Below are positions 1 through 63,141 of a stretch of 63,141 nt of DNA, one piece after another. This DNA comes from Alicyclobacillaceae bacterium I2511 (GTDB taxonomy: Bacteria; Bacillota; Bacilli; Alicyclobacillales; Alicyclobacillaceae), in assembly GCA_003584005.1 (NCBI GenBank), contig QXHL01000015.1, forward strand, positions 1-63,141, given 5' to 3'. The notes beneath the pieces are model-generated. The model was not told the origin of the DNA, searched no databases, and saw nothing but the letters and a program-made list of their open reading frames with translations. Position 1 is the stretch's first letter. The number at the start of each line of letters is the position of its first letter. A program made the translations under genes and the position numbers.

Positions 1-235
1 GTTCAAAGTCAGGGTGGTTTTCATGAACAAACTGTAAGCAACTTTCACAGTGTCCACAAGGTGTGGGAGCCGCTTGGCAAAGCAGCAGTTGAGCCATGAA
101 ATCCGCCAGACTCGAAGTCTGCAGGTCTGAACCCACAAACAACAAGGCATGTGGGACCTGACCCGTCTGTAACTGATGATGGAGTGCAGCCAGCGCCGGG
201 GACTGCACGGGCCATTTGGAAAGGTCCTGCGGCAC
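1..235 (-). CDS. holB: DNA polymerase III delta-prime subunit, partial (3' end beyond window)
   Basis: Clamp-loader subunit that works with DnaX and delta to load the sliding clamp. Only the N-terminal part is present; the gene runs off the left edge. Read on the minus strand it shows HALLFVG, where family members carry a (often degenerate) P-loop, then the zinc-finger pattern CGHCESC followed by HENHPDF, which is typical of delta-prime. The P-loop is replaced by GSDLQTSS, so this subunit should not bind ATP, as in E. coli HolB. The position directly after darA matches the tmk-darA-holB order of Bacillales. The start is uncertain: GTG at 235 is used, and the frame is open back to the darA stop. 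Confidence 0.8.
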   Translation of the reverse strand, partial: MPQDLSKWPVQSPALAALHHQLQTGQVPHALLFVGSDLQTSSLADFMAQLLLCQAAPTPCGHCESCLQFVHENHPDFE

Positions 236-281
236 CCTGGGGACCAACCCGGCCTTGGCTTGCGAAACAACCTGTGGCAAA

Positions 282-611
282 TTAAAACTGTTCAAATTGC
301 GCCACATCCAATACGAAAACAGTCGCACCGCCCACTTGCACACTGACTGGATACGGGACATACGACTCGAGCTGGCTCCCCATGGGAGACATCGGGGTAA
401 CCACCTGCTCCCGTGATCGACAACTGGTTTGAATAATGTCTAAAACTTCCTGTATTCTTGCTTCCTGTGTTCCAATGAGAAAGGTGGTGTTACCGGCGTG
501 CAGGAAGCCTCCGGTACTCGCCAACTTTGTGGCACGAATTTCCGCCTTCACTAAATTGCGGGCCAAACGGGGACTGTCTTTGTCTTGCACAATTGCCACC
601 ACCATTTTCAT
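282..611 (-). CDS. darA: Cyclic-di-AMP receptor, PII-like (DarA/YaaQ/PstA)
   Basis: Small PII-like trimeric cytosolic protein that binds c-di-AMP. The 109-residue length from ATG 611 equals that of B. subtilis DarA. It has the family core RATKLASTGGFLHAGNTTF near residues 27-45, the region that lines the ligand pocket in known members. The start at 611 is chosen because an AAAGGGG ribosome-binding site sits 11 nt upstream; GTG at 620 would be too close to it. It lies between tmk and holB, as in B. subtilis, and is probably co-transcribed with both. Confidence 0.9.
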   Translation of the reverse strand: MKMVVAIVQDKDSPRLARNLVKAEIRATKLASTGGFLHAGNTTFLIGTQEARIQEVLDIIQTSCRSREQVVTPMSPMGSQLESYVPYPVSVQVGGATVFVLDVAQFEQF

Positions 612-636
612 CCGGTCCACCGCCCCTTTGTAAATT

Positions 637-1257
637 TCATACTAACGATTTCTCTACCACATGCCAGATCTCCTGTTCCACCGCATCCAGACCCCAAGTT
701 GCATCCACCACGTGAATACGCTGCGGGTGGCGGCGTGCCAGGTCAAGTAACGCCCGGCGAACCCGTTCAAAATATTCATTGTCCCGCTGTTCAATCCGGT
801 CTGCAGCACCCTCCCCGCGACTGTGGCGCACCCTTTGTCGACTCACCTGCACAGGTAGGTCAAATAGGAGCGTCAACTGGGGCTTAATTCCCCCCAATAC
901 CCAATCGTTCAAGTGTTCCACCGCGGAGATTCCCAGACCCAGCCCGGCCCCTTGATAGGCGATACTGGCATCAACAAAACGATCACACAGCACAATTTTG
1001 TTCTGCGTTAACGCGGGTTGGATGACTTGCTCCAATAATTGTGCCCGCGAGGCTGCATATAACAAAGCCTCCGTTTTGGCAGCCACTGGCCCACCCGAGG
1101 AGGACAGCAGTAAACTGCGCAGCATATCCCCTAAGGGAGTCCCCCCGGGTTCTCGTGTCCAAAGCACCGGGTACCCCGCTTGTTCCAAACGTATGCGCAG
1201 GCGTTGAATTTGTGTACTCTTGCCGGCTCCATCCAGTCCCTCAAAAGTAATCAACAC
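637..1257 (-). CDS. tmk: Thymidylate kinase
   Basis: Phosphorylates dTMP to dTDP with ATP in dTTP synthesis. The N-terminus has the P-loop FEGLDGAGKST, then the DR(F/Y) motif in LCDRFVDASIAYQGAG, and the arginine-rich LID region near GEGAADRIEQRD. About 206 residues from GTG 1257, the usual length. GTG 1257 is preferred because AAGGGG lies 8 nt upstream and family members normally begin just before FEG; ATG at 1278 is possible but its GGAG is only 2-3 nt away. It sits between the Orn/Lys/Arg decarboxylase and darA, as in B. subtilis (yaaO-tmk-yaaQ). Confidence 0.93.
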   Translation of the reverse strand: MLITFEGLDGAGKSTQIQRLRIRLEQAGYPVLWTREPGGTPLGDMLRSLLLSSSGGPVAAKTEALLYAASRAQLLEQVIQPALTQNKIVLCDRFVDASIAYQGAGLGLGISAVEHLNDWVLGGIKPQLTLLFDLPVQVSRQRVRHSRGEGAADRIEQRDNEYFERVRRALLDLARRHPQRIHVVDATWGLDAVEQEIWHVVEKSLV

Positions 1258-1302
1258 TGCAATTTCCCCTTCACCCATTTCTCCTCAAGAAAAATTTGTG
1301 GA

Positions 1303-2769
1303 TTATTTCTTTCCCAGCACGGCCACCTGCCCCATTGCGTCGATGCCCTGAATGTCATAACCGTCTTGGCACACCTTATCTAAAGCGTGGCAAATTGCCT
1401 CCGTCAATACCTGACCAGGATAAATCAGCGGAATCCCAGGGGGATAGGGGATGACTGCTTCCGCGGCAACCCGCCCCACCGCTTGCTTTGGCAACACCAG
1501 CTCCCTAGGACTTTGCCACACCCGCCGCGGCCGCAGCACCAAATGTGGAGCCCGCGCAAACTCTTGCAGTTCCTGCCAGGCATTCGCCTGTGCTTGCACC
1601 TGTGCCACAGGTGCATGGCCTAGGCCGTCCAGCTCAACACGCCAATTTTTGGACAATTCATAGCCAGCCAGCCCAAGTAGCTGAACATACTCTCCTACTT
1701 CCTGGGCGGTGGTGAACAGACCAAAAACACTGAGAACGCCCTGTGCATCCGCATACTCGACATATATCCCAGATCTGGCCAGTCGCTCGGCCAGTCCACG
1801 GCTAGCCGCCAAACTCCCGGTGGGCAACCAATGCCGCAGGGGATCCCGCTGGTACCCGGGCGGCGGGACCTGCCAACCCTGCGTCCGCAGCGCTGCCGTT
1901 TCAGCAAGCGCGCGATCCGCCTGTACAGTCCCTTCGCTACGCAACCAAGCCTGCGCGGCATCTAGGGATGCGAGCAACAAATAAGAGGGACTGGTGGACA
2001 GCAGCAACCGCAGGGCCAGCTCCAACGCCCGTGCATCCACCCGCCCCCCCTGACGATGCATCCATGCGGTCTGTGTCAAACCGGGCAACATCTTATGCAC
2101 ACTTTGCACCACGACGTCCGCCCCACAAGCCACACTATGGGGAGGTAGTAGGTCTGTCAGGCCAAAATGTGCGCCATGGGCCTCATCCACCAACAGCGGC
2201 ACCCGATACCGATGGGCAATTTCCGCATAGCGAGCCACGGGTGCAACAACGCCGGTATATGTCGGTGAAGTGACGTACACCGCGGCAACATCAGTCCCCC
2301 GACGGGTTAGCCGCAACAGGAGACTTTCCAAGCTATCTGGGGTAGGTGGAAACCACTCCAAGCGCCCCCAATCAAAAACTCCCGGCAAGAATATGGGGAC
2401 GGCATCGGCGAGCACCATTCCCCGCCAGGCACTCTCGTGAAAGGGTACCGCTAAGACGATAGACTTTCCCTGTGCGGCTGCTGTGATGGCAGCCATCACG
2501 GCAGCCGTTGAACCGTTGACACTATAAAGGGTTTGCTCAGCCCCGTAGTAAGCGGCCGTGAGCTGCTGTGAAGCCAGAATGCATCCCTCAGGGTGATGCA
2601 AATTGTCGAGACCTGGGAGCTCCGTAAGGTCCATTTTTGCAGCAGGACCGAGCCATTGGGCAAACTCCTCAGGGAGTCCGCGCCCTTGACGATGGCCGGG
2701 CACATGCAAAGGCAGTCGATTTTTTTGTACCATCTCTCGCAAGGCTGATAAAATTGGGGTTTGATCCAA
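1303..2769 (-). CDS. Orn/Lys/Arg decarboxylase family PLP enzyme (YaaO-like)
   Basis: Fold-type I PLP enzyme of the bacterial basic amino-acid decarboxylase family; 488 residues, the short form found in Bacillales. Visible features are LPLHVPGHRQG at the N-terminus, YSVNGSTAAVMAAI in the cofactor-binding region, the conserved Asp/His in VDEAHGAHFG, and the PLP lysine in QSVHKMLPGLTQTA. The C-terminal part matches the family's small domain (IPYPPGIPLIYPG). The substrate (lysine, arginine or ornithine) cannot be told from sequence. In B. subtilis the homologue yaaO also lies upstream of tmk. The start is a TTG, so the true start is somewhat uncertain. Confidence 0.88.
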   Translation of the reverse strand: MDQTPILSALREMVQKNRLPLHVPGHRQGRGLPEEFAQWLGPAAKMDLTELPGLDNLHHPEGCILASQQLTAAYYGAEQTLYSVNGSTAAVMAAITAAAQGKSIVLAVPFHESAWRGMVLADAVPIFLPGVFDWGRLEWFPPTPDSLESLLLRLTRRGTDVAAVYVTSPTYTGVVAPVARYAEIAHRYRVPLLVDEAHGAHFGLTDLLPPHSVACGADVVVQSVHKMLPGLTQTAWMHRQGGRVDARALELALRLLLSTSPSYLLLASLDAAQAWLRSEGTVQADRALAETAALRTQGWQVPPPGYQRDPLRHWLPTGSLAASRGLAERLARSGIYVEYADAQGVLSVFGLFTTAQEVGEYVQLLGLAGYELSKNWRVELDGLGHAPVAQVQAQANAWQELQEFARAPHLVLRPRRVWQSPRELVLPKQAVGRVAAEAVIPYPPGIPLIYPGQVLTEAICHALDKVCQDGYDIQGIDAMGQVAVLGKK

Positions 2770-2912
2770 AGGTCTTCACTCTCATTTTCGTTTGAACCGA
2801 CAGAGGGATTTCCGAAACAGGAAAAACTCTCCATAGACGCCGGAACTGTGTTTATCATACCGTTTCCGTGAATTGGAGGGAAATCATAGGCAGGCGCAGA
2901 TGAAACTGGCGG

Positions 2913-3149
2913 TTAGGATAACGCCGCCAGCCATATTTGCTTCATACACTCAATGAAATAGGGATAACGCGGGTCTGATACCTCTGTGTGGACAATCTCC
3001 TGCTCACAGTCACTGCAGATGAATTGCCCGCAGATATTCAACCCTATGCTTTGTGAACGGCCGCAGACGATACATTCTACCGACGGCGGGCCTTTGTCTA
3101 AAAGATTCTTCACCACCTGTGTATCTGTGCCTGCCAATTCAATCACCAA
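2913..3149 (-). CDS. csfB: Anti-sigma-G factor Gin (CsfB-like)
   Basis: Small zinc-binding protein that inhibits sigma-G (and sigma-E) during sporulation in B. subtilis. The 78-residue product has two CXXC pairs, CIVCGR and CSDCEQE, with GLNICGQFICSDCE matching the Gin core, then RYPYFIECMKQIW. It sits between bofA and the yaaO-type gene, the same neighbourhood as B. subtilis csfB. The start (TTG at 3149 or GTG next to it) is not firmly decided because the ribosome-binding site is weak. Confidence 0.85.
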   Translation of the reverse strand: MVIELAGTDTQVVKNLLDKGPPSVECIVCGRSQSIGLNICGQFICSDCEQEIVHTEVSDPRYPYFIECMKQIWLAALS

Positions 3150-3365
3150 CCTAACTATCAGTCATACGTTTAGTATGGCACTTTTCACTAGACCTTATAC
3201 AACTGCAGAGATTTGTTGGAACTCCATTAAGATGGGTAGAACATCCAATCACAAATCCGTAGCGCACAGGGAAAATTGCTTCCCCCCAATCCTTACACCT
3301 TATGATGGTGTGGTTGGCCGTGTTGCAGGGTCTCGGCCAATCCGGACAAGTAGCTCGGAGCCGTG

Positions 3366-3374
3366 TGCTATAAT
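3366..3374 (+). promoter_or_regulatory. Extended -10 promoter element of the SpoVB-like gene
   Basis: TGCTATAAT gives a TGn extension and a perfect TATAAT at 3369-3374. It lies about 20 nt upstream of the likely GTG start, so the leader would be very short. No convincing -35 is present, as is common for extended -10 promoters. Confidence 0.5.
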
Positions 3375-3394
3375 GCTTTTGCTTGAGGTTGGGG

Positions 3395-5056
3395 GTGAAA
3401 CACACGAAGAGCGGCAATCTTGTGCGGGGAGCTTCCGTCATGGTGGCCATGGTCACCCTTGCAAAGCTGCTCGGACTGGCATACATTTTCCCTCTGACGC
3501 GACTCATTCACGACGAGGGCATGGGGATATATGCAAACGCATATTCCCTTTATGTCATTCTTTTGCAAATTTCCACAAGCGGCTTCCCCACCGCTATGGG
3601 AAAACTAATTTCTGAACGTCTTGCCATCCGGCGTTATGCGGATGTGGAGCAGATGTACCGTTTGACGCTACGTTTGGTCACTGTGTTAGGGATTGTTTTG
3701 TTTGTTGTGATGTGGGTAGGCGCACCTTGGTACAGTCGCCTAGTGGCATTGCGGGAATCCCGGGATGCGGTGGCAGCCATTACGCTGTCCATTCGCGCCT
3801 TATCCTTTTCTCTGTTAATCGTTCCCGCGTTGAGCGGTTTGCGCGGATATCTGCAAGGATTTCAAGCCATGGAGGCCTCTGCCTACTCGCAAGCGGTAGA
3901 ACAACTTGTCCGCGTCATTGCCATCGTCCTCGGGGCTTACTTAGTCATGCGCCACGGCGGCAGTATGGCGGATGGAGCTGCGGCGGCCACCTTTGGTGCT
4001 TTTGTAGGGGGCGTGGCCGGGCTCATTTTACTCGCAGTAGCGGTGTTGCCCTTGCGGCGGGACTTTAAATTGCATGTTTCAAAGGGCCAGCCCAGCCTAT
4101 CTTCTGGTCAGGTGCTGCGAGTGATGTTTGCCGTCGCTTTACCTGTCAGCTTGGGGGCACTGGTGGTGCCCATCGCCAATCTCATTGACTCCTTGACGGT
4201 CACCAACCTGCTGACTTGGGTGGGTTTCAGTTTTGGCGAAGCCACCGCAGATTACGGTGTTTTGTCCCGGCAAGCAATGCAGTTGATTCAACTGCCCCTC
4301 GCCTTCGCCATGGCCATTGGTGCTTCCCTGTTGCCTGCTATTTCTCAAGCCAAGGCCATCCGCAATGAGCGGGCCATACAGTCACACATTACAGGCACGC
4401 TCAGGTCCATGCTGCTGATGACCGTGCCTGTGGCTGCCACACTACTGGTGCTCGGTCGGCCCCTAGATCAAGTCCTGTTTGGTTCCCAAGAGGGGGCTGT
4501 GATTATCTCCAGTGTTTCTTTCATGAGTATCTTCAGTAGTCTGGAACTCTTGACAACCTATATGTTGCAAGGCTTAGGTCAGTTGTATCGACCTGTTCGC
4601 AACATGTTTATTGGGGTCCTCATACACCTAATTTTTAATCTTGCACTCATCCCGTTTCTCCACATCATTGGTGCTGCCATTGCCACCACCCTGGGCTACA
4701 TCATTTCTTCTACGCTCAACGTGCTGGCCGTGCGCAAATATGGCAAGGTACACTTTTCGGTGTGGAAGATCTCCCTGCCATTTCTCGTGGCCAGCGTTCC
4801 CTTGTTACTGGTTCAATGGGCAGGCAGCTTCGTTGGCTACCACCTGCTCCATCCCTTGTTCCCATCGCCTGACGCTGTCGGCGCTGTGCAGATACTCCTG
4901 GCCGTTGCTTTGGGGGGACTAGTTTATTTAACCGCGGCACTGCGGCTGCGAGCCGTAGCAGCCGAAGAGCTAATCCAAATCCCCTGGCTGGGAAATCGTC
5001 TTGCCCGCTTCGCCAATCGGGTTTCACCGCCTCGGGCTACTCCCCGATTTCGATAG
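3395..5056 (+). CDS. SpoVB/MurJ-like polysaccharide flippase (MOP superfamily)
   Basis: Multi-pass membrane protein of about 553 residues with about 14 hydrophobic segments, of the SpoVB / polysaccharide-synthesis flippase group; relatives export lipid-linked cell-wall or spore-cortex precursors. The N-terminal VRGASVMVAMVTLAKLLGLAYI and YANAYSLYVILLQISTSGFP are characteristic. GTG 3395 is preferred because GAGG lies 6 nt upstream; TTG 3383 is also open. It is the only plus-strand gene in a block of minus-strand genes and sits where B. subtilis has an rRNA operon between csfB and bofA. A sporulation role is inferred from family and neighbours, not shown. Confidence 0.85.
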   Translation: MKHTKSGNLVRGASVMVAMVTLAKLLGLAYIFPLTRLIHDEGMGIYANAYSLYVILLQISTSGFPTAMGKLISERLAIRRYADVEQMYRLTLRLVTVLGIVLFVVMWVGAPWYSRLVALRESRDAVAAITLSIRALSFSLLIVPALSGLRGYLQGFQAMEASAYSQAVEQLVRVIAIVLGAYLVMRHGGSMADGAAAATFGAFVGGVAGLILLAVAVLPLRRDFKLHVSKGQPSLSSGQVLRVMFAVALPVSLGALVVPIANLIDSLTVTNLLTWVGFSFGEATADYGVLSRQAMQLIQLPLAFAMAIGASLLPAISQAKAIRNERAIQSHITGTLRSMLLMTVPVAATLLVLGRPLDQVLFGSQEGAVIISSVSFMSIFSSLELLTTYMLQGLGQLYRPVRNMFIGVLIHLIFNLALIPFLHIIGAAIATTLGYIISSTLNVLAVRKYGKVHFSVWKISLPFLVASVPLLLVQWAGSFVGYHLLHPLFPSPDAVGAVQILLAVALGGLVYLTAALRLRAVAAEELIQIPWLGNRLARFANRVSPPRATPRFR

Positions 5057-5112
5057 TGCGCGTCCGCTGGGATTCACAGCCTACGGGACCCATCGCCTAC
5101 GGAAACCACATT

Positions 5113-5379
5113 CTACGGAAACCACAGGTGGAGGGTCACCAAGGCCCCTACCCCAGGCAGCCCTAAAAAACCCGCCACCAAAGCCGTGTAAGGGTTTAAG
5201 GGCAAATGGTAGTTAAAATATCCGCCCACCCAGTTAATGGCTAACAAGAATAGACAACCCAGGGCCACAGTTTTCGCAAAACGCCATAGGACCTGGGTTG
5301 GATAGCGTGCCACCTGGGACAATACAAACATCCCCACCAGGGCAACCCCCGTCCAGACAGCAAGCTGCACAGAGTTCAA
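5113..5379 (-). CDS. bofA: Pro-sigma-K processing inhibitor BofA
   Basis: Integral membrane protein that, in B. subtilis, restrains the SpoIVFB protease that activates sigma-K in the mother cell. About 88 residues (B. subtilis BofA has 87) with hydrophobic stretches and the family hallmark NPYTALVAGFLGLPGVGAL near the C-terminus. TTG 5379 is chosen because GAAGGGGTGGG ends 5 nt upstream; ATG at 5403 has no ribosome-binding site. Directly follows yaaL on the same strand, as in B. subtilis recR-yaaL-bofA. Confidence 0.88.
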   Translation of the reverse strand: MNSVQLAVWTGVALVGMFVLSQVARYPTQVLWRFAKTVALGCLFLLAINWVGGYFNYHLPLNPYTALVAGFLGLPGVGALVTLHLWFP

Positions 5380-5525
5380 GTGTGCCCACCCCTTCCCTAT
5401 CATTTTTGAATATCGAGACTTCGGCGGGGGAGTCTACCCCCACCGAAGCAGGGTACAGACTCCCACTCCCACTTGTAGAAGTGAGCATCTCATGAGTGAA
5501 TCAACAGCATGCGAGCCTATCCCCC

Positions 5526-5849
5526 TCATTCCTCCTCATTCCAGTCGCTGTGTAGGACATTGATGGCAATATTCATGCGCCGCGCCAGCTGAAATAGGTA
5601 GTTAAAGTGACGTTCTGCGGCACCCAAGCGAAAAACCACATGGTCCACCAGCAGAGGTTCTGTCACCATCTCAAATTGATTGCGGGCGATGTCCAATTCC
5701 CGCTTGGATAACTTCAACTCAGCCAAAAATGCCTGCATGTCCATTCCTGCGAACCCTCCAAGTGGCGCAGGGGACATTTTTGTGGATGAATGCGGCGAGT
5801 GCTGCAGATATGGCCCCGACTGTGCGGGAGCCACGGGGTGGTTGTCCAA
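5526..5849 (-). CDS. yaaL: YaaL-like DUF2508 protein
   Basis: Small cytosolic protein of unknown function conserved between recR and bofA in Bacillales. The conserved part is the C-terminal helical region from ELKLSKRELDIARNQFEMV to FNYLFQLARR, and it ends in an acidic tail (DWNEEE). TTG 5849 is favoured: GGGAGGAG lies 6 nt upstream, and a TATAAT box at 5883-5888 would put the transcript start near 5876, leaving almost no leader for the alternative ATG at 5870. The N-terminal ~35 residues are not conserved in the family as I know it. Confidence 0.75.
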   Translation of the reverse strand: MDNHPVAPAQSGPYLQHSPHSSTKMSPAPLGGFAGMDMQAFLAELKLSKRELDIARNQFEMVTEPLLVDHVVFRLGAAERHFNYLFQLARRMNIAINVLHSDWNEEE

Positions 5850-5882
5850 GAGTATCTCCTCCCTTGTCATGGGGGTTGCTAG

Positions 5883-5911
5883 ATTATAGACAAGAGAGTG
5901 AGGAATTATGA
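5883..5911 (-). promoter_or_regulatory. Promoter of yaaL-bofA
   Basis: Minus-strand TATAAT at 5883-5888, with a weak -35 candidate about 17 nt upstream (near 5906-5911). It separates yaaL-bofA from recR, so the repeat island between them does not have to be read through. Confidence 0.45.
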
Positions 5912-6078
5912 CTAAAAGTGTGTGTTCGGAAAGAGGTCTGGTCAGACCCAAGCAGTGCGAGGAGGCCAGCCCCAAATGCGCACTGAGCGTACATTTTCGG
6001 TACGTGAAGGAGCATTTGGGGCGACGACGCGGCAATGCGTCGGGGAGTTCTGACCCCTTTCCGGACAACCTCTAAAAG
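5912..6078. repeat. Long hairpin repeat, copy 1
   Basis: About 165 bp bounded by an inverted repeat, arms 5924-5938 and 6052-6066 (13 Watson-Crick pairs, one wobble, one mismatch). Inside are a short hairpin GGTCTGGTCAGACC and a second long hairpin built on CCCCAAATGCG and its complement at about 6012. A shorter direct copy lies at 6463-6571 and lacks the inner hairpin. Two stem pairs that are G-C here are A-T in the other copy, i.e. compensatory change. Confidence 0.7.
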
Positions 6079-6086
6079 GCGCGTCC

Positions 6087-6405
6087 GAAGGATTGGGGAG
6101 GCCCTGCTTAGGGAAAGAAGCACCGATTTTTTCGGTTCTTCTAATAAGGGTCCCCCAGTCGCTAAATCATCAAATATCGAGGGATGAAACGCAAATAAGG
6201 GTGCGGAAGTCGCCTATTGCACGATTTCCCACTGTGTTTGCACCGATTTTGCTGAAATAAGGGCCTGGCGAACGCCTATTTATGCGGAAAGTGGCTTGAA
6301 AAGGCCCATAAGCGTCCTGGGTTCCCTTATTTGAGACTGGCGAATCCGTTCCTAAGAAAATCCTAGCTGGGGGTATAATTTGCAGAAGAAAACCCTATAA
6401 GGAAT
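6087..6405 (+). repeat. Modular inverted-dispersed repeat, copy A
   Basis: Non-coding stretch that reappears, clearly similar but diverged, on the opposite strand at about 14800-15130. It contains four units about 50-60 bp apart (starting near 6143, 6194, 6256 and 6306). Each resembles AATAAGGG, six variable bases, then AGTCGCCTATT; the ends of a unit can pair (AATA..GG with CC..TATT). The right part carries GTATAATTTGCAG, kept in both copies. No ORF of note. It is flanked by the two hairpin repeats. Confidence 0.75.
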
Positions 6406-6462
6406 GTGAACATTATATTCCAATTGGGGTCCGTCAGGCCATGAAAGTTTCAGACAGCCTCT

Positions 6463-6571
6463 CTTAAAGTGCGTGTCCAAAAAGGGGTCTGGTCAGACCC
6501 AAGCAGTGCGAGGAGGCCAGCCCCAAATGCGTCGGGGAGTTCTGACCCCTTTTTGGACAACCTCTTAAAGA
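6463..6571. repeat. Long hairpin repeat, copy 2 (short form)
   Basis: About 105 bp, direct repeat of 5912-6078 without the inner hairpin. Its outer stem is perfect: 15 bp, arms 6475-6489 and 6544-6558. The right end contains the stop codon of recR (6565-6567), so the element abuts and slightly overlaps the gene and may serve as its terminator. Confidence 0.75.
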
Positions 6572-7167
6572 AGTGGCCGTCTGCCCTCCATGGCTTTGGC
6601 TAATGTAACCTCATCCGCGTACTCCAGGTCCCCGCCGACAGGCAGACCGTGAGCAATCCGGGTAACTTGCACGGAGAAGGGTTTCACAAGTCGGGCGATA
6701 TACATGGCCGTCGCCTCCCCCTCCACCGTTGGGTTGGTCGCCAAAATGAGTTCTTGGATTTCCTCGTTGCCAAGTCTGTGCAACAACTCCCGAATTCGAA
6801 TGTCCTGCGGGCCTATTCCCTCCATGGGTGAAATGGCTCCGTGCAGCACATGGTACTTACCATGATACTCATGCGTCCTTTCCATGGCAGCCACGTCCTT
6901 GGCATCTTGCACAATACACAGGGTCTGCACATCACGCGAGGTGTCCCGACAAATAGAGCATGGGTCAATGTCCGTAATGTTACAGCAAACACTACATTCC
7001 CTCAGCTTGTCTCGCGCGTCTAACAACGCCCGGGAAAACTCCGTCACATCTTGTGATGGCATGGTCAACACGTGGAAAACCAGGCGCTGGGCCGTCTTCG
7101 GTCCCACTCCCGGCAATTTCATAAACTGCTCAATCAGATGTGTCACAGGTTCCGGATACCCCCACAT
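6565..7167 (-). CDS. recR: Recombination mediator RecR
   Basis: Recombinational repair protein that acts with RecO/RecF in loading RecA. 200 residues from ATG 7167, the usual length. It shows the helix-hairpin-helix [17 protein letters not shown], a four-cysteine zinc finger ([16 protein letters not shown]), and a Toprim domain with [15 protein letters not shown] and [21 protein letters not shown] 7167 is used; a TTG at 7173 overlaps the ybaB stop. Order dnaX-ybaB-recR is the common operon. The stop codon falls in hairpin repeat copy 2. Confidence 0.95.
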
Positions 7168-7169
7168 GG

Positions 7170-7481
7170 TCAAAACAGACCCGGGACGTTCATGCCTTTG
7201 GCGTACTTGCCCATGGATGATTCTGTCAAAACGTCCACCTGCTGTTGCGCATCCTGGAGCGCTGCCACAATGAGGTCTTGCAACATTTCCACGTCATCCG
7301 GCTGTACCACAGAAGGGTCAATGAGGACCGATTGAATCGATTTGTGGCCATCCAGGGTTACCTTAACCATGCCGCCACCGGCTGTCCCCTCCACCCGCTG
7401 CTCCGCTAATGCGGCCTGGGCCAAAAGCAAATCTTCCTGCATTTTCTTTGCCTGTTTCATGAGTTGATTCATGTTTTTCAC
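7170..7481 (-). CDS. YbaB/EbfC family nucleoid-associated protein
   Basis: Small dimeric DNA-binding protein of the YbaB/EbfC family (YaaK in B. subtilis). 103 residues; N-terminal helical region [19 protein letters not shown], then the conserved [15 protein letters not shown] and [18 protein letters not shown]. It begins with GTG 7481, with GGGAGG about 11 nt upstream inside the end of dnaX, and ends right at the start of recR, so the three genes are almost certainly co-transcribed. Confidence 0.93.
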
Positions 7482-7485
7482 AGTT

Positions 7486-9270
7486 CTAGTCCTCCCGTAC
7501 TTCTACAACTTCGCGGCCAAACAAGTGTATAGCCCGACTCGCCAAGTCGTCCGTATTTGTATTTTCTTCATTGCCTGGGTTGCCTGTTAATGACTTTTCA
7601 GTCCCATCTGTCTCCGCACAAAATTGCTCCCAGTCTGTTCGTAAGAGTGCCAAGACTTGCAAGGGACGCCCCATCACAGTGGACAATCCCTGTTCAATCG
7701 CAGCCCGTTCAGCTGGTTTCATCACGGCGTTGCGCTGCGGCTGAAAAGCAAAAGCCAATACGGCCACATCCTCAGTCATCAGTACTAAAGACCCAGTTTT
7801 CAACCAGCCGTAAGCCTGACTCCGTACCCTCTGAACCTCACCCAACAACTGCTCCCAGCGCTGCTGCAACAGACCCATCAAAACAGGATTGGCCTGATCT
7901 TGAAGTTCCTTAAGCACCTGCTTTTTACGTCCAGAAACTCCAGTCATAGGCCGTGCAACAGATGGCTGTGCTGGCGGCGACAATCCCTGTTTAGTCTTTG
8001 GTGGCGAGTTTTCCAATCCAGGACCTGTACCACCAACCACAGCGGTCTCCCCCGTCCCAGCTTGTGCCGTGGACAAGTTAGCTGGGGTAACCACAGGTGT
8101 CTTGCGCAAACGTGCGGGTGCTGCGGGTGCTGCGGGAACTGCAGAAGCTGCTGCAGCAGATGCTACAGGGGCCAACCCGCCTACCCGTATGGGTTCCCAA
8201 GATGCCAATTCCAACACCGCAATCTCCAACGCCAACCGAGGCTGATCCACAAAGCGCAAGTGTACATAGGTTTCCCCCAATTTCTGCACACCTGTCAAGA
8301 GCCAGGGAATTTCGCACTGATCCGCCAACTCTCGGTATCCCGGTCTCAGAACCTCTTCCTCATTCCCTTTTGACAGCTTAACCACCAAAATATCCCGTAG
8401 GGCTTCCACCACGTCGTGGACAACTCGCGCGGCATCCTTACCAGCCATATACCAATCCAATAACAACTGCAAGGCCCCTTGCAGGTCTTTGCGCCAGAGT
8501 GCCTCGACAAGTGAAAGCAAAGCCCGTGCGTCCACCCCACCCGTGACTTGGGCCACATCCTCCGTGGTAATGTGGCCACCGCCGTAGGCTGCCGTTTGTT
8601 CCAGCAGCCCTAATGCATCCCGTAGCCCCCCATCGGCAATGTCCGCAATCCGCCACAACGAATCCTCTTCACATCTCCAACCCTCGTCTTTACAGACGAC
8701 TCCTAAGCGATCGCGAATGTCGCGCGGAGAAATCCGCCGAAAGTCAAATCTTTGACAGCGAGAAACAATTGTAGCAGGAATTTTGTGGGGCTCAGTAGTT
8801 GCCAATACAAATAGAGTATGTGCCGGTGGCTCTTCCAGAGTCTTGAGCAGGGCGTTAAAAGCCTCAGGTGTCAGCATGTGGACCTCATCCACAATGTAAA
8901 CCTTACGTTTCAGGTTGGCTGGCGCATACTGAACCTTATCGCGCAATTGCCGGATCTCATCCACGCCCCGGTTGGAGGCTGCATCAATCTCCTCCACATC
9001 CACATTGGTCCCCTCGCGAATACTCTGACAAACAGCACACACATTACAGGGTTCGGCCCCTATGGGAGACAGGCAGTTCACAGCCTTGGCCAGCACCTTT
9101 GCGGCGCTGGTCTTCCCCGTCCCGCGCGGTCCGCAAAACAGGTAAGCATGTGCAACCTGCCCTAATTGGATGGCATTTGTCAAAGTTTGCGTGACATGGG
9201 GTTGTCCCACCAAGTCTGCAAAAGACTGCGGCCGCCAAGTGCGGTACAGTGCCTGATAACCCTCTCCCAT
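7486..9270 (-). CDS. dnaX: DNA polymerase III gamma/tau subunit
   Basis: AAA+ clamp-loader ATPase. 594 residues. N-terminus RTWRPQSFADLVGQ, Walker A GPRGTGKTSAAK, a zinc-finger region CLSPIGAEPCNVCAVC, Walker B YIVDEVHMLT, sensor 1 FVLATTEPHKIP with the arginine finger nearby in IVSRCQRFDFRRI. The tail from about residue 370 is Ala/Pro-rich and ends in a domain likely to contact the polymerase. I see no obvious slippery heptamer for a programmed frameshift. ATG 9270 follows GGGAAAGGGGGAAGG. First gene of dnaX-ybaB-recR. Confidence 0.95.
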   Translation of the reverse strand: MGEGYQALYRTWRPQSFADLVGQPHVTQTLTNAIQLGQVAHAYLFCGPRGTGKTSAAKVLAKAVNCLSPIGAEPCNVCAVCQSIREGTNVDVEEIDAASNRGVDEIRQLRDKVQYAPANLKRKVYIVDEVHMLTPEAFNALLKTLEEPPAHTLFVLATTEPHKIPATIVSRCQRFDFRRISPRDIRDRLGVVCKDEGWRCEEDSLWRIADIADGGLRDALGLLEQTAAYGGGHITTEDVAQVTGGVDARALLSLVEALWRKDLQGALQLLLDWYMAGKDAARVVHDVVEALRDILVVKLSKGNEEEVLRPGYRELADQCEIPWLLTGVQKLGETYVHLRFVDQPRLALEIAVLELASWEPIRVGGLAPVASAAAASAVPAAPAAPARLRKTPVVTPANLSTAQAGTGETAVVGGTGPGLENSPPKTKQGLSPPAQPSVARPMTGVSGRKKQVLKELQDQANPVLMGLLQQRWEQLLGEVQRVRSQAYGWLKTGSLVLMTEDVAVLAFAFQPQRNAVMKPAERAAIEQGLSTVMGRPLQVLALLRTDWEQFCAETDGTEKSLTGNPGNEENTNTDDLASRAIHLFGREVVEVRED

Positions 9271-9384
9271 CGCAAACCTTCCCCCTTTCCCTTACGTTAA
9301 CACAGGGACCCCGCTGCCTCAAACCATCCACTTTGCATGAAATCAGTGCTGCAACAAATCCGCATCATGGGTCTAGATCTTTAC

Positions 9385-10482
9385 TTAGAGACAATTCGTA
9401 TTTTCTTCTTGTGCAAATTCGGGTAACAGTTTTGGTAGCAATATGGAGAAGGTCGTTCCAAAGCCCTTAGAACTCACTCGAATTTCCCCTTTGTGCTCTG
9501 AAATAATCCGTTGACAAATCGGTAGTCCGAGGCCGGTCCCCTTCTCCTTAGTGGTAAAAAACGCATCAAATATTTTATCCATTTGATAATAAGGAATCCC
9601 CGGTCCAGTGTCCGCCACTTCCAATCGAACCGTTCCACCGTCGACGTCCAACGATACCGTTAAAACCCCCCCATCTTCCATGGCTTCCATCGCGTTTTTT
9701 ACCAGATTCAAAACCACTTGCTTCATCATGCCTGCGTCTGCCCAGACCAGCGGGGTTTCTAAGAGGTGCCAGCGAACCTCAATCTTTCGCAGCAACGCCT
9801 CAGACTCCACTAACGGCCGTAATTCTTCCACCAACTGTTGAATACTACTGGGGACCTTGCACATTCTGTGGGGTTTTGCCAGCAATAATAGCTCGCTGAC
9901 AAGGTCATTCACGCGGTCTATTTCTTGCAACATCACCTGCACATACTCCCTTTGTTCAATCACATTCTGGCTTGCATACCGATGCTCGAGCATTTGCAAA
10001 AGCCCCCTTACAGTGGTCAGGGGGTTACGAATTTCGTGTGCAATTCCTGCTGCAATTTTGCCAATGGTAGCAAGTTTTTCAGTACGCTGCATCTGCTGTT
10101 CCAACATGCTGAAATCTCCAAGGTCTTTCATTAGAACAAACATCCCTGTAAAACCCTGCGCACCCTCGCGACAATAAGAGTCAATCAGTACGTGACGAAT
10201 GCCGTGACCCATGGTCCATGTGAGGACAGCGTTTCTATACTCAAGACGGTGACCTACCATATTCGCAAGCCAACGATATTCTTCTCGGTCTTCCTGCAGA
10301 CATTGACGTAAAGGCAGCGGATGACCCACGCCTGCGGACACATCCAACAAACTGCCCGCCAAGTCGTTGTGAAGGGTCAACTGCAGGTCTTTATCCAAAA
10401 AGGCAATCCCAGAATTCAACCACTTTGCAATTTTCAGGTCGCCCATCACTTGCCCACCCTTACGCAACACCTGTTCCCCCAT
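9385..10482 (-). CDS. Soluble sensor histidine kinase (PAS-like N-terminus, sporulation-kinase type)
   Basis: Two-component kinase of 365 residues with no membrane segment. The N-terminal ~125 residues look PAS-like (LNSGIAFLDKDLQLTL). The HisKA domain has the H-box AAGIAHEIRNPLTTVRG; HATPase_c shows an N-box (VLNLVKNAMEAM), DTGPGIP, FDAFFTTKEKGTGLGLPI. This architecture resembles KinA/KinE-type kinases feeding the Spo0 phosphorelay. ATG 10482 is set by AAAGGAG 9 nt upstream; the frame is open further upstream but that stretch covers the SRP RNA and tRNA. No response regulator is adjacent. It is inserted between dnaX and the SRP RNA gene, which are neighbours in B. subtilis. Confidence 0.88.
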   Translation of the reverse strand: MGEQVLRKGGQVMGDLKIAKWLNSGIAFLDKDLQLTLHNDLAGSLLDVSAGVGHPLPLRQCLQEDREEYRWLANMVGHRLEYRNAVLTWTMGHGIRHVLIDSYCREGAQGFTGMFVLMKDLGDFSMLEQQMQRTEKLATIGKIAAGIAHEIRNPLTTVRGLLQMLEHRYASQNVIEQREYVQVMLQEIDRVNDLVSELLLLAKPHRMCKVPSSIQQLVEELRPLVESEALLRKIEVRWHLLETPLVWADAGMMKQVVLNLVKNAMEAMEDGGVLTVSLDVDGGTVRLEVADTGPGIPYYQMDKIFDAFFTTKEKGTGLGLPICQRIISEHKGEIRVSSKGFGTTFSILLPKLLPEFAQEENTNCL

Positions 10483-10703
10483 ACTTGCAACTCCTTTCTT
10501 GGCCTCTTGCTGCGTATCCGGAAATTCGCAGAAAAAAACTATTCTCCTGCCACCCTGCCTTGCTTCGACAAAACCTCCCACCCCTCGGTCCGACGCACCC
10601 CATTCAGTACACGGCCAAATTCCAAAAATATCCTGCAATTCCCTGGTTGCTAGGGTGCGTATCCCTGTTTTTAGATACAAAAAATGAGTCACGCATTTTC
10701 TAA

Positions 10704-10820
10704 TCAGGAACCCAGCTAGGCTTGCCCACGTCGCCCGAAAGGTCTTCCTTAGTGCTGCTTCCGTCAGGACCTGACACGGTTCGGGAGTTTTCGACGCATG
10801 GGACCCGGATGGGTTCCTGA
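10704..10820 (-). ncRNA. ffs: Signal recognition particle RNA, small bacterial type (4.5S-like)
   Basis: RNA scaffold for Ffh in co-translational targeting. The minus strand carries the near-invariant apical loop GTCAGGTCCTGACGGAAGCA followed by GCACTAAGG, closed by long complementary ends (TCAGGAACCCA and TGGGTTCCTGA). About 110-117 nt, i.e. the short form without an Alu domain; many Bacillales have a ~270-nt form, so this is noteworthy. It lies between tadA/tRNA-Ser and dnaX, like scr in B. subtilis. Confidence 0.92.
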
Positions 10821-10848
10821 TTGCAAAACACGTAACTCGTAAAAAAGA

Positions 10849-10938
10849 TGGCGGAGAGAGTGGGATTCGAACCCACGAGCCCCGAACAGGGCTACTCGCT
10901 TTCGAGACGAGCTCTTTCGACCCCTCAGACATCTCTCC
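10849..10938 (-). tRNA. tRNA-Ser(CGA)
   Basis: 90 nt with encoded CCA. Acceptor stem GGAGAGA/TCTCTCC, anticodon arm CTCGTCTCGAAAGCGAG giving anticodon CGA, a long class II variable arm (AGCCCTGTTCGGGGCT), and T-arm GTGGGTTCGAATCCCAC. A T6 run follows directly (10841-10846). The 5' end overlaps the last 14 nt of tadA. Confidence 0.95.
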
Positions 10939-11413
10939 ATGTTTGGAATGCAGACTTACCCCGCAAGTCGCGGAAAAAGTCTTTTAGTATCATACCACAT
11001 TCTTCGGCAAGGATACCAGAGCTTACTTCTGGGAGATGGTTCCATAGCCCCGGAGCTAACAAATTCAGCTTGGATTCTAGAGCCCCCCCTTTCGGGTCAG
11101 AAGCTCCATAGTAAATGTGGCGTATCCGGCTCAACACCGCGGCTCCCGCACACATGGGACAGGGTTCAAGTGTGACATACAAGTCACAATTCGTCAGGCG
11201 CCATCCCCCCAACTGCCGACTGGCTTGTTGAATCGCCAAAAGCTCTGCGTGTGCTGTTGGGTCCTGCCAGGTTTCCCGCAGGTTATAGGCACCCGCCAAC
11301 ACGTGACCGTCCCTCACTAGGACCGCACCAATGGGCACCTCACCCTGTGCACCAGCAGTGCGAGCGTAGTCCAAGGCAACCCGCATCCAGTGTTCATGGG
11401 ACACTTCTTGCAT
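10925..11413 (-). CDS. tadA: tRNA-specific adenosine deaminase
   Basis: Deaminates A34 to inosine in tRNA-Arg(ACG). About 162 residues with the zinc-dependent deaminase motifs HAELLAIQ (His ligand and catalytic Glu) and PCPMCAGA (two Cys ligands), plus GAYNLRE. ATG 11413 has GAGG 10 nt upstream; GTG 11419 is an alternative. Its final codons and stop (10925-10927) lie within the 5' end of the tRNA-Ser gene, so maturation of the tRNA from a common transcript would remove the end of this message. Confidence 0.94.
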   Translation of the reverse strand: MQEVSHEHWMRVALDYARTAGAQGEVPIGAVLVRDGHVLAGAYNLRETWQDPTAHAELLAIQQASRQLGGWRLTNCDLYVTLEPCPMCAGAAVLSRIRHIYYGASDPKGGALESKLNLLAPGLWNHLPEVSSGILAEECGMILKDFFRDLRGKSAFQTWRDV

Positions 11414-11425
11414 GTTCACACGTCC

Positions 11426-11704
11426 TCAGCTTGGCTTTTCATGCCTGGGATGTGCCGCCACCGCTTGGGCAGCCCGGGCCAGTTGTTGCAACACATCCGA
11501 TTCTAATTGTAAATTAAAGTACTCCGCCTTGGCATACAATTCCCCTGTGTGCCGTGACACATACCGAGGTGGCAAGTGATTCAGAGCAATCGCCAAAATG
11601 TCCTCCTGGCACAACAAACAAGCACAAGCTAAACGCCCAGGCTGGACGTAAGCTTCATACAAAATTTGACGGGTCACCTGCTCTGTGACATTCACTACAC
11701 TCAT
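11426..11704 (-). CDS. ComFB-like protein
   Basis: About 92 residues matching the ComFB family: CACLLCQEDILAIALNHLPPRYV includes the two cysteines of the CxC..C pattern and the conserved ALN.LPPRYV block. The family is named for late-competence locus comF, but its members' function is not established; some bind nucleotides. ATG 11704 is preceded by GGGGTGAG. It is tandem with tadA on the minus strand, 12 nt upstream of it, so an operon is likely. Confidence 0.75.
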   Translation of the reverse strand: MSVVNVTEQVTRQILYEAYVQPGRLACACLLCQEDILAIALNHLPPRYVSRHTGELYAKAEYFNLQLESDVLQQLARAAQAVAAHPRHEKPS

Positions 11705-11949
11705 GGCACTCACCCCGAAACGGTCCATTCTTCCACACCAGGACCGTGTATAGACCCGCTGCCGATGGTGTACAGACTGCTGTCGCTTTATTGTAGCATG
11801 ATCTCGGGGCCAAGTACCCGTTTTCCCCATCGCCTTGAACGGTGCACTCCCTGCTTTGCGCCCGCATAGGCTACCTTAGCGAGCAACCACGGGTAGGGGG
11901 AATTTGCCCGCCCATATGTGCGCATTTATGCATCCAAGGAGGGTCTCAC

Positions 11950-13800
11950 ATGTGTGGAATTGCTGGATGGATAGACTGGCAGCGAGATCTCACAAATGAG
12001 CGGGAAACAGTCGCCGCCATGGGGCGTCCCCTGGTCTGTCGGGGTCCAGATGCAGAGGGATTGTGGGTCAGCCCTTCCGCAGCCTTTGCCCACAGGCGTT
12101 TGGTGGTTGTAGACCCACAGGGCGGATCACAACCCATGACCCGCATTCTAGGAAATCGTAGCTATACCCTGGTTTACAATGGAGAGTTGTATAATACAGA
12201 GTCCGTTCGTCAAGATTTGCAAGACCTTGGATTTCACTTCCAGTCCTACAGTGACACGGAGGTCGTCTTGGTGGCTTACATGGCCTGGGGTACAGCATGT
12301 GTAGAACACTTCAACGGCATTTTCGCCATCGCCATCTGGGATGAAGCGAATCGTCAGGTGTTTTTAGCCCGCGACCGTTTGGGCGTAAAGCCTCTGTTTT
12401 ACGCTCGTCGAGGGTCCAGCTTTTTATTTGCCTCAGAACTAAAATCACTCTTGGCACACCCTTCTGTGGAACCCATTGTGGATGCCCAAGGACTGGCAGA
12501 AATTCTTGCCATTGGACCCGCTCGAACCCCCGGTACTGGTATCTTTAAAAATGTGTACGAACTGCGAGCTGGCTACTGGCTGGTGGCGACAGACCAAAGG
12601 GTACAAACAGAAGTTTATTGGCAACTGGAATCCCACGTACACACCGACACCCTCGACGAAACCGTCGCCCATGTGCGGGAGTTGCTTATTGATACCGTGG
12701 AGCGGCAACTCGTATCCGATGTACCCGTATGTACATTTTTGTCTGGAGGGCTCGATTCCAGCGCCGTTACAGCCATTGCCACACACTATTACCAGCAGCA
12801 GGGGCGTAGTCCACTGCACACCTATTCCGTGGAAATTGCAGACATGGAAAAATATTTTGAAGCGAACAGCTTCCAAAAAAGTGTGGATGCACCCTGGGCA
12901 CGCTACTTAGCCGAATCGCTGGGTACGAAACACCATTCCGTGGTGGTGAAAATGCCCGACATGATCCGCAACCTCATGACTCCCCTACGCTGGCGGGACG
13001 TGCCTGGAATGGCGGACATCGATGTGTCTATGTACCTATTCTGTAAAGAAGTCAAACTGAACCATACCGTGGCTGTGACAGGTGAAGCCGCTGATGAAGT
13101 GTTTGGTGGATATCCCTGGTTTCACCACCAGGATGCGTTGGCAGCGAACACCTTTCCATGGTCCTTGCAACTGGCTCGGCGATTGCAGGTGGTAGCACCC
13201 GCCATTCGGGAACAACTGAAACTAGAAGAATATGTGGCACAGCGTTACCATGAGGCTCTGGCAGAGGTTCCCCGTCTGCGCGGTGAAAACTCCCATGAAG
13301 CTCGGATTCGGGAGATTGGTTACCTGAGTCTCACCCGCTTTTTGCCCACCCTACTGGACCGCAAAGACCGCATGAGCATGGGAGCTAGTCTCGAAGCACG
13401 AGTCCCCTTCACAGACCACCGCCTGGTCGAGTACGTTTTCAACGTTCCTTGGTCTATGAAGTCCTGTGATGGCGAGGTCAAGGGCCTCTTGCGGCGAGCC
13501 ATGAAAGGATGGCTCCCAGAAGATGCCCTGTATCGGAAAAAAAGCCCCTATCCCGGTACTCCTAACCCCGAATACTTGCAGGCCGTACGAGAACAGTCCC
13601 TGGCCATGCTGGAGGATGCCAAATCCCCCATTCAACCACTTATCCATGTGCCGGGTATTCGTGAATTAGTGACCGCCAGCTACCAGCCGCACGAGCACCG
13701 CCCCTGGTTTGGCCAAATTATGGGCACCGCCCAAATGTTTCATTACCTGCTTGAGGTCAATCAGTGGCTACAGGAGTACCAGGTGCAGTTGGACGTGTAG
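11950..13800 (+). CDS. asnB: Asparagine synthase (glutamine-hydrolysing)
   Basis: Makes asparagine from aspartate, glutamine and ATP. 616 residues: class II glutamine amidotransferase domain beginning MCGIAGW with the catalytic Cys2, RLVVVDP, VYNGELYN and SDTEVVL; then the synthetase domain with the PP-loop FLSGGLDSSAV, TGEAADEVFGGYPW and KDRMSMGASLEARVPF. The start is fixed by Cys2 and by AAGGAGGGTC upstream. Monocistronic; it converges on the next gene with only 10 nt between stops. In B. subtilis three paralogues differ in role (growth, sporulation); which this represents is unclear. Confidence 0.95.
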   Translation: MCGIAGWIDWQRDLTNERETVAAMGRPLVCRGPDAEGLWVSPSAAFAHRRLVVVDPQGGSQPMTRILGNRSYTLVYNGELYNTESVRQDLQDLGFHFQSYSDTEVVLVAYMAWGTACVEHFNGIFAIAIWDEANRQVFLARDRLGVKPLFYARRGSSFLFASELKSLLAHPSVEPIVDAQGLAEILAIGPARTPGTGIFKNVYELRAGYWLVATDQRVQTEVYWQLESHVHTDTLDETVAHVRELLIDTVERQLVSDVPVCTFLSGGLDSSAVTAIATHYYQQQGRSPLHTYSVEIADMEKYFEANSFQKSVDAPWARYLAESLGTKHHSVVVKMPDMIRNLMTPLRWRDVPGMADIDVSMYLFCKEVKLNHTVAVTGEAADEVFGGYPWFHHQDALAANTFPWSLQLARRLQVVAPAIREQLKLEEYVAQRYHEALAEVPRLRGENSHEARIREIGYLSLTRFLPTLLDRKDRMSMGASLEARVPFTDHRLVEYVFNVPWSMKSCDGEVKGLLRRAMKGWLPEDALYRKKSPYPGTPNPEYLQAVREQSLAMLEDAKSPIQPLIHVPGIRELVTASYQPHEHRPWFGQIMGTAQMFHYLLEVNQWLQEYQVQLDV

Positions 13801-13810
13801 AACAGGGTTA

Positions 13811-14110
13811 CTATTCCACGGCCGATGAAACCGCAGTGAAGCGCCGTTCTACCACCTCTTGCAAAGTGAGAATCTCCGTTGACTGGCTTTCTGTCGTTAT
13901 ATAGAAAACGTCTCCCTGAGGGCTGGTGTACCGGGCCATGATGCGGCTCCCCGAAGTAATTGCCAAATCATTGGCCAATCCGCCCAAGTGGGAGACATCC
14001 CCCCAATCCCCCGCTAAATAGCGAGAAAAGCCGTCAATTAAGTCTTGCGCAGAAATAGCGCTTCCGAGCACATGCGAACTGATTTTCACCTTCCCGACCT
14101 CGAACAGCAT
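13811..14110 (-). CDS. Small conserved hypothetical protein (GDWGD family)
   Basis: About 99 residues. It resembles a widespread small family, often found on plasmids or near mobile DNA, with the pattern ...YLAGDWGDV....NDLAI..GSRIMARYTSP.GD.FYITTE.....T.L. Some members are mis-annotated as restriction-modification subunits; I do not assign a function. ATG 14110 has GAAAGGGG about 10 nt upstream; an upstream open frame extends to 14233 but lacks family similarity. Encoded downstream of the initiator tRNA on the same strand. Confidence 0.6.
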   Translation of the reverse strand: MLFEVGKVKISSHVLGSAISAQDLIDGFSRYLAGDWGDVSHLGGLANDLAITSGSRIMARYTSPQGDVFYITTESQSTEILTLQEVVERRFTAVSSAVE

Positions 14111-14266
14111 CCGACGTGCGACCCCTTTCAGCACACAAACTCGTACCAAAGGGATTTCTCCATCTTCGACAATTTTCCTCTTGGCAAATACAGTATCACA
14201 TGCCAAGAATACAGTTTTCAACGCTACATGCACATTTGGATGGGTTGTAATCTGCGAATAAATCTA

Positions 14267-14342
14267 TGGTTGCGGGGGCAGGACTTGAACCTGCGACCTT
14301 CGGGTTATGAGCCCGACGAGCTGCCAACTGCTCCACCCCGCG
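14267..14342 (-). tRNA. Initiator tRNA-fMet (CAT)
   Basis: 76 nt with encoded CCA. Anticodon arm TCGGGCTCATAACCCGA has the three consecutive G-C pairs of initiator tRNAs, and the first acceptor pair is a C-A mismatch (CGCGGGG against CCCCGCA). T-arm GCAGGTTCAAGTCCTGC. Isolated from any rRNA or other tRNA gene in the window. Confidence 0.95.
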
Positions 14343-14717
14343 TCGAGGAAAACTAAGAAGTTGATGTCTTCCAGAGGGAACAATGAGTATCTTACCACTT
14401 CTGGATCCATGGATCAAGTATTCGCGATTAGTCCGGTAAAATATTACCGAAGCGCCCATGATCTAGCGGCCCTCATTAGAGATGAAAATCCATTTTATGC
14501 AAGTTTCATCTTCTTGCATGAGTGCTACTTCCATTTTAAACGAATGTGTTCCCATCTTGATGTTCCCACTTTACGCAGGATCTTCTGTGTCATACAATCC
14601 ATGTAAGAACACATATTAAAAACAAGTGAGGCACAATTAGGCGTTTTGTACAGAACTTCATTCCTACCCTGTCCCCAGGGGGGATGAAGTGCAGGGATCG
14701 CAGAAATAGGCACTAAA
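14343..14717. other. Intergenic stretch without a supported gene
   Basis: About 375 bp between the initiator tRNA and repeat copy B. A plus-strand open frame from ATG 14409 could encode about 65 residues but has no ribosome-binding site and no recognisable motif, so it is not called. Confidence 0.4.
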
Positions 14718-15219
14718 ATCGTACCTATTCAGCTTTTTCGACCCGCTTTCAGGCCCCATAAGGCCTATTTTGAGACTGTCGATTCACTGGGTCTCGTAGG
14801 ACATTTTCGTTCCATATAGGGGTTTCTTCTGCAAATTATACTCCCCAGCTAGGATTTACTTAGGAGCTGATTCGCCAGTCTCAAATAAGGGGCCCCAGGT
14901 CGCTTATAGGCCTTTTCAAGCCACTTTCCGCATCAATAGGCGTTCGCCAGGCCCTTATTTCAGCAAATTCGGTGAAAAACAGCGGGAAAACGTGCAATAG
15001 ACGACTTTCACACCCTTATTTGCGTTTCATCGCTCGATATTTGATGATTTAGCGACTGGGAGACCCTTATTTCCAGAACCGTAAAAATCGATCCCCTGCA
15101 CACTAAGGAGGGCTCCCCAATCCTTTGGGCAGGTGTGGGGCCCGTTCTTGCTCTTACCTGAAAAGCCCAACCTCCCCGCAGAACGAGTCTAGGGCCTGAA
15201 AAAGCCGAATAGGTACGAT
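14718..15219 (-). mobile_element. MITE-like element containing modular repeat copy B
   Basis: About 500 bp bounded by terminal inverted repeats. The left end 14718-14739 and right end 15198-15219 match with one difference (ATCGTACCTATTC then A or G then GCTTTTTC), and the inverted match continues to AGGCCC after an insert on the left. The inside (about 14800-15130) is the inverted, diverged copy of 6087-6405. No transposase ORF inside. A decayed transposase fragment abuts it on the right. The origin as a non-autonomous transposon is an inference. Confidence 0.6.
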
Positions 15220-15233
15220 TATGAGACCGTCGA

Positions 15234-15473
15234 TTAACTGTTTTGCAAAAACTCTGTAGGAAGTTCTTGCAATTTGCGATAAATCGTAAGCCCGTGAATG
15301 GACTCGAGTTGCACAAAGGACTGCAAGTCCGGATTTTAGCGAAGGTTTCCCTCAATGTTCCAAAACAATTTGTGCTGGCGAAGCTACGCGTCTACCAATA
15401 AAAGAATCGCAGCACCCGTAAGTAGTTTTTTGCCCCATAATCTGCAAATGGATGACGATAGCACTATAAAACC
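15234..15473 (-). pseudogene. Decayed transposase fragment (IS4-like N-terminal region)
   Basis: One minus-strand frame reads, with two internal stops, KKLLTGAAILLLVDA stop LRQHKLFWNIEGNLR stop NPDLQSFVQLESIHGLTIYRK then LQELPTEFLQNS stop. The pattern (L.TGAA..LL.A.L.Q......IE.NLR.NP.LQ....LESIHG.T..RKL.ELP) resembles the N-terminal region of IS4-type transposases. It is cut off where the MITE-like element begins. Family assignment is from memory of such transposases and should be checked by search. Confidence 0.5.
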
Positions 15474-15601
15474 AGTATATATATGGATTGTGTGTAGCCT
15501 GGAATCTATTTGCAAAGCCAGTGCCATAAACCCTTATTCGCTCGGGGATTGCGCAATTCCCTTTCGTTTCCTAGCTACCCTGTTATGTTTTCATTCCTAA
15601 A

Positions 15602-15662
15602 TTGTCTAAGTTCTAGACAACCAGCGTCCTGTGTAAACTAACACAAGCCTCTGGTTGTCTAG
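15602..15662. repeat. Cluster of TTGTCTA/TAGACAA inverted repeats
   Basis: TTGTCTA (15602-15608) faces TAGACAA (15614-15620). A perfect 12-bp inverted repeat CTAGACAACCAG / CTGGTTGTCTAG spans 15613-15624 and 15651-15662, with an inner TGTGT/ACACA stem. It ends 7 nt before the stop of the next minus-strand gene, so it may be its terminator, though no T-run follows. Confidence 0.55.
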
Positions 15663-15668
15663 GAAACT

Positions 15669-15953
15669 TTACTTTTTATTGATAAATTTATCCTGAATTT
15701 TCTTCGCCCGTTGCTGTGAATGTGGCAATTCAGGGGCCAGCCCACCATCGTTACGCATATGGTCCACCATATCTGCGCTAGCCTCATCGTAATCTACCAC
15801 AGCATAATCGGCAGCATATTCCTCCATGAACGGTTGATTTTCAGGCAGCTTAGCTTTAGCTGCCTGAATGGCGCGAGCCCGGTGTTCATAGTTTGGCAAA
15901 CTCATTGCATCAAAAGTGTCGCCAAAGGGTCCTTGTTTAGAATCCGTCATCAT
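15669..15953 (-). CDS. Hypothetical small acidic protein
   Basis: 94 residues, not recognised. Strongly preceded by GGAAGGAGAGGGCG and starting with tandem ATGs (15953 and 15950). The product is hydrophilic with an acidic centre (EEYAADYAVVDYDEASADM) and a basic tail (RAKKIQDKFINKK), and has no cysteine or membrane segment. Monocistronic on the minus strand, followed by the inverted-repeat cluster. The good ribosome-binding site and protein-like composition make it likely real; no function is proposed. Confidence 0.6.
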   Translation of the reverse strand: MMTDSKQGPFGDTFDAMSLPNYEHRARAIQAAKAKLPENQPFMEEYAADYAVVDYDEASADMVDHMRNDGGLAPELPHSQQRAKKIQDKFINKK

Positions 15954-16059
15954 CGCCCTCTCCTTCCCATCCTGTAGTCAACCCCACAAGATGGGCTTAT
16001 TGTGATGCAATCATCCTTACGCTATACCTGCGGCAGACTCCCCACACACCCTGTACAGG

Positions 16060-17241
16060 CTATTTAAGCCGACGAGACTCTACCGCAAGGTCCAACTGCA
16101 TCATTGCCTGCTGTAAAACAAGGCGGGGACAAGCAATGTTCAAACGCTGAAAGCCCTCCCCTGCCGCGCCAAAAATGTGCCCTTCATCGAGAGCCAGCCC
16201 AGCTTTGTCTATAATGAAGTGATCCAATTCCTTTGAGGATAACCCCAGTTGACGGAAATCCAACCACACCAAATAAGTTCCCTCCGGATGAATTACGCGC
16301 ACAGAAGGAACTCTTTCTAACATAAACTTCTCCACAAACGCCAAGTTATCCTGTAAATATTGCAGCAGTTCGTCCAGCCATGGACCCCCTTGCTGGTATG
16401 CAGCCATAAAAGCCACAGCAGTCAGTGGCTGTGTGAAATCCAAAGCCAGTTGGCCCAGTGTAGCAAGATAGCGTTGACGTAAATTGCTGTTTTGCAGCAC
16501 GACCGCCGAACTGTGGAATCCTGCCAAATTGAAGGTTTTGCTGGGCGATACACAGGTCACACAGTGATTGGCAAAATCTTCTGTGATGGCAGCAAAGGGA
16601 GTGTGCGTATATTGGGAATAAATCAAATCCCCGTGAATTTCATCGGACACCACCAGCACACCGTAAGACAGACACAACTCGCCAAAACGAGTCAATTCTT
16701 CCCGAGTCCAAACCCGTCCCACGGGGTTATGAGGACTACATAAAATCACCATTTTTACTCCATCCGCTAATTTCTTTGCCGCATCCTCAAAGTCCATGGT
16801 GTACCGTGTACCGTCAAAGGCCAGCGGATTTTCCACAACCCTGCGTTTATTTCTACTAATTACTTCATAAAACGGATAGTATACCGGAGGCTGAATCATC
16901 ACTTTGTCCCCAGGTCCTGTGAAAGTCTGTATCAGCAGATTCAGCGAAGCCACAACCCCTGGTGCGTGTGCCACCCACTGGGGGTCTACCTCCCAATTGT
17001 GCCGTGTATTTTGCCAACGCGCGAGCGCGCCAAAGTAATCCTCAGGTCTCCTTGTATAGCCGTACACCCCATGTGCAACTCGCTGCTGCAAGGCCTCAAC
17101 AACCGCCGGTGGGGAAACAAAATCCATGTCGGCCACCCACATGGAGATTAAATTCTTTTGACCAAATCTGTTTGTTAATCCATCCCATTTCACAGAATCC
17201 GTACCCAATCGACGTACCGGAGTGTCAAAGTCATAGGCCAC
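16060..17241 (-). CDS. PatB/MalY-type aminotransferase / C-S beta-lyase
   Basis: Fold-type I PLP enzyme of 393 residues in the MalY/PatB group; relatives act as cystathionine beta-lyases or cysteine-S-conjugate lyases, and PatB can also transaminate. N-terminal DFDTPVRRLGTDSVKWDGL, then ISMWVADMDF, LCSPHNPVGRVW, VVSDEIHGDLIY and the PLP lysine in SPSKTFNLAGFHSS, all typical. C-terminal FQRLNIACPRLVLQQAM carries the carboxylate-binding Arg. Monocistronic. The exact substrate cannot be told from sequence. Confidence 0.9.
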   Translation of the reverse strand: MAYDFDTPVRRLGTDSVKWDGLTNRFGQKNLISMWVADMDFVSPPAVVEALQQRVAHGVYGYTRRPEDYFGALARWQNTRHNWEVDPQWVAHAPGVVASLNLLIQTFTGPGDKVMIQPPVYYPFYEVISRNKRRVVENPLAFDGTRYTMDFEDAAKKLADGVKMVILCSPHNPVGRVWTREELTRFGELCLSYGVLVVSDEIHGDLIYSQYTHTPFAAITEDFANHCVTCVSPSKTFNLAGFHSSAVVLQNSNLRQRYLATLGQLALDFTQPLTAVAFMAAYQQGGPWLDELLQYLQDNLAFVEKFMLERVPSVRVIHPEGTYLVWLDFRQLGLSSKELDHFIIDKAGLALDEGHIFGAAGEGFQRLNIACPRLVLQQAMMQLDLAVESRRLK

Positions 17242-17519
17242 TACTTTGTCCCCCTTTTCTTTTCATTGTGTATTATCTTCACAACAATGTCGACACCCAC
17301 ATTGTTTCAGAAATAGATTTATGAACAATAAATCTGTGCACTTTTTTAGCTTGACCCCAAGTAAAATAGCAGGTAGAATTTTCCCATCTAACATCCTTAA
17401 TATTTTGAATTTATGGGCACGTGAAAGATCGCACATAGTTTGGAACCTGTGCGGGCATGATTGGCAATGGGTGGCTAGCCTGTTTTTCTCTTTTCAACAA
17501 TACACAGGAGGTGAATCAT

Positions 17520-17672
17520 GTGGGACAAGGACTTCAACCCCCGATTCCGGCCGGCGGAGCCTGGGAATTTTCTTGGCTCAATCTGTCCATTCCCGACATT
17601 ATTATTGTGGTTCTCATGGTGGTGGTATTTATTTTGGCCATCGTTTTACCCTTTCCCGGTGGGAAAGAGTAG
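17520..17672 (+). CDS. Small single-pass membrane protein of the cytochrome b operon
   Basis: 50 residues from GTG 17520, which has AGGAGG 8 nt upstream. An N-terminal Gly/Pro-rich stretch (GQGLQPPIPAGGAWEFSW) precedes one transmembrane helix (IPDIIIVVLMVVVFILAIV) and a short PFPGGKE tail. It ends 34 nt before the cytochrome b gene and shares its strand, so it is probably a small subunit or assembly factor of that complex. I do not recognise the family. Confidence 0.6.
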   Translation: MGQGLQPPIPAGGAWEFSWLNLSIPDIIIVVLMVVVFILAIVLPFPGGKE

Positions 17673-17706
17673 GGAGCAAAATTAGACTGAAGGAGGTGGT
17701 TGATGA

Positions 17707-18327
17707 ATGAGCAAGAACTGGACTCGGTCTCTGCGAAAATGGTTACAGCGGGAAATTCCCATGGAGCACCTGTTGCCGGACACCTTGCCGAAGTATGTCA
17801 ACTCCTATGTATACCTGTTTGGTGTTTTGACCTTAGCCGCCTTTGTCTGGATTATTCTTTCAGGAACCATCTTAGCAATCTTTGGTCCAGACTGGTGGCA
17901 CGTGTCCCCGGTGGGTCACTTTTTTAACAGCCTGCACTTCTGGTCCATACAGTCTTTCTTTTTTTTCATGATTTTGCACTTGTGGGCGCAATTTCTAATG
18001 GCGTCCTGGCGGGGTGGTCGGCACTATACTTGGATTGGCGGTTGGCTGATGTTTTTGGTGTCCATTCTGGCTGGTTTCACCGGCTATCTGTCACAAAACA
18101 ACTTTGATGCCCAGTGGATTGCCGTTCAAGGCAAAGACGCCATGAACGCCGCTGGAATTGGTGGGTTTTTCAATCTGCTTAATTTTGGCCAGATGTACAG
18201 CATGCATATTTTCGTCTTGCCCTTGGTTTTAGTGCTCCTGCTGGGGGGGCACCTATTTTTAATTCGCAAACACGGCGTCGTCGAACCCTTGCCAATTGAT
18301 TCGAAAAGTGAGGTGAGGCAAGGATGA
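17707..18327 (+). CDS. Cytochrome b, N-terminal (b6-type) subunit
   Basis: Membrane di-heme protein of 206 residues, corresponding to the first four helices of cytochrome b (b6-like split form). The four axial histidines are present in pairs: H77 (NSLHFW) and H91 (MILHLW), then H167 (YSMHIF) and H182 (GGHLFL), with spacings of 14 and 15. RKHGVVEPLP matches the end of b6. The usual LPW motif after the third helix is replaced (GYLSQNNFDAQW). ATG 17707 has AAGGAGGTGG upstream. The stop overlaps the next start (ATGACA). First large gene of a four-gene operon; no Rieske gene is adjacent. Confidence 0.88.
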   Translation: MSKNWTRSLRKWLQREIPMEHLLPDTLPKYVNSYVYLFGVLTLAAFVWIILSGTILAIFGPDWWHVSPVGHFFNSLHFWSIQSFFFFMILHLWAQFLMASWRGGRHYTWIGGWLMFLVSILAGFTGYLSQNNFDAQWIAVQGKDAMNAAGIGGFFNLLNFGQMYSMHIFVLPLVLVLLLGGHLFLIRKHGVVEPLPIDSKSEVRQG

Positions 18328-19298
18328 CACAATCTAGTTCAAAGACTCCAGATGCGCCCGTGTATGCCAACTCCAGATTTGAACAGATGCCCTATGACTT
18401 GGTGAAAGAAGTGACCTGGGCCATCGTTGGCATTGGCATCCTTGTGTTCCTATTAGCCGCTGTGTTTTCTACCCCGGACGTACCGATGTTGAGTGTTAAA
18501 CAAGTGGCCGTGCAAGACCCCATGGTGCTTGTCAATACAGAGTTGGGTGAGTTGTCTAATACCAGTGAAATTGCTCAGTATGGACCCCCTTACAATCACA
18601 ACAATGGGTCCCTTCAATCGATTGGTGGATTTGCTCCACAGACCTGGCTAGGCGTGACCCTCCCTGTGAATCCCGCACAGGACGATGTGATTCAGCCACT
18701 GCAACGTATGGCTGCCGTCAATCCTACTGTCGGACCACCGTTGTCCCAGTGGCAAACCGCTTCTGGAAAAACACAACAGGCGTGGATTCAAGCAGTGCAG
18801 CAGCAATTGCCCAAGGCAACCATCCACAATGGGCAACTAGTGTTACCACATCCTGGCGCCAATCTGGGACCTGTCCCCGCAATGGTGAATGACTATCTTG
18901 CCTTGGCCAACAGCGGCTTACTGGAACCTGCCATAGATGCCCACAATGGGCCCATGCCAGAAACAAATCGGACCCTTTCCCTATTGTTACTGCAGGGAAA
19001 CGCGGACCACATTTACGCGAACAAGTTAGACATGACCGGTCTACAGTGGGGCATCACTAAAGAAACAGGTAACTACCCAGGTGCGGTATGGCTGTGGTTT
19101 TACACTTTACTGTACCAAATACCGCCCTACTCCACGGCCTCCAATGGAGACCTGCTGGTGGTCCTGACGGTGCTTTTGGTCACTGCCATCTGGATATTTT
19201 TACCCTTCATCCCTGGCTTACGCTCCATTCCCCGCGGTTTGCGGGTGTACCGTTACATTTGGCGAGACTATTATCGCGAACAGGAGGGACGGCGATGA
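18324..19298 (+). CDS. Enlarged cytochrome b C-terminal-like (subunit IV-like) membrane protein
   Basis: 324 residues. One N-terminal transmembrane helix (about residues 33-55), a soluble segment of about 200 residues rich in Asn/Gln/Pro (from about residue 56), then PGAVWLWFYTLLYQIPPYS and a second helix (DLLVVLTVLLVTAIWIFLPF) before a basic tail. Position and the last part suggest it replaces subunit IV, which is normally about 160 residues. The Qo-site PEWY motif is not visible; the nearest equivalent reads GAVWLWFY. The long insertion may form an extracytoplasmic domain. The assignment as subunit IV rests on context and is uncertain. Confidence 0.6.
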   Translation: MTQSSSKTPDAPVYANSRFEQMPYDLVKEVTWAIVGIGILVFLLAAVFSTPDVPMLSVKQVAVQDPMVLVNTELGELSNTSEIAQYGPPYNHNNGSLQSIGGFAPQTWLGVTLPVNPAQDDVIQPLQRMAAVNPTVGPPLSQWQTASGKTQQAWIQAVQQQLPKATIHNGQLVLPHPGANLGPVPAMVNDYLALANSGLLEPAIDAHNGPMPETNRTLSLLLLQGNADHIYANKLDMTGLQWGITKETGNYPGAVWLWFYTLLYQIPPYSTASNGDLLVVLTVLLVTAIWIFLPFIPGLRSIPRGLRVYRYIWRDYYREQEGRR

Positions 19299-19576
19299 GA
19301 CCACACAGACCTTCACCGAAGGTCCCCAGTGAACGTCGCCGCTATGGTATTCCCCCACTGTGGTTTACACTGCTGGCCATGGGCCTGGGTATTTATGGAA
19401 CTAGTCTGTTGTACCAGGGATTACTTGGCGAAGATTGGGCGTCGGCCCTAATAGGTTTTGCCATCATGGCCGCAGCTGTGCTACTATTGGGGACGCCCTT
19501 AGCTTTTGCCCGTTATTTGCGCTGGCATGCTCAGCAGTCCCGTCGACTCGCCGAAAAAGGTCAGCCCTCTAAATAG
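19295..19576 (+). CDS. Small two-helix membrane protein of the cytochrome b operon
   Basis: 93 residues with a basic N-terminus (RPHRPSPKVPSERRR), two predicted transmembrane helices (WFTLLAMGLGIYGTSLLY and ALIGFAIMAAAVLLLGTPL) and a basic C-terminal tail. Its ATG overlaps the stop of the previous gene (ATGA), indicating translational coupling, with GGAGGG upstream. Function unknown; the coupling makes it a likely subunit of the same complex. Confidence 0.65.
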   Translation: MRPHRPSPKVPSERRRYGIPPLWFTLLAMGLGIYGTSLLYQGLLGEDWASALIGFAIMAAAVLLLGTPLAFARYLRWHAQQSRRLAEKGQPSK

Positions 19577-19590
19577 AGTTCCGCATACTT

Positions 19591-19665
19591 CCGTCAGGCT
19601 ATGGTAAATCCAACGCCTGACGGTGTTGTGCCCTGAAAGGACTGCAGTCCTTTCAGGGCACAACA
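19591..19665. terminator. Tandem hairpins with a 42-bp perfect palindrome
   Basis: First a 9-bp stem (CCGTCAGGC 19591-19599 with GCCTGACGG 19615-19623), then a perfect palindrome 19624-19665 (arms of 21 bp, centre CTGCAG). It lies between the convergent cytochrome b operon and the thiamine-binding protein gene, so it probably terminates both, although T-runs are poor. Confidence 0.6.
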
Positions 19666-19682
19666 GTCATTTCATTGCTCCC

Positions 19683-19991
19683 TTATCCCAGTGGCAGTTT
19701 CTCTTCCACGGCAGCAATCTTTTCTGCCATGGAGTGGGACTCATCTCTGCGGTCATCAATCTTGATGACTGTGGACAGCCGCTTCACTCCCATTTTCACT
19801 AAAGCCTCATGCATTTCTTGAATAGCAGTCAAAATTTCCAGTAAATCACCTTCAATGTTAGAAAACATGGGGTCCAAACGCACCTGTAAAGACGGGTGCC
19901 TTGCCAACACCTTTTCTGCCTCAGCCACGTATTGGCTGACACCAGTACTGCCTGTCCCAAGCGGGGCAATGCTGACTGCAACAATCGCCAT
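19683..19991 (-). CDS. Thiamine-binding protein, MTH1187/YqgV family
   Basis: 102 residues of the MTH1187/DUF77 family, small ferredoxin-like proteins; several members bind thiamine or its pyrimidine moiety. Typical features: VAVSIAPLGTGSTGVSQYVAEA at the N-terminus, RLDPMFSNIEGDLLEILTAIQ in the middle and RLSTVIKIDDRRD. Length matches the family. Monocistronic on the minus strand. The physiological role is not established. Confidence 0.82.
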   Translation of the reverse strand: MAIVAVSIAPLGTGSTGVSQYVAEAEKVLARHPSLQVRLDPMFSNIEGDLLEILTAIQEMHEALVKMGVKRLSTVIKIDDRRDESHSMAEKIAAVEEKLPLG

Positions 19992-20179
19992 GATTCAATC
20001 CCCTTCCCAAGCGAGTGCGAGTTGTGTCGCAAAGTTGTCTCACCTACCGCTTACGCTTCACTTAAAAGCGCCCGCTCGTCACTGACCAAGTGTTGAATCA
20101 ATGTTTCCCATTCAGTGTACGCTAATGGTTCCACAGAACAAGCGACCCAATCGCACAGCGAGTGAAAAGAAAAAGCCGT

Positions 20180-21262
20180 TTAACTGGGGGGAGGAATAAA
20201 CGCACTGGCCACCTGGTTTTTACCCCGGCGCTTGGCATCATACAACAGCGTATCGACCATTTGGAAGACACTGTCCGCCGTATCCTTTGGCTGTAGCTGG
20301 TGCAGTCCAATGCTGACAGTGACGTGACCCTCAATTTCAGGTAAGTCCAGGTGAGCAATTTCCTCACGCAAACGCTGTACGATGATTTGCGTTTCTTGAA
20401 AATCCGTATCCATCAGGAGGGCCGCAAATTCATCCCCCCCGTAACGAGACACGAAGTCTTGCGATCTTAGCCCCTGCTGTATCGCGTGTGCCACCGCCTG
20501 CAACACTGCATTGCCAGCCAAGTGACCAAACTGGTCGTTAATTTGCTTAAAATCGTCCACATCTAGCAGTAACAGGTGAATACGACTGCCCTGCAGGTGT
20601 TGCAACACCTCTTGAAGAAACTGTTGAAAAGCGTTTTGGTTATAGACTCCTGTCAGTGCATCAATTTTGGCCGCCCGTTCCACGAGAATGTTCTGCACCT
20701 GCAGTTTTAACAGGTTGTCATTGGTTTCATTCAGGTGCTGCAGCAGTTCCAAACTCCTTCGCATAATTCCGTGCATCAGTACGGCACACATCCCCATTAA
20801 ACCGAGGACCGTAATCAGGCCTGTGGGGTCCCCATGCAGACTGGGATCCACCAGCACGGTGGCCAAAAAAACCAATAAACTGACTGCAGTCACCCACACC
20901 AGACGTGTGATACGAAAATAGAAGGCGGAAATTATCACCGGCAGGAGGATGGAAATTCGTAAAACATGCACAGATGGATGGGCCACCAGCAAGGTCTCGG
21001 AAATTAAGATGGCTGTGAGGGGAATGAATTTATCGACAAGGTACACAAACTTCCAAGCGAAAGTTTCCGTCAAGAGGACGAGTACAACCAGGATACCCGT
21101 GGGCCAAAGTACATAATGGAACAAGTAATAGTCATGGGGAACACGACTGAAAAACAGATTGGTGAGCTCTAAAACTAGTGAGGCCAGCGTGGCCCACCAA
21201 TAGAAATTCAGAATTTGCCGGTTCCACTTGTGTACATTAAATTGAATTTCTGTCTGCACCAC
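20180..21262 (-). CDS. Membrane-bound diguanylate cyclase (GGDEF)
   Basis: 360 residues. The N-terminal half has about six hydrophobic helices (e.g. FVYLVDKFIPLTAILI, ILLPVIISAFYF), a membrane sensor of unknown input. A C-terminal GGDEF domain starts near DALTGVYNQNAFQQFL and carries the intact signature SRYGGDEFAALL, so it should make c-di-GMP. No RxxD inhibitory site is obvious five residues before the signature. Start at GTG 21262 is weakly supported. A minus-strand frame stays open for about 43 codons after the stop, but no start codon with a ribosome-binding site is seen there. Confidence 0.88.
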   Translation of the reverse strand: MVQTEIQFNVHKWNRQILNFYWWATLASLVLELTNLFFSRVPHDYYLFHYVLWPTGILVVLVLLTETFAWKFVYLVDKFIPLTAILISETLLVAHPSVHVLRISILLPVIISAFYFRITRLVWVTAVSLLVFLATVLVDPSLHGDPTGLITVLGLMGMCAVLMHGIMRRSLELLQHLNETNDNLLKLQVQNILVERAAKIDALTGVYNQNAFQQFLQEVLQHLQGSRIHLLLLDVDDFKQINDQFGHLAGNAVLQAVAHAIQQGLRSQDFVSRYGGDEFAALLMDTDFQETQIIVQRLREEIAHLDLPEIEGHVTVSIGLHQLQPKDTADSVFQMVDTLLYDAKRRGKNQVASAFIPPPS

Positions 21263-21419
21263 AGGTCAACCCGCCATTCTTCGCTATTGGCAGATTTTTT
21301 GGACAATGCCTTTTAAAAGCCAGACGCGAATTCGTTTTCTTCAATAGTATACTGCAAAAAAACTAGAAATTCTGTGCTCTATCTCCCAGTGGATCACACA
21401 CGGCTCTGGAGCCGCCCCC

Positions 21420-23558
21420 TCAGGAACGACTCGCCGGGCTGCGTGATACCGTCTGGAGGTCTATCTGCTGCGGTCCAGAGATTGGGAGCATCCGTACCAT
21501 GTTTTCCAGCGACTCTTCAAGGCGCAACAGTCCTAAAGTAAACAGTGCCGACGGCGCCACATCGACAATCTTCTGATCCACGATGGGTGGATTGAAATCT
21601 GCAGCCGGGAGACGGAGATTTGTCCCCCGTACCGAGTTTTCAATCACTGTCAAGGCTTCATCCATTTGGTGCGTCCATCTCACGACCGCAGAATTGGCGC
21701 GAAACTGTTGCTCTACCCCAACACGAGACTCCAACGACAGCAGTGTATTAGAAAATCTGTGCAGGGCCGCCACGATACCTGCCACTGCGGTGGCATTCAG
21801 CGTCGGATTGACAGGTTCCAGCATGAATTGTTCCACAACGCTCACCGCATTGGTTCGAGCCAGCCTTGCCCGTTTCCGGTAGCTTTGAAGCTTAGCAGAT
21901 GAATGGGGAGCCGATTCAATCACCGTTCTAAAATACGGCTGTACTGCGTGGATCCAATCGGCAATCACGGTGGATACATTTTGACGTTGCCAGGTTGGCC
22001 AGACCAGATAGAGAACCAGACCCAGCAAACTTCCAAAAATGGTATCTGTCACTCGAGCTGTAATGGCCACAGAGGGTGCACTGTGTTCAAAAAAGGATAG
22101 CAAGATAACAATCTCGGAAGTTAGGAAAAATGAAAACAGTGCAAAGTTGAAATTCACCACAGTGTATAAGGCCCAGGCTAAGAGAATGATAAGCGTGATG
22201 TCCAACAGATGGCTCGTGTCAGGAATCATCGTGAGTAAAGTGGCGAGTAGAACTCCCAGCACAGTACCCAGCATACGCGCAATGCCCCGTGAAAATGTAC
22301 TGAAAAAATCAGGTCTAAGGACAATGACTGTCGTCAGTGGCAGCCAGTAGCCAAGTGGCAGGTTCAGTCCCCGATAAAGGGTTGCCGCAATTCCCAAAGC
22401 CACCGCCAACCGTACTGCGTGTCTAAACGAGCTTGAGCGAAACGTGAGATTCGTTCGAATGAGTAGAAACATTCGACGCAACTTTGGGGGCGACGAACGG
22501 CGAGGTGCGTAGGCCACAGCATACGCCTGATGAAGTGTCTCAGAGCTTAGAATATCCACTACCTGCGCGAGCTTTGAATGCAACTGATGCAGGCAGATGT
22601 AGGTTGCAGACTCTGGATTTGAATGAAGGGTGACTGCCATTTCACGGAGGATGCTTCCCAATTCCGTTAACATTTCTTCAAAAATGCTGATTTCTTGAGG
22701 AATCAATTTTCTCATCTGAGGAAGTTTTGCAGCCGCCCTAAACAGATTCGTAATTGTGGTCAACGCAGTGTTAATGCCTCGTTCCTCAGCGTCTGTAAGG
22801 GCGCCATGGTTTTGCAGGCCTTTTCGAATCCTCGTGGATGTGACAATGTCCATTCGAATAAGTTCAGCGAGATCTACAAGCACTCGTAACTTTTCCCACC
22901 GCCCTTTGTGCAACCACGAATCATTTAAACAGGTATCTGCATCCAGTAGACTGGCTGCCACTAGCAAATCGGTGTTGCGTGTTCGCGATTGGGCATAGTT
23001 GGCGATGGTTGCATAGACTGCCTTCACTGCTGTCGTCTCTGCATTAGACTGGCTCAATCCATCTGAAATCCCCATCAATACAATCTGTAAAAATCCACCT
23101 GCCATCACCAAGAGGGCACTGTCCAAGGCGTGTATTGAACTTTGTGGGGCGTGTGAAATAATAATGAATATATTTGTAGTCAACATTCCAATTTGACCTG
23201 CCGTGACACTTACAGCATTCAATATTCCCGCAGCAAAGCCAATCAGCACCATGAGGGTTATGGTAAGCCACGAGATTCCGCCTGAAAGTGCCCCAATGAA
23301 AGTGGCCACGCCCATCCAGACACTCACCCATAACATCGTTCTCAGACGTTTTCGTAAGGTCCCTTTCACCGCTGCAAAGGCGGCCACTAAGGCACCAATT
23401 GCTATTCCTAATCCGGACAGTGTGTGGTTAGTGACAAGCCCGATAATTAAAGGAAGTGCCACCGCGAGAGCATTATGTAAGCCCGGTAACGCGCGAAGTT
23501 GTGTGCGGTCGTGTTTCGTGATGTCCTCTAAACTCCGTAGGGTACTTTTCTGCCACAT
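21420..23558 (-). CDS. FUSC-family (aromatic acid exporter-like) membrane protein
   Basis: 712 residues from ATG 23558. Two blocks of transmembrane helices: residues about 25-150 (including LPLIIGLVTNHTLSGLGIAIGAL) and about 370-510 (LAVALGIAATLYRGLNLPLGYW, LTTVIVLRPDF), separated by a cytosolic region and followed by a long soluble tail. The phrase GYW.PLT..IVL.P..G.T..R is the hallmark of FUSC/YccS/AaeB-type proteins. Substrate unknown; relatives export aromatic acids. An in-frame extension upstream of 23558 is unlikely because GGTGG precedes this ATG. Divergent from the MFS gene. Confidence 0.82.
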   Translation of the reverse strand: MWQKSTLRSLEDITKHDRTQLRALPGLHNALAVALPLIIGLVTNHTLSGLGIAIGALVAAFAAVKGTLRKRLRTMLWVSVWMGVATFIGALSGGISWLTITLMVLIGFAAGILNAVSVTAGQIGMLTTNIFIIISHAPQSSIHALDSALLVMAGGFLQIVLMGISDGLSQSNAETTAVKAVYATIANYAQSRTRNTDLLVAASLLDADTCLNDSWLHKGRWEKLRVLVDLAELIRMDIVTSTRIRKGLQNHGALTDAEERGINTALTTITNLFRAAAKLPQMRKLIPQEISIFEEMLTELGSILREMAVTLHSNPESATYICLHQLHSKLAQVVDILSSETLHQAYAVAYAPRRSSPPKLRRMFLLIRTNLTFRSSSFRHAVRLAVALGIAATLYRGLNLPLGYWLPLTTVIVLRPDFFSTFSRGIARMLGTVLGVLLATLLTMIPDTSHLLDITLIILLAWALYTVVNFNFALFSFFLTSEIVILLSFFEHSAPSVAITARVTDTIFGSLLGLVLYLVWPTWQRQNVSTVIADWIHAVQPYFRTVIESAPHSSAKLQSYRKRARLARTNAVSVVEQFMLEPVNPTLNATAVAGIVAALHRFSNTLLSLESRVGVEQQFRANSAVVRWTHQMDEALTVIENSVRGTNLRLPAADFNPPIVDQKIVDVAPSALFTLGLLRLEESLENMVRMLPISGPQQIDLQTVSRSPASRS

Positions 23559-23737
23559 CACTCGCCACCTACCTTTCCTTGGAAACCAGTGTGGAGCTCC
23601 ATTGGGACGGTTTGAAGCCAATTGTGTGCCAACCCTTTGCCTGTGCGTCCACATTATACCGTAGGGTAGGTCAACAATGCAGGGGGAAAATACTCGGAAC
23701 CATGTGTGCATACATGTGTAAGATGCTTTGTTTGACG

Positions 23738-23766
23738 TTGACAAAGTGAATCGTCCTGCGTATTCT
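23738..23766 (+). promoter_or_regulatory. Promoter of the MFS exporter gene
   Basis: TTGACA at 23738-23743 and TATTCT at 23761-23766 with 17-bp spacing; a second TTGACG overlaps just upstream (23732-23737). The expected transcript start near 23773 lies just before the palindrome at 23778. Confidence 0.6.
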
Positions 23767-23777
23767 TAATCACGTGG

Positions 23778-23808
23778 CACGTTAACCGTAATTGGTACGG
23801 TTAACGTG
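23778..23808. promoter_or_regulatory. 31-bp palindromic operator
   Basis: Perfect inverted repeat with 13-bp arms, CACGTTAACCGTA and TACGGTTAACGTG, separated by ATTGG. Placed just downstream of the predicted start of transcription and 26 bp before the MFS gene, an ideal site for a dimeric repressor. The regulator is not identified; none is adjacent apart from the AraC gene downstream. Confidence 0.65.
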
Positions 23809-23834
23809 GAGTACTCTGCGGGAGGTGGCGAAAC

Positions 23835-25052
23835 ATGTCGACACAGGTTGCAGTAGCTAAAGCGCAACCGATGTATGTGCGCGGGGTTTGGACGTTTGGC
23901 GGTACCCATTTTCTAAACGACTTGATGACGACAGGGATTGTTCCGGCACTCTTACCCTTGTATAAGGCGGCCTTTCACCTAAACTACTTGCAGGCAAGCC
24001 TGATTGTCCTGGTTTCCTATCTGACTTCTTCCATCATGCAGCCCGTACTGGGCATATGGACTGACCGCCAGTCGTTGGTGTGGCTGTTGCCGACAGGCGT
24101 ATTTTTATCCAACTTGGCACTAGCCTTAACGGGGGCTGCCCCCACGTATGTCTGGGTACTTATTCTGGTGGGACTGTCTGGATTGGGGTCTGCCGCATTT
24201 CACCCAGAGGCTGCCCGTGGAACTTACTTTGCTTCGGGAACGTCCAGAGGACTGGCACAAGCCATTTTTCAGGTGGGAGGTAACTCCGGTCAAGCTGTGG
24301 GGCCCCTATTGATTCCATTGTTTTTGTTGCACACTGGGATTCACGGGCTGCTCTGGTTGCTTTTATTGGCAGTCTTGGCGGTATTTTTGGCGGGTCAAAT
24401 TTTACCTTGGTACCGAGGCGAAGTGCAATCCCATCAAAAGACAGTAAAGCAAATTCAAGGAGACAATCGTTGGGGTGGAATGACACTGTTGGTGTTGGTT
24501 ATCATTCTGCGCTCCTGGTCACAAATTGGCGTTGCAGCTTTTCTGCCCTTCATTCTGCAAAAACAAATGTCTCTTGGATCCGCAGAGATTGTAGACTTCA
24601 TTTTTCTCGGCGCAGGCGCGGTAGGCACATTTCTTGGCGGCATGGTGTCAGACCGATTGAGTAAAAAGTTTGTGATTTTGACCTCGTTAGTCGGCGCCAT
24701 TCCGTTTGCATTGCTGTTGCCCCATATCCATAGCGGCTGGTTGACCGCGCTGGTGCTATTGTTCTTTGGGTTCTTTGTATTGTCCTCTTTTGCGGTGACA
24801 GTGGTTTATGCGCAAATGCTACTCCCGCGCAATTTGGCCCTGGCCTCTGGATTAAACATCGGGTTTGGCGTTGGAGCGGGCGGAATTGGTGCCATGGTAT
24901 TGGGAGCAATATCAGACCAACACGGTGTGGGCGTGGTGTTTCAGATTCTTTCCGTGTTACCCCTCTTAGCCGCAGCCCTCGCTGTGTTTTTGCCCCCGGA
25001 CAAGCACGGCAAGTGGTTGAACCGCCGTCCGCGAGGTTCGGTGCTTTCTTAA
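23835..25052 (+). CDS. MFS exporter, fosmidomycin-resistance (Fsr)-like
   Basis: 405 residues with 12 predicted helices. FGGTHFLNDLMTTGIVPALLPLYK at the start and GLGSAAFHPEAARGTYFASG in the middle are typical of the Fsr branch of the major facilitator superfamily. ATG 23835 is preceded by GGGAGGTGGCG. Controlled by its own promoter and the palindrome at 23778-23808, which suggests inducible efflux. The true substrate is unknown; the fosmidomycin label is only the family name. Confidence 0.85.
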   Translation: MSTQVAVAKAQPMYVRGVWTFGGTHFLNDLMTTGIVPALLPLYKAAFHLNYLQASLIVLVSYLTSSIMQPVLGIWTDRQSLVWLLPTGVFLSNLALALTGAAPTYVWVLILVGLSGLGSAAFHPEAARGTYFASGTSRGLAQAIFQVGGNSGQAVGPLLIPLFLLHTGIHGLLWLLLLAVLAVFLAGQILPWYRGEVQSHQKTVKQIQGDNRWGGMTLLVLVIILRSWSQIGVAAFLPFILQKQMSLGSAEIVDFIFLGAGAVGTFLGGMVSDRLSKKFVILTSLVGAIPFALLLPHIHSGWLTALVLLFFGFFVLSSFAVTVVYAQMLLPRNLALASGLNIGFGVGAGGIGAMVLGAISDQHGVGVVFQILSVLPLLAAALAVFLPPDKHGKWLNRRPRGSVLS

Positions 25053-25141
25053 TGCAACCAAGGAAACCTTTCAGCACACAGGAATTTCACAGCCTGAAGG
25101 GATTTCATAGCTCACAGGGATTTCACAGTTTGGCGAAACGG

Positions 25142-26404
25142 TTATGACCTTTTACGAAAATCGCTGGGGGAGCGTCCGACATAGGCGCGAAACGACTTAC
25201 TAAAATAATTGGGGTCTTGATAGCCTACCCGGTAGGCCACGTCTGCCACCGTAAGGCTGTTGTCCGCAAGCAACACCATGGCCCGCTCCATGCGGGCTTT
25301 TTTGATAAATCCGGTTAGAGTTCCGTCCGTTTCCTTGCGGAATAAGTGGCTGAGGTAAAAGGGACTGACAGCGCAATGTCCAGCCACCGTGTCTAAAGAC
25401 AAATCCTCCTCCAAATGTGCCGAGATGTACTGCACCGCACGTGCCACCGTATGGGAACGGTGCTGTTCTGCTGCTTTATCCATGGCCTCGACAAAGGCCC
25501 AACCATACACGTCTATCCATGCTGTCAGGCCTGCATCATCAGGTACCTGCAACAGGTCCGCCAAGACCCGGGTGTCACTCACTTGTGGGTGGTTGCCGGG
25601 TATCCCCTCTTTCCTGGCCTTGTGGACCAAAGCAACCAGTCGCTCCAACAAAATTCGTTTGTCCTCTTCCAGGCTTGCCATGGCCCGTTGGCGATGGGGG
25701 TGACGCAACTCCGCAAGAACCCGCCGCACACCTCGCATCTCAACCTCTAACGAGGTTTCTGCCGCCGCATCTTGAATTTCCTGTGCCAGGGTGTCCAAGT
25801 CGTCCACGTGAAGCACCGGGACGGGGGACTGTAAAGCCCGCAGTGCCGCAATCCTCGCCGCCCTCATGGCCCCCGACAATTGGCTGGGGTTTTCCACTGG
25901 ACAGGCCAACCCGAGCGAAATGCGTACACCCAGTGGCAAGTCCAACCCCTGCAACCAATCTGTGGCCGCTTGCAAACTTCCCACTTTATCGATGTCTTCT
26001 GTGCAAACGCGAAGCACCAGACATTCGTTTTCTTCTTGCCAGTGTGCCAGCGTGTCTTGCCCATAGTCCTGGAGGTGGGTAAGAATTTGCGCCCGAAGTG
26101 CAAATTTTTGCTTATCGCCCAATTGAATTCTAACATCAGACGGTTCTAAGCGCAGGCACAAGACCCAATTGGGCGACTGCGCCAACCCTAGAACCTCCAA
26201 CCAGTGCCAAAATTGCAGTGGACTATGTAAATCCGCCAGTGCTACCTGATGCACAAAACGTTCCGCCAGCAAGTCCCGCGTCTCCGACAAAATTGGGGTA
26301 CTGTCGGGGTAAAGCGGAGGGGCGGACAACGGCTGTGGGGCGCGGAGATCCGGTTTTGCCATGTCGGTTTCCGGTTTTGCCATGTCGGTTTCCGGTTTTA
26401 TCAT
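25142..26404 (-). CDS. AraC-family transcriptional regulator coupled to hutU1
   Basis: About 420 residues. C-terminal AraC/XylS double helix-turn-helix from about residue 320: SLDTVAGHCAVSPFYLSHLFRKE and VADVAYRVGYQDPNYFSKSF, the latter a textbook second helix-turn-helix. The N-terminal ~300 residues have no domain I recognise with confidence; the middle (LPLGVRISLGLACPVENPSQL) vaguely recalls the degenerate GGDEF-like region of YesN-type regulators. ATG 26404 overlaps the hutU1 stop (ATGA), so it is translationally coupled and probably regulates the hut genes. The first 18 codons contain a 21-bp tandem repeat with three in-frame ATGs. Confidence 0.85.
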   Translation of the reverse strand: MIKPETDMAKPETDMAKPDLRAPQPLSAPPLYPDSTPILSETRDLLAERFVHQVALADLHSPLQFWHWLEVLGLAQSPNWVLCLRLEPSDVRIQLGDKQKFALRAQILTHLQDYGQDTLAHWQEENECLVLRVCTEDIDKVGSLQAATDWLQGLDLPLGVRISLGLACPVENPSQLSGAMRAARIAALRALQSPVPVLHVDDLDTLAQEIQDAAAETSLEVEMRGVRRVLAELRHPHRQRAMASLEEDKRILLERLVALVHKARKEGIPGNHPQVSDTRVLADLLQVPDDAGLTAWIDVYGWAFVEAMDKAAEQHRSHTVARAVQYISAHLEEDLSLDTVAGHCAVSPFYLSHLFRKETDGTLTGFIKKARMERAMVLLADNSLTVADVAYRVGYQDPNYFSKSFRAYVGRSPSDFRKRS

Positions 26405-28050
26405 GTCGGTTCCCCCCGTTGCCACTCGGCCAGCGTCGTTTTTGCGACCGAATAACCCGCCTGCGCATAGCGGGTCACGCCCAGGCGCAGTTCCCCTTGC
26501 AGCGTCTGCTTAGCCCGTTTGGCATTTTCCGGGGTCCCATCCACCACCACGGTCATTCCCGCATGCATGGAGTACCCAATTCCCACTCCACCCCCTTGTT
26601 GCAATGAAACCAGGGTGGCACCCGTAGCGGTCGTCAACAGGGCGTTGAGCACGGGCCAGTCCGCAATCGCATCAGACCCGTCGGGCATGGCCTCGGTTTC
26701 CCGGTGGGGTGAGGCCATGGTAGCCCCAGCAAAGTGGTCCCTCGTGATGGCCAGCGGGGCTCGCAGTCTACCCTCGCGCACCCCTAAGACCACAAAATCC
26801 AGCAAATCTGCCTGCTCCTCCCGTGTCAACCATGCGGATCGGGCTGGTAATCCCTGAAAGTGAACCCGCTCTTGTGCCCACTGAAGCCAGGTGATGAGGC
26901 GTTCATCATCGCCATAGCGGTCCAACAACCAGCGGTCCACACGGTAAATATCCCCCACATCTCCGGACAGGGCGACCCAGCGCAGGGGGGTGATGCCTGC
27001 ACATAGCAGGTCCCTGGCAAACAGTGTGACAAAAGAAGGAAGATGGGCGGCCTCAGGTACCCCCGCCTGGGCGGCTTGGCCGCGCAAGTGGTTCCCGTAC
27101 TCAAACACGATGGCCCCCGCAGCCGCCATTTGCAGCATGGCCTTGACATGCCGGCGAATTGTCTCGCGGGCCGCCGCAAGATAGGCCTGGGGGTTGTGAA
27201 CCCGCAAACTTCGAGACTCGGCCAGGGGCATACCTGCAGGCACATAGCCCCCCAAAAGGTCATGTGCCGAGGTTTGGTCTGTCACAATATCTGGCTGGAT
27301 GCCCTCGTGGACCATGGCCTCGTAGACATCGGCGACATTGCCCACCAGTCCAATTGTACGGGGTTGCCCTTGTGCCATGGCCTCTTTGGCCAGTTGCAAG
27401 GCTACCTGCACGTCTTCGGTGGCCGCATGAATGTGGTTGGTTTCCAGCCGACGGCGAACCTTGTCAGGGTCCACCTCCACCACAATGGCGACACCCCCGT
27501 TCATTTCAACGGCCAAAGGCTGTGCGCAGCCCATCCCCCCGAGTCCACTGGTGAGCACCAGACGTCCACTCAAGGTGCCCTGAAAATGTTGATTGGCCAG
27601 TTGCCACAAGGTTTCAAAGGTGGCCTGAAGAATTCCTTGGGCGCCAATGTAGGCCCAAGAGGAGGCAGTGGACTGCCCGAACAGTGTCAGATGCTTTTGT
27701 TCAAGAGCACGAAACTGTGGCCAATTAGACCAGTGGGGCACCAGCATAGCGGTAGATAGGACCACGCGAGGTGCGGCGGGGTGGGTTGGAAACACCCCCA
27801 CAGGCTGACCGGACTGCACCAGCAGGGTTTCGTCTTCCCGCAGGGACGCGAGCAGACGCAATAAATCCTGCAGGGCTTGCTCGTCTCTTACCGCCTTGCC
27901 ATTGCCATAGACCACAAACTCACACGGGTTTTCTGCTACGTCGAGGGACAATGAGTTAAGCAGCAGCCGATAAATCCCCTCTTGTGGCCAACCCAGGCAG
28001 TGCATGGGGATGTTTGTGTGCAGGCCTGTGGTCAAACTGGGCAGTTGCAT
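26401..28050 (-). CDS. Urocanate hydratase paralogue 1 (divergent)
   Basis: 549 residues, full urocanase length (NAD+-dependent hydration of urocanate to imidazolonepropionate). The NAD site (SGLGGMGCAQPLA, about residue 168) and DQTSAHD are kept. Several normally invariant spots differ: [12 protein letters not shown] reads GQSTASSWAYIG, GNNIR reads GNHLR, and the glycine loop HHGGG reads QQGGG. The cysteine of the LFC.G motif is present (LLCAG). So it may act on a urocanate analogue or be regulatory. ATG 28050 has AAGGAG 11 nt upstream. Divergent from the more canonical copy, with a cre-like site between; coupled to the AraC gene. Confidence 0.88.
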   Translation of the reverse strand: MQLPSLTTGLHTNIPMHCLGWPQEGIYRLLLNSLSLDVAENPCEFVVYGNGKAVRDEQALQDLLRLLASLREDETLLVQSGQPVGVFPTHPAAPRVVLSTAMLVPHWSNWPQFRALEQKHLTLFGQSTASSWAYIGAQGILQATFETLWQLANQHFQGTLSGRLVLTSGLGGMGCAQPLAVEMNGGVAIVVEVDPDKVRRRLETNHIHAATEDVQVALQLAKEAMAQGQPRTIGLVGNVADVYEAMVHEGIQPDIVTDQTSAHDLLGGYVPAGMPLAESRSLRVHNPQAYLAAARETIRRHVKAMLQMAAAGAIVFEYGNHLRGQAAQAGVPEAAHLPSFVTLFARDLLCAGITPLRWVALSGDVGDIYRVDRWLLDRYGDDERLITWLQWAQERVHFQGLPARSAWLTREEQADLLDFVVLGVREGRLRAPLAITRDHFAGATMASPHRETEAMPDGSDAIADWPVLNALLTTATGATLVSLQQGGGVGIGYSMHAGMTVVVDGTPENAKRAKQTLQGELRLGVTRYAQAGYSVAKTTLAEWQRGEPT

Positions 28051-28111
28051 TTCACACGTCTCCTTACCAATCGGACCCGGTACGCTTGGTGACAACATCT
28101 TACCCTTTGCC

Positions 28112-28125
28112 AGCAATCGCTTACA
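28112..28125 (-). promoter_or_regulatory. cre-like site (CcpA)
   Basis: On the minus strand TGTAAGCGATTGCT matches the catabolite-responsive-element consensus TGWAARCGYTWNCW at 13 of 14 positions. It lies 62 bp upstream of hutU1 and in the divergent region shared with hutU2. B. subtilis hut is under CcpA repression, so carbon control here is plausible. Confidence 0.45.
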
Positions 28126-28276
28126 GTGACGAAACCGACCCTTGCACGATACCCTGATTGTGTCACGGAACCCAGGCGGACGCAACACCGCACCTGGGGA
28201 AGGCTCCCAGGCCATCTGGATGCCGGTAATCGAGTGGAGAACACTACAGGCAAAATACACAGAATCAACGGAGGCG

Positions 28277-29971
28277 ATGCAAGTGTTTGATTTTAAGCGG
28301 CACACAGGGATTCAGGCACCCACAGGGGGGGACCTACACTGCCAAGGGTGGGGGCAAGAGGGAGCCCTGCGGATGTTGATGAACAATCTCGACGAACGCG
28401 TCGGAGAGAACCCAGCCCAGCTTATTGTCTATGGCGGACGGGGCAGAGCGGCCCGATCTTGGGAAGCGTATGACAAAATTGTCGAGACCCTACTTTCTTT
28501 GGGAAATGATGAAACCCTGATGATTCAATCGGGAAAACCAGTGGCTGTATTCAAAACCCAGCCCACCGCACCAAGGGTCTTAATTGCCAACGCCAACCTA
28601 GTAGGCAAGTGGGCCAATCTAGAGGAATTCAACCGTTTAGAAAAAATGGGACTGACCATGTATGGACAAATGACTGCAGGTTCTTGGATTTACATTGGCA
28701 CACAAGGGGTAATTCAAGGCACCTATGAGAGTCTCGCTGCCCTGTCTGACAAGTACTTTGACGGCAGTTTGCGCCACCGGATGTACGTGACTGCCGGATT
28801 GGGGGGAATGGGTGGTGCCCAGCCACTGGCCGCCAAGATGTTGGACGGGGTGGCTTTAATTGCCGAAATAGATGCCCACCGCATCCAGCGCCGCCTTGAC
28901 TCTGGCTATTTGGATGTGGCGGAAGAAAGCATTCCACAGGCCGTATCTGTGGCCCTAAAGGCCAGAGCAGACGGCCAGACGCTCACGGTGGGAGTGCACT
29001 GTCACGCCAACGAGTTGTTGCAATACCTGATTGATGAAAACATTGTTCCAGATGTCTTGTCAGACCAAACTGCAGCCCATGACCCCCTGGTGGGATACAT
29101 CCCGGACGGGTTTGATATCGCGGATGCGGCGCGTTTGCGCCAACAGGATCCAACCCACTACCTGCAGTTGGCGCGCACCTCCATTGCCAGACACGTCGAG
29201 CGGATGCTGGTCTTACAGCGGCGAGGCGCGCAAACGTTTGATTACGGAAACAACATCCGACGCGAGGCATTTGACCAAGGGGTACAGGACGCCTTTGATA
29301 TTGAGGGGTATGTTCCCGCCTACATTCGCGATTTGTTTAGCCAAGGCAAAGGGCCCTTCCGCTGGGCGGTGCTGTCAGGCAAACCCGAGGAAATATATCG
29401 ACTGGATGACTTGGCCCTGCAGATGTTTGGGGACAACAAACTGCTCCGTCGCTGGTTGACTCTGGCACGCAAACACATTCAGTTTCAGGGCCTGCCAGCC
29501 CGTATTGCCTACATGGGACAGGGGGAGCGGGATACCTTTGCACTGAAGGTCAACGAGCTGGTGGCCACAGGCGAGTTGAGTGCCCCCGTGGTGTTTGGCC
29601 GGGACCATCACGACACCGGATCGGTCGCATCGCCTTACCGGGAAACGGAAGCCATGCAAGATGGCTCCGATGCGATTGCCGACTGGCCCATTCTCAACGC
29701 CCTATTGAATGTCGCATCAGGCGCCCACTGGGTGGCTTTTCACCATGGCGGCGGCACGGGCATTGGCTACTCTTTGCACGCCGGGGCAAACACCGTTGCC
29801 GATGGCTCGGACGACAGCGCAGGGCGATTGGCCCGGGTGTTGTGGAATGACCCTGGACTGGGCGTGGTGCGTCATGCAGACGCCGGCTATGTGTTGGCGG
29901 AAAAAACGCTGGCGGCACACTCGGATCGCATTCGGACGCCGTTGCTGGGAGGGAATGCCGCCAAACCGTAA
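28277..29971 (+). CDS. hutU: Urocanate hydratase paralogue 2 (canonical-like)
   Basis: 564 residues. Retains most family signatures: [38 protein letters not shown] (NAD site), [51 protein letters not shown]. Odd points: where urocanases read LFC.G.GPFRW this has [11 protein letters not shown], so a cysteine counted among the active-site residues is a serine; and [11 protein letters not shown] replaces the usual VGLLGNAADV. ATG 28277 has GGAGG 5 nt upstream. Transcribed with the NCS1 permease, hutI and hutG. Urocanate is the most likely substrate, but the Ser deserves testing. Confidence 0.9.
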
Positions 29972-30180
29972 ATTAGCGCAAAGGCAGCGATAGCCACGCG
30001 TAATTTGGGTAGGGGACTCGTGCGACGCGGGGACGGCGGAGCTTGAAATAACCGTCTCCGCAAATCCGCAAATCCGGAAATTTGAAAAATCAACAAAATC
30101 AGCAGTATCGGCACATTCACATGCAAGTGAACTCGTTCCACGAAAGATGAAGGAACAATCAGGGGGAGGCGCACCGGGTT

Positions 30181-31554
30181 ATGAGCAATATACAGATGGA
30201 GCATCACAGCATTGACTTCATTCCTGAAACGGAACGTCATGGGAAAGCTCGCAGTTTGTTTGGAATTTGGTTTTCGGCGAATGCACAGGTCACCACCATT
30301 GTCACCGGAGCCTTGGCCATTATTCTCGGTCTAAACTTATGGGGCGCCATTTTGGCCATCGTTTTGGGCAACCTGTTGGGTGGAATTTTCATGGCGTACC
30401 ACTCGGCCCAAGGTCCAAAGCTCGGGGTGCCCCAAATGATTCAGAGCCGCGCGCAGTTCGGTGTGATTGGTGCCATTTTACCGTTGATTTTGGTGGTGGT
30501 CATGTATTTGGGCTTTTTCTCCACTAGTGCCATCCTAGGGGCACAGGCCCTATCCAATGCAATCCATTTACCCCAGGATTTCAGTCTCGTGGTGGTGAAT
30601 CTGCTGGCCGTGTTGTTAGTGATTTTCGGTTACGATTTTATCCACAAATTTGAGAATATTGTTTCTTATCTGTTCCTATTACTGTTTATTTACTTGACGG
30701 TTCGTCTTTTGCAGCAACCCATTCCTGTCGGAACACACCTGCCCAGCTTTTCATGGGGACCCTTTTTACTGGTATTGTCCATCATGGCCACCTGGCAAAT
30801 CACCTATGCCCCATATGTTGCGGACTATTCACGGTACTTGCCGAAAAGCACTTCAGTGAGTTCCACCTTCTGGTATACCTACTTTGGTTCAGTGATTGGA
30901 AGTAGCTGGATGATGATATTAGGTGCACTGGCAACCGTGGTGGCGCCGAAGCAGTCGGCGGCCATGGTGGCATATTTCGGCAGTCTGTCTGGCACGGGTC
31001 TGTCTTGGCTAACCTATTTGTTGATTATGTTTGGCGTACTCGCCATCAATACGCTAAATTTGTATGGAGGTTTTATGTCTGTGGTGACCACAGTGAGTGC
31101 CTTCTCCAATTGGAAAGTCACCGCTAAAACTCGGATTTGGTTTGTTTTGACGGTTGCCGTTGTGGGAACCGGTTTGAGTATCTGGGGACAAGGCGATTTT
31201 CTGAATAACTATTCCAAATTTTTGCTGCTATTGCTCTATTTCATGGTCCCGTGGACAGCCATCAACCTGGTCGATTTTTATCTTTTGCGCAAGGGCAACT
31301 ACAATATCCCAGCCATATTTGATTTGAATGGCGAGTATGGACGGGTAAACTGGATTGCCATCTTGGCTTACGTCGTGGCAGTTGTCATCCAATTCCCGTT
31401 CATGAATACAGAACTGTACGTTGGATTCATCGCCAATTTATTACATGGTGCAGATATTGCCTGGATTGTCGGTTTGGTGGCGGCCGCGGCCTTGTACTAC
31501 TTCCCAATGCGAAGCAAACTTAGGCGTGCCCACCCTACCCTAAGCCACGTGTAG
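30181..31554 (+). CDS. NCS1-family permease (nucleobase/cation symporter type)
   Basis: 457 residues, about 12 transmembrane helices, of the cytosine/purine/uracil/thiamine/allantoin permease family. The N-terminus HSIDFIPETERHGKARSLF and the helix 1 region FGIWFSANAQVTTIVTGALA are typical, as is APYVADYSRYLPKSTS. Located between hutU2 and hutI, so it probably imports an imidazole or hydantoin-like compound such as urocanate rather than a nucleobase; this is inferred from context. ATG 30181 has GGGGGAGG about 13 nt upstream, rather far. Confidence 0.88.
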   Translation: MSNIQMEHHSIDFIPETERHGKARSLFGIWFSANAQVTTIVTGALAIILGLNLWGAILAIVLGNLLGGIFMAYHSAQGPKLGVPQMIQSRAQFGVIGAILPLILVVVMYLGFFSTSAILGAQALSNAIHLPQDFSLVVVNLLAVLLVIFGYDFIHKFENIVSYLFLLLFIYLTVRLLQQPIPVGTHLPSFSWGPFLLVLSIMATWQITYAPYVADYSRYLPKSTSVSSTFWYTYFGSVIGSSWMMILGALATVVAPKQSAAMVAYFGSLSGTGLSWLTYLLIMFGVLAINTLNLYGGFMSVVTTVSAFSNWKVTAKTRIWFVLTVAVVGTGLSIWGQGDFLNNYSKFLLLLLYFMVPWTAINLVDFYLLRKGNYNIPAIFDLNGEYGRVNWIAILAYVVAVVIQFPFMNTELYVGFIANLLHGADIAWIVGLVAAAALYYFPMRSKLRRAHPTLSHV

Positions 31555-31750
31555 TTCAAGTCTCGTGCCTTTGTAGTCTGTAACATCCACAGAAGATGAA
31601 CCGATTTGTGGTTGCAATTCACAAACAGTCGCAACGGCACTGACACCCCCAGCATTCCTGTGCAAGACAAGATTTTCCCGTTCCAGGGCAACGACGTCCA
31701 GGGACGTCTACAGGTCTATCCTGTAGCATGTAGGCTGAAACCAATTCGTC

Positions 31751-31776
31751 AAGGGGGGTGGGCCATCGCCCCCCTT
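31751..31776 (+). promoter_or_regulatory. GC-rich hairpin just upstream of hutI
   Basis: AAGGGGGG (31751-31758) pairs with CCCCCCTT (31769-31776), ending about 8 bp before the GGGGGA ribosome-binding site of hutI. It could be an attenuator, a processing site or a partial terminator after the permease gene. Confidence 0.45.
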
Positions 31777-31793
31777 ACAATGGGGGAATTGCT

Positions 31794-33122
31794 TTGAGGT
31801 TAAAGGCAGACCTGCTGATTACGCATGCAAAACTGGCCACATTGGCTGGGGGTACCGGTCCCCGGCGGGGATTGGCAATGCGCCAAGTAGGGTTCATTGA
31901 CAAAGGCGTTGTGGCACTGGCCGCAGGCAAAATTGTGTTTGCAGGCACAGAGACAGACTTGCAGTCGGCCGAGTTAGAAGTGCAAACGGTGTGGGATGCA
32001 GGCGGACGGTTGGTGACACCCGGTTTGATTGACGCACACACCCACTTAGTCCATGCGGGGTCGCGAGAAAAGGAACTAAGCCTGAAACTGCAAGGCGTCC
32101 CCTACCTCGATATTCTCTCCCAAGGTGGCGGCATTTTGTCCACCGTGCGGGCCACCCAAAGTGCCACCGAGCCACAATTGACGGCACAGGCCCTGGTGTC
32201 CTTGCGCCACATGCTGGAACATGGCACCACCACTGTGGAAGCCAAAAGCGGATACGGCCTGAATAGAACCACCGAGCTCAAACAACTGCGAGTCACACAG
32301 GCCTTAAACGGGCTGCAGCCAGTAGAACTGGTGTCCACTTTTCTGGGTCCCCACGCCCTGCCCCCGGAATACCGGGATAGGAGCCATCAGTTCATCGACG
32401 AAATGATTACCCTCGCCGATGAAGTCTGGTCCCTGGGTCTGGCAGAGTTTGCTGACATTTTTTGTGAACGCGGGGTATTCTCCGTTGCCGAAAGTCGGCG
32501 TTATCTGACCGCTTGTCGCAACCTCGGCTACGGTTTGAAACTGCATGCCGACGAAATTGACGCCCTCGGAGGCACGGAACTGGCCGCAGAACTGCAAGCG
32601 CTAACGGTCGATCACGTTGTGGCCGCATCGCTCGATGGCTTGCGGGCTGCTGCGGCAGCAGGGGTGATTGCGGTGCTACTGCCGGGAACCTCGTGGAACC
32701 TTAGCGGATCCTATGCAAAGGCCCGTTTTCTGATGGATGTGGCCGATGGCGCGGTGGCCTTGGCCACCGATTATAACCCAGGCAGCTGCCCCAGTGAGTC
32801 CCTGCAGCTCATCATGGCCTTTGCGGCCAACGGCCTACACATGACGCCAGAGGAAATTCTCACCGCCGTCACCCGCAACGCCGCCTACGCCGTCGGACGG
32901 GGCGAAAAAATTGGCCGATTGGAAGCAGGCTGGCAAGCAGACTTGTGCGTTTGGGAAACCCCGGAGCTGGCTTTTCTGCCTTACCACTTTGGTGTCAATC
33001 ACATCCATCGCGTGTATAAACGAGGCGTCTTGGTAGTGGCAGACGGACACCTGATATCCGGTCTGCACAACCCAGAATCCGTTTTACCCTCCCACTTAGA
33101 TTCGTCGCAAAGGAGCGTCTAA
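31794..33122 (+). CDS. hutI: Imidazolonepropionase
   Basis: Metal-dependent amidohydrolase that opens imidazolone propionate to N-formimidoyl-glutamate. 442 residues. Metal-site motif DAHTHLVHAGSREKEL, substrate region EAKSGYGLN, KLHADEID and ALATDYNPGSCPSESL are diagnostic of HutI. The TTG start at 31794 is set by GGGGGA 6-7 nt upstream, and no ATG fits better. One base separates its stop from the hutG start, with AAAGGAG inside the end of hutI, so the two are in an operon. Confidence 0.94.
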   Translation: MRLKADLLITHAKLATLAGGTGPRRGLAMRQVGFIDKGVVALAAGKIVFAGTETDLQSAELEVQTVWDAGGRLVTPGLIDAHTHLVHAGSREKELSLKLQGVPYLDILSQGGGILSTVRATQSATEPQLTAQALVSLRHMLEHGTTTVEAKSGYGLNRTTELKQLRVTQALNGLQPVELVSTFLGPHALPPEYRDRSHQFIDEMITLADEVWSLGLAEFADIFCERGVFSVAESRRYLTACRNLGYGLKLHADEIDALGGTELAAELQALTVDHVVAASLDGLRAAAAAGVIAVLLPGTSWNLSGSYAKARFLMDVADGAVALATDYNPGSCPSESLQLIMAFAANGLHMTPEEILTAVTRNAAYAVGRGEKIGRLEAGWQADLCVWETPELAFLPYHFGVNHIHRVYKRGVLVVADGHLISGLHNPESVLPSHLDSSQRSV

Positions 33123-33123
33123 A

Positions 33124-34104
33124 ATGTCCCTTGACACTTGGCTCACCCCATCAGGCACTGGCTTTCGGGACCACCTGGACCCGAAGGTGGTGGACTGGTT
33201 AGGCTCATTTCAAGCCAATCCAACACCCGGGTCCTTTGACTGCGCCCTCATGGGCGCACCCCTGAGCAAGACATCCATCAGTCACTCGGCGGCCTTTCGC
33301 CTACCGGATGCCATTCGCGCCGTTTTCAGTGCCCTCACCCCTTACAGTGTACATCACCGCCTCAACCTGCAGGATGTCCTAAGGGGGGTAGACCTGGGCA
33401 ATGTGGCCATGCACCTGACAGACCTTACCCGTTGTCAGGACAACATCAGCGGGGCCGTTCAGGCCTATGCCAGCCAGTATGACGCACCCCTTGTCCTGTT
33501 GGGTGGCGACCACTCCGTCACCGCAGCGGCCGTTGCTGGCTGGCTGGATGGCGCAAAAAAATCCTTGGGCATTGTCCACTTTGACGCACACCACGATGTG
33601 CGCAACCTGGTGGATGGGGGTCGCCACAATGGCACACCCTTTCGCACCCTGTTGGAGTCCGGGCGCATTCAGGGGGCCAACCTGGTACAAATCGGTCTGC
33701 GGGACTTCGTTAACGCACAACCCTATCACGATTTTGTCCGCAATCAGGGGGCGACAGTTATCACCGCCCGCGAGGTTTACCACACTGGACTTGATTTTGT
33801 GTTGCCACAGGCAGTGGATTTAGCTAGCCAAGGCACAGACGGAGTGTATGTCAGTTTTGACATGGACGTGCTGGACCAATCGGTGGTTCCCGGCGTTCCT
33901 GCACCCAGCCCCGGTGGACTGAGCTTCTGGCAGGCCTTCGAGGCCTTAGAAACGCTTGGAAGAAACCCCAGGGTTGTGGCCATGGACTTGGTGTGCGCAG
34001 ACCCCAGCCTGGATTTCCGCGACCTGACGGTCCGCGTCGCTGGCCACTTGGTCCTGGCATTTCTCACCGGCATCGCCATGAGGACCGCATCGCCAGTCGC
34101 CTAA
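33124..34104 (+). CDS. hutG: Formimidoylglutamase (ureohydrolase family)
   Basis: Mn-dependent enzyme releasing formamide from N-formimidoyl-glutamate to give glutamate. 326 residues with the three arginase-family metal motifs: GGDHSVTAAA, HFDAHHDVRN and SFDMDVLDQSVVPG. Directly follows hutI. Ending the pathway with this one-step enzyme means the urocanate branch here yields glutamate and formamide. Last recognised gene of the hut cluster on the plus strand. Confidence 0.94.
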   Translation: MSLDTWLTPSGTGFRDHLDPKVVDWLGSFQANPTPGSFDCALMGAPLSKTSISHSAAFRLPDAIRAVFSALTPYSVHHRLNLQDVLRGVDLGNVAMHLTDLTRCQDNISGAVQAYASQYDAPLVLLGGDHSVTAAAVAGWLDGAKKSLGIVHFDAHHDVRNLVDGGRHNGTPFRTLLESGRIQGANLVQIGLRDFVNAQPYHDFVRNQGATVITAREVYHTGLDFVLPQAVDLASQGTDGVYVSFDMDVLDQSVVPGVPAPSPGGLSFWQAFEALETLGRNPRVVAMDLVCADPSLDFRDLTVRVAGHLVLAFLTGIAMRTASPVA

Positions 34105-34263
34105 CAGTTGTGGCAAACGCTGGTCCCACCGGACCCAATGCATAAAATAACTTCCCTTGTGGCAGGGTAATCCAGGCACACGGAGCACCCAGACTTAGGT
34201 GTTCCTGTCCATATTATGGGGAAGCATCCGAATGCCCATCCCCCACCGGAGGTTATGCAAACC

Positions 34264-34575
34264 ATGAACCAGCAGAATTCTCAACAAAGTGCTCAGCAAC
34301 AGCTGCAACAGGCCCTTCAGGCAGCACAACAGGCGCAACAGGCGGTACAACAGGCACAGGCAAGTACAAATAACCCACAGCAGTTGATTCAGGCTCGGCA
34401 ACAATTGCAAAATGCCCAACAGCAATTGCAGACCGCCCAAACCCAGTTGGGAACGCAAGCAACCGCACAACAACAGCAGCAACTTCAACAAGCGGTGCAA
34501 CAGGTGCAACAGGCACAGCAGGTGATTTCCCAAGCGCAGAATTCCACCCAAACCCCACCCACTTCCATGCAGTAA
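34264..34575 (+). CDS. Gln-rich low-complexity coiled-coil protein
   Basis: About 103 residues, over 40 percent Gln and rich in Ala, with heptad-like patterns (e.g. QALQAAQQAQQAVQQAQ) suggesting a long coiled coil. No cysteine, signal peptide or membrane helix. ATG 34264 has GGAGG 11 nt upstream; ATG 34255 is too close, and 34216 lacks a site. Followed by a strong terminator. Not recognised; similar Q/A-rich small proteins occur among spore-former surface or coat-associated proteins, but no role is claimed. Confidence 0.65.
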   Translation: MNQQNSQQSAQQQLQQALQAAQQAQQAVQQAQASTNNPQQLIQARQQLQNAQQQLQTAQTQLGTQATAQQQQQLQQAVQQVQQAQQVISQAQNSTQTPPTSMQ

Positions 34576-34642
34576 TAGCATTCACCCATACAGACGTGGA
34601 AGATTGCGAATTGGAGTTTACCCACTGCGCCCGCAAGGCGTA

Positions 34643-34679
34643 AAAATTTGGGGTCCGTTTGTAGCGGACCCCAAATTTT
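34643..34679. terminator. Bidirectional terminator between the Gln-rich gene and glnA
   Basis: 15-bp stem, AAAATTTGGGGTCCG (34643-34657) with its complement at 34665-34679, and A/T runs on both sides. Serves the two convergent genes. Confidence 0.85.
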
Positions 34680-34718
34680 ATTCCCCTCTTCAATTGTAGG
34701 TCGATATAGATATTTTCT

Positions 34719-36143
34719 TTACAGATCAAAATATAATTCAAACTCGTAGGGATGGGGCCGAATGTTCATGGCCTGAATTTCCGACTTGTGTTTCAAATCC
34801 ATCCAGTTGTGAATAAAGTCCTTACTGAAGACACCGCCTTCCAGCAGAAACTCGTGGTCCTCTGCCAGTGCTTGCAGACTCTCTGTAAAAGACTCCGGAA
34901 CACTGCGGATTTTCGCCTTCTCATCGGCACTCAGTTCATAGATGTTCTTGTCCACTGGTCCATATCCCAACTCGGTCGGGTCAATTTTGCGCCGGATACC
35001 GTCCAACCCAGCCAGTAGCATGGCGGCAAAAGCCAAGTACGGATTGGCAGTAGCATCTGGGGTACGAAACTCAATGCGGGCCGTCTTTGGAGTCACTGCC
35101 GCCACCGGCACCCGTACAGCCGCACTGCGGTTTCCCTTCGAAAACACCAAATTAACCGGCGCCTCAAAACCCGGCACCAAGCGCTTGTAGGAATTCGTGC
35201 TAGGGTTAGAGAAAGCGAGTAACGCCGGCGCATGGGCCAGAATTCCACCAATGTAGTGTAAAGCAGTGTCGCTCATGTTGCCATACTTACCCTCGTCAAA
35301 AAAAAGCGGGACACCGTCCTTGAATAAACTCTGATGAACATGCATTCCAGATCCATTGTCGCCAAAAATTGGTTTTGGCATAAATGTGGCTACTTTTTCA
35401 AACTTGCGCGCTACATTGCGCACAATGTACTTGTACAGCATCACAGTATCCGCCGTTTTTGTCAGCGTATCAAAACGGAAGTTGATTTCTGCCTGACCTG
35501 CAGTGGCCACCTCGTGGTGGTGACGTTCCACCCGAATGCCCGCGTTCATCAATTCCTTCACAATCTCAGTGCGAATGTCTTGCTGCGAGTCTGTCGGGGG
35601 CACCGGGAAGTAACCGCTTTTGTTTCTCACTTTGTAGCCCAAGTTTGGCGTTCCGTTGCGGCCTGTATTCCACATGGCCTCCTCAGAGTCCACCGAGTAG
35701 AAAGCCCCCTTATGCCCCGTATCGTAACTAACGTGATCGAGAATAAAAAACTCCAACTCAGGACCGAAAAATGCATCTGTTGCGACGCCGCTTTGGCTAA
35801 GCAATTTTTCAGCTCGTTCGGCAACAGCTCGCGGATCGCGATCATAACGTGTCCCGTCTGGTTCATATACGTCACACACCAAAGACAAGGTAGGATGTGC
35901 CATGAAGGGGTCCACATAGGCACTCTCCAAAACAGGCCTCATGACCATGTCACTCTCTTCAATATTGCGGAATCCTTGAATGCTAGACCCATCAAAGGCA
36001 ATGCCGTTGATTAACTTGTCTTCATCCATTTCAACCGCTGGTACGGTAATATGGTGCTGACGTCCAGGGATGTCCACAATACGAAAATCCACCATTTCGA
36101 TTTCTTTAGCTTTGAGAAACTCCAGTAATTCTTGTGCTGTCAT
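34719..36143 (-). CDS. glnA: Glutamine synthetase, type I (beta-like)
   Basis: Condenses glutamate and ammonia to glutamine with ATP. 474 residues: FDGSSIQGFRNIEESDM, FGPELEFFI, GQAEINFRFD, GSGMHVHQSLF, KRLVPGFEAPVNL, NRSAAVRVP and EFRTPDATANPYL. The length, the extra segment around GAFYSVDSEEAMWNTG and the C-terminal KNIYELSADEKAKI (equivalent of the adenylylated NLYDLPPEE region, Tyr present) resemble the beta subtype more than the ~444-residue alpha form of Bacillus. ATG 36143 has GGGGAG 8 nt upstream. Controlled by a promoter and a GlnR/TnrA-like box upstream. Confidence 0.94.
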   Translation of the reverse strand: MTAQELLEFLKAKEIEMVDFRIVDIPGRQHHITVPAVEMDEDKLINGIAFDGSSIQGFRNIEESDMVMRPVLESAYVDPFMAHPTLSLVCDVYEPDGTRYDRDPRAVAERAEKLLSQSGVATDAFFGPELEFFILDHVSYDTGHKGAFYSVDSEEAMWNTGRNGTPNLGYKVRNKSGYFPVPPTDSQQDIRTEIVKELMNAGIRVERHHHEVATAGQAEINFRFDTLTKTADTVMLYKYIVRNVARKFEKVATFMPKPIFGDNGSGMHVHQSLFKDGVPLFFDEGKYGNMSDTALHYIGGILAHAPALLAFSNPSTNSYKRLVPGFEAPVNLVFSKGNRSAAVRVPVAAVTPKTARIEFRTPDATANPYLAFAAMLLAGLDGIRRKIDPTELGYGPVDKNIYELSADEKAKIRSVPESFTESLQALAEDHEFLLEGGVFSKDFIHNWMDLKHKSEIQAMNIRPHPYEFELYFDL

Positions 36144-36194
36144 GTTCTCCACTCCCCAACAGGTTCTCTAGCCGCTAACAGGCACTAGTGACAC

Positions 36195-36222
36195 TATATA
36201 AAGAAGAACTGGACTGCGTCAA
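36195..36222 (-). promoter_or_regulatory. glnA promoter
   Basis: Minus-strand TTGACG (36217-36222) and TATATA (36195-36200) with 16-bp spacing, about 50 bp upstream of glnA. The GlnR-like box lies just upstream of the -35. Confidence 0.6.
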
Positions 36223-36229
36223 TAAATTA

Positions 36230-36246
36230 TGTCAGAATACCTTACA
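36230..36246. promoter_or_regulatory. GlnR/TnrA-type operator
   Basis: TGTCAGAATACCTTACA is an exact match to TGTNAN7TNACA, the box bound by GlnR and TnrA in Bacillus. Located 8 bp upstream of the glnA -35, as in the glnRA promoter of B. subtilis. It implies nitrogen control of glnA, although no glnR is adjacent. Confidence 0.7.
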
Positions 36247-36377
36247 CGTATTTGAGATTTTTCTTACACCCCAAGCGGCCACTTCCACTGTTTTCTGTGT
36301 AGTTTGTGATTGGCAGATGGGTCTTAGGTTGCTACAATAAGCCTAACGCAGGCGCTAAGGGGCTAAATTACTGCCGC

Positions 36378-36400
36378 GAGTTGAGTAGAGTAGAGCAAAG
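36378..36400 (+). promoter_or_regulatory. Five NAG triplets with 5-nt period running into the trpB ribosome-binding site
   Basis: GAG at 36378, 36383, 36388 and 36393 and AAG at 36398, each separated by exactly two bases, ending in the Shine-Dalgarno AAGGAG 9 nt before ATG 36412. This is the spacing pattern bound by TRAP, the tryptophan-responsive RNA-binding protein, though known sites have more triplets (about 9-11). Confidence 0.4.
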
Positions 36401-36411
36401 GAGAAGATTGC

Positions 36412-37614
36412 ATGAGCGTAGTCCAGGTTACAGAAGAGGGCGTATTTGGAATTGGGGAACAAACGTTTGGAGGCAGCTTTGTTCCGGAGCTGCTACAGTC
36501 GGCCTTGGACAAGGTATCCCAGGCCTTCCATCACTACAAAAATGACCCCGCATTCATTGCTGAATACCAGTACTACATGCGCGAATATGTGGGCCGACCC
36601 AATCCCCTGTATTTCGCCCGCAATCTCACTGAACACTTGGGTGGAGCGAAAGTTTACCTCAAGCGAGAAGACCTAAACCACACAGGTGCCCACAAAATTA
36701 ACAATACCATCGGCCAGATTCTCTTGGCCAAACGCATGGGGGCCCGTCGCATCATTGCCGAAACTGGAGCTGGCCAACACGGCGTTGCCACAGCAACAGT
36801 GGCCGCCCTAATGAACTTGCCTTGTACCATATACATGGGAGAAGTAGACATGCACCGGCAAGAGCTAAACGTGTTCCGCATGGAACTGCTGGGTGCCACA
36901 GTGGTTGCGGCTAAATCTGGCAATCGAACCCTTAAGGAGGCGGTGGACGAAGCCTTACAGGACTTTGCCCAGCACGCAGAAGATACCTACTACCTGTTGG
37001 GTTCAGCCGTCGGTCCACATCCCTACCCACTGATGGTGCGCCACTTCCAGTCCATCATTGGCCAAGAGGCAAAGCAACAGGTGTTGGAAAAGGAAGGCCG
37101 CCTGCCGGATTATGTGATTGCCTGTGTCGGCGGAGGATCGAATGCGATTGGTCTATTTTATCCTTTTGTGGAGGACCTGTCGGTGAAAATGGTGGGCGTC
37201 GAGCCCGGGGGCAAGGGCCTTTCTTCGGGTCATCACGCCGCACCCTTAACAACAGGCCACCCGGACATCATCCACGGATTTAAGTGTTACGTCATGGATG
37301 ACCCGGAAAATTGCCACTCCATTGCCGCTGGCCTAGACTACCCAGGCGTAGGTCCTGAGCACTCCTATTACAAGTCCATTGGCCGTGCAAAATATCTGAC
37401 GGTGAATGATGACGAAGCATTACAGGCCTTTTTATTTCTATCCAAGACTGAGGGCATCATCCCCGCCCTGGAATCTAGTCACGCCGTGGCCTATGCCATG
37501 AAATTGGCGCCCACATTGGCAAAAGACCAAGTAATTCTTGTCAATCTCAGTGGTCGGGGAGACAAAGACGTGGCCCAAGTTGCAGCAATGCTGTCTGCAC
37601 AGCAAATGCCTTGA
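36412..37614 (+). CDS. trpB: Tryptophan synthase beta chain
   Basis: PLP enzyme that joins indole and serine. 400 residues, typical TrpB1 type: [10 protein letters not shown], the PLP lysine in [13 protein letters not shown], catalytic Glu region [16 protein letters not shown], phosphate cradle [10 protein letters not shown] and SGRGDKD. It stands alone; no trpA or other trp gene is in the window, so it may recycle indole or be regulated separately. Single-gene transcript bounded by the 37656-37702 terminator. The leader carries a TRAP-like triplet run. Confidence 0.95.
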
Positions 37615-37655
37615 AAGGACATCTTGAAAGGACATCTTGAGTCCCCTATGCCGCT

Positions 37656-37702
37656 GTGTGAACTGGGTCAATCCTAGCTTTTTAACCTGACCCAGTTCAC
37701 AC
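37656..37702. terminator. Terminator between trpB and the NlpC/P60 gene
   Basis: Perfect 15-bp stem GTGTGAACTGGGTCA / TGACCCAGTTCACAC with a T-rich 17-nt loop, between convergent genes. Immediately upstream, a 13-bp unit TTGAAAGGACATC is tandemly duplicated at about 37612-37637. Confidence 0.75.
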
Positions 37703-37718
37703 AATAGTCCTCACAACA

Positions 37719-38444
37719 TCAGCCTGTCACGTTTTTTGCCCCGTAATAACGGGTCTGGTAATAAGGGTTAGCAAATACATTTTTAATCACCATCACACCC
37801 TGGTTGTGGACGGACGAGGATTCAATCATGTTGCCATCACCGGCGTAAATACCGACATGTGTCACCTGGTTCGCGTAGTGATTGGTATAGGTATCTGTGA
37901 AAAACAGCAAGTCGCCCGGCTGCAAGTCATCCCGAGGGACCAGCACCCCAACACCTGCTTGTTGCGTGGCTGTGCGGGGCAACGATATGCCGTTTTTAGA
38001 AAATACATATTGTGTAAACCCAGAACAGTCAAATCCAGTTGCTGGTGTGTCCCCACCCCATGTGTAGTGAACCCCCATGAGAGTGTGGGCTGTTGCTAAC
38101 ACCGCAGCCAATTTTCCCGCGGCAGAGGCGTCTGGTAGGCTGGCTTTTCGATAGGTGACGTGGGTGGCTAAATCTGGGTTCCTTTGCGCAGAAGGGTGTG
38201 ACTTTGTGCCGCCTCCATTTGTGGGGATATGTAGCACCGTGCCAATTTGCATGTCACTCGGGTTAACCCCCGAATTAGCCAATCTCAAAGCCTTCACGGA
38301 AACTCCAAAGTGTTGGGCGATACTCCACATTGTATCCCCCCGGTGAACCTGTATATGTACATCGGCAAAAGCAGGAGTAGCCAAAAAACAACTACTCATC
38401 ATTAGCAGTGCAGCAGTGACGCCAGACTTTGTTTTCCAGTTCAT
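37719..38444 (-). CDS. Secreted LysM-NlpC/P60 peptidoglycan endopeptidase
   Basis: 241 residues. Signal peptide with cleavage after PAFA (about residue 28), one LysM domain (VHRGDTMWSIAQHFGVSVKALRLAN, cited in two pieces: VHRGDTMWSIAQHFG and VSVKALRLANSG) that binds glycan, a Ser/Thr linker, then an NlpC/P60 domain with the catalytic Cys in TGFDCSGFTQYVF and His in QVTHVGIYAGDG. Cuts peptide stems of the cell wall outside the membrane. ATG 38444 is preceded by AGGGAGGG. Monocistronic. Confidence 0.92.
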   Translation of the reverse strand: MNWKTKSGVTAALLMMSSCFLATPAFADVHIQVHRGDTMWSIAQHFGVSVKALRLANSGVNPSDMQIGTVLHIPTNGGGTKSHPSAQRNPDLATHVTYRKASLPDASAAGKLAAVLATAHTLMGVHYTWGGDTPATGFDCSGFTQYVFSKNGISLPRTATQQAGVGVLVPRDDLQPGDLLFFTDTYTNHYANQVTHVGIYAGDGNMIESSSVHNQGVMVIKNVFANPYYQTRYYGAKNVTG

Positions 38445-38632
38445 TTTTACCCTCCCTGGGTAGCGTTTGCTCTTCCTGACACGCCCAAGTAAATTATTCG
38501 CCACAGTTGGACAAAATCCCCCCTCTGCTTAAAAAAATATAGTTTCCGTACATGTCCGAAACAAACGGAGCAGAGACCGAATTTTCTTTGCGGGACGACC
38601 CAACTCCCTCCAAACAGACCCTCTTCTGTCCC

Positions 38633-39904
38633 CTAAAAACCCGGTAGCATAGCCCGTGCTGCCTGTGTCAAACTGTCTCTATCTTCGGGATGGGCAATTG
38701 CAATCAAACGGTGCGCTCGTTCTTCCAGGGTTTGCCCATGAAGTCTTGCCACTCCATATTCTGTGACCACATACTGCACGTGGTTGCGCGTGGTGGTCAC
38801 TCCAGCTCCCGGATGCAGTGTGGCCACAATGCGGGCTTGTCCCTTGCCAGTTTGGGAGGGTAGGGCAATGATAGACTTTCCCTCGGGAGCCAGACTCGCA
38901 CCGCGGACGAAATCCATCTGTCCCCCAACTCCGGAAACCACGCGAGAGCCAATAGATTCCGCTACCACTTGTCCTGTCAGGTCCACCTCAATAGCAGAGT
39001 TCACAGACATCATACGGGGATTCCCTCGGATGACTGCTGTGTTGTTAGTGTAATCCACGCTGCGCAGAGAAATCAGTGGATTGTCGTCAAAAAAATCGTA
39101 CAGAGACTGACTACCCAAGGCAAAAGATGCCACAATCTGTCCTGGGTCTGTCCCTTTGAATCGCCCAGTAATAACCCCCGCTTCCGCCAAAATCCGCACC
39201 CCATCAGAAATCATCTCACTGTGCACACCCAAATCCCGATGGTTCTGCAAGTTTAACAAGACCGCATCAGGAATTTTGCCAATCCCAATTTGCAAGGTGG
39301 CGCGATCCGGAATTAAATCAGAGACATACCGGCCAATGGCGTCTGTCACCCTGTCCACAATGCGCGGCTCCATGGTGTCCAAGGGCTCATCCCACGCGAC
39401 GCCATAGGTAATCGCCGAACTCGGCAATTGAGCCTGTCCCAGGACACGGGGCACCCGCGGGTTCACTTGGGCAATCACAATGTCCGCTCCTTCTACAGCA
39501 GCCAAAGTCGCCTCGATGGTGGGCCCCAAGCTGACAAAACCATGACCATCTGGCGGACTGACGTGAATCAGCGCCACATGGGGGCGAAACTGGGGCTGGT
39601 GCAAAAACCAAGGCACCTCGGACAGGAAAATCGGCACATATGAGGATTCCCCTCGCAAAACCGCGGCGCGCAAATTTGGACCGACAAACAGCGAAATATC
39701 CTGCAAGCGACCCTTCAATTTGGGCTGAATCCAAGGAGTTTCACCCTCTAGATGCAGGTGGTACAACTGCAAATTGAGTAGCGTCTCGCATCTTTGGGCC
39801 AGTCCCGTCAATAACAAATGTGGCGTCGAAGCCATTCCCTGAACGTACACCCTCATGCCCGACTGAACAGCGGCCATCGCCTGTTCCAGTGGAACCATTT
39901 GCAC
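38633..39904 (-). CDS. Acetyl-CoA hydrolase/transferase family protein
   Basis: 423 residues from GTG 39904 (GAGGGGGAG 6 nt upstream). Family I-type CoA-transferase of the 4-hydroxybutyrate / acetate CoA-transferase group: VSPPDGHGFVSLGP in the N-terminal half, the catalytic Glu in GVHSEMISDG, and GVGGQMDFVRGA, TEYGVARLHGQT in the C-terminal half. Transfers CoA between short acyl groups or hydrolyses acyl-CoA; the donor and acceptor cannot be read from sequence. Monocistronic. Confidence 0.88.
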   Translation of the reverse strand: MQMVPLEQAMAAVQSGMRVYVQGMASTPHLLLTGLAQRCETLLNLQLYHLHLEGETPWIQPKLKGRLQDISLFVGPNLRAAVLRGESSYVPIFLSEVPWFLHQPQFRPHVALIHVSPPDGHGFVSLGPTIEATLAAVEGADIVIAQVNPRVPRVLGQAQLPSSAITYGVAWDEPLDTMEPRIVDRVTDAIGRYVSDLIPDRATLQIGIGKIPDAVLLNLQNHRDLGVHSEMISDGVRILAEAGVITGRFKGTDPGQIVASFALGSQSLYDFFDDNPLISLRSVDYTNNTAVIRGNPRMMSVNSAIEVDLTGQVVAESIGSRVVSGVGGQMDFVRGASLAPEGKSIIALPSQTGKGQARIVATLHPGAGVTTTRNHVQYVVTEYGVARLHGQTLEERAHRLIAIAHPEDRDSLTQAARAMLPGF

Positions 39905-40189
39905 CTGAAACTCCCCCTCTACGGGCCCACACCCGTATCCCTCTGCACACAAAGCCAAACTGCATTTCCTATAAAAAGGCAATCATGCTTGCTGTTTTGG
40001 ACAAATTTTGATGTCGTTACTATAAAAGTACTCCCAACACAGCCTGGACAACGTGTAACATGATAGTGCTTTCAAAATGCGATTGCAAACAAACCCACGC
40101 AGGATTTGCGTGCTTCTAAAACTGTTTTAAAAATCGAGGTGCATTCTAATCCTTGCAAGCACAAATTCCCCTTAAAGGAGAGACAAATC

Positions 40190-40762
40190 ATGAAAACTCG
40201 GATGGCAAAAGTTTTACCCGGCTTAGCCGCATTAGGCATCCTAACCGTCGGAGGCAGCGTTGCGTGGGCCAGTGTAAATAGTACCGGCACGCCAACAGTT
40301 CCCACAGCACCGCAGGCAACACAGGGAGCATTTCAACCCGGAAATGGTCCCATGGGTCCAGCCATGATGGGACACAGGCACGGACTAGGACAGGAACTCA
40401 TGCAGGGACAGGGCCAGAGACTGGGTCTTGGACCCAGTGGCGGAGTGTCTTCCATGCAGGGCGTACTCAATCTGCTCCATGTGGATGCCAAGACGTTGAT
40501 TCAGGAACGTCAGTCCGGCAAATCTCTAGCAGACATTGCCAAGGTTCACGGGGTATCGGAGCAAGCCTTGGTCACTGCGTTGACAGAGCAGAACACCCAG
40601 CGCATTCAACAGGCACTTCAATCCGGCCGCATCACCTCAGATGAAGCCGCAGCAGCAGAGAAAACCATGCAGTCTCGCATTCAGCAAGCCATCCACAACC
40701 AGGCAACTCATCAGGGACCCCGGATAAATTCATTGGCGCCTACAATCAACAACGGCATCTGA
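40190..40762 (+). CDS. Secreted protein with a Gly/Met/Gln-rich linker and C-terminal helical domain
   Basis: 190 residues. Signal peptide (VLPGLAALGILTVGGSVAWA, cut after AWA), a linker rich in Gly, Met and His (PMGPAMMGHRHGLGQELM), then a helical part with LLHVDAKTLIQERQSGKSLA and IAKVHGVSEQALVTAL, a pattern seen in small extracytoplasmic DUF2680-like or helix-turn-helix-like proteins. ATG 40190 has AAAGGAG 8 nt upstream. Lies upstream of a two-component system that may control it or respond to the same signal; the Met/His-rich linker hints at metal binding but that is speculative. Confidence 0.7.
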   Translation: MKTRMAKVLPGLAALGILTVGGSVAWASVNSTGTPTVPTAPQATQGAFQPGNGPMGPAMMGHRHGLGQELMQGQGQRLGLGPSGGVSSMQGVLNLLHVDAKTLIQERQSGKSLADIAKVHGVSEQALVTALTEQNTQRIQQALQSGRITSDEAAAAEKTMQSRIQQAIHNQATHQGPRINSLAPTINNGI

Positions 40763-41015
40763 CACCCTACCAGTTTTATATGAAAATGACGCTTTGAAAA
40801 GGCACAAGCAGGCATGCCTCGCTTTGCACTTGGATTAACTTACCTACTGCATCCTAGGATTGATGGGTCGTCCGTGCGAAGTTTCAGCGCGGGCTCAGCT
40901 TAACTCAAGCCACCGTCAGTCGTGGAGTCCCCTTTGCTAGGTGTGACCTCGTGATTCATACAGTTTCATGAGATGATAGTCTTACTAGGTTGCAACCTGA
41001 CAAGGGGGGCTCTTT

Positions 41016-41684
41016 TTGAAAGTGCTCGTAGTAGAAGACGACCTTTCCATGTGCAACGCCATTGCCGAAGCCCTGACCCAAGAGGGATATGAGGTGACCC
41101 TGGCAAACAACGGTAACGACGGAGAGTGGTTTGCTCGACAGGACATTTATGACCTGATTCTGTTAGACATCATGCTCCCAGGCCAAGATGGCCTTAGCCT
41201 CACTCAACACGTGCGGGAACAAGGCTTAGATACGCCAATCCTCCTGGTTACCGCCCGCGATGCCATACTTGACCGCGTTGCCGGTCTCGACGTGGGTGCG
41301 GACGATTATCTGGTGAAACCGTTTGCCCTCACGGAATTGCTCGCCCGCGTCCGTGCCCTGTTGCGTCGTCGTCAGCCCGGAGCCTACACTGCAGGGTTGG
41401 AATACAAAGGACTCAGTCTCAATCCCAAAACCCGAACCGCACAGTTTCACAACCAGATTCTAACCTTGACAAGCAAAGAATACGACTTATTGGAGTTTTT
41501 TCTCTCCAATCCAAAGCGAATTTTAACCAGGGAGCAGATTTTTGAACGGGTTTGGGGGTTTGATTCAGAGGCAGGGGACACAGTAGTGGACGTCTACGTC
41601 CACTACCTGCGGCGCAAGCTGACGGCTGCAGGATGTGACGAAGCCATTCGCACACAGCGAGGGGTGGGCTTTATCCTGGATTAG
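41016..41684 (+). CDS. OmpR-family response regulator
   Basis: 222 residues. Receiver domain with acidic pocket EDD (residues 7-9), phospho-acceptor in LILLDIMLPGQDGL, T-loop VTAR and the KPF lysine; winged-helix DNA-binding domain from about residue 130 (LTSKEYDLLEFFLSNPKRIL, VDVYVHYLRRKL). TTG 41016 start with AAGGGGGGC upstream. Operon with the next sensor kinase, 92 bp downstream. Confidence 0.93.
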   Translation: MKVLVVEDDLSMCNAIAEALTQEGYEVTLANNGNDGEWFARQDIYDLILLDIMLPGQDGLSLTQHVREQGLDTPILLVTARDAILDRVAGLDVGADDYLVKPFALTELLARVRALLRRRQPGAYTAGLEYKGLSLNPKTRTAQFHNQILTLTSKEYDLLEFFLSNPKRILTREQIFERVWGFDSEAGDTVVDVYVHYLRRKLTAAGCDEAIRTQRGVGFILD

Positions 41685-41776
41685 GGATTACAGCACCATC
41701 GGCTCCATACCGATACTTTGACCAAACTGCAGTTCTATTCGTCGTTCACGGCGGTTGCAAAAAGGGGAAATCATCT

Positions 41777-43114
41777 ATGTTCCACAACATCCGGGTACGC
41801 CTCACGCTTTGGAGTGCATTGGTATTCTTCGTCATTTTGATTCTGTTTTCCCTGTCTTTGTATTTTAATCTGAAGGTGCGGCTGTACAACAGCCTTGACC
41901 GCCAAACCCTCAACCAAGTGCACCCGATGACACAGGCTGTCGAAGCAGGACATTTGCCGCCACCACTTCTTTATGGACAAGGCAATCCTGTCAGTAACGC
42001 CACCAATCTGCCGAATCGTTTCAACAGCCTCGGGACATCACCAGGATTTTCTACACAAGGTCTATTTGCAAGGGCCCCCTTGGGCCTCATTTTGTGGAAT
42101 TCAGACACGGGTCAGATTCTGTCCGGTCCGCTGACCGGGTTGGACACCACCGCGCAAGCGCAGTTGAGCGAACTGGCTCGCCAGCGCCTGACAGGAACGC
42201 TGAACTTACAAGGCCATCAAATGCGAGTTTTGAACTTGGCTTTACCAGCTACCCCTTCCACACACCAGGCCCTGGATTTGGAAATTTTGCGCAATAGTGA
42301 CGACATTCGCGACACCCTGACACAGACACGAATGATGCTACTCGTTGGCAGCCTGTTCGGGGCAGCTCTGTCCGTATTGGCCGGGTACCTGTTGGCTGGC
42401 AGGTCACTCATCCCCGTCCGCCGCGCTTGGGATAAGCAGGTGCAGTTTGTGGCAGACGCCTCCCACGAGTTGCGCACTCCCCTGGCCACCATTTCCGCAC
42501 AAGCGGAATTATTGTTGCGCCAGCCTGATGCCACTGTATCCCAACAAGCGACTACCGTGTCTGGCATTCTGTCAGAAGCACGAAGAATGAATCGGTTGGT
42601 TACTCAACTGCTCACCCTAGCCCGTTCGGGCTCCAACGAATCACTACTCGACAGACGCTTACATAACTTAAGCGACCTGACACGCACGGTTACGAACCAG
42701 TTTTTGCCGTTGTGTGAAGCCAGAGACATCCAACTGCAAACGACCATTCAACACAGTTTCCAGGCCTGGGTGGACGAAGAACGTTATCGCCAGATGCTGC
42801 TGATTCTCCTTGATAACGCCTTGAAATTTAGTCTCCCAGGGAGCACCATCACCATGGCAATGAACCCCGTCACCGCGCGTCGGGTGGAAGTTTCGGTGAC
42901 TGACACCGGACGTGGCATATCCGCTGCAGACTTGCCCCATGTTTTTGACCGTTTTTACCAGGGGGACAAAAGCCGCAGCAGCAGAGGTACCGGACTAGGT
43001 TTGTCGATTGCACAGTGGATTGCACAGGCTCACGCTGGCCAAATCTACGCCAGTAGCCAAGAAGGCAAAGGATCTCAGTTCACCGTGGTCCTGCCCTGCC
43101 AATCAGTTTCTTGA
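41777..43114 (+). CDS. Membrane sensor histidine kinase (partner of the upstream regulator)
   Basis: 445 residues. First transmembrane helix near residues 12-33 (SALVFFVILILFSLSLYF), an extracytoplasmic sensor region of about 150 residues, a second helix (LLVGSLFGAALSVLAGYLLA), a linker, HisKA with DASHELRTPLATIS, and HATPase_c with LLDNALKFS, DTGRGIS, DRFYQGDKSR and GTGLGLSIA. EnvZ/CssS-like layout. ATG 41777 has AAAGGGGAAA upstream. Ligand unknown; the neighbouring secreted protein may be functionally linked. Confidence 0.92.
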   Translation: MFHNIRVRLTLWSALVFFVILILFSLSLYFNLKVRLYNSLDRQTLNQVHPMTQAVEAGHLPPPLLYGQGNPVSNATNLPNRFNSLGTSPGFSTQGLFARAPLGLILWNSDTGQILSGPLTGLDTTAQAQLSELARQRLTGTLNLQGHQMRVLNLALPATPSTHQALDLEILRNSDDIRDTLTQTRMMLLVGSLFGAALSVLAGYLLAGRSLIPVRRAWDKQVQFVADASHELRTPLATISAQAELLLRQPDATVSQQATTVSGILSEARRMNRLVTQLLTLARSGSNESLLDRRLHNLSDLTRTVTNQFLPLCEARDIQLQTTIQHSFQAWVDEERYRQMLLILLDNALKFSLPGSTITMAMNPVTARRVEVSVTDTGRGISAADLPHVFDRFYQGDKSRSSRGTGLGLSIAQWIAQAHAGQIYASSQEGKGSQFTVVLPCQSVS

Positions 43115-43152
43115 ACTGGTTGACAGGCTACTGTTCAATTCTCGAAAAAAAA

Positions 43153-43191
43153 AGCGTAGGGCATGCATTTCTCCACTGCATGCCCTACGCT
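43153..43191. terminator. Bidirectional terminator, kinase / citrate synthase
   Basis: 15-bp perfect stem AGCGTAGGGCATGCA (43153-43167) / TGCATGCCCTACGCT (43177-43191) preceded by an A9 run, i.e. a T-run for the minus-strand transcript. Confidence 0.85.
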
Positions 43192-43241
43192 TCTATCACA
43201 ATCCCTTTTTCAGTCACACACCCTGCACTCCATACCCTTAC

Positions 43242-44378
43242 TTAACGAATCGCCAGCGGTTTATACTCCAAATGAGTGGGTCCTGTGTACTCCGCACGCG
43301 GCCGAATGAGACGATTGTTTTCGTACTGCTCCAGCACATGTGCCGTCCAGCCTGAAATTCGGCTAACCGCGAAAATGGGGGTATACAGGTGAATGGGAAC
43401 ACCTAAGGCATAGTAGAAGGACCCAGAGTAAAAGTCCACATTACAGTGCAAACCTTTCTTTTCTAAAATTTTCTTTTCAACGACTTCGGACATATCATAC
43501 CACTGAGTGGTTCCCGCCAACTCACCCGCTTGGCGGCTCAACTTGCGAAGGTGTGTAGCACGAGGGTCCTCTGTCTTGTACACACGGTGACCAAAACCCA
43601 TAATCTTTTTCTTCTCTACCAAAGCATTCTCAATCCAGGACTCCACATGGTCCATACTACCAATTTCAAGCAGCATTTTCATCACTTGTTCATTAGCACC
43701 CCCATGCAAAGGTCCACGCAGAGTGCCTACCGCCGAGGTGATGGCGGAGTACATGTCAGACAGTGTGCCTGCAGTAACCCGGGCCGAGAAGGTAGAAGCG
43801 TTCAACTCATGATCTGCATGTAAAATGAGTGCAGTATTGAACCCACGCTCTGCAAACTCACTGGGTTTTTCTCCATTTAATAAGTAAAAAAAGTTAGCTG
43901 CCATACTCAGTGAAGTGTCGGGGGTTACCGGCTCCAACCCCTTGCTCAACCGCTCAAACGTCGCCGCCATAGTGGGGATTTGGGCCACTAAGCGCACTGC
44001 CTTGCGGAAATTAGCCTCCCGAGACTCATCCCCATTGTCCGGATCATATAATCCGGCATAGGAAACCGCTGTCCGCAAAATCTCCATGGGATCCACATTT
44101 TTAGGAGCAGAACGGAGAAAATTGAGAACTTCTGGGTGCAAGGAACGTTCCTTTGACAAATTTTCCTTAAATGTATTCAGCTGTGCCAAGGTAGGGAGAT
44201 CTCCATACCACAGAAGGTACACGACTTCTTCAAAAGCCGCACCGCCGTTTACCAAGTCATTAATGTTGTACCCCCGGTACACCAAACGTCCTTCATGGCC
44301 ATCCACAAAACAAATTCCCGAAGTATTCGCTACTACATCTTCCAGTCCCGCTTTAAACCCATCCGTTGCAGTTGTCAT
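43242..44378 (-). CDS. Citrate synthase
   Basis: First TCA-cycle enzyme. 378 residues, the size of the short Gram-positive form (CitZ-like). Catalytic residues are visible: His in LHADHELNAS, His in MGFGHRVYKTEDPR, and Asp in NVDFYSGSFYYALGVP. RPRAEYTGP near the C-terminus matches the CoA-binding tail. It could in principle be a 2-methylcitrate synthase; context gives no prp genes, so citrate synthase is favoured. ATG 44378 with GGGAG 12 nt upstream. Promoter enclosed by an inverted repeat. Confidence 0.93.
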   Translation of the reverse strand: MTTATDGFKAGLEDVVANTSGICFVDGHEGRLVYRGYNINDLVNGGAAFEEVVYLLWYGDLPTLAQLNTFKENLSKERSLHPEVLNFLRSAPKNVDPMEILRTAVSYAGLYDPDNGDESREANFRKAVRLVAQIPTMAATFERLSKGLEPVTPDTSLSMAANFFYLLNGEKPSEFAERGFNTALILHADHELNASTFSARVTAGTLSDMYSAITSAVGTLRGPLHGGANEQVMKMLLEIGSMDHVESWIENALVEKKKIMGFGHRVYKTEDPRATHLRKLSRQAGELAGTTQWYDMSEVVEKKILEKKGLHCNVDFYSGSFYYALGVPIHLYTPIFAVSRISGWTAHVLEQYENNRLIRPRAEYTGPTHLEYKPLAIR

Positions 44379-44517
44379 ATTAAAATCGCTCCCTTTCGAA
44401 GCTCAGCGCTTATCCTGTGCGCCCATCCTATACGAAGTCCCATAAGGAAACAGTGAAGAGGTTGCGCAACTTGACAGCGCTTTCCCTTGAACTTAAAACT
44501 ACCTTGCCTGTTACGTT

Positions 44518-44540
44518 CTGCAGGTATTATACACCTGCAG
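44518..44540 (-). promoter_or_regulatory. Citrate synthase promoter -10 inside an inverted repeat
   Basis: Perfect 8-bp arms CTGCAGGT and ACCTGCAG flank seven bases that hold a perfect minus-strand TATAAT (44526-44531). A protein bound to the repeat would cover the -10. The -35 is weak, which suggests an activator or a repressible weak promoter. The leader to the start codon is about 140 nt. Confidence 0.6.
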
Positions 44541-44631
44541 GTACCCCACTCCCACAGTAAAAACGCCACTTTGGCCACAATTCATTAATTTGTGACAAAG
44601 ACAGCCTGCCACAGCCCAGTTTGGACGAAAG

Positions 44632-44997
44632 CTAACCTTGGGATTCAGTCCATTGACCTGACTGTCGCTGCCTTCGTTGACTCCAATATACGGTAAAGTT
44701 TACAATGGCTAATACAATCGGCCCAAGCATCCAAAACAGGGTGACATTATCTTGATAAATAACTCCTGCTAATCCGCTGACAACGGTAGCTAACAGAAAT
44801 ATTAGCCCGCTGGCAAGTGGTGACAGCCAGACTAGTACCACTGCCGTCGCGCACAGCAACGCCACAAGAATACCGCCCCCGCCATCACCCACCAGTTGTG
44901 GAATCTGATTGACAACACCAACAGCAGCAATCAGATATGATTCAATGCCCACATAAGTCGCAAATAAAATCCCGAGCACCATCGTGATCCACCTCAT
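44632..44997 (-). CDS. Four-helix membrane protein of unknown function
   Basis: 121 residues with four hydrophobic helices: ITMVLGILFATYVGIESYL, ILVALLCATAVVLVWLSPL, GLIFLLATVVSGLAGVIY and WMLGPIVLAIVNFTVY, and a hydrophilic C-terminal tail (RRQRQSGQWTESQG). ATG 44997 has GAAGG 8-9 nt upstream; GTG 45006 is possible but poorly spaced. Not recognised. It is monocistronic, downstream of the YjcZ-like genes on the same strand. Confidence 0.65.
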   Translation of the reverse strand: MRWITMVLGILFATYVGIESYLIAAVGVVNQIPQLVGDGGGGILVALLCATAVVLVWLSPLASGLIFLLATVVSGLAGVIYQDNVTLFWMLGPIVLAIVNFTVYWSQRRQRQSGQWTESQG

Positions 44998-45285
44998 AAA
45001 ACTCACCTTCTTTCCGTAAATAAAAACACAAGGCAGGATGGCCCAGTCAATTCTCCTCAGCCATGCCCTGACCCTTTTACAAGTTCTTTGGAATATTCGT
45101 CTTTAGTTTGTATGGCCATTGTAGTCGGAGTTAGGTGGCGAAGTCTGTCGGAATTGGCATTTCACCAAGCAAGCGGTAAAAATGGCTGAACAAAGACACG
45201 GAGTGGCAAAGGGGCGGCCGCACCCTGCCCACCTGCATGGTGGGATGCCCATTTAAGCACGGGTGCTGACCGCCGCAAAGGTTCA

Positions 45286-45417
45286 TTAGTAAACAGGGGT
45301 GGTGGTACAAGTGGTAGTACTTGTGGCATAAGGCACTAACAGAATAAACAAAACAAAGATAATCAAAAACACAACGGCCCAACGCGTGTATCCCCCAAAG
45401 GCACCTCCATCATACAT
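45286..45417 (-). CDS. YjcZ-like micro-protein 2
   Basis: 43 residues, MYDGGAFGGYTRWAVV followed by one hydrophobic helix (FLIIFVLFILLVP) and a Thr/Cys-rich tail (ATSTTTCTTTPVY). Strong AAAGGAGGCG ribosome-binding site 9 nt upstream. Its first half is nearly the same as the gene at 45464-45574, so the pair arose by duplication. Resembles the YjcZ/SscA type of tiny single-helix proteins made late in sporulation, but the Thr-rich tail is unusual. Confidence 0.7.
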   Translation of the reverse strand: MYDGGAFGGYTRWAVVFLIIFVLFILLVPYATSTTTCTTTPVY

Positions 45418-45463
45418 GTGTAGCTCGCCTCCTTTCTATTCCCCATCGGACGCACGTGTGAAT

Positions 45464-45574
45464 TTAATAGCCAGCACCTGCAGCTCCATAACCGGGAACA
45501 AGCAGGAAGAACAGCACAAAGATAATCAGAAACACGACAGCCCAGCGGGTGTATCCCCCAAACGTTCCGTACAT
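45464..45574 (-). CDS. YjcZ-like micro-protein 1
   Basis: 36 residues: MYGTFGGYTRWAVV, one helix (FLIIFVLFFLLVPG) and a Gly/Ala/Tyr tail (YGAAGAGY). AAGGGGGTG lies 7-8 nt upstream of ATG 45574. Gly/Tyr-rich ends and a single helix fit the YjcZ family of sporulation micro-proteins. Lies 46 bp upstream of its paralogue on the same strand. Confidence 0.7.
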   Translation of the reverse strand: MYGTFGGYTRWAVVFLIIFVLFFLLVPGYGAAGAGY

Positions 45575-45976
45575 TTGCGGCACCCCCTTCTTTTTCTGAC
45601 CTGCTACACCTTACGTCCACGTGCATCCACGTGTGTAGGTGTTCGCCCTAACAAATTGGGCAACGGCCACAAAAATTTCCAATAATCGAGTCGAACTGTC
45701 TGTAATCCCTGGCCAGCAGCCTCGACCAGCAGCCCAGATCAGTAGCCCAGATCAGTAGCCCCGGCCATCTGACGGCGCAGCGACAATTTGTGTTTCTCAG
45801 TGAACGGTTTCGTTTACTGAAAGGGGTGTAAGAAAGGTGTAAGAGAGGAAAAACTGTGGAAAAAATTTTGGGAGATTGGGCCTGTAGGCGTACCCTAGAG
45901 GCCCTGGATTGTTTTCCCATCCGGCTCTGACCGCCACCGCCCCCCACCGTTGAGGCTGTGTGGCTGCAAACAAGAA
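45575..45976. other. Intergenic stretch with a 13-bp tandem repeat
   Basis: 402 bp between fhs and the YjcZ-like genes. AGCCCAGATCAGT is repeated in tandem at 45731-45743 and 45744-45756, followed by a partial third unit. No gene seen; the promoter of the YjcZ-like genes is expected here but is not clear. Confidence 0.5.
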
Positions 45977-47647
45977 TTAAAACAGACCTGTCACCTTGCC
46001 TTGTTCATCCATGTCCACGCGCAAGGCGTTGGGGTGCTTAGGCAACCCTGGCATCGTCATAATGTCTCCTGCCAAGCAAACAAGAAAACCTGCCCCTAAA
46101 GAAGGACGAATTTCCCGTACAGTGACAGTAAAGCCTTGCACATCCCCCAACCGTTGGGCATTATCCGAGAAAGAGTATTGAGTTTTCGCCATGCAAATGG
46201 GCAAATGACCCCAACCATTGCGTTCACATTCCGCTAGTTGACGTTTCGCTAAGTCTGTAAACTGTACATCCCCGGCCTCATAGACTTCTTTACAGATGGT
46301 TTCCACCTTTTCTTGCACCGATCCGTTCAGATCGTACAGGGGTGCAAAGTGGCTCATACCACTTTCGACCCTCTGTATAACCGCCCTCGCCAGGTCCAGA
46401 CCACCTTCCCCACCTTTGGCCCACACCTCCGTCAAAGCCACTGACAAGTCGTTTTCTTGGCACAGTTCCACTACGCGAGACAGTTCCGCATCCGTGTCAT
46501 TTGTGAAACGATTGAGTGAAACTACAAAGGGCACCTGGTACTTAGCAAGAATTCGAGCATGGTGTTTCAGATTTTCAAATCCCCGTTCTAGGGCCCCTAA
46601 ATTTTCCTGACCCAGTTGTTTTTTCGAGACGCCCCCGTGATACTTCAGTGCTCTCACCGTGGCCACCAGAACAACCGCATCTGGTTTGAGGTTTCCTTTG
46701 CGGCACTTGATATCAAAAAACTTTTCAGCCCCCAAATCCGACCCAAATCCCGCCTCGGTCACCACATACTCTCCCAGCTTCAAGGCCGTTTTTGTCGCAA
46801 TGAGGCTGTTACACCCGTGGGCAATATTGCCGAAGGGCCCCCCGTGCACGAGAGCCGGTGTATTTTCTAGGGTTTGCACAAGATTAGGGTGAATGGCATC
46901 CTTAAGCAGCACCGACAGGGCCCCCTGTGCACCCAGGTCCCGTACATATACTGGCGTGTTTTCGAAAGTATAGCCGATTAAAATATTTGATAGAGCCGCT
47001 TTCAGTCCAGCCATATCTTCTACTAAACATAGGATAGCCATAATCTCAGAGGCGACAGTAATATCAAACCCTGTTTCTCGGGTCACCCCGTTGCCCTTTC
47101 CACCCAAGCCAATGACCACGTCGCGCAATGCTCTATCATTGATGTCCAAAACCCGACGCCAGGTGATTCGTTCCGGGTCTAGTCTCAGTTCGTTTCCTTG
47201 ATAAAGATGATTGTCAATCATCGCCGACAATAGATTGTGGGCGGTCGTAATGGCGTGAAAGTCCCCCGTAAAATGAAGGTTGATATCCTCCATGGGGATT
47301 ACTTGGGCGTATCCACCACCGGCAGCCCCACCTTTGAGGCCAAAATTGGGTCCCAATGAGGGCTCCCGGATGGTCGCAAGGGTTCTTCGTCCCAGTTTGT
47401 TTAACGCTTGGGCCAGCCCCACCGTCACCGTGGACTTCCCCTCCCCCGCTGGTGTCGGACTCATGGCCGTGACGAGTACCAGTTTGGCATCTGGTTCATC
47501 CTCGCGCTGTTTCAGCACCTGCACGTTAATTTTTGCCTTGTCCCATCCATAGGGTTGCCAGTCCGCTTCCGTCAACCCTAAGTGGTTCGCAATTTCCCGA
47601 ATGGGCAGTCGTTTGGCTTCTTGGGCAATTTCAATATCGCTTTTCAT
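45977..47647 (-). CDS. fhs: Formate-tetrahydrofolate ligase
   Basis: Makes 10-formyl-THF from formate, THF and ATP. 556 residues, the usual length. P-loop TPAGEGKSTVTVGLAQAL, LKGGAAGGGYAQVIPMEDIN, FTGDFHAITTAHNLLSA and PFGNIAHGCNSLIAT are diagnostic. ATG 47647 has AAGGGTGG upstream; an in-frame extension to 47695 lacks family similarity. The formate could come from hut or other pathways; here hutG would release formamide instead. Confidence 0.96.
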   Translation of the reverse strand: MKSDIEIAQEAKRLPIREIANHLGLTEADWQPYGWDKAKINVQVLKQREDEPDAKLVLVTAMSPTPAGEGKSTVTVGLAQALNKLGRRTLATIREPSLGPNFGLKGGAAGGGYAQVIPMEDINLHFTGDFHAITTAHNLLSAMIDNHLYQGNELRLDPERITWRRVLDINDRALRDVVIGLGGKGNGVTRETGFDITVASEIMAILCLVEDMAGLKAALSNILIGYTFENTPVYVRDLGAQGALSVLLKDAIHPNLVQTLENTPALVHGGPFGNIAHGCNSLIATKTALKLGEYVVTEAGFGSDLGAEKFFDIKCRKGNLKPDAVVLVATVRALKYHGGVSKKQLGQENLGALERGFENLKHHARILAKYQVPFVVSLNRFTNDTDAELSRVVELCQENDLSVALTEVWAKGGEGGLDLARAVIQRVESGMSHFAPLYDLNGSVQEKVETICKEVYEAGDVQFTDLAKRQLAECERNGWGHLPICMAKTQYSFSDNAQRLGDVQGFTVTVREIRPSLGAGFLVCLAGDIMTMPGLPKHPNALRVDMDEQGKVTGLF

Positions 47648-47979
47648 GTTTACCGCCACCCTTGTCAGATTCATACCCCCATTACAATACATCATTTGCT
47701 ACTTCAACCAGAGTAAGCGTTGACATTCCATGTGAAAAAGATTTGACAGGTCGTGGGAGCTTCTTCACACCTCACCAGAACTCCTGATTCACCGGGCCAA
47801 TACATCCCCTGCAGTTGAAATAAGTGCCACATGGCATAGAGATGAAGATTTGCTAAGGAATTGATAAAAATTTACAAAATGTAGCTGAATCCCCTTTATG
47901 ATCTACCAGGGCATGTTAAGTTTAGCGGAGAAGCATTCACCTTTTTCAATACCATCCGTTTGGAGGCGTAATTTGTGCG
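47648..47979. other. Divergent intergenic region fhs / sensor kinase
   Basis: 332 bp without a gene. The part near 47860-47900 is A/T-rich (GATAAAAATTTACAAAATG) and is the probable promoter region of the kinase. Confidence 0.4.
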
Positions 47980-49410
47980 ATGAAACTGAAAGTAGCCGTG
48001 TTCACCGGACTCATTCTGTCGCTGATTTTGTTGGCTTTCAACACCTTCATATACTTTACACTGAATAATCACTTGATTAGCAATGAATTGACCGCCTTAA
48101 GCAGCCGTGCTGAAACCATCGCCCAGTCCTACCAATCCCACATAAATGAGGGGCAATCCCCCGGCTTTGCAGGGGCCTATGAATGGCTTCATCGTTTCGA
48201 TCGCGAAGGTCAGCGTGTGGCCCTATTGTCCCCAAAAGGGACCGTATTGGTGCAGATGGGTACAGCAACATTGCCTTTGCAAACTGTGGCGGCGCAATTT
48301 CATCCTGCCCAACAGGGGGCCTTTCCCTTGCGCTCCTACCTAACCCCAGCCCGAAACCTTGCTTACGTGAGTGACATTACCCCCGTATTCAGCGATGAGC
48401 AAAACAAGGTACTCGGCTATGTGGTGATATTATCCAGTACTGCGGGCGTACGAGAATATATGCACACCCTATTGGCCGTGCTAATTACCGGATCCATCGG
48501 AGCCATCTTACTAGCCATGGCAGCTGGATATCTAGTCTCAGCACTGGCAGTCCGCCCCATCAATCAAATGATTCGCAAGGTCAGCCAAATCCAGGCAAAC
48601 AGCCTCAATGAACGCGTGCGCGTGCCCCACGGTCACGACGAAGTAGTACGATTGGCTGTCACCTTTAACCGCATGCTGGCACGAATCCAGCAATCCTTTG
48701 CACAGCAAAGTCGTTTTGTGGCAGATGCCTCCCATGAAATCCGGACACCTCTCACCATCATTCTGGGTTATGCAGCACTGCTTAATCGTTGGGGCAAAGC
48801 CGACCCTACCATTGTCCAAAAAGCTATTGAAGTCATCCAACGAGAATCCCACCGCCTACAGGAATTGACTGAAGACCTACTCATTCTGGCCGGTCTAGAG
48901 ATTGCCAGTGAAGCGACGTCCCAAGCCACCTTGTTAGATCCCGTCATCTCAAGCGTACTGGACACCTTAGCACCCTTGCACCCCGCTTTACATCTGCAGA
49001 CCCACCTGAATGCCCCAGAAGCAGTGCAGTTTTCTGGCACTCATCTAAAGCAAGTGGTGTATAACCTAATTGACAACGCCATCAAATATACCCCAGAACA
49101 GGGCACCGTCCGCGTCGAGACTGCGAGGTCCGGAAACGAAGTGCAAATGCGCGTAACAGACACTGGGCCCGGTATCCCTCCGGAAGACCTGCCACATATT
49201 TTTGAACGCTTTTACCGTGTTGATAAGGCCAGAATGCGTAGCAAAGGAGGAAATGGTCTTGGCCTAGCCATCGTCCATGAATTAGTAAATCTTTATGGTG
49301 GGACCATTAGCGCCGCCAGTGTGACAGGCCAAGGCACGGTGATGACTGTCCGCTTCCGCACCCGAGTGAGAGAATCCAACACAGAATTTTTTTCACATTC
49401 TCCACCTTGA
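47980..49410 (+). CDS. Orphan membrane sensor histidine kinase (HAMP-HisKA-HATPase)
   Basis: 476 residues. Transmembrane helix 1 (VFTGLILSLILLAFNTFIYF), an extracytoplasmic sensor of about 130 residues, helix 2 (LLAVLITGSIGAILLAMAAG), HAMP (RPINQMIRKVSQIQ), HisKA with DASHEIRTPLTIILG, HATPase_c with NLIDNAIKYTPEQG, DTGPGIPPEDLPHIFERF and GNGLGLAIV. No response regulator is next to it. ATG 47980 has GGAGG about 12 nt upstream. Input unknown. Confidence 0.92.
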   Translation: MKLKVAVFTGLILSLILLAFNTFIYFTLNNHLISNELTALSSRAETIAQSYQSHINEGQSPGFAGAYEWLHRFDREGQRVALLSPKGTVLVQMGTATLPLQTVAAQFHPAQQGAFPLRSYLTPARNLAYVSDITPVFSDEQNKVLGYVVILSSTAGVREYMHTLLAVLITGSIGAILLAMAAGYLVSALAVRPINQMIRKVSQIQANSLNERVRVPHGHDEVVRLAVTFNRMLARIQQSFAQQSRFVADASHEIRTPLTIILGYAALLNRWGKADPTIVQKAIEVIQRESHRLQELTEDLLILAGLEIASEATSQATLLDPVISSVLDTLAPLHPALHLQTHLNAPEAVQFSGTHLKQVVYNLIDNAIKYTPEQGTVRVETARSGNEVQMRVTDTGPGIPPEDLPHIFERFYRVDKARMRSKGGNGLGLAIVHELVNLYGGTISAASVTGQGTVMTVRFRTRVRESNTEFFSHSPP

Positions 49411-49673
49411 CACACAACGGTTTCAAAACCGTTAAGGAATTGCCAAATCATGGCGATGGAGCGATTGAATCGCAACACAGGCCCTTTACTTTTCACCCAC
49501 AGGGGAGTATAGTGAAGAAGTTCAGGAGCCACCCGCATTCACCTATGCATGTATGAGCCGTTCTTTTTACGCCTCATAGGGGCCGGGAAAAGGTCGGTTT
49601 TATATAGCGGCATAAACCAATCATGTGCAAATGAACAAATATCGTGCTTATGGAAGCACTAGGAGGAACTACT
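49411..49673 (+). promoter_or_regulatory. Long leader / promoter region of the cold-shock gene
   Basis: About 260 bp. A small hairpin (AACGGTTT/AAACCGTT, 49416-49434) after the kinase gene may be its terminator. A long untranslated leader is typical of cold-shock genes and several A/T-rich stretches (TTTTATATAGCGG) could be promoters, but no single one is certain. Confidence 0.35.
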
Positions 49674-49868
49674 ATGTATGAAGGCACTGTGAAATGGTTT
49701 AACGCGGAAAAAGGCTTTGGCTTTATTTCTCGCGAAGATGGAGAGGACGTATTTGTTCACTTCAGCGCCATTCAAGGTGATGGTTACAAGACTCTTGAAG
49801 AGGGTCAGCGTGTTACCTTTGAAATTGTGCAAGGTCCGAAAGGTCCCCAAGCTGCTAATGTGGCGTAA
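49674..49868 (+). CDS. Cold-shock protein, CspA family
   Basis: 64-residue OB-fold RNA chaperone. RNP1 (KGFGFI) and RNP2 (VFVHFSAI) are intact, and [18 protein letters not shown] is the typical start. AGGAGG lies 9 nt upstream of ATG 49674. Followed by a strong terminator, and then by a YdjO-like gene that is also cold-linked in Bacillus. Confidence 0.95.
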
Positions 49869-49881
49869 TTAAGTGACCCTC

Positions 49882-49916
49882 AAAAAAGCCCACGTAGAGT
49901 ATACGTGGGCTTTTTT
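49882..49916 (+). terminator. Rho-independent terminator of the cold-shock gene
   Basis: AAAAAAGCCCACGTA pairs with TACGTGGGCTTTTTT: a 15-bp stem with a five-base loop and a T6 tail. Confidence 0.92.
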
Positions 49917-50039
49917 AAACCAGTATCCGTCGAATTAAAGTGTTCTGCGGATGCACCCCTCCGCATCCGTTACTTCCAATGCCGCGTTCGGTCATTTATG
50001 CCAATCAAATACCCATTCAACCCGAAAGGGGAAATTTTT

Positions 50040-50219
50040 ATGGCCTATAGTTATAACAAGAAACCGGCTAGTCAACATGTCTATGCGGATATGACGGTTT
50101 GGCAATGTTCAGCCTGTAACTGTTGGTCGAGACTGGAGTTTATTCAAAGCGATGAACCTAAGTGTCCAGTGTGTAGCAGTCAGATGGTTCAACAGACAAA
50201 AAACATTCGTATAGAATAG
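50040..50219 (+). CDS. YdjO-like cold-inducible zinc-ribbon protein
   Basis: 59 residues with two CXXC knuckles, VWQCSACNCWSR and EPKCPVCSSQM, forming a zinc ribbon, as in the YdjO family that is cold-induced in B. subtilis. ATG 50040 has AAAGGGG about 8 nt upstream. Next to the cold-shock gene, in the same direction, but separated by its terminator. A role in cold adaptation is inferred from family and neighbour. Confidence 0.75.
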   Translation: MAYSYNKKPASQHVYADMTVWQCSACNCWSRLEFIQSDEPKCPVCSSQMVQQTKNIRIE

Positions 50220-50963
50220 GGTCCCTAGGGCACAGAGAAAGTTAATAAACAAGCTTGGAAAAGCGAACCCGGCAGAGTTTCTAGCTGATACAAGAAAACG
50301 AAAACTGATGCGAAAAAAACAGAATAATGAAAGTCCTACTAGCCCAACAAAGTTACTCAGGGGTACTTTGTTGGGCTAGTGTTCAGTTAACCCCTTTCCT
50401 CTGTACACTCCGATGGATAAATCCGAGATATTCTAAAAACCTATACCTTTGCACTCTCGCAGACTCTCGCGTTGGCTTGCGCCATTGCTACAACCTCCCG
50501 CGCAGATTTCCAGTTTTAGCGGCAATAAGCACGAAACTGGTGCATACCCTTCTTGCAGGTAAAACGATCGCCAATGGGCAACCGGGGAATTGGGGGGATT
50601 CGGGGGCGAGCGTTATTTCTAAGCGGAGATGCAATTGATTCCTCTCCAGACGCTTGCAATCCGCACAACCTACCCCCGCCTGTGTTGCCACGCGGATTCT
50701 GCAATCCTCTGTCTAATGACTTATAGTACTCCAATGTAGTAAGACGTAGGACGTGTTTTACTTTGCATCGCTTCGAGGATGTGGTCCCCCTAAAAGAACA
50801 GAACCCTTTGCACACCTGCAGGGTTTTGATATACTTTGTCGAAAATAGTCTTTGGGGCTTTGAACTTTGACGAGCCTACCTTACTTGTTCTCTGTATTAA
50901 TTTGAGTTTAAAGTATAGGCCGTTACATACCGGGTCTACCGACTCTGGAAGGCGGTTTGTTGA
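50220..50963. other. Large intergenic region with an orphan hairpin
   Basis: 744 bp. Contains a perfect 16-bp stem (50338-50353 with 50365-50380, loop 11 nt) lacking a T-run. Minus-strand open frames in 50488-50815 overlap each other and have no ribosome-binding site or known motif. The final 150 bp are A/T-rich and probably hold the promoter of the GGDEF/EAL gene. I could not match a c-di-GMP riboswitch. Confidence 0.5.
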
Positions 50964-53729
50964 ATGTTAATTGGCTCTAGCCAGTCCTCAAAATTCAGGC
51001 ACATTACTCAACTCATCATCTCAAGCCCAGGTTTGCGCCAAACTTTTGAACAAGTAGTTAATGCAATATCAGATCATATTGTTCGGTGTAACTCAATTGG
51101 AATCTACCTACCGCAAACAGATGGCACCTTTCGTGGTTTTGTGGGCAAACCTGCCATTATTAATGGGATTACCCTGGATCAAATGGTGGTGAATCCGGAT
51201 ACGGATCTCCTTGCGCGGGAGATTATTGAAAACAATTCAATCATATATATTCCAGATACATCCGCAGACAACCGCCCAGATCCAGGACCGGTTGAGATGT
51301 TTTCAATTAAGTCCTTGCTGGGTTTGCCCATAAGCTTTGAAGGCGACTTATTTGGACTGCTTTTTTTGTTTAATTCAGGTTTTGTTCTCAAACTAAGTCA
51401 GACGGAGATACGTTCTATTGAAGCCTATGTTCAAATGGCTGCACTCGCCATTCGAAACTTGTATTTGACTAGCCAAAAACAATTATTACTAGACGCGACA
51501 CGCGATTTTTCCATCTGTAAAACGACGCAAGCCGTAATTAACACCTGTTTTAACTATATGGAAAAGGCAGTATTTAACTCAAATATCGGTGTCCACATCA
51601 GCGACGGTCATGGCAGTTTTGTGCCCACGAAACTAAGCGAAAATAGTTCCTGGACCGAAAATGATTGGAAACATGTTCACAGCAAAGTGAAAGTTGACTT
51701 TGCCGAAGACCCCGTATTTCAAGAAGTTGTTCATACAAAACGACCCATTTTTATTCCCAATGTTGAAGAAGACCCGCGCCCCAACAAACAGGCCTGCAGA
51801 CAGTTTGGAATCAAAGGTTTGTTTATTATGCCTTTGGTAGCTCTGGGAGAGGTATTAGGGACTGTCGCCATTGTGAATCTTGGAACGAATGAGTCTTATA
51901 CTCAATCGGAACTTCTGCTTGCCGAATCGCTCGCAAATGCCACAGCATCTGCCCTTTCCAACTTGTCCCGCATGGAACGCTTAGAGCAAATTGTTCGACA
52001 ACGCACAGAAGAAATTCGCGAAAAAAATGTAGAACTCCAACGGGTAGTACAACGCCTAGAACAACTTAGTCACGAAAAAAACTTAATTTTAAATACCGTT
52101 GCTGAGGGCATCTATGGGCTAGATACGAACGAAGTGATTACGTTTTGCAATTCATCTGCAGCAGAAATGGTAGGCCTTCAGGTTGAGGATATTGTGGGTA
52201 AGCCTGGGAGCGAAGTGTTTTGTCAAGAAACTGTATGGCTGAGAGACTTTTTTAAGCTATCACAGCTCCCATCCACGCAAAACAGCACTGTGACAAATGA
52301 AGCCCTGTTGCGAAAAAACGGAAGTAAATTTCTGGTGGATTTATCTAAGACGCCTATTGTGGAAAACGGTGTAGTTGTGGGCTCAGTGGTGACTCTTAAG
52401 GATATTACCGAAAAAAAAAGGTTGGAGATGCAAATTGAGTATCAAGCTTTTTATGATACCTTGACCGGTTTACCAAATCGATATTTATTTAATCAAGAAT
52501 TAACTAACACTTTATTTCAGGCAGCAAAGCTTGACCAGCAGACCGCTGTCATGTTTGTGGATTTAGACCAATTTAAAATTATCAACGATACACTTGGCCA
52601 TGATCAGGGAGACTTAGTCCTCAAACAAGTGGCCCACCGCCTTAGCAATTCCATACGAAGCTCCGATATTGTTTCCCGTCTCGGCGGGGATGAGTTTACA
52701 ATTTTGCTTCATCCTGTTACAGGGGAACAAGAGGTTAAAGGGATCATCAAAAAAATTCGTGCTGAATTAGGTAACCCCTTTGTATTCGACGAAAATGAAT
52801 TTTACGTGAAACCCAGCATAGGCGTCAGTTTGTGTCCGCAAGATGGTCAAGATGCGGAAACCCTTATAAAACATGCAGACATGGCAATGTACCGTACGAA
52901 ACTGAACGGTAAAACCTTTGAGTTTTATCAGTCTTCCATGACCAACCCAATGGTCAGCCGAGTATCCTTAGAGCGAGAATATGAGAAAGCACTTGAAAAC
53001 AACGAATTTACACTTTTTTATCAACCACAAATTAATATCCAATCAGGTCGGATTGTGGGATTTGAAGCACTCATTCGCTGGTTAAATCCTCAAAAAGGCC
53101 TACTACTCCCTGCTGATTTCATCCCTCAAATTGAAAAGACACAAATGATGATGCCCTTGGAAGAATGGGTCATTCGCACCGCATGTACACAGGCGAAACT
53201 GTGGAATGCCACCCATCCCCCGCTGCGCATTTCTGTAAATTTATCTGCAAGTCAGTTCGACAACATACATTTTGTGGACAGGGTTCATCAAATTCTCAAA
53301 GAAACTGACCTTATGCCTAACCTCCTGGAATTAGAGCTGACAGAAAGCATTATCTTACAAAATACAGATCACGTGACCAACACTTTGCAGCGCTTAAAAG
53401 ATATTGGTGTTAGAATTTCAATTGATGATTTTGGAACAGGCTATTCCTCATTGGCCTATTTACGCCACTTTCCAATTCACACCCTTAAAATTGACAAGAT
53501 GTTTCTTGAAAAGATTGATACTGACCCTAAGAATATTGCCATTGTTTCAGCCATCATAACGCTTGCGCGCAATCTTGGCTTGAAGTCCATCGCGGAAGGA
53601 GTGGAAACTCAGGAGCAAGTAACGATTCTTCAAGATCAGGGCTGTGATGAGGTACAAGGGTACTTTTACAGCAAACCATTGCCCGCCAAAGCAGCAGAAG
53701 AGTTGCTGCAAAGAATGAAAACAGACTAA
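50964..53729 (+). CDS. GAF-GAF-PAS-GGDEF-EAL signalling protein
   Basis: 921 residues, cytosolic. Two GAF-like domains (about 15-175 and 185-335), a coiled coil (about 340-375), PAS (about 380-490; YGLDTNEVITFCNSSAAEMV), GGDEF (about 495-650; intact SRLGGDEFTILL) and EAL (about 675-915; FEALIRWLNP, ELTESIIL, DDFGTGYSSLAYLR, EGVETQEQ). Both catalytic signatures look intact, so it could make and break c-di-GMP, possibly switched by the sensory domains. The two GAF domains may bind a small ligand. ATG 50964 with GGAAGG upstream. The next gene starts 18 bp later. Confidence 0.93.
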   Translation: MLIGSSQSSKFRHITQLIISSPGLRQTFEQVVNAISDHIVRCNSIGIYLPQTDGTFRGFVGKPAIINGITLDQMVVNPDTDLLAREIIENNSIIYIPDTSADNRPDPGPVEMFSIKSLLGLPISFEGDLFGLLFLFNSGFVLKLSQTEIRSIEAYVQMAALAIRNLYLTSQKQLLLDATRDFSICKTTQAVINTCFNYMEKAVFNSNIGVHISDGHGSFVPTKLSENSSWTENDWKHVHSKVKVDFAEDPVFQEVVHTKRPIFIPNVEEDPRPNKQACRQFGIKGLFIMPLVALGEVLGTVAIVNLGTNESYTQSELLLAESLANATASALSNLSRMERLEQIVRQRTEEIREKNVELQRVVQRLEQLSHEKNLILNTVAEGIYGLDTNEVITFCNSSAAEMVGLQVEDIVGKPGSEVFCQETVWLRDFFKLSQLPSTQNSTVTNEALLRKNGSKFLVDLSKTPIVENGVVVGSVVTLKDITEKKRLEMQIEYQAFYDTLTGLPNRYLFNQELTNTLFQAAKLDQQTAVMFVDLDQFKIINDTLGHDQGDLVLKQVAHRLSNSIRSSDIVSRLGGDEFTILLHPVTGEQEVKGIIKKIRAELGNPFVFDENEFYVKPSIGVSLCPQDGQDAETLIKHADMAMYRTKLNGKTFEFYQSSMTNPMVSRVSLEREYEKALENNEFTLFYQPQINIQSGRIVGFEALIRWLNPQKGLLLPADFIPQIEKTQMMMPLEEWVIRTACTQAKLWNATHPPLRISVNLSASQFDNIHFVDRVHQILKETDLMPNLLELELTESIILQNTDHVTNTLQRLKDIGVRISIDDFGTGYSSLAYLRHFPIHTLKIDKMFLEKIDTDPKNIAIVSAIITLARNLGLKSIAEGVETQEQVTILQDQGCDEVQGYFYSKPLPAKAAEELLQRMKTD

Positions 53730-53747
53730 AAGATATGGGGTGTAACA

Positions 53748-55406
53748 TTGAGAACAGTACAAGCTGTGCTAACATATCTGTCTAGTGGTGGCGTCCAATA
53801 CCTGTTTGGTATTCCAGCCGGTTCCGTCAATGCCTTTTTTGATGAGTTAAATGATTTTCCAGAGATTCAGTCGATTGTAGCAAAGCACGAAACTGCCGCC
53901 AGCTACATGGCCAGCGCCTATGCTAAAGAAACTGGCAGGATTGCCGTGTGCATTGGGGCAAGTGGTCCGGGGGCAACCAACTTTATTACGGGCGCAGCCA
54001 ATGCGATGCGAGAACACCTTCCCGTACTCTTCATTACAGGGAATGTCCCAGTTCAAACCATTGGCCTCAATGCGTCACAGGAACTAGATGCAGAACCCCT
54101 GTTTCGCCCTGTGACAAAGTACAGTGTAACCGTCAAAGACCCAAATCGCGTGTTATCCGAAATATCCCATGCAGTGGAGGTAGCCCTTTCAGACATTCCC
54201 GGGCCTGTCCATGTCGCCGTGCCCATCGATGTACAATTAACTGATATTGGCGTTCCAGAATTACCGCCGTTCCCTACAAAAGTTCCCGTATTTCCTGACG
54301 TAGCCAGCGTCAAGCAGGCAGCCCAGCAACTTGCACACATCCAGCATGGCGTCCTCTTTGTCGGACAAGGGGCTAGGGGGGCCATCGATGAGGTCCTCGA
54401 GGCATCCAAACTATTAGGGTGGCCCATTGTAACCACGCCGCAGGCGAAGGGCTTCATCCCTACTTCTACACCTCTAGCCAGTGGGGTCTTCGGATTTGCC
54501 GGGCATGTGTTGGCGGGAAACGTTGTTTCCCAAACGGACGTACAGGCCATCTTGATTATAGGGTCGAGCCTAGGAGAAACTGCAACGAGCAACTATAACC
54601 GGTCGATTACCCAGAATCGATTCTCCGTCCAGATTGACATTGACCCCTCCGTTTTCGGCCGATTGTATGAAATTGACTTATCCATTTGTGGGGACGCTAC
54701 TGTTACCCTCCAAATGATGATTCGTGAATGGCGAAAGTTGGGCGTTTCCGTCAAGTCTGAATCACTCATTGCATCCAATCCAGAACTCCTTAATTCAGAG
54801 GAATTTAGCACTCGCCCAGATGAATTTAACACCCGCAACATCTTGCAGCAATTGCAGACGTATTTACCCAATAACACTCGCTATACTGTGGACATTGGAG
54901 AATTTATGTCCTATGTTATTCATTACATGCAGGTTTTCAATCGCAAGTCTTTTGAAATCAATGTACACTTTGGCCCAATGGGTGTTGCGATTGGTTCTGC
55001 CCTTGGTTTAAAATTGGCAGATTCAAATTCCCCGGTTGTCTGCATTACAGGAGACGGGTGCTTTTTCATGCATGGGCTAGAAATTCTTACGGCTAAAGAA
55101 CATCACCTGCCTATTCTTTTTGTCGTATTTAATAATGCGCGGCTTGGCATGGTGTACCATGGCCATATGTTACAATACGGTCGCTCCCATCAAAGCTTTG
55201 AACAAACAGCGGTAAACCTTGCCCAAATGGGTTTGGCCATGGGCATTCCAACACTTCGAGTTGAGAATATACAGGATTTGACGCTTATTTCCCTTCAAAA
55301 TTTGCTGCAGGAAGAGGGCCCAGCCCTGTTGGAAATTGCACTGGTGGACAACAATATCCCGCCAATGGGCGACAGGGTAAAATTTCTGTCGTCATTTGGA
55401 AGTTAG
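53748..55406 (+). CDS. TPP-dependent acetolactate-synthase-like enzyme
   Basis: 552 residues with the three-domain AHAS/POX fold. Catalytic Glu in VAKHETAASYMASAYA, FGIPAGSVNAF, SGPGATN, and the TPP motif GDGCFFMHGLEI ending in NN (VVFNNARLGM). The family includes acetolactate synthase, pyruvate oxidase and several decarboxylases or lyases; the residues seen do not pick one. No ilvN-type small subunit is adjacent, which argues against the biosynthetic AHAS. TTG 53748, with ATGGGGTG upstream, 18 bp after the GGDEF/EAL gene, so co-transcribed. Confidence 0.85.
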   Translation: MRTVQAVLTYLSSGGVQYLFGIPAGSVNAFFDELNDFPEIQSIVAKHETAASYMASAYAKETGRIAVCIGASGPGATNFITGAANAMREHLPVLFITGNVPVQTIGLNASQELDAEPLFRPVTKYSVTVKDPNRVLSEISHAVEVALSDIPGPVHVAVPIDVQLTDIGVPELPPFPTKVPVFPDVASVKQAAQQLAHIQHGVLFVGQGARGAIDEVLEASKLLGWPIVTTPQAKGFIPTSTPLASGVFGFAGHVLAGNVVSQTDVQAILIIGSSLGETATSNYNRSITQNRFSVQIDIDPSVFGRLYEIDLSICGDATVTLQMMIREWRKLGVSVKSESLIASNPELLNSEEFSTRPDEFNTRNILQQLQTYLPNNTRYTVDIGEFMSYVIHYMQVFNRKSFEINVHFGPMGVAIGSALGLKLADSNSPVVCITGDGCFFMHGLEILTAKEHHLPILFVVFNNARLGMVYHGHMLQYGRSHQSFEQTAVNLAQMGLAMGIPTLRVENIQDLTLISLQNLLQEEGPALLEIALVDNNIPPMGDRVKFLSSFGS

Positions 55407-55473
55407 GGGAAATGCCTCTACTAAGTGGGATGTTCAGAAATTTTGTCGTCCCTTGGATTTCTGCAAATCCCTT

Positions 55474-55519
55474 AGGTGGCCCCCCGCTGCTGATGAGCGT
55501 GCAATAGGGGGGGTCACCT
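55474..55519. terminator. Terminator-like hairpin between the TPP gene and the peptide operon
   Basis: AGGTGGCCCCCC (55474-55485) pairs with GGGGGGTCACCT (55508-55519), 12 bp with one G-U, followed on the plus strand by TTTGATCT. It lies between convergent transcripts and could serve either. Confidence 0.5.
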
Positions 55520-55561
55520 TTGATCTATGGGGACTAGATAGAGGATAACAATTCTAAATTT

Positions 55562-55651
55562 CTATCGTTTTAATGAACCAGGTACAGCTTTGACAAGTTG
55601 GGTTTTTCCATTCAATTTTACGGGGGAAATTGGATTTTGAATGATTTTCAT
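55562..55651 (-). CDS. 29-residue peptide, candidate RiPP precursor
   Basis: ATG 55651 is preceded by a strong AAGGAGGATGACCCA and follows the radical-SAM gene by 57 bp on the same strand. The product begins MKIIQNPISPVKLNGK and ends TQLVKAVPGSLKR. It has no Cys, Trp, Tyr or Phe, so the usual thioether or aromatic crosslinks cannot form; Asn, Gln, Lys, Thr, Ser, Val, Leu and Pro are the possible targets. The close position behind a SPASM maturase and the strong ribosome-binding site make it a likely substrate. No similar known precursor comes to mind. Confidence 0.6.
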   Translation of the reverse strand: MKIIQNPISPVKLNGKTQLVKAVPGSLKR

Positions 55652-55708
55652 TGGGTCATCCTCCTTGTTAATTAGAAATTCATGTCACTTCATGGACATG
55701 GAATCTAA

Positions 55709-57028
55709 TTACAATTCTCCACTTCTTACAATCCCCTGAAGGGCTTGATGGATCCGCTTTTTTTCAAATGGGCATGGGCGTTCTTTCACCCACATGCGAT
55801 AAAGCGGGCAATGATCCCCCTGGCATGAGGGACGAAAGTAGCACCGTTGACATTCTTTATCTTCTTCAGCGTGTGGATTGACCCACTGGGCCATTTTATC
55901 ATAATCCACTTCCATTGTTCCATCTGAAAATAATTGCCCGACCTGATTAATCTCTTCATCCAATGCACAAGTACATTTATGAAGCGCCCCATTGGCACCC
56001 ACAACGAGGGAATAGGGCTTGGCTGCATAGCAAACAGAGCCCCCAGGACCTAAACTTTGTTTCACCACAGAGGCTAGATGTAATTTTTCTGATATGGCCG
56101 TGTTCGCGAAGTCCCATAATTTCATGTTTGCTAAGCGATCTTCACAAATTGGTAGCCTGTCATCCTGGGCCCCTCCCCAACGCCCAACTGGCTGAAACAT
56201 CACCTGAAAACGCGAGTCCGCAGAAAACTCCAGGCCCAACTCCTGTATAAATTCAGGAATAAACTCGAGATTATGATGATCAAAATTTATTCGCAAATGA
56301 ATCTCAAAATCCCCAGGGAGATTTTTAATTTGTTTCAAGTTTTCTAAAATGCGTTGAAATGTCCCTCCTCCCCCCATTAACTTTCTTCTCTCATCATGAA
56401 CTCTTTCAGGGCCATCCAGGGTAATCATCCAGCGTTGAATACCCACTTGTAATAACTTTTGGAATAGTTCAGTATCCAGGAAATAACCATTTGTAGAAAT
56501 ATCCGCTGAATAATCCACCCCATATTTTCGCGATTGAAGTAAGAATTCCTGGGACAACTCTAAAATCACTTCCGGTGCTAATAAGGGTTCGCCTCCAAAC
56601 CAGCTAACGGACATTTCCCTTAAAAAGCGAGCCTGTTCCCCCACAAAATGTTTGAGGCCTGAAATAGTTTCTAGGGTCATTTTCCCTCGTTCAAAATTTT
56701 GATAGCAATAGGTACAGCGGAAGTTGCATTGCTCTGTTGGCAGAAGCACCAAATGAAGGATATCCGTACGAAATCTTTGAGCTTCCAAAAAACGTACCCT
56801 TTGTATTTCATCCACTTCATTGGATACCAGAAAACCTAGTTTTTTAAGAGATTCTTCAAGAGTTGATTCTTTCTCTTCCTTTGTACGACTTAGTGCAGAG
56901 AGGACAAACGGCTTTTCCAAGGATGAAAAAACAGCCATTCCTTGTGTATATGTATTATAAACCAGCAATTCCCCCGTCTCTAAAGGTGTTAAAACATTGT
57001 ATTTTGAAGGACCCCAGGCTCTCTCCAT
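55709..57028 (-). CDS. Radical SAM/SPASM peptide maturase
   Basis: 439 residues. The N-terminal ~90 residues (SKYNVLTPLETGELLVYN) are the conserved leader region of SPASM peptide maturases, probably for substrate recognition. The radical-SAM core has CX3CX2C at Cys101, Cys105 and Cys108 (TEQCNFRCTYCYQ) and WFGGEPLL. The C-terminal SPASM region is Cys-rich (KCTCALDEEIN, CQRCYFRPSCQGDHC, RPCPF), for two extra FeS clusters. ATG 57028 has AGAGAGGCGAG upstream. Transcribed with the 29-residue peptide gene. The family makes crosslinks, thioethers or epimers in ribosomal peptides; which reaction occurs here is unknown. Confidence 0.9.
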   Translation of the reverse strand: MERAWGPSKYNVLTPLETGELLVYNTYTQGMAVFSSLEKPFVLSALSRTKEEKESTLEESLKKLGFLVSNEVDEIQRVRFLEAQRFRTDILHLVLLPTEQCNFRCTYCYQNFERGKMTLETISGLKHFVGEQARFLREMSVSWFGGEPLLAPEVILELSQEFLLQSRKYGVDYSADISTNGYFLDTELFQKLLQVGIQRWMITLDGPERVHDERRKLMGGGGTFQRILENLKQIKNLPGDFEIHLRINFDHHNLEFIPEFIQELGLEFSADSRFQVMFQPVGRWGGAQDDRLPICEDRLANMKLWDFANTAISEKLHLASVVKQSLGPGGSVCYAAKPYSLVVGANGALHKCTCALDEEINQVGQLFSDGTMEVDYDKMAQWVNPHAEEDKECQRCYFRPSCQGDHCPLYRMWVKERPCPFEKKRIHQALQGIVRSGEL

Positions 57029-57114
57029 TTTCTCGCCTCTCTCTAAATAACGTCATCAGCCTTTACCGTCTGAAAATTCCTTACCCTTTTGTATATAAAT
57101 GAGTTCTGCACTTA

Positions 57115-57131
57115 GCAGTATACAATACTGC
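57115..57131. promoter_or_regulatory. Inverted repeat upstream of the maturase operon
   Basis: GCAGTA-TACAA-TACTGC, perfect 6-bp arms, about 90 bp before the maturase start, in an A/T-rich stretch where the minus-strand promoter is expected. Possible operator. Confidence 0.4.
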
Positions 57132-57265
57132 CCCCCTTTTAAGACAGGACACAGCGAATTTACGGAGTATAAAAAATTTGAGCGATTTGGTGGTGGAGCG
57201 TATTTTGCGCGTGGACAGGTGTGGATGGGTAGATAGACGGATGAGTGTCCTGTGCCATGCCATAC

Positions 57266-57865
57266 CTATTCTGTCTTACTTCTTTTCTTGGCTCTAACTT
57301 TTCGCGTGTACCAAACTGCAACGAGAATTGCTAGAACAATGATTCCCGGCACAAGGTATTGATGTAGCACCTGATGATACCGCGACCACTCGATGCCCAG
57401 ATACTTTCCAAGAATAATGAAAACTGCGGACCACACCAATGCACTCACAGTCGTGTAGAGTGTGAACAGCCCAAACGACATTTTATTTATTCCCGCAAGG
57501 TATGGTACAAGAACGCGAATTCCCGCGATGAACTTCGAGAATAGTACCACTGTCGTCTGATATTTTTGAAACGTTACATTCGCTTTATCAAGCCGCTCAT
57601 TCGTGATTCCAACATATTTTCCCCATCTGACAATCACTGGCCTTCCAAGCAGCCGGCCTATCCAATACGCAATACCCGACCCAATCGCGTTCCCCACAGT
57701 TGCCGCGATGAGCAGTGGAATGATACTAAAAGTCCCTTGTGTCCACTCAATCCCAGATAGTGTCAACGTCGTTTCAGCAGGAAACGGAATGCCAATCATT
57801 TCGAGCAAGAGGATAAGGAACACACCGAAATATCCATAGTGGTGAATCAAAACCTGAATATGCAC
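57266..57865 (-). CDS. DedA family membrane protein
   Basis: About 199 residues from GTG 57865 (GGAGG 7 nt upstream). Typical DedA features: GYFGVFLILLLEMIGIPFPAE at the start, GNAIGSGIAYWIGRLLGRP, and FSKFIAGIRVLVPYLAGINKM, followed by two more helices and a basic C-terminal tail. Family members are flippases or transporters affecting membrane lipids, pH or drug tolerance; some move undecaprenyl phosphate. Monocistronic. Confidence 0.9.
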   Translation of the reverse strand: MHIQVLIHHYGYFGVFLILLLEMIGIPFPAETTLTLSGIEWTQGTFSIIPLLIAATVGNAIGSGIAYWIGRLLGRPVIVRWGKYVGITNERLDKANVTFQKYQTTVVLFSKFIAGIRVLVPYLAGINKMSFGLFTLYTTVSALVWSAVFIILGKYLGIEWSRYHQVLHQYLVPGIIVLAILVAVWYTRKVRAKKRSKTE

Positions 57866-58002
57866 CAAATTGCCTCCAAACGTTATCAATGCTACTGGAT
57901 GTATCTCATCTATTATTATTCACTAAATTGGGATTGTATATGCTGTTTCATTGTTCAATTGTACAACAGTGTCCGCATATTCTGTGAATTGCTTATCTGA
58001 AC

Positions 58003-58125
58003 ATGGGCAAAGAGAAACAAAAGCAAGTTTTCCCGACTATGATGAAACGGCTTGGCGAAAAGGGTAAGAAATACCAGGAGATGGAGTGCGAGGTCAGAGA
58101 AATAGCAAAAAATTTGAAAACATAG
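58003..58125 (+). CDS. Possible 40-residue basic protein
   Basis: MGKEKQKQVFPTMMKRLG followed by EKGKKYQEMECEVREIAKNL and KT; Lys- and Glu-rich, helical in character. ATG 58003 lacks a clear ribosome-binding site and no relative comes to mind. The composition looks protein-like, so it is listed at low confidence. It lies alone in the 57866-58272 gap between DedA and the secreted protein. Confidence 0.3.
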   Translation: MGKEKQKQVFPTMMKRLGEKGKKYQEMECEVREIAKNLKT

Positions 58126-58272
58126 GGTATGGACGACCTGTAAAACGCAAAATCGAAACGGGTGATTCAAGTGTTGTAAAACAATAGATAGTTTTCATTT
58201 CGCCTGAATTACTTATTTCGGTTTTGCATTCAAGTACTATCCATACCCCAACCTCCTTCGCAAATTCAGCCA

Positions 58273-58644
58273 TTAAAATGTAACATCAATCGTTGTCGTT
58301 GGCTCTGCCGTCATACCTACATAAGGTGTAATTACTAAGACATCTCCAGTTACTACTCCTGGAACATTTGCACTAAACGTTCCGTTGTTCACTGGAACGT
58401 TTGTATCTAGGGTATTCCCTGTAGTTTGGTCGACGATGGTCACTGATGTGATATTTGGTGCGGTATTCCCACTCACGGTTGCAGTGACGGCAGGATTCGT
58501 AATCAGAGCCGTTGATGATTGAGTGGTTAGTTGATTTGATGGATTTTGTAGCCCGTGCCCGTAGTTTACGGCCGCATACGCGGGTATTGCTGTGCAAACT
58601 GAAAATAGTGCTACAGCTGTTGATGTAATTAGTAATTTTCTCAT
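58273..58644 (-). CDS. Secreted small beta-rich protein
   Basis: 123 residues. Signal peptide (MRKLLITSTAVALFSVCTAI, cut after PAYA), then a mature part rich in Thr, Asn and Val with alternating patterns (ITSVTIVDQTTGNTLDTNVP, GTFSANVPGVVTGDVLVITP) that recall a single Ig-like or bacterial beta-sandwich domain. AAAAGGAGGAG lies 6 nt upstream of ATG 58644. Not recognised by name. Monocistronic; a surface or matrix role is only a guess. Confidence 0.7.
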   Translation of the reverse strand: MRKLLITSTAVALFSVCTAIPAYAAVNYGHGLQNPSNQLTTQSSTALITNPAVTATVSGNTAPNITSVTIVDQTTGNTLDTNVPVNNGTFSANVPGVVTGDVLVITPYVGMTAEPTTTIDVTF

Positions 58645-58838
58645 TTTCAACTCCTCCTTTTGACTCTATTATACTCCTTTGAGTCAAGTAATTTTAAGGT
58701 GCTAGCATCGTTTTTGTAGATTTTCTAATCAGTCAAACTAAAATAAAACCTCCTTTCTGTTTACAGTCAAGAATTTAATTCCAGCAAGACACTGCACAAC
58801 ATTCCCTGATATTATCTGAAAAATCATTAAAAATATTG

Positions 58839-59876
58839 TTAACTAATACCATCAAATTTCGTATCATATCCTTTCAGCTTGTATATCAGAATTGCCACCA
58901 TCCAACTCGTTAACATAATACTAATAATGATATACCCCAGATGTGAAAAACTCATATTCTGGAGGTGACTCCAGAACGTCCCCTGGATGTCCATCTCTGT
59001 GGCTACAACTTGCATTGTTTCTACTGTACCTATGATAAAAGCGACAAAAACGGAAATACTAGTAATGGACAGATTGTAATATATTTTCCGAATTGGTTTC
59101 ATAAACGCCCAATCGTAGGCATAGAGCATGAGAACACCATCAGAGGTATCAATAAGCGTCATTCCCGCAGCAAAAAGCAGCGGCAGGATAAGTATGTGAA
59201 TCAGCGGCATCCCCTTGGCAGCTAGGCCAGCCGCTATTCCCAACATAGTAACTTCACTGAGCGTATCAAAACCTAATCCGAATAAAAAACCAACAAAAAG
59301 CATTTGCCAGCTATGTGTTATAAGATTAAAAAGTTTACCGAATATTCGACTCATCATACCCCTTTTTAGTAAAAGTTCCTCGATATCGTTATCATTTTTG
59401 ATTTCCCCATTTTTTATTGCCTTGAATGCACCATAGATGCCAATCAATATAATTAAATTGACGAACGCTATAAGATATAAGAAGAAAGCTGATATTCCCG
59501 TGCTAAACGTATTCAATTTATCAAAAAAGTGCATATTACTGGTAAGAAATTTAGCGGTTATCGCAAGCCCCATGGCCATTAGAATAACCACTGTCGAATG
59601 CCCAATTGAAAAGAATAAGCCCACACCTGCTGGCCGACCCCCATCGTTAATCAACTTTCTGGTGGTATTGTCAATAGCCGCAATATGGTCTGCATCTGCG
59701 GCATGTCTTAGCCCAAAAACGAAGGCTAGCAATCCCCAGGGCACGAGGGCGGGGACTTGTTTAGAAATAAAGCCAAAAGTAATCCATACCACTATATTGA
59801 ATAAAAGTAAAATAGCATATATCGATGTTATTTTAGCCCACTTGGGCTTAGTAAAGCTGTTAGGTATTTTAGACAT
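58839..59876 (-). CDS. NiCoT-family nickel/cobalt permease (HoxN/NixA type)
   Basis: 345 residues, about eight helices. The family signature in helix 2, RHAADADHIAAIDNTTR, is intact (HAxxxDH metal motif), with LGFDTLSEVTML and GMTLIDTSDGVLML as further family motifs. AAGGGAG 8 nt upstream of ATG 59876. Lies downstream of a cobalamin riboswitch, which points to cobalt rather than nickel as the main substrate: B12 would shut off cobalt uptake. Confidence 0.93.
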   Translation of the reverse strand: MSKIPNSFTKPKWAKITSIYAILLLFNIVVWITFGFISKQVPALVPWGLLAFVFGLRHAADADHIAAIDNTTRKLINDGGRPAGVGLFFSIGHSTVVILMAMGLAITAKFLTSNMHFFDKLNTFSTGISAFFLYLIAFVNLIILIGIYGAFKAIKNGEIKNDNDIEELLLKRGMMSRIFGKLFNLITHSWQMLFVGFLFGLGFDTLSEVTMLGIAAGLAAKGMPLIHILILPLLFAAGMTLIDTSDGVLMLYAYDWAFMKPIRKIYYNLSITSISVFVAFIIGTVETMQVVATEMDIQGTFWSHLQNMSFSHLGYIIISIMLTSWMVAILIYKLKGYDTKFDGIS

Positions 59877-59954
59877 TCAGTACATCTCCCTTAATTTTTT
59901 CTATTAATTATCGACTAGGCACATCGACCAACGACAAAGAAACGAGGCCAACAA

Positions 59955-60071
59955 TCACCGCATGCTCTCCGGACGGAGGACAGGAGGGTTGGTTGTTCCC
60001 CAGACAGGTTCCCCTGCACAGGGCAAACTCTGTAGATTAGCTGTTATTTTATCAACAAATTTTTCATCCAT
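59955..60071 (-). pseudogene. 38-codon ORF between the riboswitch and the Ni/Co permease, possible gene remnant
   Basis: ATG 60071 follows TTGGGGGGGACC. The product starts MDEKFVDKITANLQSLPCAG and ends EPVWGTTNPPVLRPESMR, then stops. The +1 frame continues for about 17 codons (VIVGLVSLSLVDVPSR) up to 59 bp before the permease. This looks like the beginning of a longer, now truncated or frameshifted gene, or a leader peptide. I cannot identify the parent. The NrdR box upstream hints at a former ribonucleotide reductase locus. Confidence 0.4.
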
Positions 60072-60096
60072 GGTCCCCCCCAACAAAGTATTACAT

Positions 60097-60135
60097 AGGA
60101 ACGCCCCACTCCTTCTTACAAGGAATGGGGCGCTG
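60097..60135 (-). promoter_or_regulatory. Strong hairpin between riboswitch and downstream ORF
   Basis: GCGCCCCATTCCTT pairs with AAGGAGTGGGGCGT (mainly Watson-Crick, with G-U). Placed about 90 nt after the riboswitch aptamer; it could be the expression platform, although there is no T-run after it. Confidence 0.45.
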
Positions 60136-60224
60136 CAGGACGACCTCAATACATAGGTTGTGACCCTCTCAGGCACACGACTGTATCGAGCCCCGTCCCC
60201 AACCCCCGTGGGAATCAACAAGGC

Positions 60225-60425
60225 ACACAGTCTGGCAGGTCTTCGGACTTGGACGTCATCTGTGAAGGTAAGCCTTCCCCAAATCTGTTTTGAGTGGCTG
60301 GCGGTCTGTCAAACAATCGCCTGAATGCCTTCACATCGTTCCACACCGCGGCGGGGCCGTTCCGGATTGACACCGGATTCCCTTTTCATTCACATGCATC
60401 CGCATGTGAACACCAGACTTACAAA
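60225..60425 (-). ncRNA. Cobalamin (B12) riboswitch
   Basis: The minus strand carries the conserved blocks in order: GGGAATCCGGTG with AATCCGGAACGGCCCCGCC (core J6/3 side), then GGGGAAGGC and GATGACG, and the B12-box end AAGTCCGAAGACCTGCC. This order and wording match the cobalamin aptamer. It lies upstream of the short ORF and the NiCoT permease, so AdoCbl should reduce their expression. Confidence 0.88.
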
Positions 60426-60439
60426 GTCATAATAAAGTG

Positions 60440-60468
60440 ATCGTAACACTATATATAGTGTTTATCAA
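60440..60468 (-). promoter_or_regulatory. Promoter with an NrdR box in its spacer
   Basis: AACACTATATATAGTGTT (60445-60462) is a perfect 18-bp palindrome that equals the NrdR box consensus ACACWATATATWGTGT. On the minus strand it sits between TTGATA (60463-60468) and TACGAT (60440-60445), i.e. in the spacer of the promoter that would transcribe the riboswitch. NrdR normally represses ribonucleotide reductase genes. Confidence 0.65.
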
Positions 60469-60976
60469 GCCAACTTGATATATTTTACCGCTACCATTGG
60501 ATAAAGGAATTTAGTGCTGTTTAATAATTTACCCACTGGAGAGAGGACTTCCTTGACTGGAGGAACCCTGCGTGTTCACCGAAAGATACGAAAGTGGATT
60601 AACAATGCTGCCCCGAGGCTAAGGATTGTAAACGTGATGGATTTTCTCACCAATAAAATCATCCTGTCCTTTGTACTTTAAAGATAGGCTAATCCTGTTT
60701 TGATAGATTCGAAACCCGCTTTTCGGCCATAGGAATATAATGTTTGATAATCCTTTCGCCTACCCCCATACCCCTACGACAAACAGGGAAGTTACGATAC
60801 CACACAACGCCCCCCAAGTACCTGCATCATATACCACCTTGAAGTCGATTTTGGAGGCATTGTTTACTTAGAGGAGAGGTTTTTGTCCCTACGTTATCGA
60901 TCATCATGACGAGGAGTACTATGCTCAATAGGGTCAATATGCAGTCAATAGAACAAGGGTGAGAGGATGATATGCG
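60469..60976. other. Intergenic stretch without a supported gene
   Basis: About 500 bp between the riboswitch promoter and the next plus-strand ORF. No ORF, RNA or repeat I can support; a second, degenerate ATATAT-centred site at about 60473-60488 could be a weak partner NrdR box. Confidence 0.35.
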
Positions 60977-61300
60977 ATGGCATTTGAAGAAGGCGTGATT
61001 ATAGCCCCGACGGGAGACGACGATAAGGTAGCATTGTGGCTGTACATAGCATCAGAACAATCCTGTGTATTGGAATACTATGATAACAAAGATGAAGGAA
61101 TACTAGCCGCCAAACATTTTGTAGAATGCAGCAATATGGCCTATGAGGCTGGATTTGAAGTGATATCCGGATTTTTTATCCATCCAGACGGCCATAGAAG
61201 TGTACCTATTGTGGACGCCCTCGACCTACGCATATCACCCCAGCGGTTTCGAAGGCTACTCAATCGGCGCACAGCTAGTCAAGTTGGTCCCCGCGGCTGA
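60977..61300 (+). CDS. Hypothetical protein
   Basis: 107 residues, not recognised. The first 80 residues look like a compact alpha/beta domain (VIIAPTGDDDKVALWLYIAS, FEVISGFFIHPDG) and the tail is Arg-rich (RISPQRFRRLLNRRTASQ). ATG 60977 has GAGAGGATG about 8 nt upstream. Isolated in a gene-poor stretch; composition is normal for a gene. No function proposed. Confidence 0.5.
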   Translation: MAFEEGVIIAPTGDDDKVALWLYIASEQSCVLEYYDNKDEGILAAKHFVECSNMAYEAGFEVISGFFIHPDGHRSVPIVDALDLRISPQRFRRLLNRRTASQVGPRG

Positions 61301-62145
61301 GGTTACGAAGAGGAACAATCAATTGTCAGGGATTACAGGCGTATTCGTCGGTTGCAACGAGAACAAGATCGTCAACGCCGCGCCAATAACCCCGAATGCT
61401 ACGATGAACGAGGTTGCACCATAAAAGGCAAACACCCGACGAAAAAAAGCCGCCATCAACGAGAAACCAAAACGGTACTGGCGGGAGTGTGGGGGCAACC
61501 CCTGGTGCTGGTTGTGAAGCGAGTGAGCGAGTCCAATCATTTGCCACCGTTAACGGCCAGACTCCAGCTTAGAATACCGTGGTTCCAAAAGCGGAGAGCG
61601 AACAATCAGTGGAAAACGAGTCTGAGTAAGTTTTAGGTAAGATTTCTGTAACGGAGATTCAGGTTCAACACGAAGCCATCCAAGATAGCACACTAGAAAA
61701 ATTCTGCGTTCTTTATTAGACACATCTATTATGAAAGAAAGCATCTTTTATCCTGAAATATTCATAGCAATGTTAAGTGAACGCTATAATTGGGTTATGT
61801 ATGAGGATATCAAGTATGCAGTCATAGGTTTAAAATGGCTGGGCTACAGAACTTTTCATACTGAGAGGCGGCTGTGCGATTTGACTCTCACTTCGGAAAT
61901 TAAAATATGGATAAATATAGTCACTAATTAGCCTCACTCATCCCTTGTGGTCGATTTACGCGTTCAATCATCTGAAAATACGCAATGTAAAGAACATGTT
62001 AATACTTGCACCGAAATCGACGTGAGGTCATAATTGCAGGCAACTTGATCATGCCGATCGATTACAATGAATTATACAAACAGATAATATATGAGTCAAA
62101 ACCTCTTAAAAGCTTACTAAAAGTGTGCTGAGGGGAGGAATTATT
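61301..62145. other. Gene-poor stretch with weak ORFs
   Basis: About 840 bp. A minus-strand frame 61319-61540 encodes two hydrophobic stretches (FYGATSFIVAFGVIGAALTI) and could be a small membrane protein, but its start is unclear. A plus-strand frame 61731-61931 (66 residues, MKESIFYPEIFIAMLSERYN) has GAAAG near its ATG only. Neither is recognised. Confidence 0.3.
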
Positions 62146-63036
62146 TTGCCCGAGAGGTCAAAATTGCACATCCCCGTTCCAGCAAACAGCAAAGAATTTT
62201 TCTCAACCCAAATGTGGTTGGTGATTTTCTCCTTGCACGAACTCCTCATCCTCGTTTCGCCCTGGATTCCTTTCCCCATCCCATCCCTTTCTGTGCTGCG
62301 TGGGAACGAGTTTTTCTATCAGCATGCCTATCTCTGGTTTCAGTGGGACAGTCTTTGGTTCATGGAAATCGCCCGTCATGGTTACATTGGTGTGAAGGGG
62401 GTCCCCCCACTCTCTACAACGGCATTTTTACCTTTAATTCCCTTTATTATTTATATTTTAACACCTTGGGGAGTATGGCTACTCACACAGGCTATTTTTG
62501 CGGTTGATCTTTGGCTGTTAAAACATTTGTTACAGAACTGGCAGTGGAGCGTAGCGGATGGTCACTGGGCTTTACTGTTCTTTGCGTTGAATCCTGCTGC
62601 CGTCTATTATTCGACATTGTATGCCGAACCGTGGACGGTCTTCTTTTCTCTCTTGGCCATCACAGTGGCTCTTCAGCGGCGTTGGCTGTCTGCGTCTTTT
62701 CTGGGGGCGTGCAGTGCTCTGACACAAGGCATGGGTGGACTGACTGGAACTTTCCCCTTGGCAGCGTTTGTAGTTGCTGCAACTCGTGGGGACTGGCGGC
62801 AGTGGCGAGGAGCTTTTCTGTGGGGAATAGGTTCCGGTCTTGGTTTGCTATTTTATATCGGCTATCTCGGGGTTAACTTTCATCATCCACTGTTGTTTTC
62901 TTCCATTCAATCGAGCCCCTTCTGGTCGGCTCACTGGGAATGGCCTTGGGCTCAATGGTGGGCAGGTGCCAAATACATAATTTTTCATTTGATATCCTCC
63001 CCACGGATAAACCTGGGGGATTCCAACTATCGCTAG
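62146..63036 (+). pseudogene. PIG-V-like mannosyltransferase family gene, interrupted by an IS
   Basis: Integral membrane glycosyltransferase with the family motif FQWDSLWFMEIARHGY in the first extracytoplasmic loop, whose acidic residue is catalytic in GT-C enzymes, then STTAFLPLIPFIIY and about seven helices. Host sequence ends at 62988; the last 15 or so residues (through INLGDSNYR) come from the IS200/IS605 right end, so the protein is truncated at about 280 native residues and the C-terminal helices are lost. TTG 62146 has GGGGAGGA 6-7 nt upstream. Bacterial members are of mostly unknown role. Confidence 0.8.
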
Positions 63037-63141
63037 TTGGCTTTCCTGCTTCGTTGAAGCTTGCCTAGACGCGAGGATTGCTTGCGCCCTGGTCTTACGG
63101 CCTCTCCACAGGCTAACACCGCTAATCCAGCGGCTAAGATG
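62989..63141 (-). mobile_element. IS200/IS605-family element (TnpB type), right end, running off the window
   Basis: On the minus strand the tnpB 3' end is followed by a hairpin (TCCCCCAGGTTTATCCGTGGGGA at 62998-63020, cited as TCCCCCAGG / CCGTGGGGA) and then GGATATCAA, the usual right end of such elements; the boundary is placed after TCAA (62989). This region should also encode the 3' part of the omega RNA, with its guide read from the flanking 62969-62988. A second small hairpin CCAACTA/TAGTTGG lies at 63023-63040. Confidence 0.85.
63033..63141 (-). CDS. tnpB: TnpB, C-terminal end (partial)
   Basis: The last 36 residues before the TAG at 63033 read ILAAGLAVLACGEAVRPGRK then QSSRLGKLQRSRKAN. 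The NILA.GLA.....G. .VRP pattern is the end of TnpB, the RNA-guided nuclease of IS200/IS605 transposons, just after its zinc-ribbon/RuvC-III region. The rest lies outside the window. Confidence 0.82.
   Translation of the reverse strand, partial: ILAAGLAVLACGEAVRPGRKQSSRLGKLQRSRKAN

Follow-up and report, generated by a model that had tools for sequence, protein, structure and literature searches.

A Cysteine-Free Peptide Family Beside a Clade of Radical SAM/SPASM Maturases: A Probable Two-Gene RiPP Cassette

A radical SAM/SPASM maturase and the short ORF that follows it probably form a self-contained two-gene RiPP cassette, with one domain of the enzyme for the leader and another for the conserved C-terminal core. 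We infer leader binding, the site and type of modification, and the role of the product as follows. The N-terminal RRE-like domain of the maturase would bind the leader of a 27–31-residue peptide, and the radical SAM/SPASM part would modify the motif K-[SA]-[VA]-P-G-[NSH]-[LIM] at its C-terminus, in a reaction that would centre on K21, P24, and G25. For some members of the family, an FNR-type box points to induction when oxygen is absent. The near-constancy of the core fits a signal or some other internal function better than a fast-evolving bacteriocin. The enzyme type is already known; we rate the substrate family and its probable chemistry as not known before.

The gene pair in the window

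The cassette lies in the window, the whole stretch of 63,141 nucleotides that was analysed, and comprises the following features.

55709–57028, minus strand: radical SAM/SPASM maturase, 439 aa (ORF without internal stop; Pfam Radical_SAM 8.9e-18; AF2 model pLDDT 92.1)
55562–55651, minus strand: precursor peptide ORF, 29 codons/29 aa, MKIIQNPISPVKLNGKTQLVKAVPGSLKR (translation; family of 39 distinct peptides)
55660–55666, minus strand: Shine-Dalgarno site AAGGAGG of the peptide ORF, 8 nt before the ATG (sequence)
55622–55651, minus strand: leader part, peptide residues 1–10, window copy MKIIQNPISP, family M[KR]x[LIV]RPAxSP (alignment)
55571–55591, minus strand: core motif K21-A-V-P-G-S-L27 (K21, P24, and G25 in 39/39 aligned peptides)
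56765–57028, minus strand: predicted N-terminal RRE-like leader-binding fold, about residues 1–88 (separate AF2 model, pLDDT 85)
56705–56728, minus strand: CX3CX2C radical SAM motif, C101/C105/C108, residues 101–108 (present in 100/100 aligned maturases)
56426–56428, minus strand: Met201, clade mark (alignment of maturases)
56114–56116, minus strand: Trp305, clade mark (alignment of maturases)
56144–56146, minus strand: Cys295, N-terminal to the SPASM region (51/51 in the clade, 18/49 outside)
55772–56032, minus strand: SPASM region C333–C419 (7 Cys, each in 98–100% of 50 peptide-bearing rows)
55475–55518, minus strand: G+C-rich hairpin 3' of the peptide ORF (fold of a 131-nt stretch)

The sequence confirms the initial annotation, which had described a maturase with CX3CX2C and SPASM cysteines and, 57 nt downstream of its stop, a 29-residue ORF with an AAGGAGG site. 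The span of 55562–57028 given there for the cassette does hold both genes, but its coordinates cover two genes, not one. The SPASM cysteines are residues 333, 352, 393, 396, 402, 407, and 419; these seven are conserved at the sequence level, and the two auxiliary clusters to which they belong are predicted. Radical_SAM is the sole Pfam model matched by the maturase. Its best NCBIfam model, TIGR04463, gives 221.3 bits, below the cut-off of 525, and the Clo7bot maturase model TIGR04334 gives 172.6 bits, below a cut-off of 600. The 131-nt stretch that contains the hairpin 3' of the peptide ORF folds at −41.3 kcal/mol (z −3.61), and the hairpin is absent from the list of terminator-like hairpins. 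Neither flanking gene, one for a TPP enzyme and the other for a VTT-domain protein, is related to the pair.

Within its own 3.48-Mb genome, the peptide ORF is the only match to the family profile up to E 10 (E 3.6e-10; the 39 rows that make up the profile include the window peptide itself). Related maturases are accompanied by ORFs of this kind as well: a 52% identical relative in a genome of the same family (G031) has MRILRPSVITTKKTNAGQLVKSVPGNLNGSK 13 nt downstream, and a 54% identical relative carries MKVIRKPVSPIGATTTGQLVKSVPGNLSASR. Together, the sole profile match and these ORFs place the window ORF beyond chance.

The peptide family and its pairing with one maturase clade

The peptide is found at 56 loci, or 52 after removal of four duplicates, and these yield 39 distinct sequences. 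Its hosts include Geobacillus, Parageobacillus, Anoxybacillus, Cytobacillus, Neobacillus, Robertmurraya, Schinkia, Evansella, Texcoconibacillus, Paenibacillus, Cohnella, Ammoniphilus, and Proteiniclasticum, and the clade spans Bacillaceae, Anoxybacillaceae, Paenibacillaceae, Alicyclobacillaceae, and Clostridia. Lengths range from 27 to 31 residues. The peptide pattern in the initial annotation needs correction: the family motif is K-[SA]-[VA]-P-G-[NSH]-[LIM], and the Q-L-V that precedes it occurs only in a minority. M1, K21, P24, and G25 are invariant in the alignment of the 39 distinct peptides, and R5, G17, S22, V23, and L27 nearly so; the invariance of K21, P24, and G25 is partly by construction, since the collecting pattern required K-[SA]-[AV]-P-G-[NSH]-[LIM]. 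The window copy diverges in both leader and core (Q5, A22, S26).

A tree of 100 maturases (quick method, midpoint root) places the 50 enzymes with a peptide and that of L046 in one group with an SH-aLRT of 100. Two further peptide loci, L154 and L168, are not in the tree and bring the clade from 51 rows to 53 members. Because loci were collected through the maturase, the telling count is that 52 of these 53 adjoin the peptide, and this bears out the expectation that a conserved short ORF follows the maturase homologues. The only clade member without a pattern-fitting peptide is L046 (Anaerobacillus), which has the clade marks and a contig that stops 272 nt past the maturase with no peptide in between. 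When the motif was left out of the search and only leader and Shine-Dalgarno site were used, the motif peptide was recovered at 49/53 loci together with just two further ORFs, both on the opposite strand.

Pairing also holds across genome samples. Among named genomes, 139 maturase relatives were confirmed after a pattern-based scan; the best 80 were kept, and 42 of these loci have the motif peptide. The class-level sample of 398 genomes has 25 maturase places in 21 genomes (E 1e-60 or better). The peptide is present in 11 of the 398, every one among those 21; in all 11 it co-occurs with a clade maturase, and in this sample it is never found apart from one. Nine of the other ten maturase-bearing genomes have enzymes outside the clade in the tree, and the maturase of the tenth (L164) lacks Met201 and Trp305. 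The phylum sample yields the peptide in 1/398 genomes, that of the window, so the family is sporadic. Each of 12/12 carrier genomes has one strong profile match, other matches being at E 0.045 or weaker.

The peptide is under purifying selection. Of 740 pairs from 39 loci with a 28-aa member, 354 give a value of dN/dS, with a median of 0.20; the remaining pairs are saturated or undefined, and pairs are not independent. Differences at codon positions 1, 2, and 3 number 3032, 2014, and 6200, counted in pairs that differ at 35 nt or fewer, and four codons are used for each of S22, V23, P24, and G25. An SD-like site precedes the ORF in 52/52 loci under a broad pattern, and the peptide starts −53 to +387 nt from the maturase stop, with a median of 22 in 51 parsed loci. 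Gaps are widest at L030 (349) and L168 (387), the maturase frame of the latter being broken. At clade loci the peptide lies on the strand of the maturase; L154 was misparsed in the gap count, yet the locus view places its peptide on the same strand. The pairing of 52/53, codon-level selection, co-occurrence, and the predicted RRE-like domain thus strongly support the RiPP pair first proposed from the window.

An ORF arisen by chance, or a decayed relic beside an ordinary thioether maturase, is accordingly a highly improbable reading. Its sole points are the divergence of the window copy and the region upstream of the window maturase, which has no FNR-type box (best site, 3 mismatches). Selection, family-wide conservation, pairing, and the single strong copy per genome contradict it for the family. 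Phage or plasmid origin was also rejected: the 56 viral relatives are at most 38% identical over the best piece and none has a motif peptide, while the one viral pattern match for the peptide (L189) is a chance match at a locus without a maturase. Plasmids searched with the family peptide gave no match. NCBIfam and Pfam models match none of the 39 peptides at E 10 or better. The strings KSVPGN, SVPGNLK, and KSVPGNL were not found in the text of open papers; figures and supplements lie outside that text, including a supplementary figure of 22 pathways in PMC9062424 that is a possible home of the family. TIGR04463, rSAM_vs_C_rich, Clo7bot, 'CefB radical SAM', and geopeptide were likewise not found in open papers.

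The maturase and the chemistry of the core

Two residues mark the clade. Met201 is present in 51/51 clade rows and in L154 and L168, while the 49 outside rows have Gln in 46 and Met in none; Trp305 is present in the same 51 rows and two loci and in 0/49 outside. Cys295 is retained in all 51 clade rows as opposed to 18/49 outside, several of the latter adjoining Cys-bearing ORFs, and it could act as a fourth Aux I ligand or as an H-atom donor. Cys354 was rejected as a clade mark (17/50).

The nearest fold to the maturase model is that of CteB (Z 27.1, rmsd 4.7, 387 aligned), with anSME (26.4), ChlB (25.4), and TigE (24.1) next and SuiB (19.6), SkfB (19.6), EpeE (16.7), and PqqE (14.8) lower. 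CteB is also the best PDB sequence match, although anSME comes within 1 Z of it as a fold. The separate model of the N-terminal domain has TigE (Z 7.9), TbiB1 (7.5), MccB (7.1), and PbtF (6.1) as leading matches; these are RREs or RRE-bearing RiPP enzymes, all with Z under 8, and suggest an RRE-like domain. The predicted combination of RRE, radical SAM, and SPASM parts is that of CteB and the SCIFF ranthipeptides, and also of sactipeptides. Read by eye, the alignment of the family profile to CteB and anSME indicates that the extra Aux I cysteine of anSME has no partner in the cassette maturase, as in CteB. CteB has an open Aux I site, and the linker of SuiB supplies a cysteine (PMC6231123, available text).

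Despite this similarity in architecture, the substrates differ. CteB, SCIFF, and sactipeptide enzymes act on cysteine, and cysteine occurs in 0/39 distinct cassette peptides, which removes the core donor of a sactipeptide or ranthipeptide thioether. The only aromatic residue in the family is Trp3 of the leader, in 4/39 peptides; the core has none, and a cyclophane or other aromatic-crosslink RiPP was rejected with it. The product is thus not a thioether or cyclophane RiPP, and composition upholds, across all 39 peptides, the view that such crosslinks are excluded within the core.

The families TIGR04463, CefB, and Clo7bot, with Cys-rich precursors, are the best NCBIfam relatives over nearly the whole protein; CefA is annotated as a Cys-every-fifth peptide. 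Six clade members score 208–228 bits against the TIGR04463 cut-off of 525, and the three Cys-type relatives tested fail alike at 206–210 bits, so this failure does not single out the clade.

What was first said of the remaining chemistry stands in part. A non-thioether, non-aromatic reaction would indeed be needed, but the list of epimerisation, beta-scission, and unusual links was incomplete, lacking the formation of cyclopropylglycine from valine. Likewise, lysine, one of the sites suggested, is fully conserved, but proline and glycine accompany it rather than the suggested Asn, Gln, and Val, which points to sites other than these three. K21, P24, and G25 may be sites of reaction or of recognition. 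Linkage of the Lys21 side chain to Pro24 or Gly25 is the product that we favour, at somewhat short of an even chance. Other oxidation of the core, cyclopropane formation included, is less probable, and alpha-carbon epimerisation slightly less so again; the remaining probability falls to an unforeseen reaction. In order of preference, we place a Lys21-centred crosslink before oxidation at P-G-N. The argument for Lys-centred chemistry is residue conservation, and conserved residues may instead serve recognition.

Lysine has a precedent as a reaction partner in streptide, in the form of a Lys-Trp crosslink. We take a K-X3 spacing to be common to streptide and the cassette core, but the latter has no Trp. 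SuiB, the streptide enzyme, resembles the cassette maturase as a SPASM enzyme with an RRE (PMC6231123, available text).

Epimerisation would make the pair similar to that of EpeE, a Bacillus radical SAM enzyme, and its epipeptide, whose modified site has no cysteine. L-residues such as Val23 or Leu27 would become D-residues through alpha-H abstraction and the return of H from a cysteine, for which Cys295, kept throughout the clade rows, is the candidate donor. This reaction works without Cys or aromatic residues in the substrate, epimerases rely on a critical enzyme cysteine (PMC8326336, available text), and EpeE is within fold reach of the model. Its Z of 16.7 is nevertheless far below those of CteB and anSME, and Cys295 is not clade-specific. 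Epipeptides also undergo export and leader cleavage according to the available text of PMC8326336, but genes for these are not widely shared near the cassette. We regard an epimerase pair as unlikely.

Still less likely is the conversion of valine to cyclopropylglycine, or a similar C-C bond inside one aliphatic side chain. TigE, which we take to be an enzyme of the TvgB kind that forms cyclopropylglycine, matches the model over residues 1–439 and comes first, though tied, for the N-terminal domain; a literature search for TigE found no paper. Val occupies position 23 in 37/39 distinct peptides. However, the other two (three loci: L040, L042, and L075) have Ala, which lacks gamma carbons; Val23 is thus unlikely to be indispensable, and this weighs against cyclopropylglycine there. 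The precedent itself is the radical SAM enzyme TvgB, which makes cyclopropylglycine from Val on a peptide site that is Cys-free and non-aromatic (PMC9062424, available text). Its substrate consists of TVGG repeats in Halomonas, whereas the cassette has a single K-S-V-P-G-N and TVGG-type repeats are absent from the aligned peptides.

Returning to the favoured Lys21 linkage, a bolder version of it envisages a new RiPP type, a proposal we consider doubtful. Lys21 would replace a lost cysteine, approach an open Aux I site or else a carbon radical on Pro24 or Gly25, and form an N-C or C-C bond within K-S-V-P-G. The small cyclic product, near-unchanged across Bacillota and made via FNR under oxygen limitation, would act as a signal or cofactor and not as an antibiotic.

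Possible regulation, surroundings, and proposed origin of the cassette

For Bacillus cereus, Table 1 of PMC8151001 gives TGTGANNNNNNTCACA as an FNR consensus. A box of the type TGTGA-N6-TCACA with at most one mismatch lies within 250 nt before the maturase at 16/52 peptide loci versus 25/407 control regions, which precede other mechanically called ORFs of the same loci; the p-value of 9.8e-7 is optimistic since the loci are related. In 20 rounds of dinucleotide shuffling the count averaged 0.55 and never rose above 2, compared with 17/52 actual loci (L046 included, misoriented L154 excluded). The box is found at 0/50 loci outside the clade, a weak control with many G+C-rich genomes. Genera that carry it are Cytobacillus, Ammoniphilus, Anoxybacillus, Parageobacillus, Geobacillus, Evansella, Robertmurraya, Texcoconibacillus, Cohnella, and Anaerobacillus. 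Rex, CcpA, and CtsR boxes show a smaller excess than FNR, the Rex half-site resembling that of FNR, and the rest no excess by eye.

Neighbouring ORFs with a minimum length of 60 aa were clustered over as much as 5 kb on either side of 43 loci; no cluster occurs in more than 10/43, and a conserved neighbour was rejected. The largest clusters are a generic ABC-ATPase (10 loci), NrdD (9), and three Paenibacillus clusters (7 each). Among these clusters, part of whose members carry an annotation, neither a protease nor an exporter family recurs widely, which agrees with the absence of such adjacent genes first seen in the window. Some contexts are anaerobic: NrdD is near the cassette in 9 Paenibacillus and Cohnella loci (three Pfam-confirmed), 7 Paenibacillus loci have an ScdA/hemerythrin (RIC-type) gene, confirmed in one of them, and in L075 the genes for cytochrome c552 and ResB lie 5' of the cassette. 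An MFS-PAS protein near L054 may be NarK-like. Apart from such contexts, the cassette stands alone.

A GGDEF/EAL-type cluster comprises 5 loci, the window's included. The window protein (50964–53729, plus strand) is 3 kb from the cassette, and EAL-type ORFs lie within 5 kb in L018, L021, L028, and L029; such genes are common, so the proximity may be chance. Elsewhere in the window, the gene of a NicO-family permease (58839–59876, minus strand) is preceded upstream by a cobalamin riboswitch (60217–60432, minus strand; Rfam 105.2 bits); the permease falls below the NCBIfam NicT cut-off and may be a B12-controlled cobalt transporter. A small SRP RNA gene (10711–10938, minus strand) adjoins a tRNA-Ser gene.

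The sister maturases suggest where the cassette came from. Outside the clade, 39/49 adjoin a small ORF with cysteine, up- or downstream, and 10 have none that is clear (by eye, with no chance control). When 25 eye-picked Cys-type peptides were compared with the family leader profile, 11 fitted with shuffle fractions no higher than 0.013, a further one had 0.029, and the other 13 exceeded 0.03. Cysteine ORFs beside sister maturases and a leader style common to part of them suggest that the clade swapped its core, and a cysteine core was likely lost. A support of 99 unites the clostridial copies L075, L040, and L042, from Proteiniclasticum and a Clostridia bin, with 12 Bacillaceae copies, and the position of these clostridial copies within a mostly-Bacilli clade suggests transfer between classes.

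These same precursors bear on whether the small protein is a substrate at all. It could be a conserved partner or regulator of a maturase that acts on another peptide elsewhere, a reading that the lack of a widely shared protease or exporter nearby and a core unusually constant for a RiPP would suit. Yet sister maturases keep Cys-bearing small ORFs alongside, 11 of the 25 Cys-type peptides have a similar leader, and the length, Shine-Dalgarno site, and position of the peptide are those of a precursor, which leaves this reading with little probability.

Relatives outside the clade show further arrangements. L072, L076, L077, L079, L090, L174, and L176 have a small ORF resembling acyl carrier protein (by eye) by the maturase and a Cys-rich small ORF nearby, and actinobacterial L057, L059, L061, and L064–L066 have acidic peptides of 24–25 aa upstream of it, whose only Cys is the last residue. 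Tandem near-identical short precursors ending in NNCNC or NCNC follow the maturase in L164 and L165. The Deinococcus plasmid relatives L003/L191 and L004 have an oxidoreductase gene directly 5' of the maturase, annotated as LLM-class in one and alkane monooxygenase in the other, with lantibiotic dehydratase genes near one. On a Methylomagnum plasmid (L190), a TIGR04463 maturase lies between genes for a Cys-every-fifth peptide and a RiPP radical SAM C-methyltransferase.

Should the two genes act as precursor and maturase, they would represent a new radical SAM RiPP family whose core has none of the usual reaction partners, and its reaction would be either unfamiliar or a rare one in a new host. 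A 28-residue substrate with a constant K-P-G, thermophile versions in Geobacillus and Anoxybacillus, and no widely shared accessory genes would make it an easy model. The sister groups with Cys cores, some with similar leaders, offer a natural comparison for chemistry switching, and the putative FNR link hints at a function under limited oxygen.
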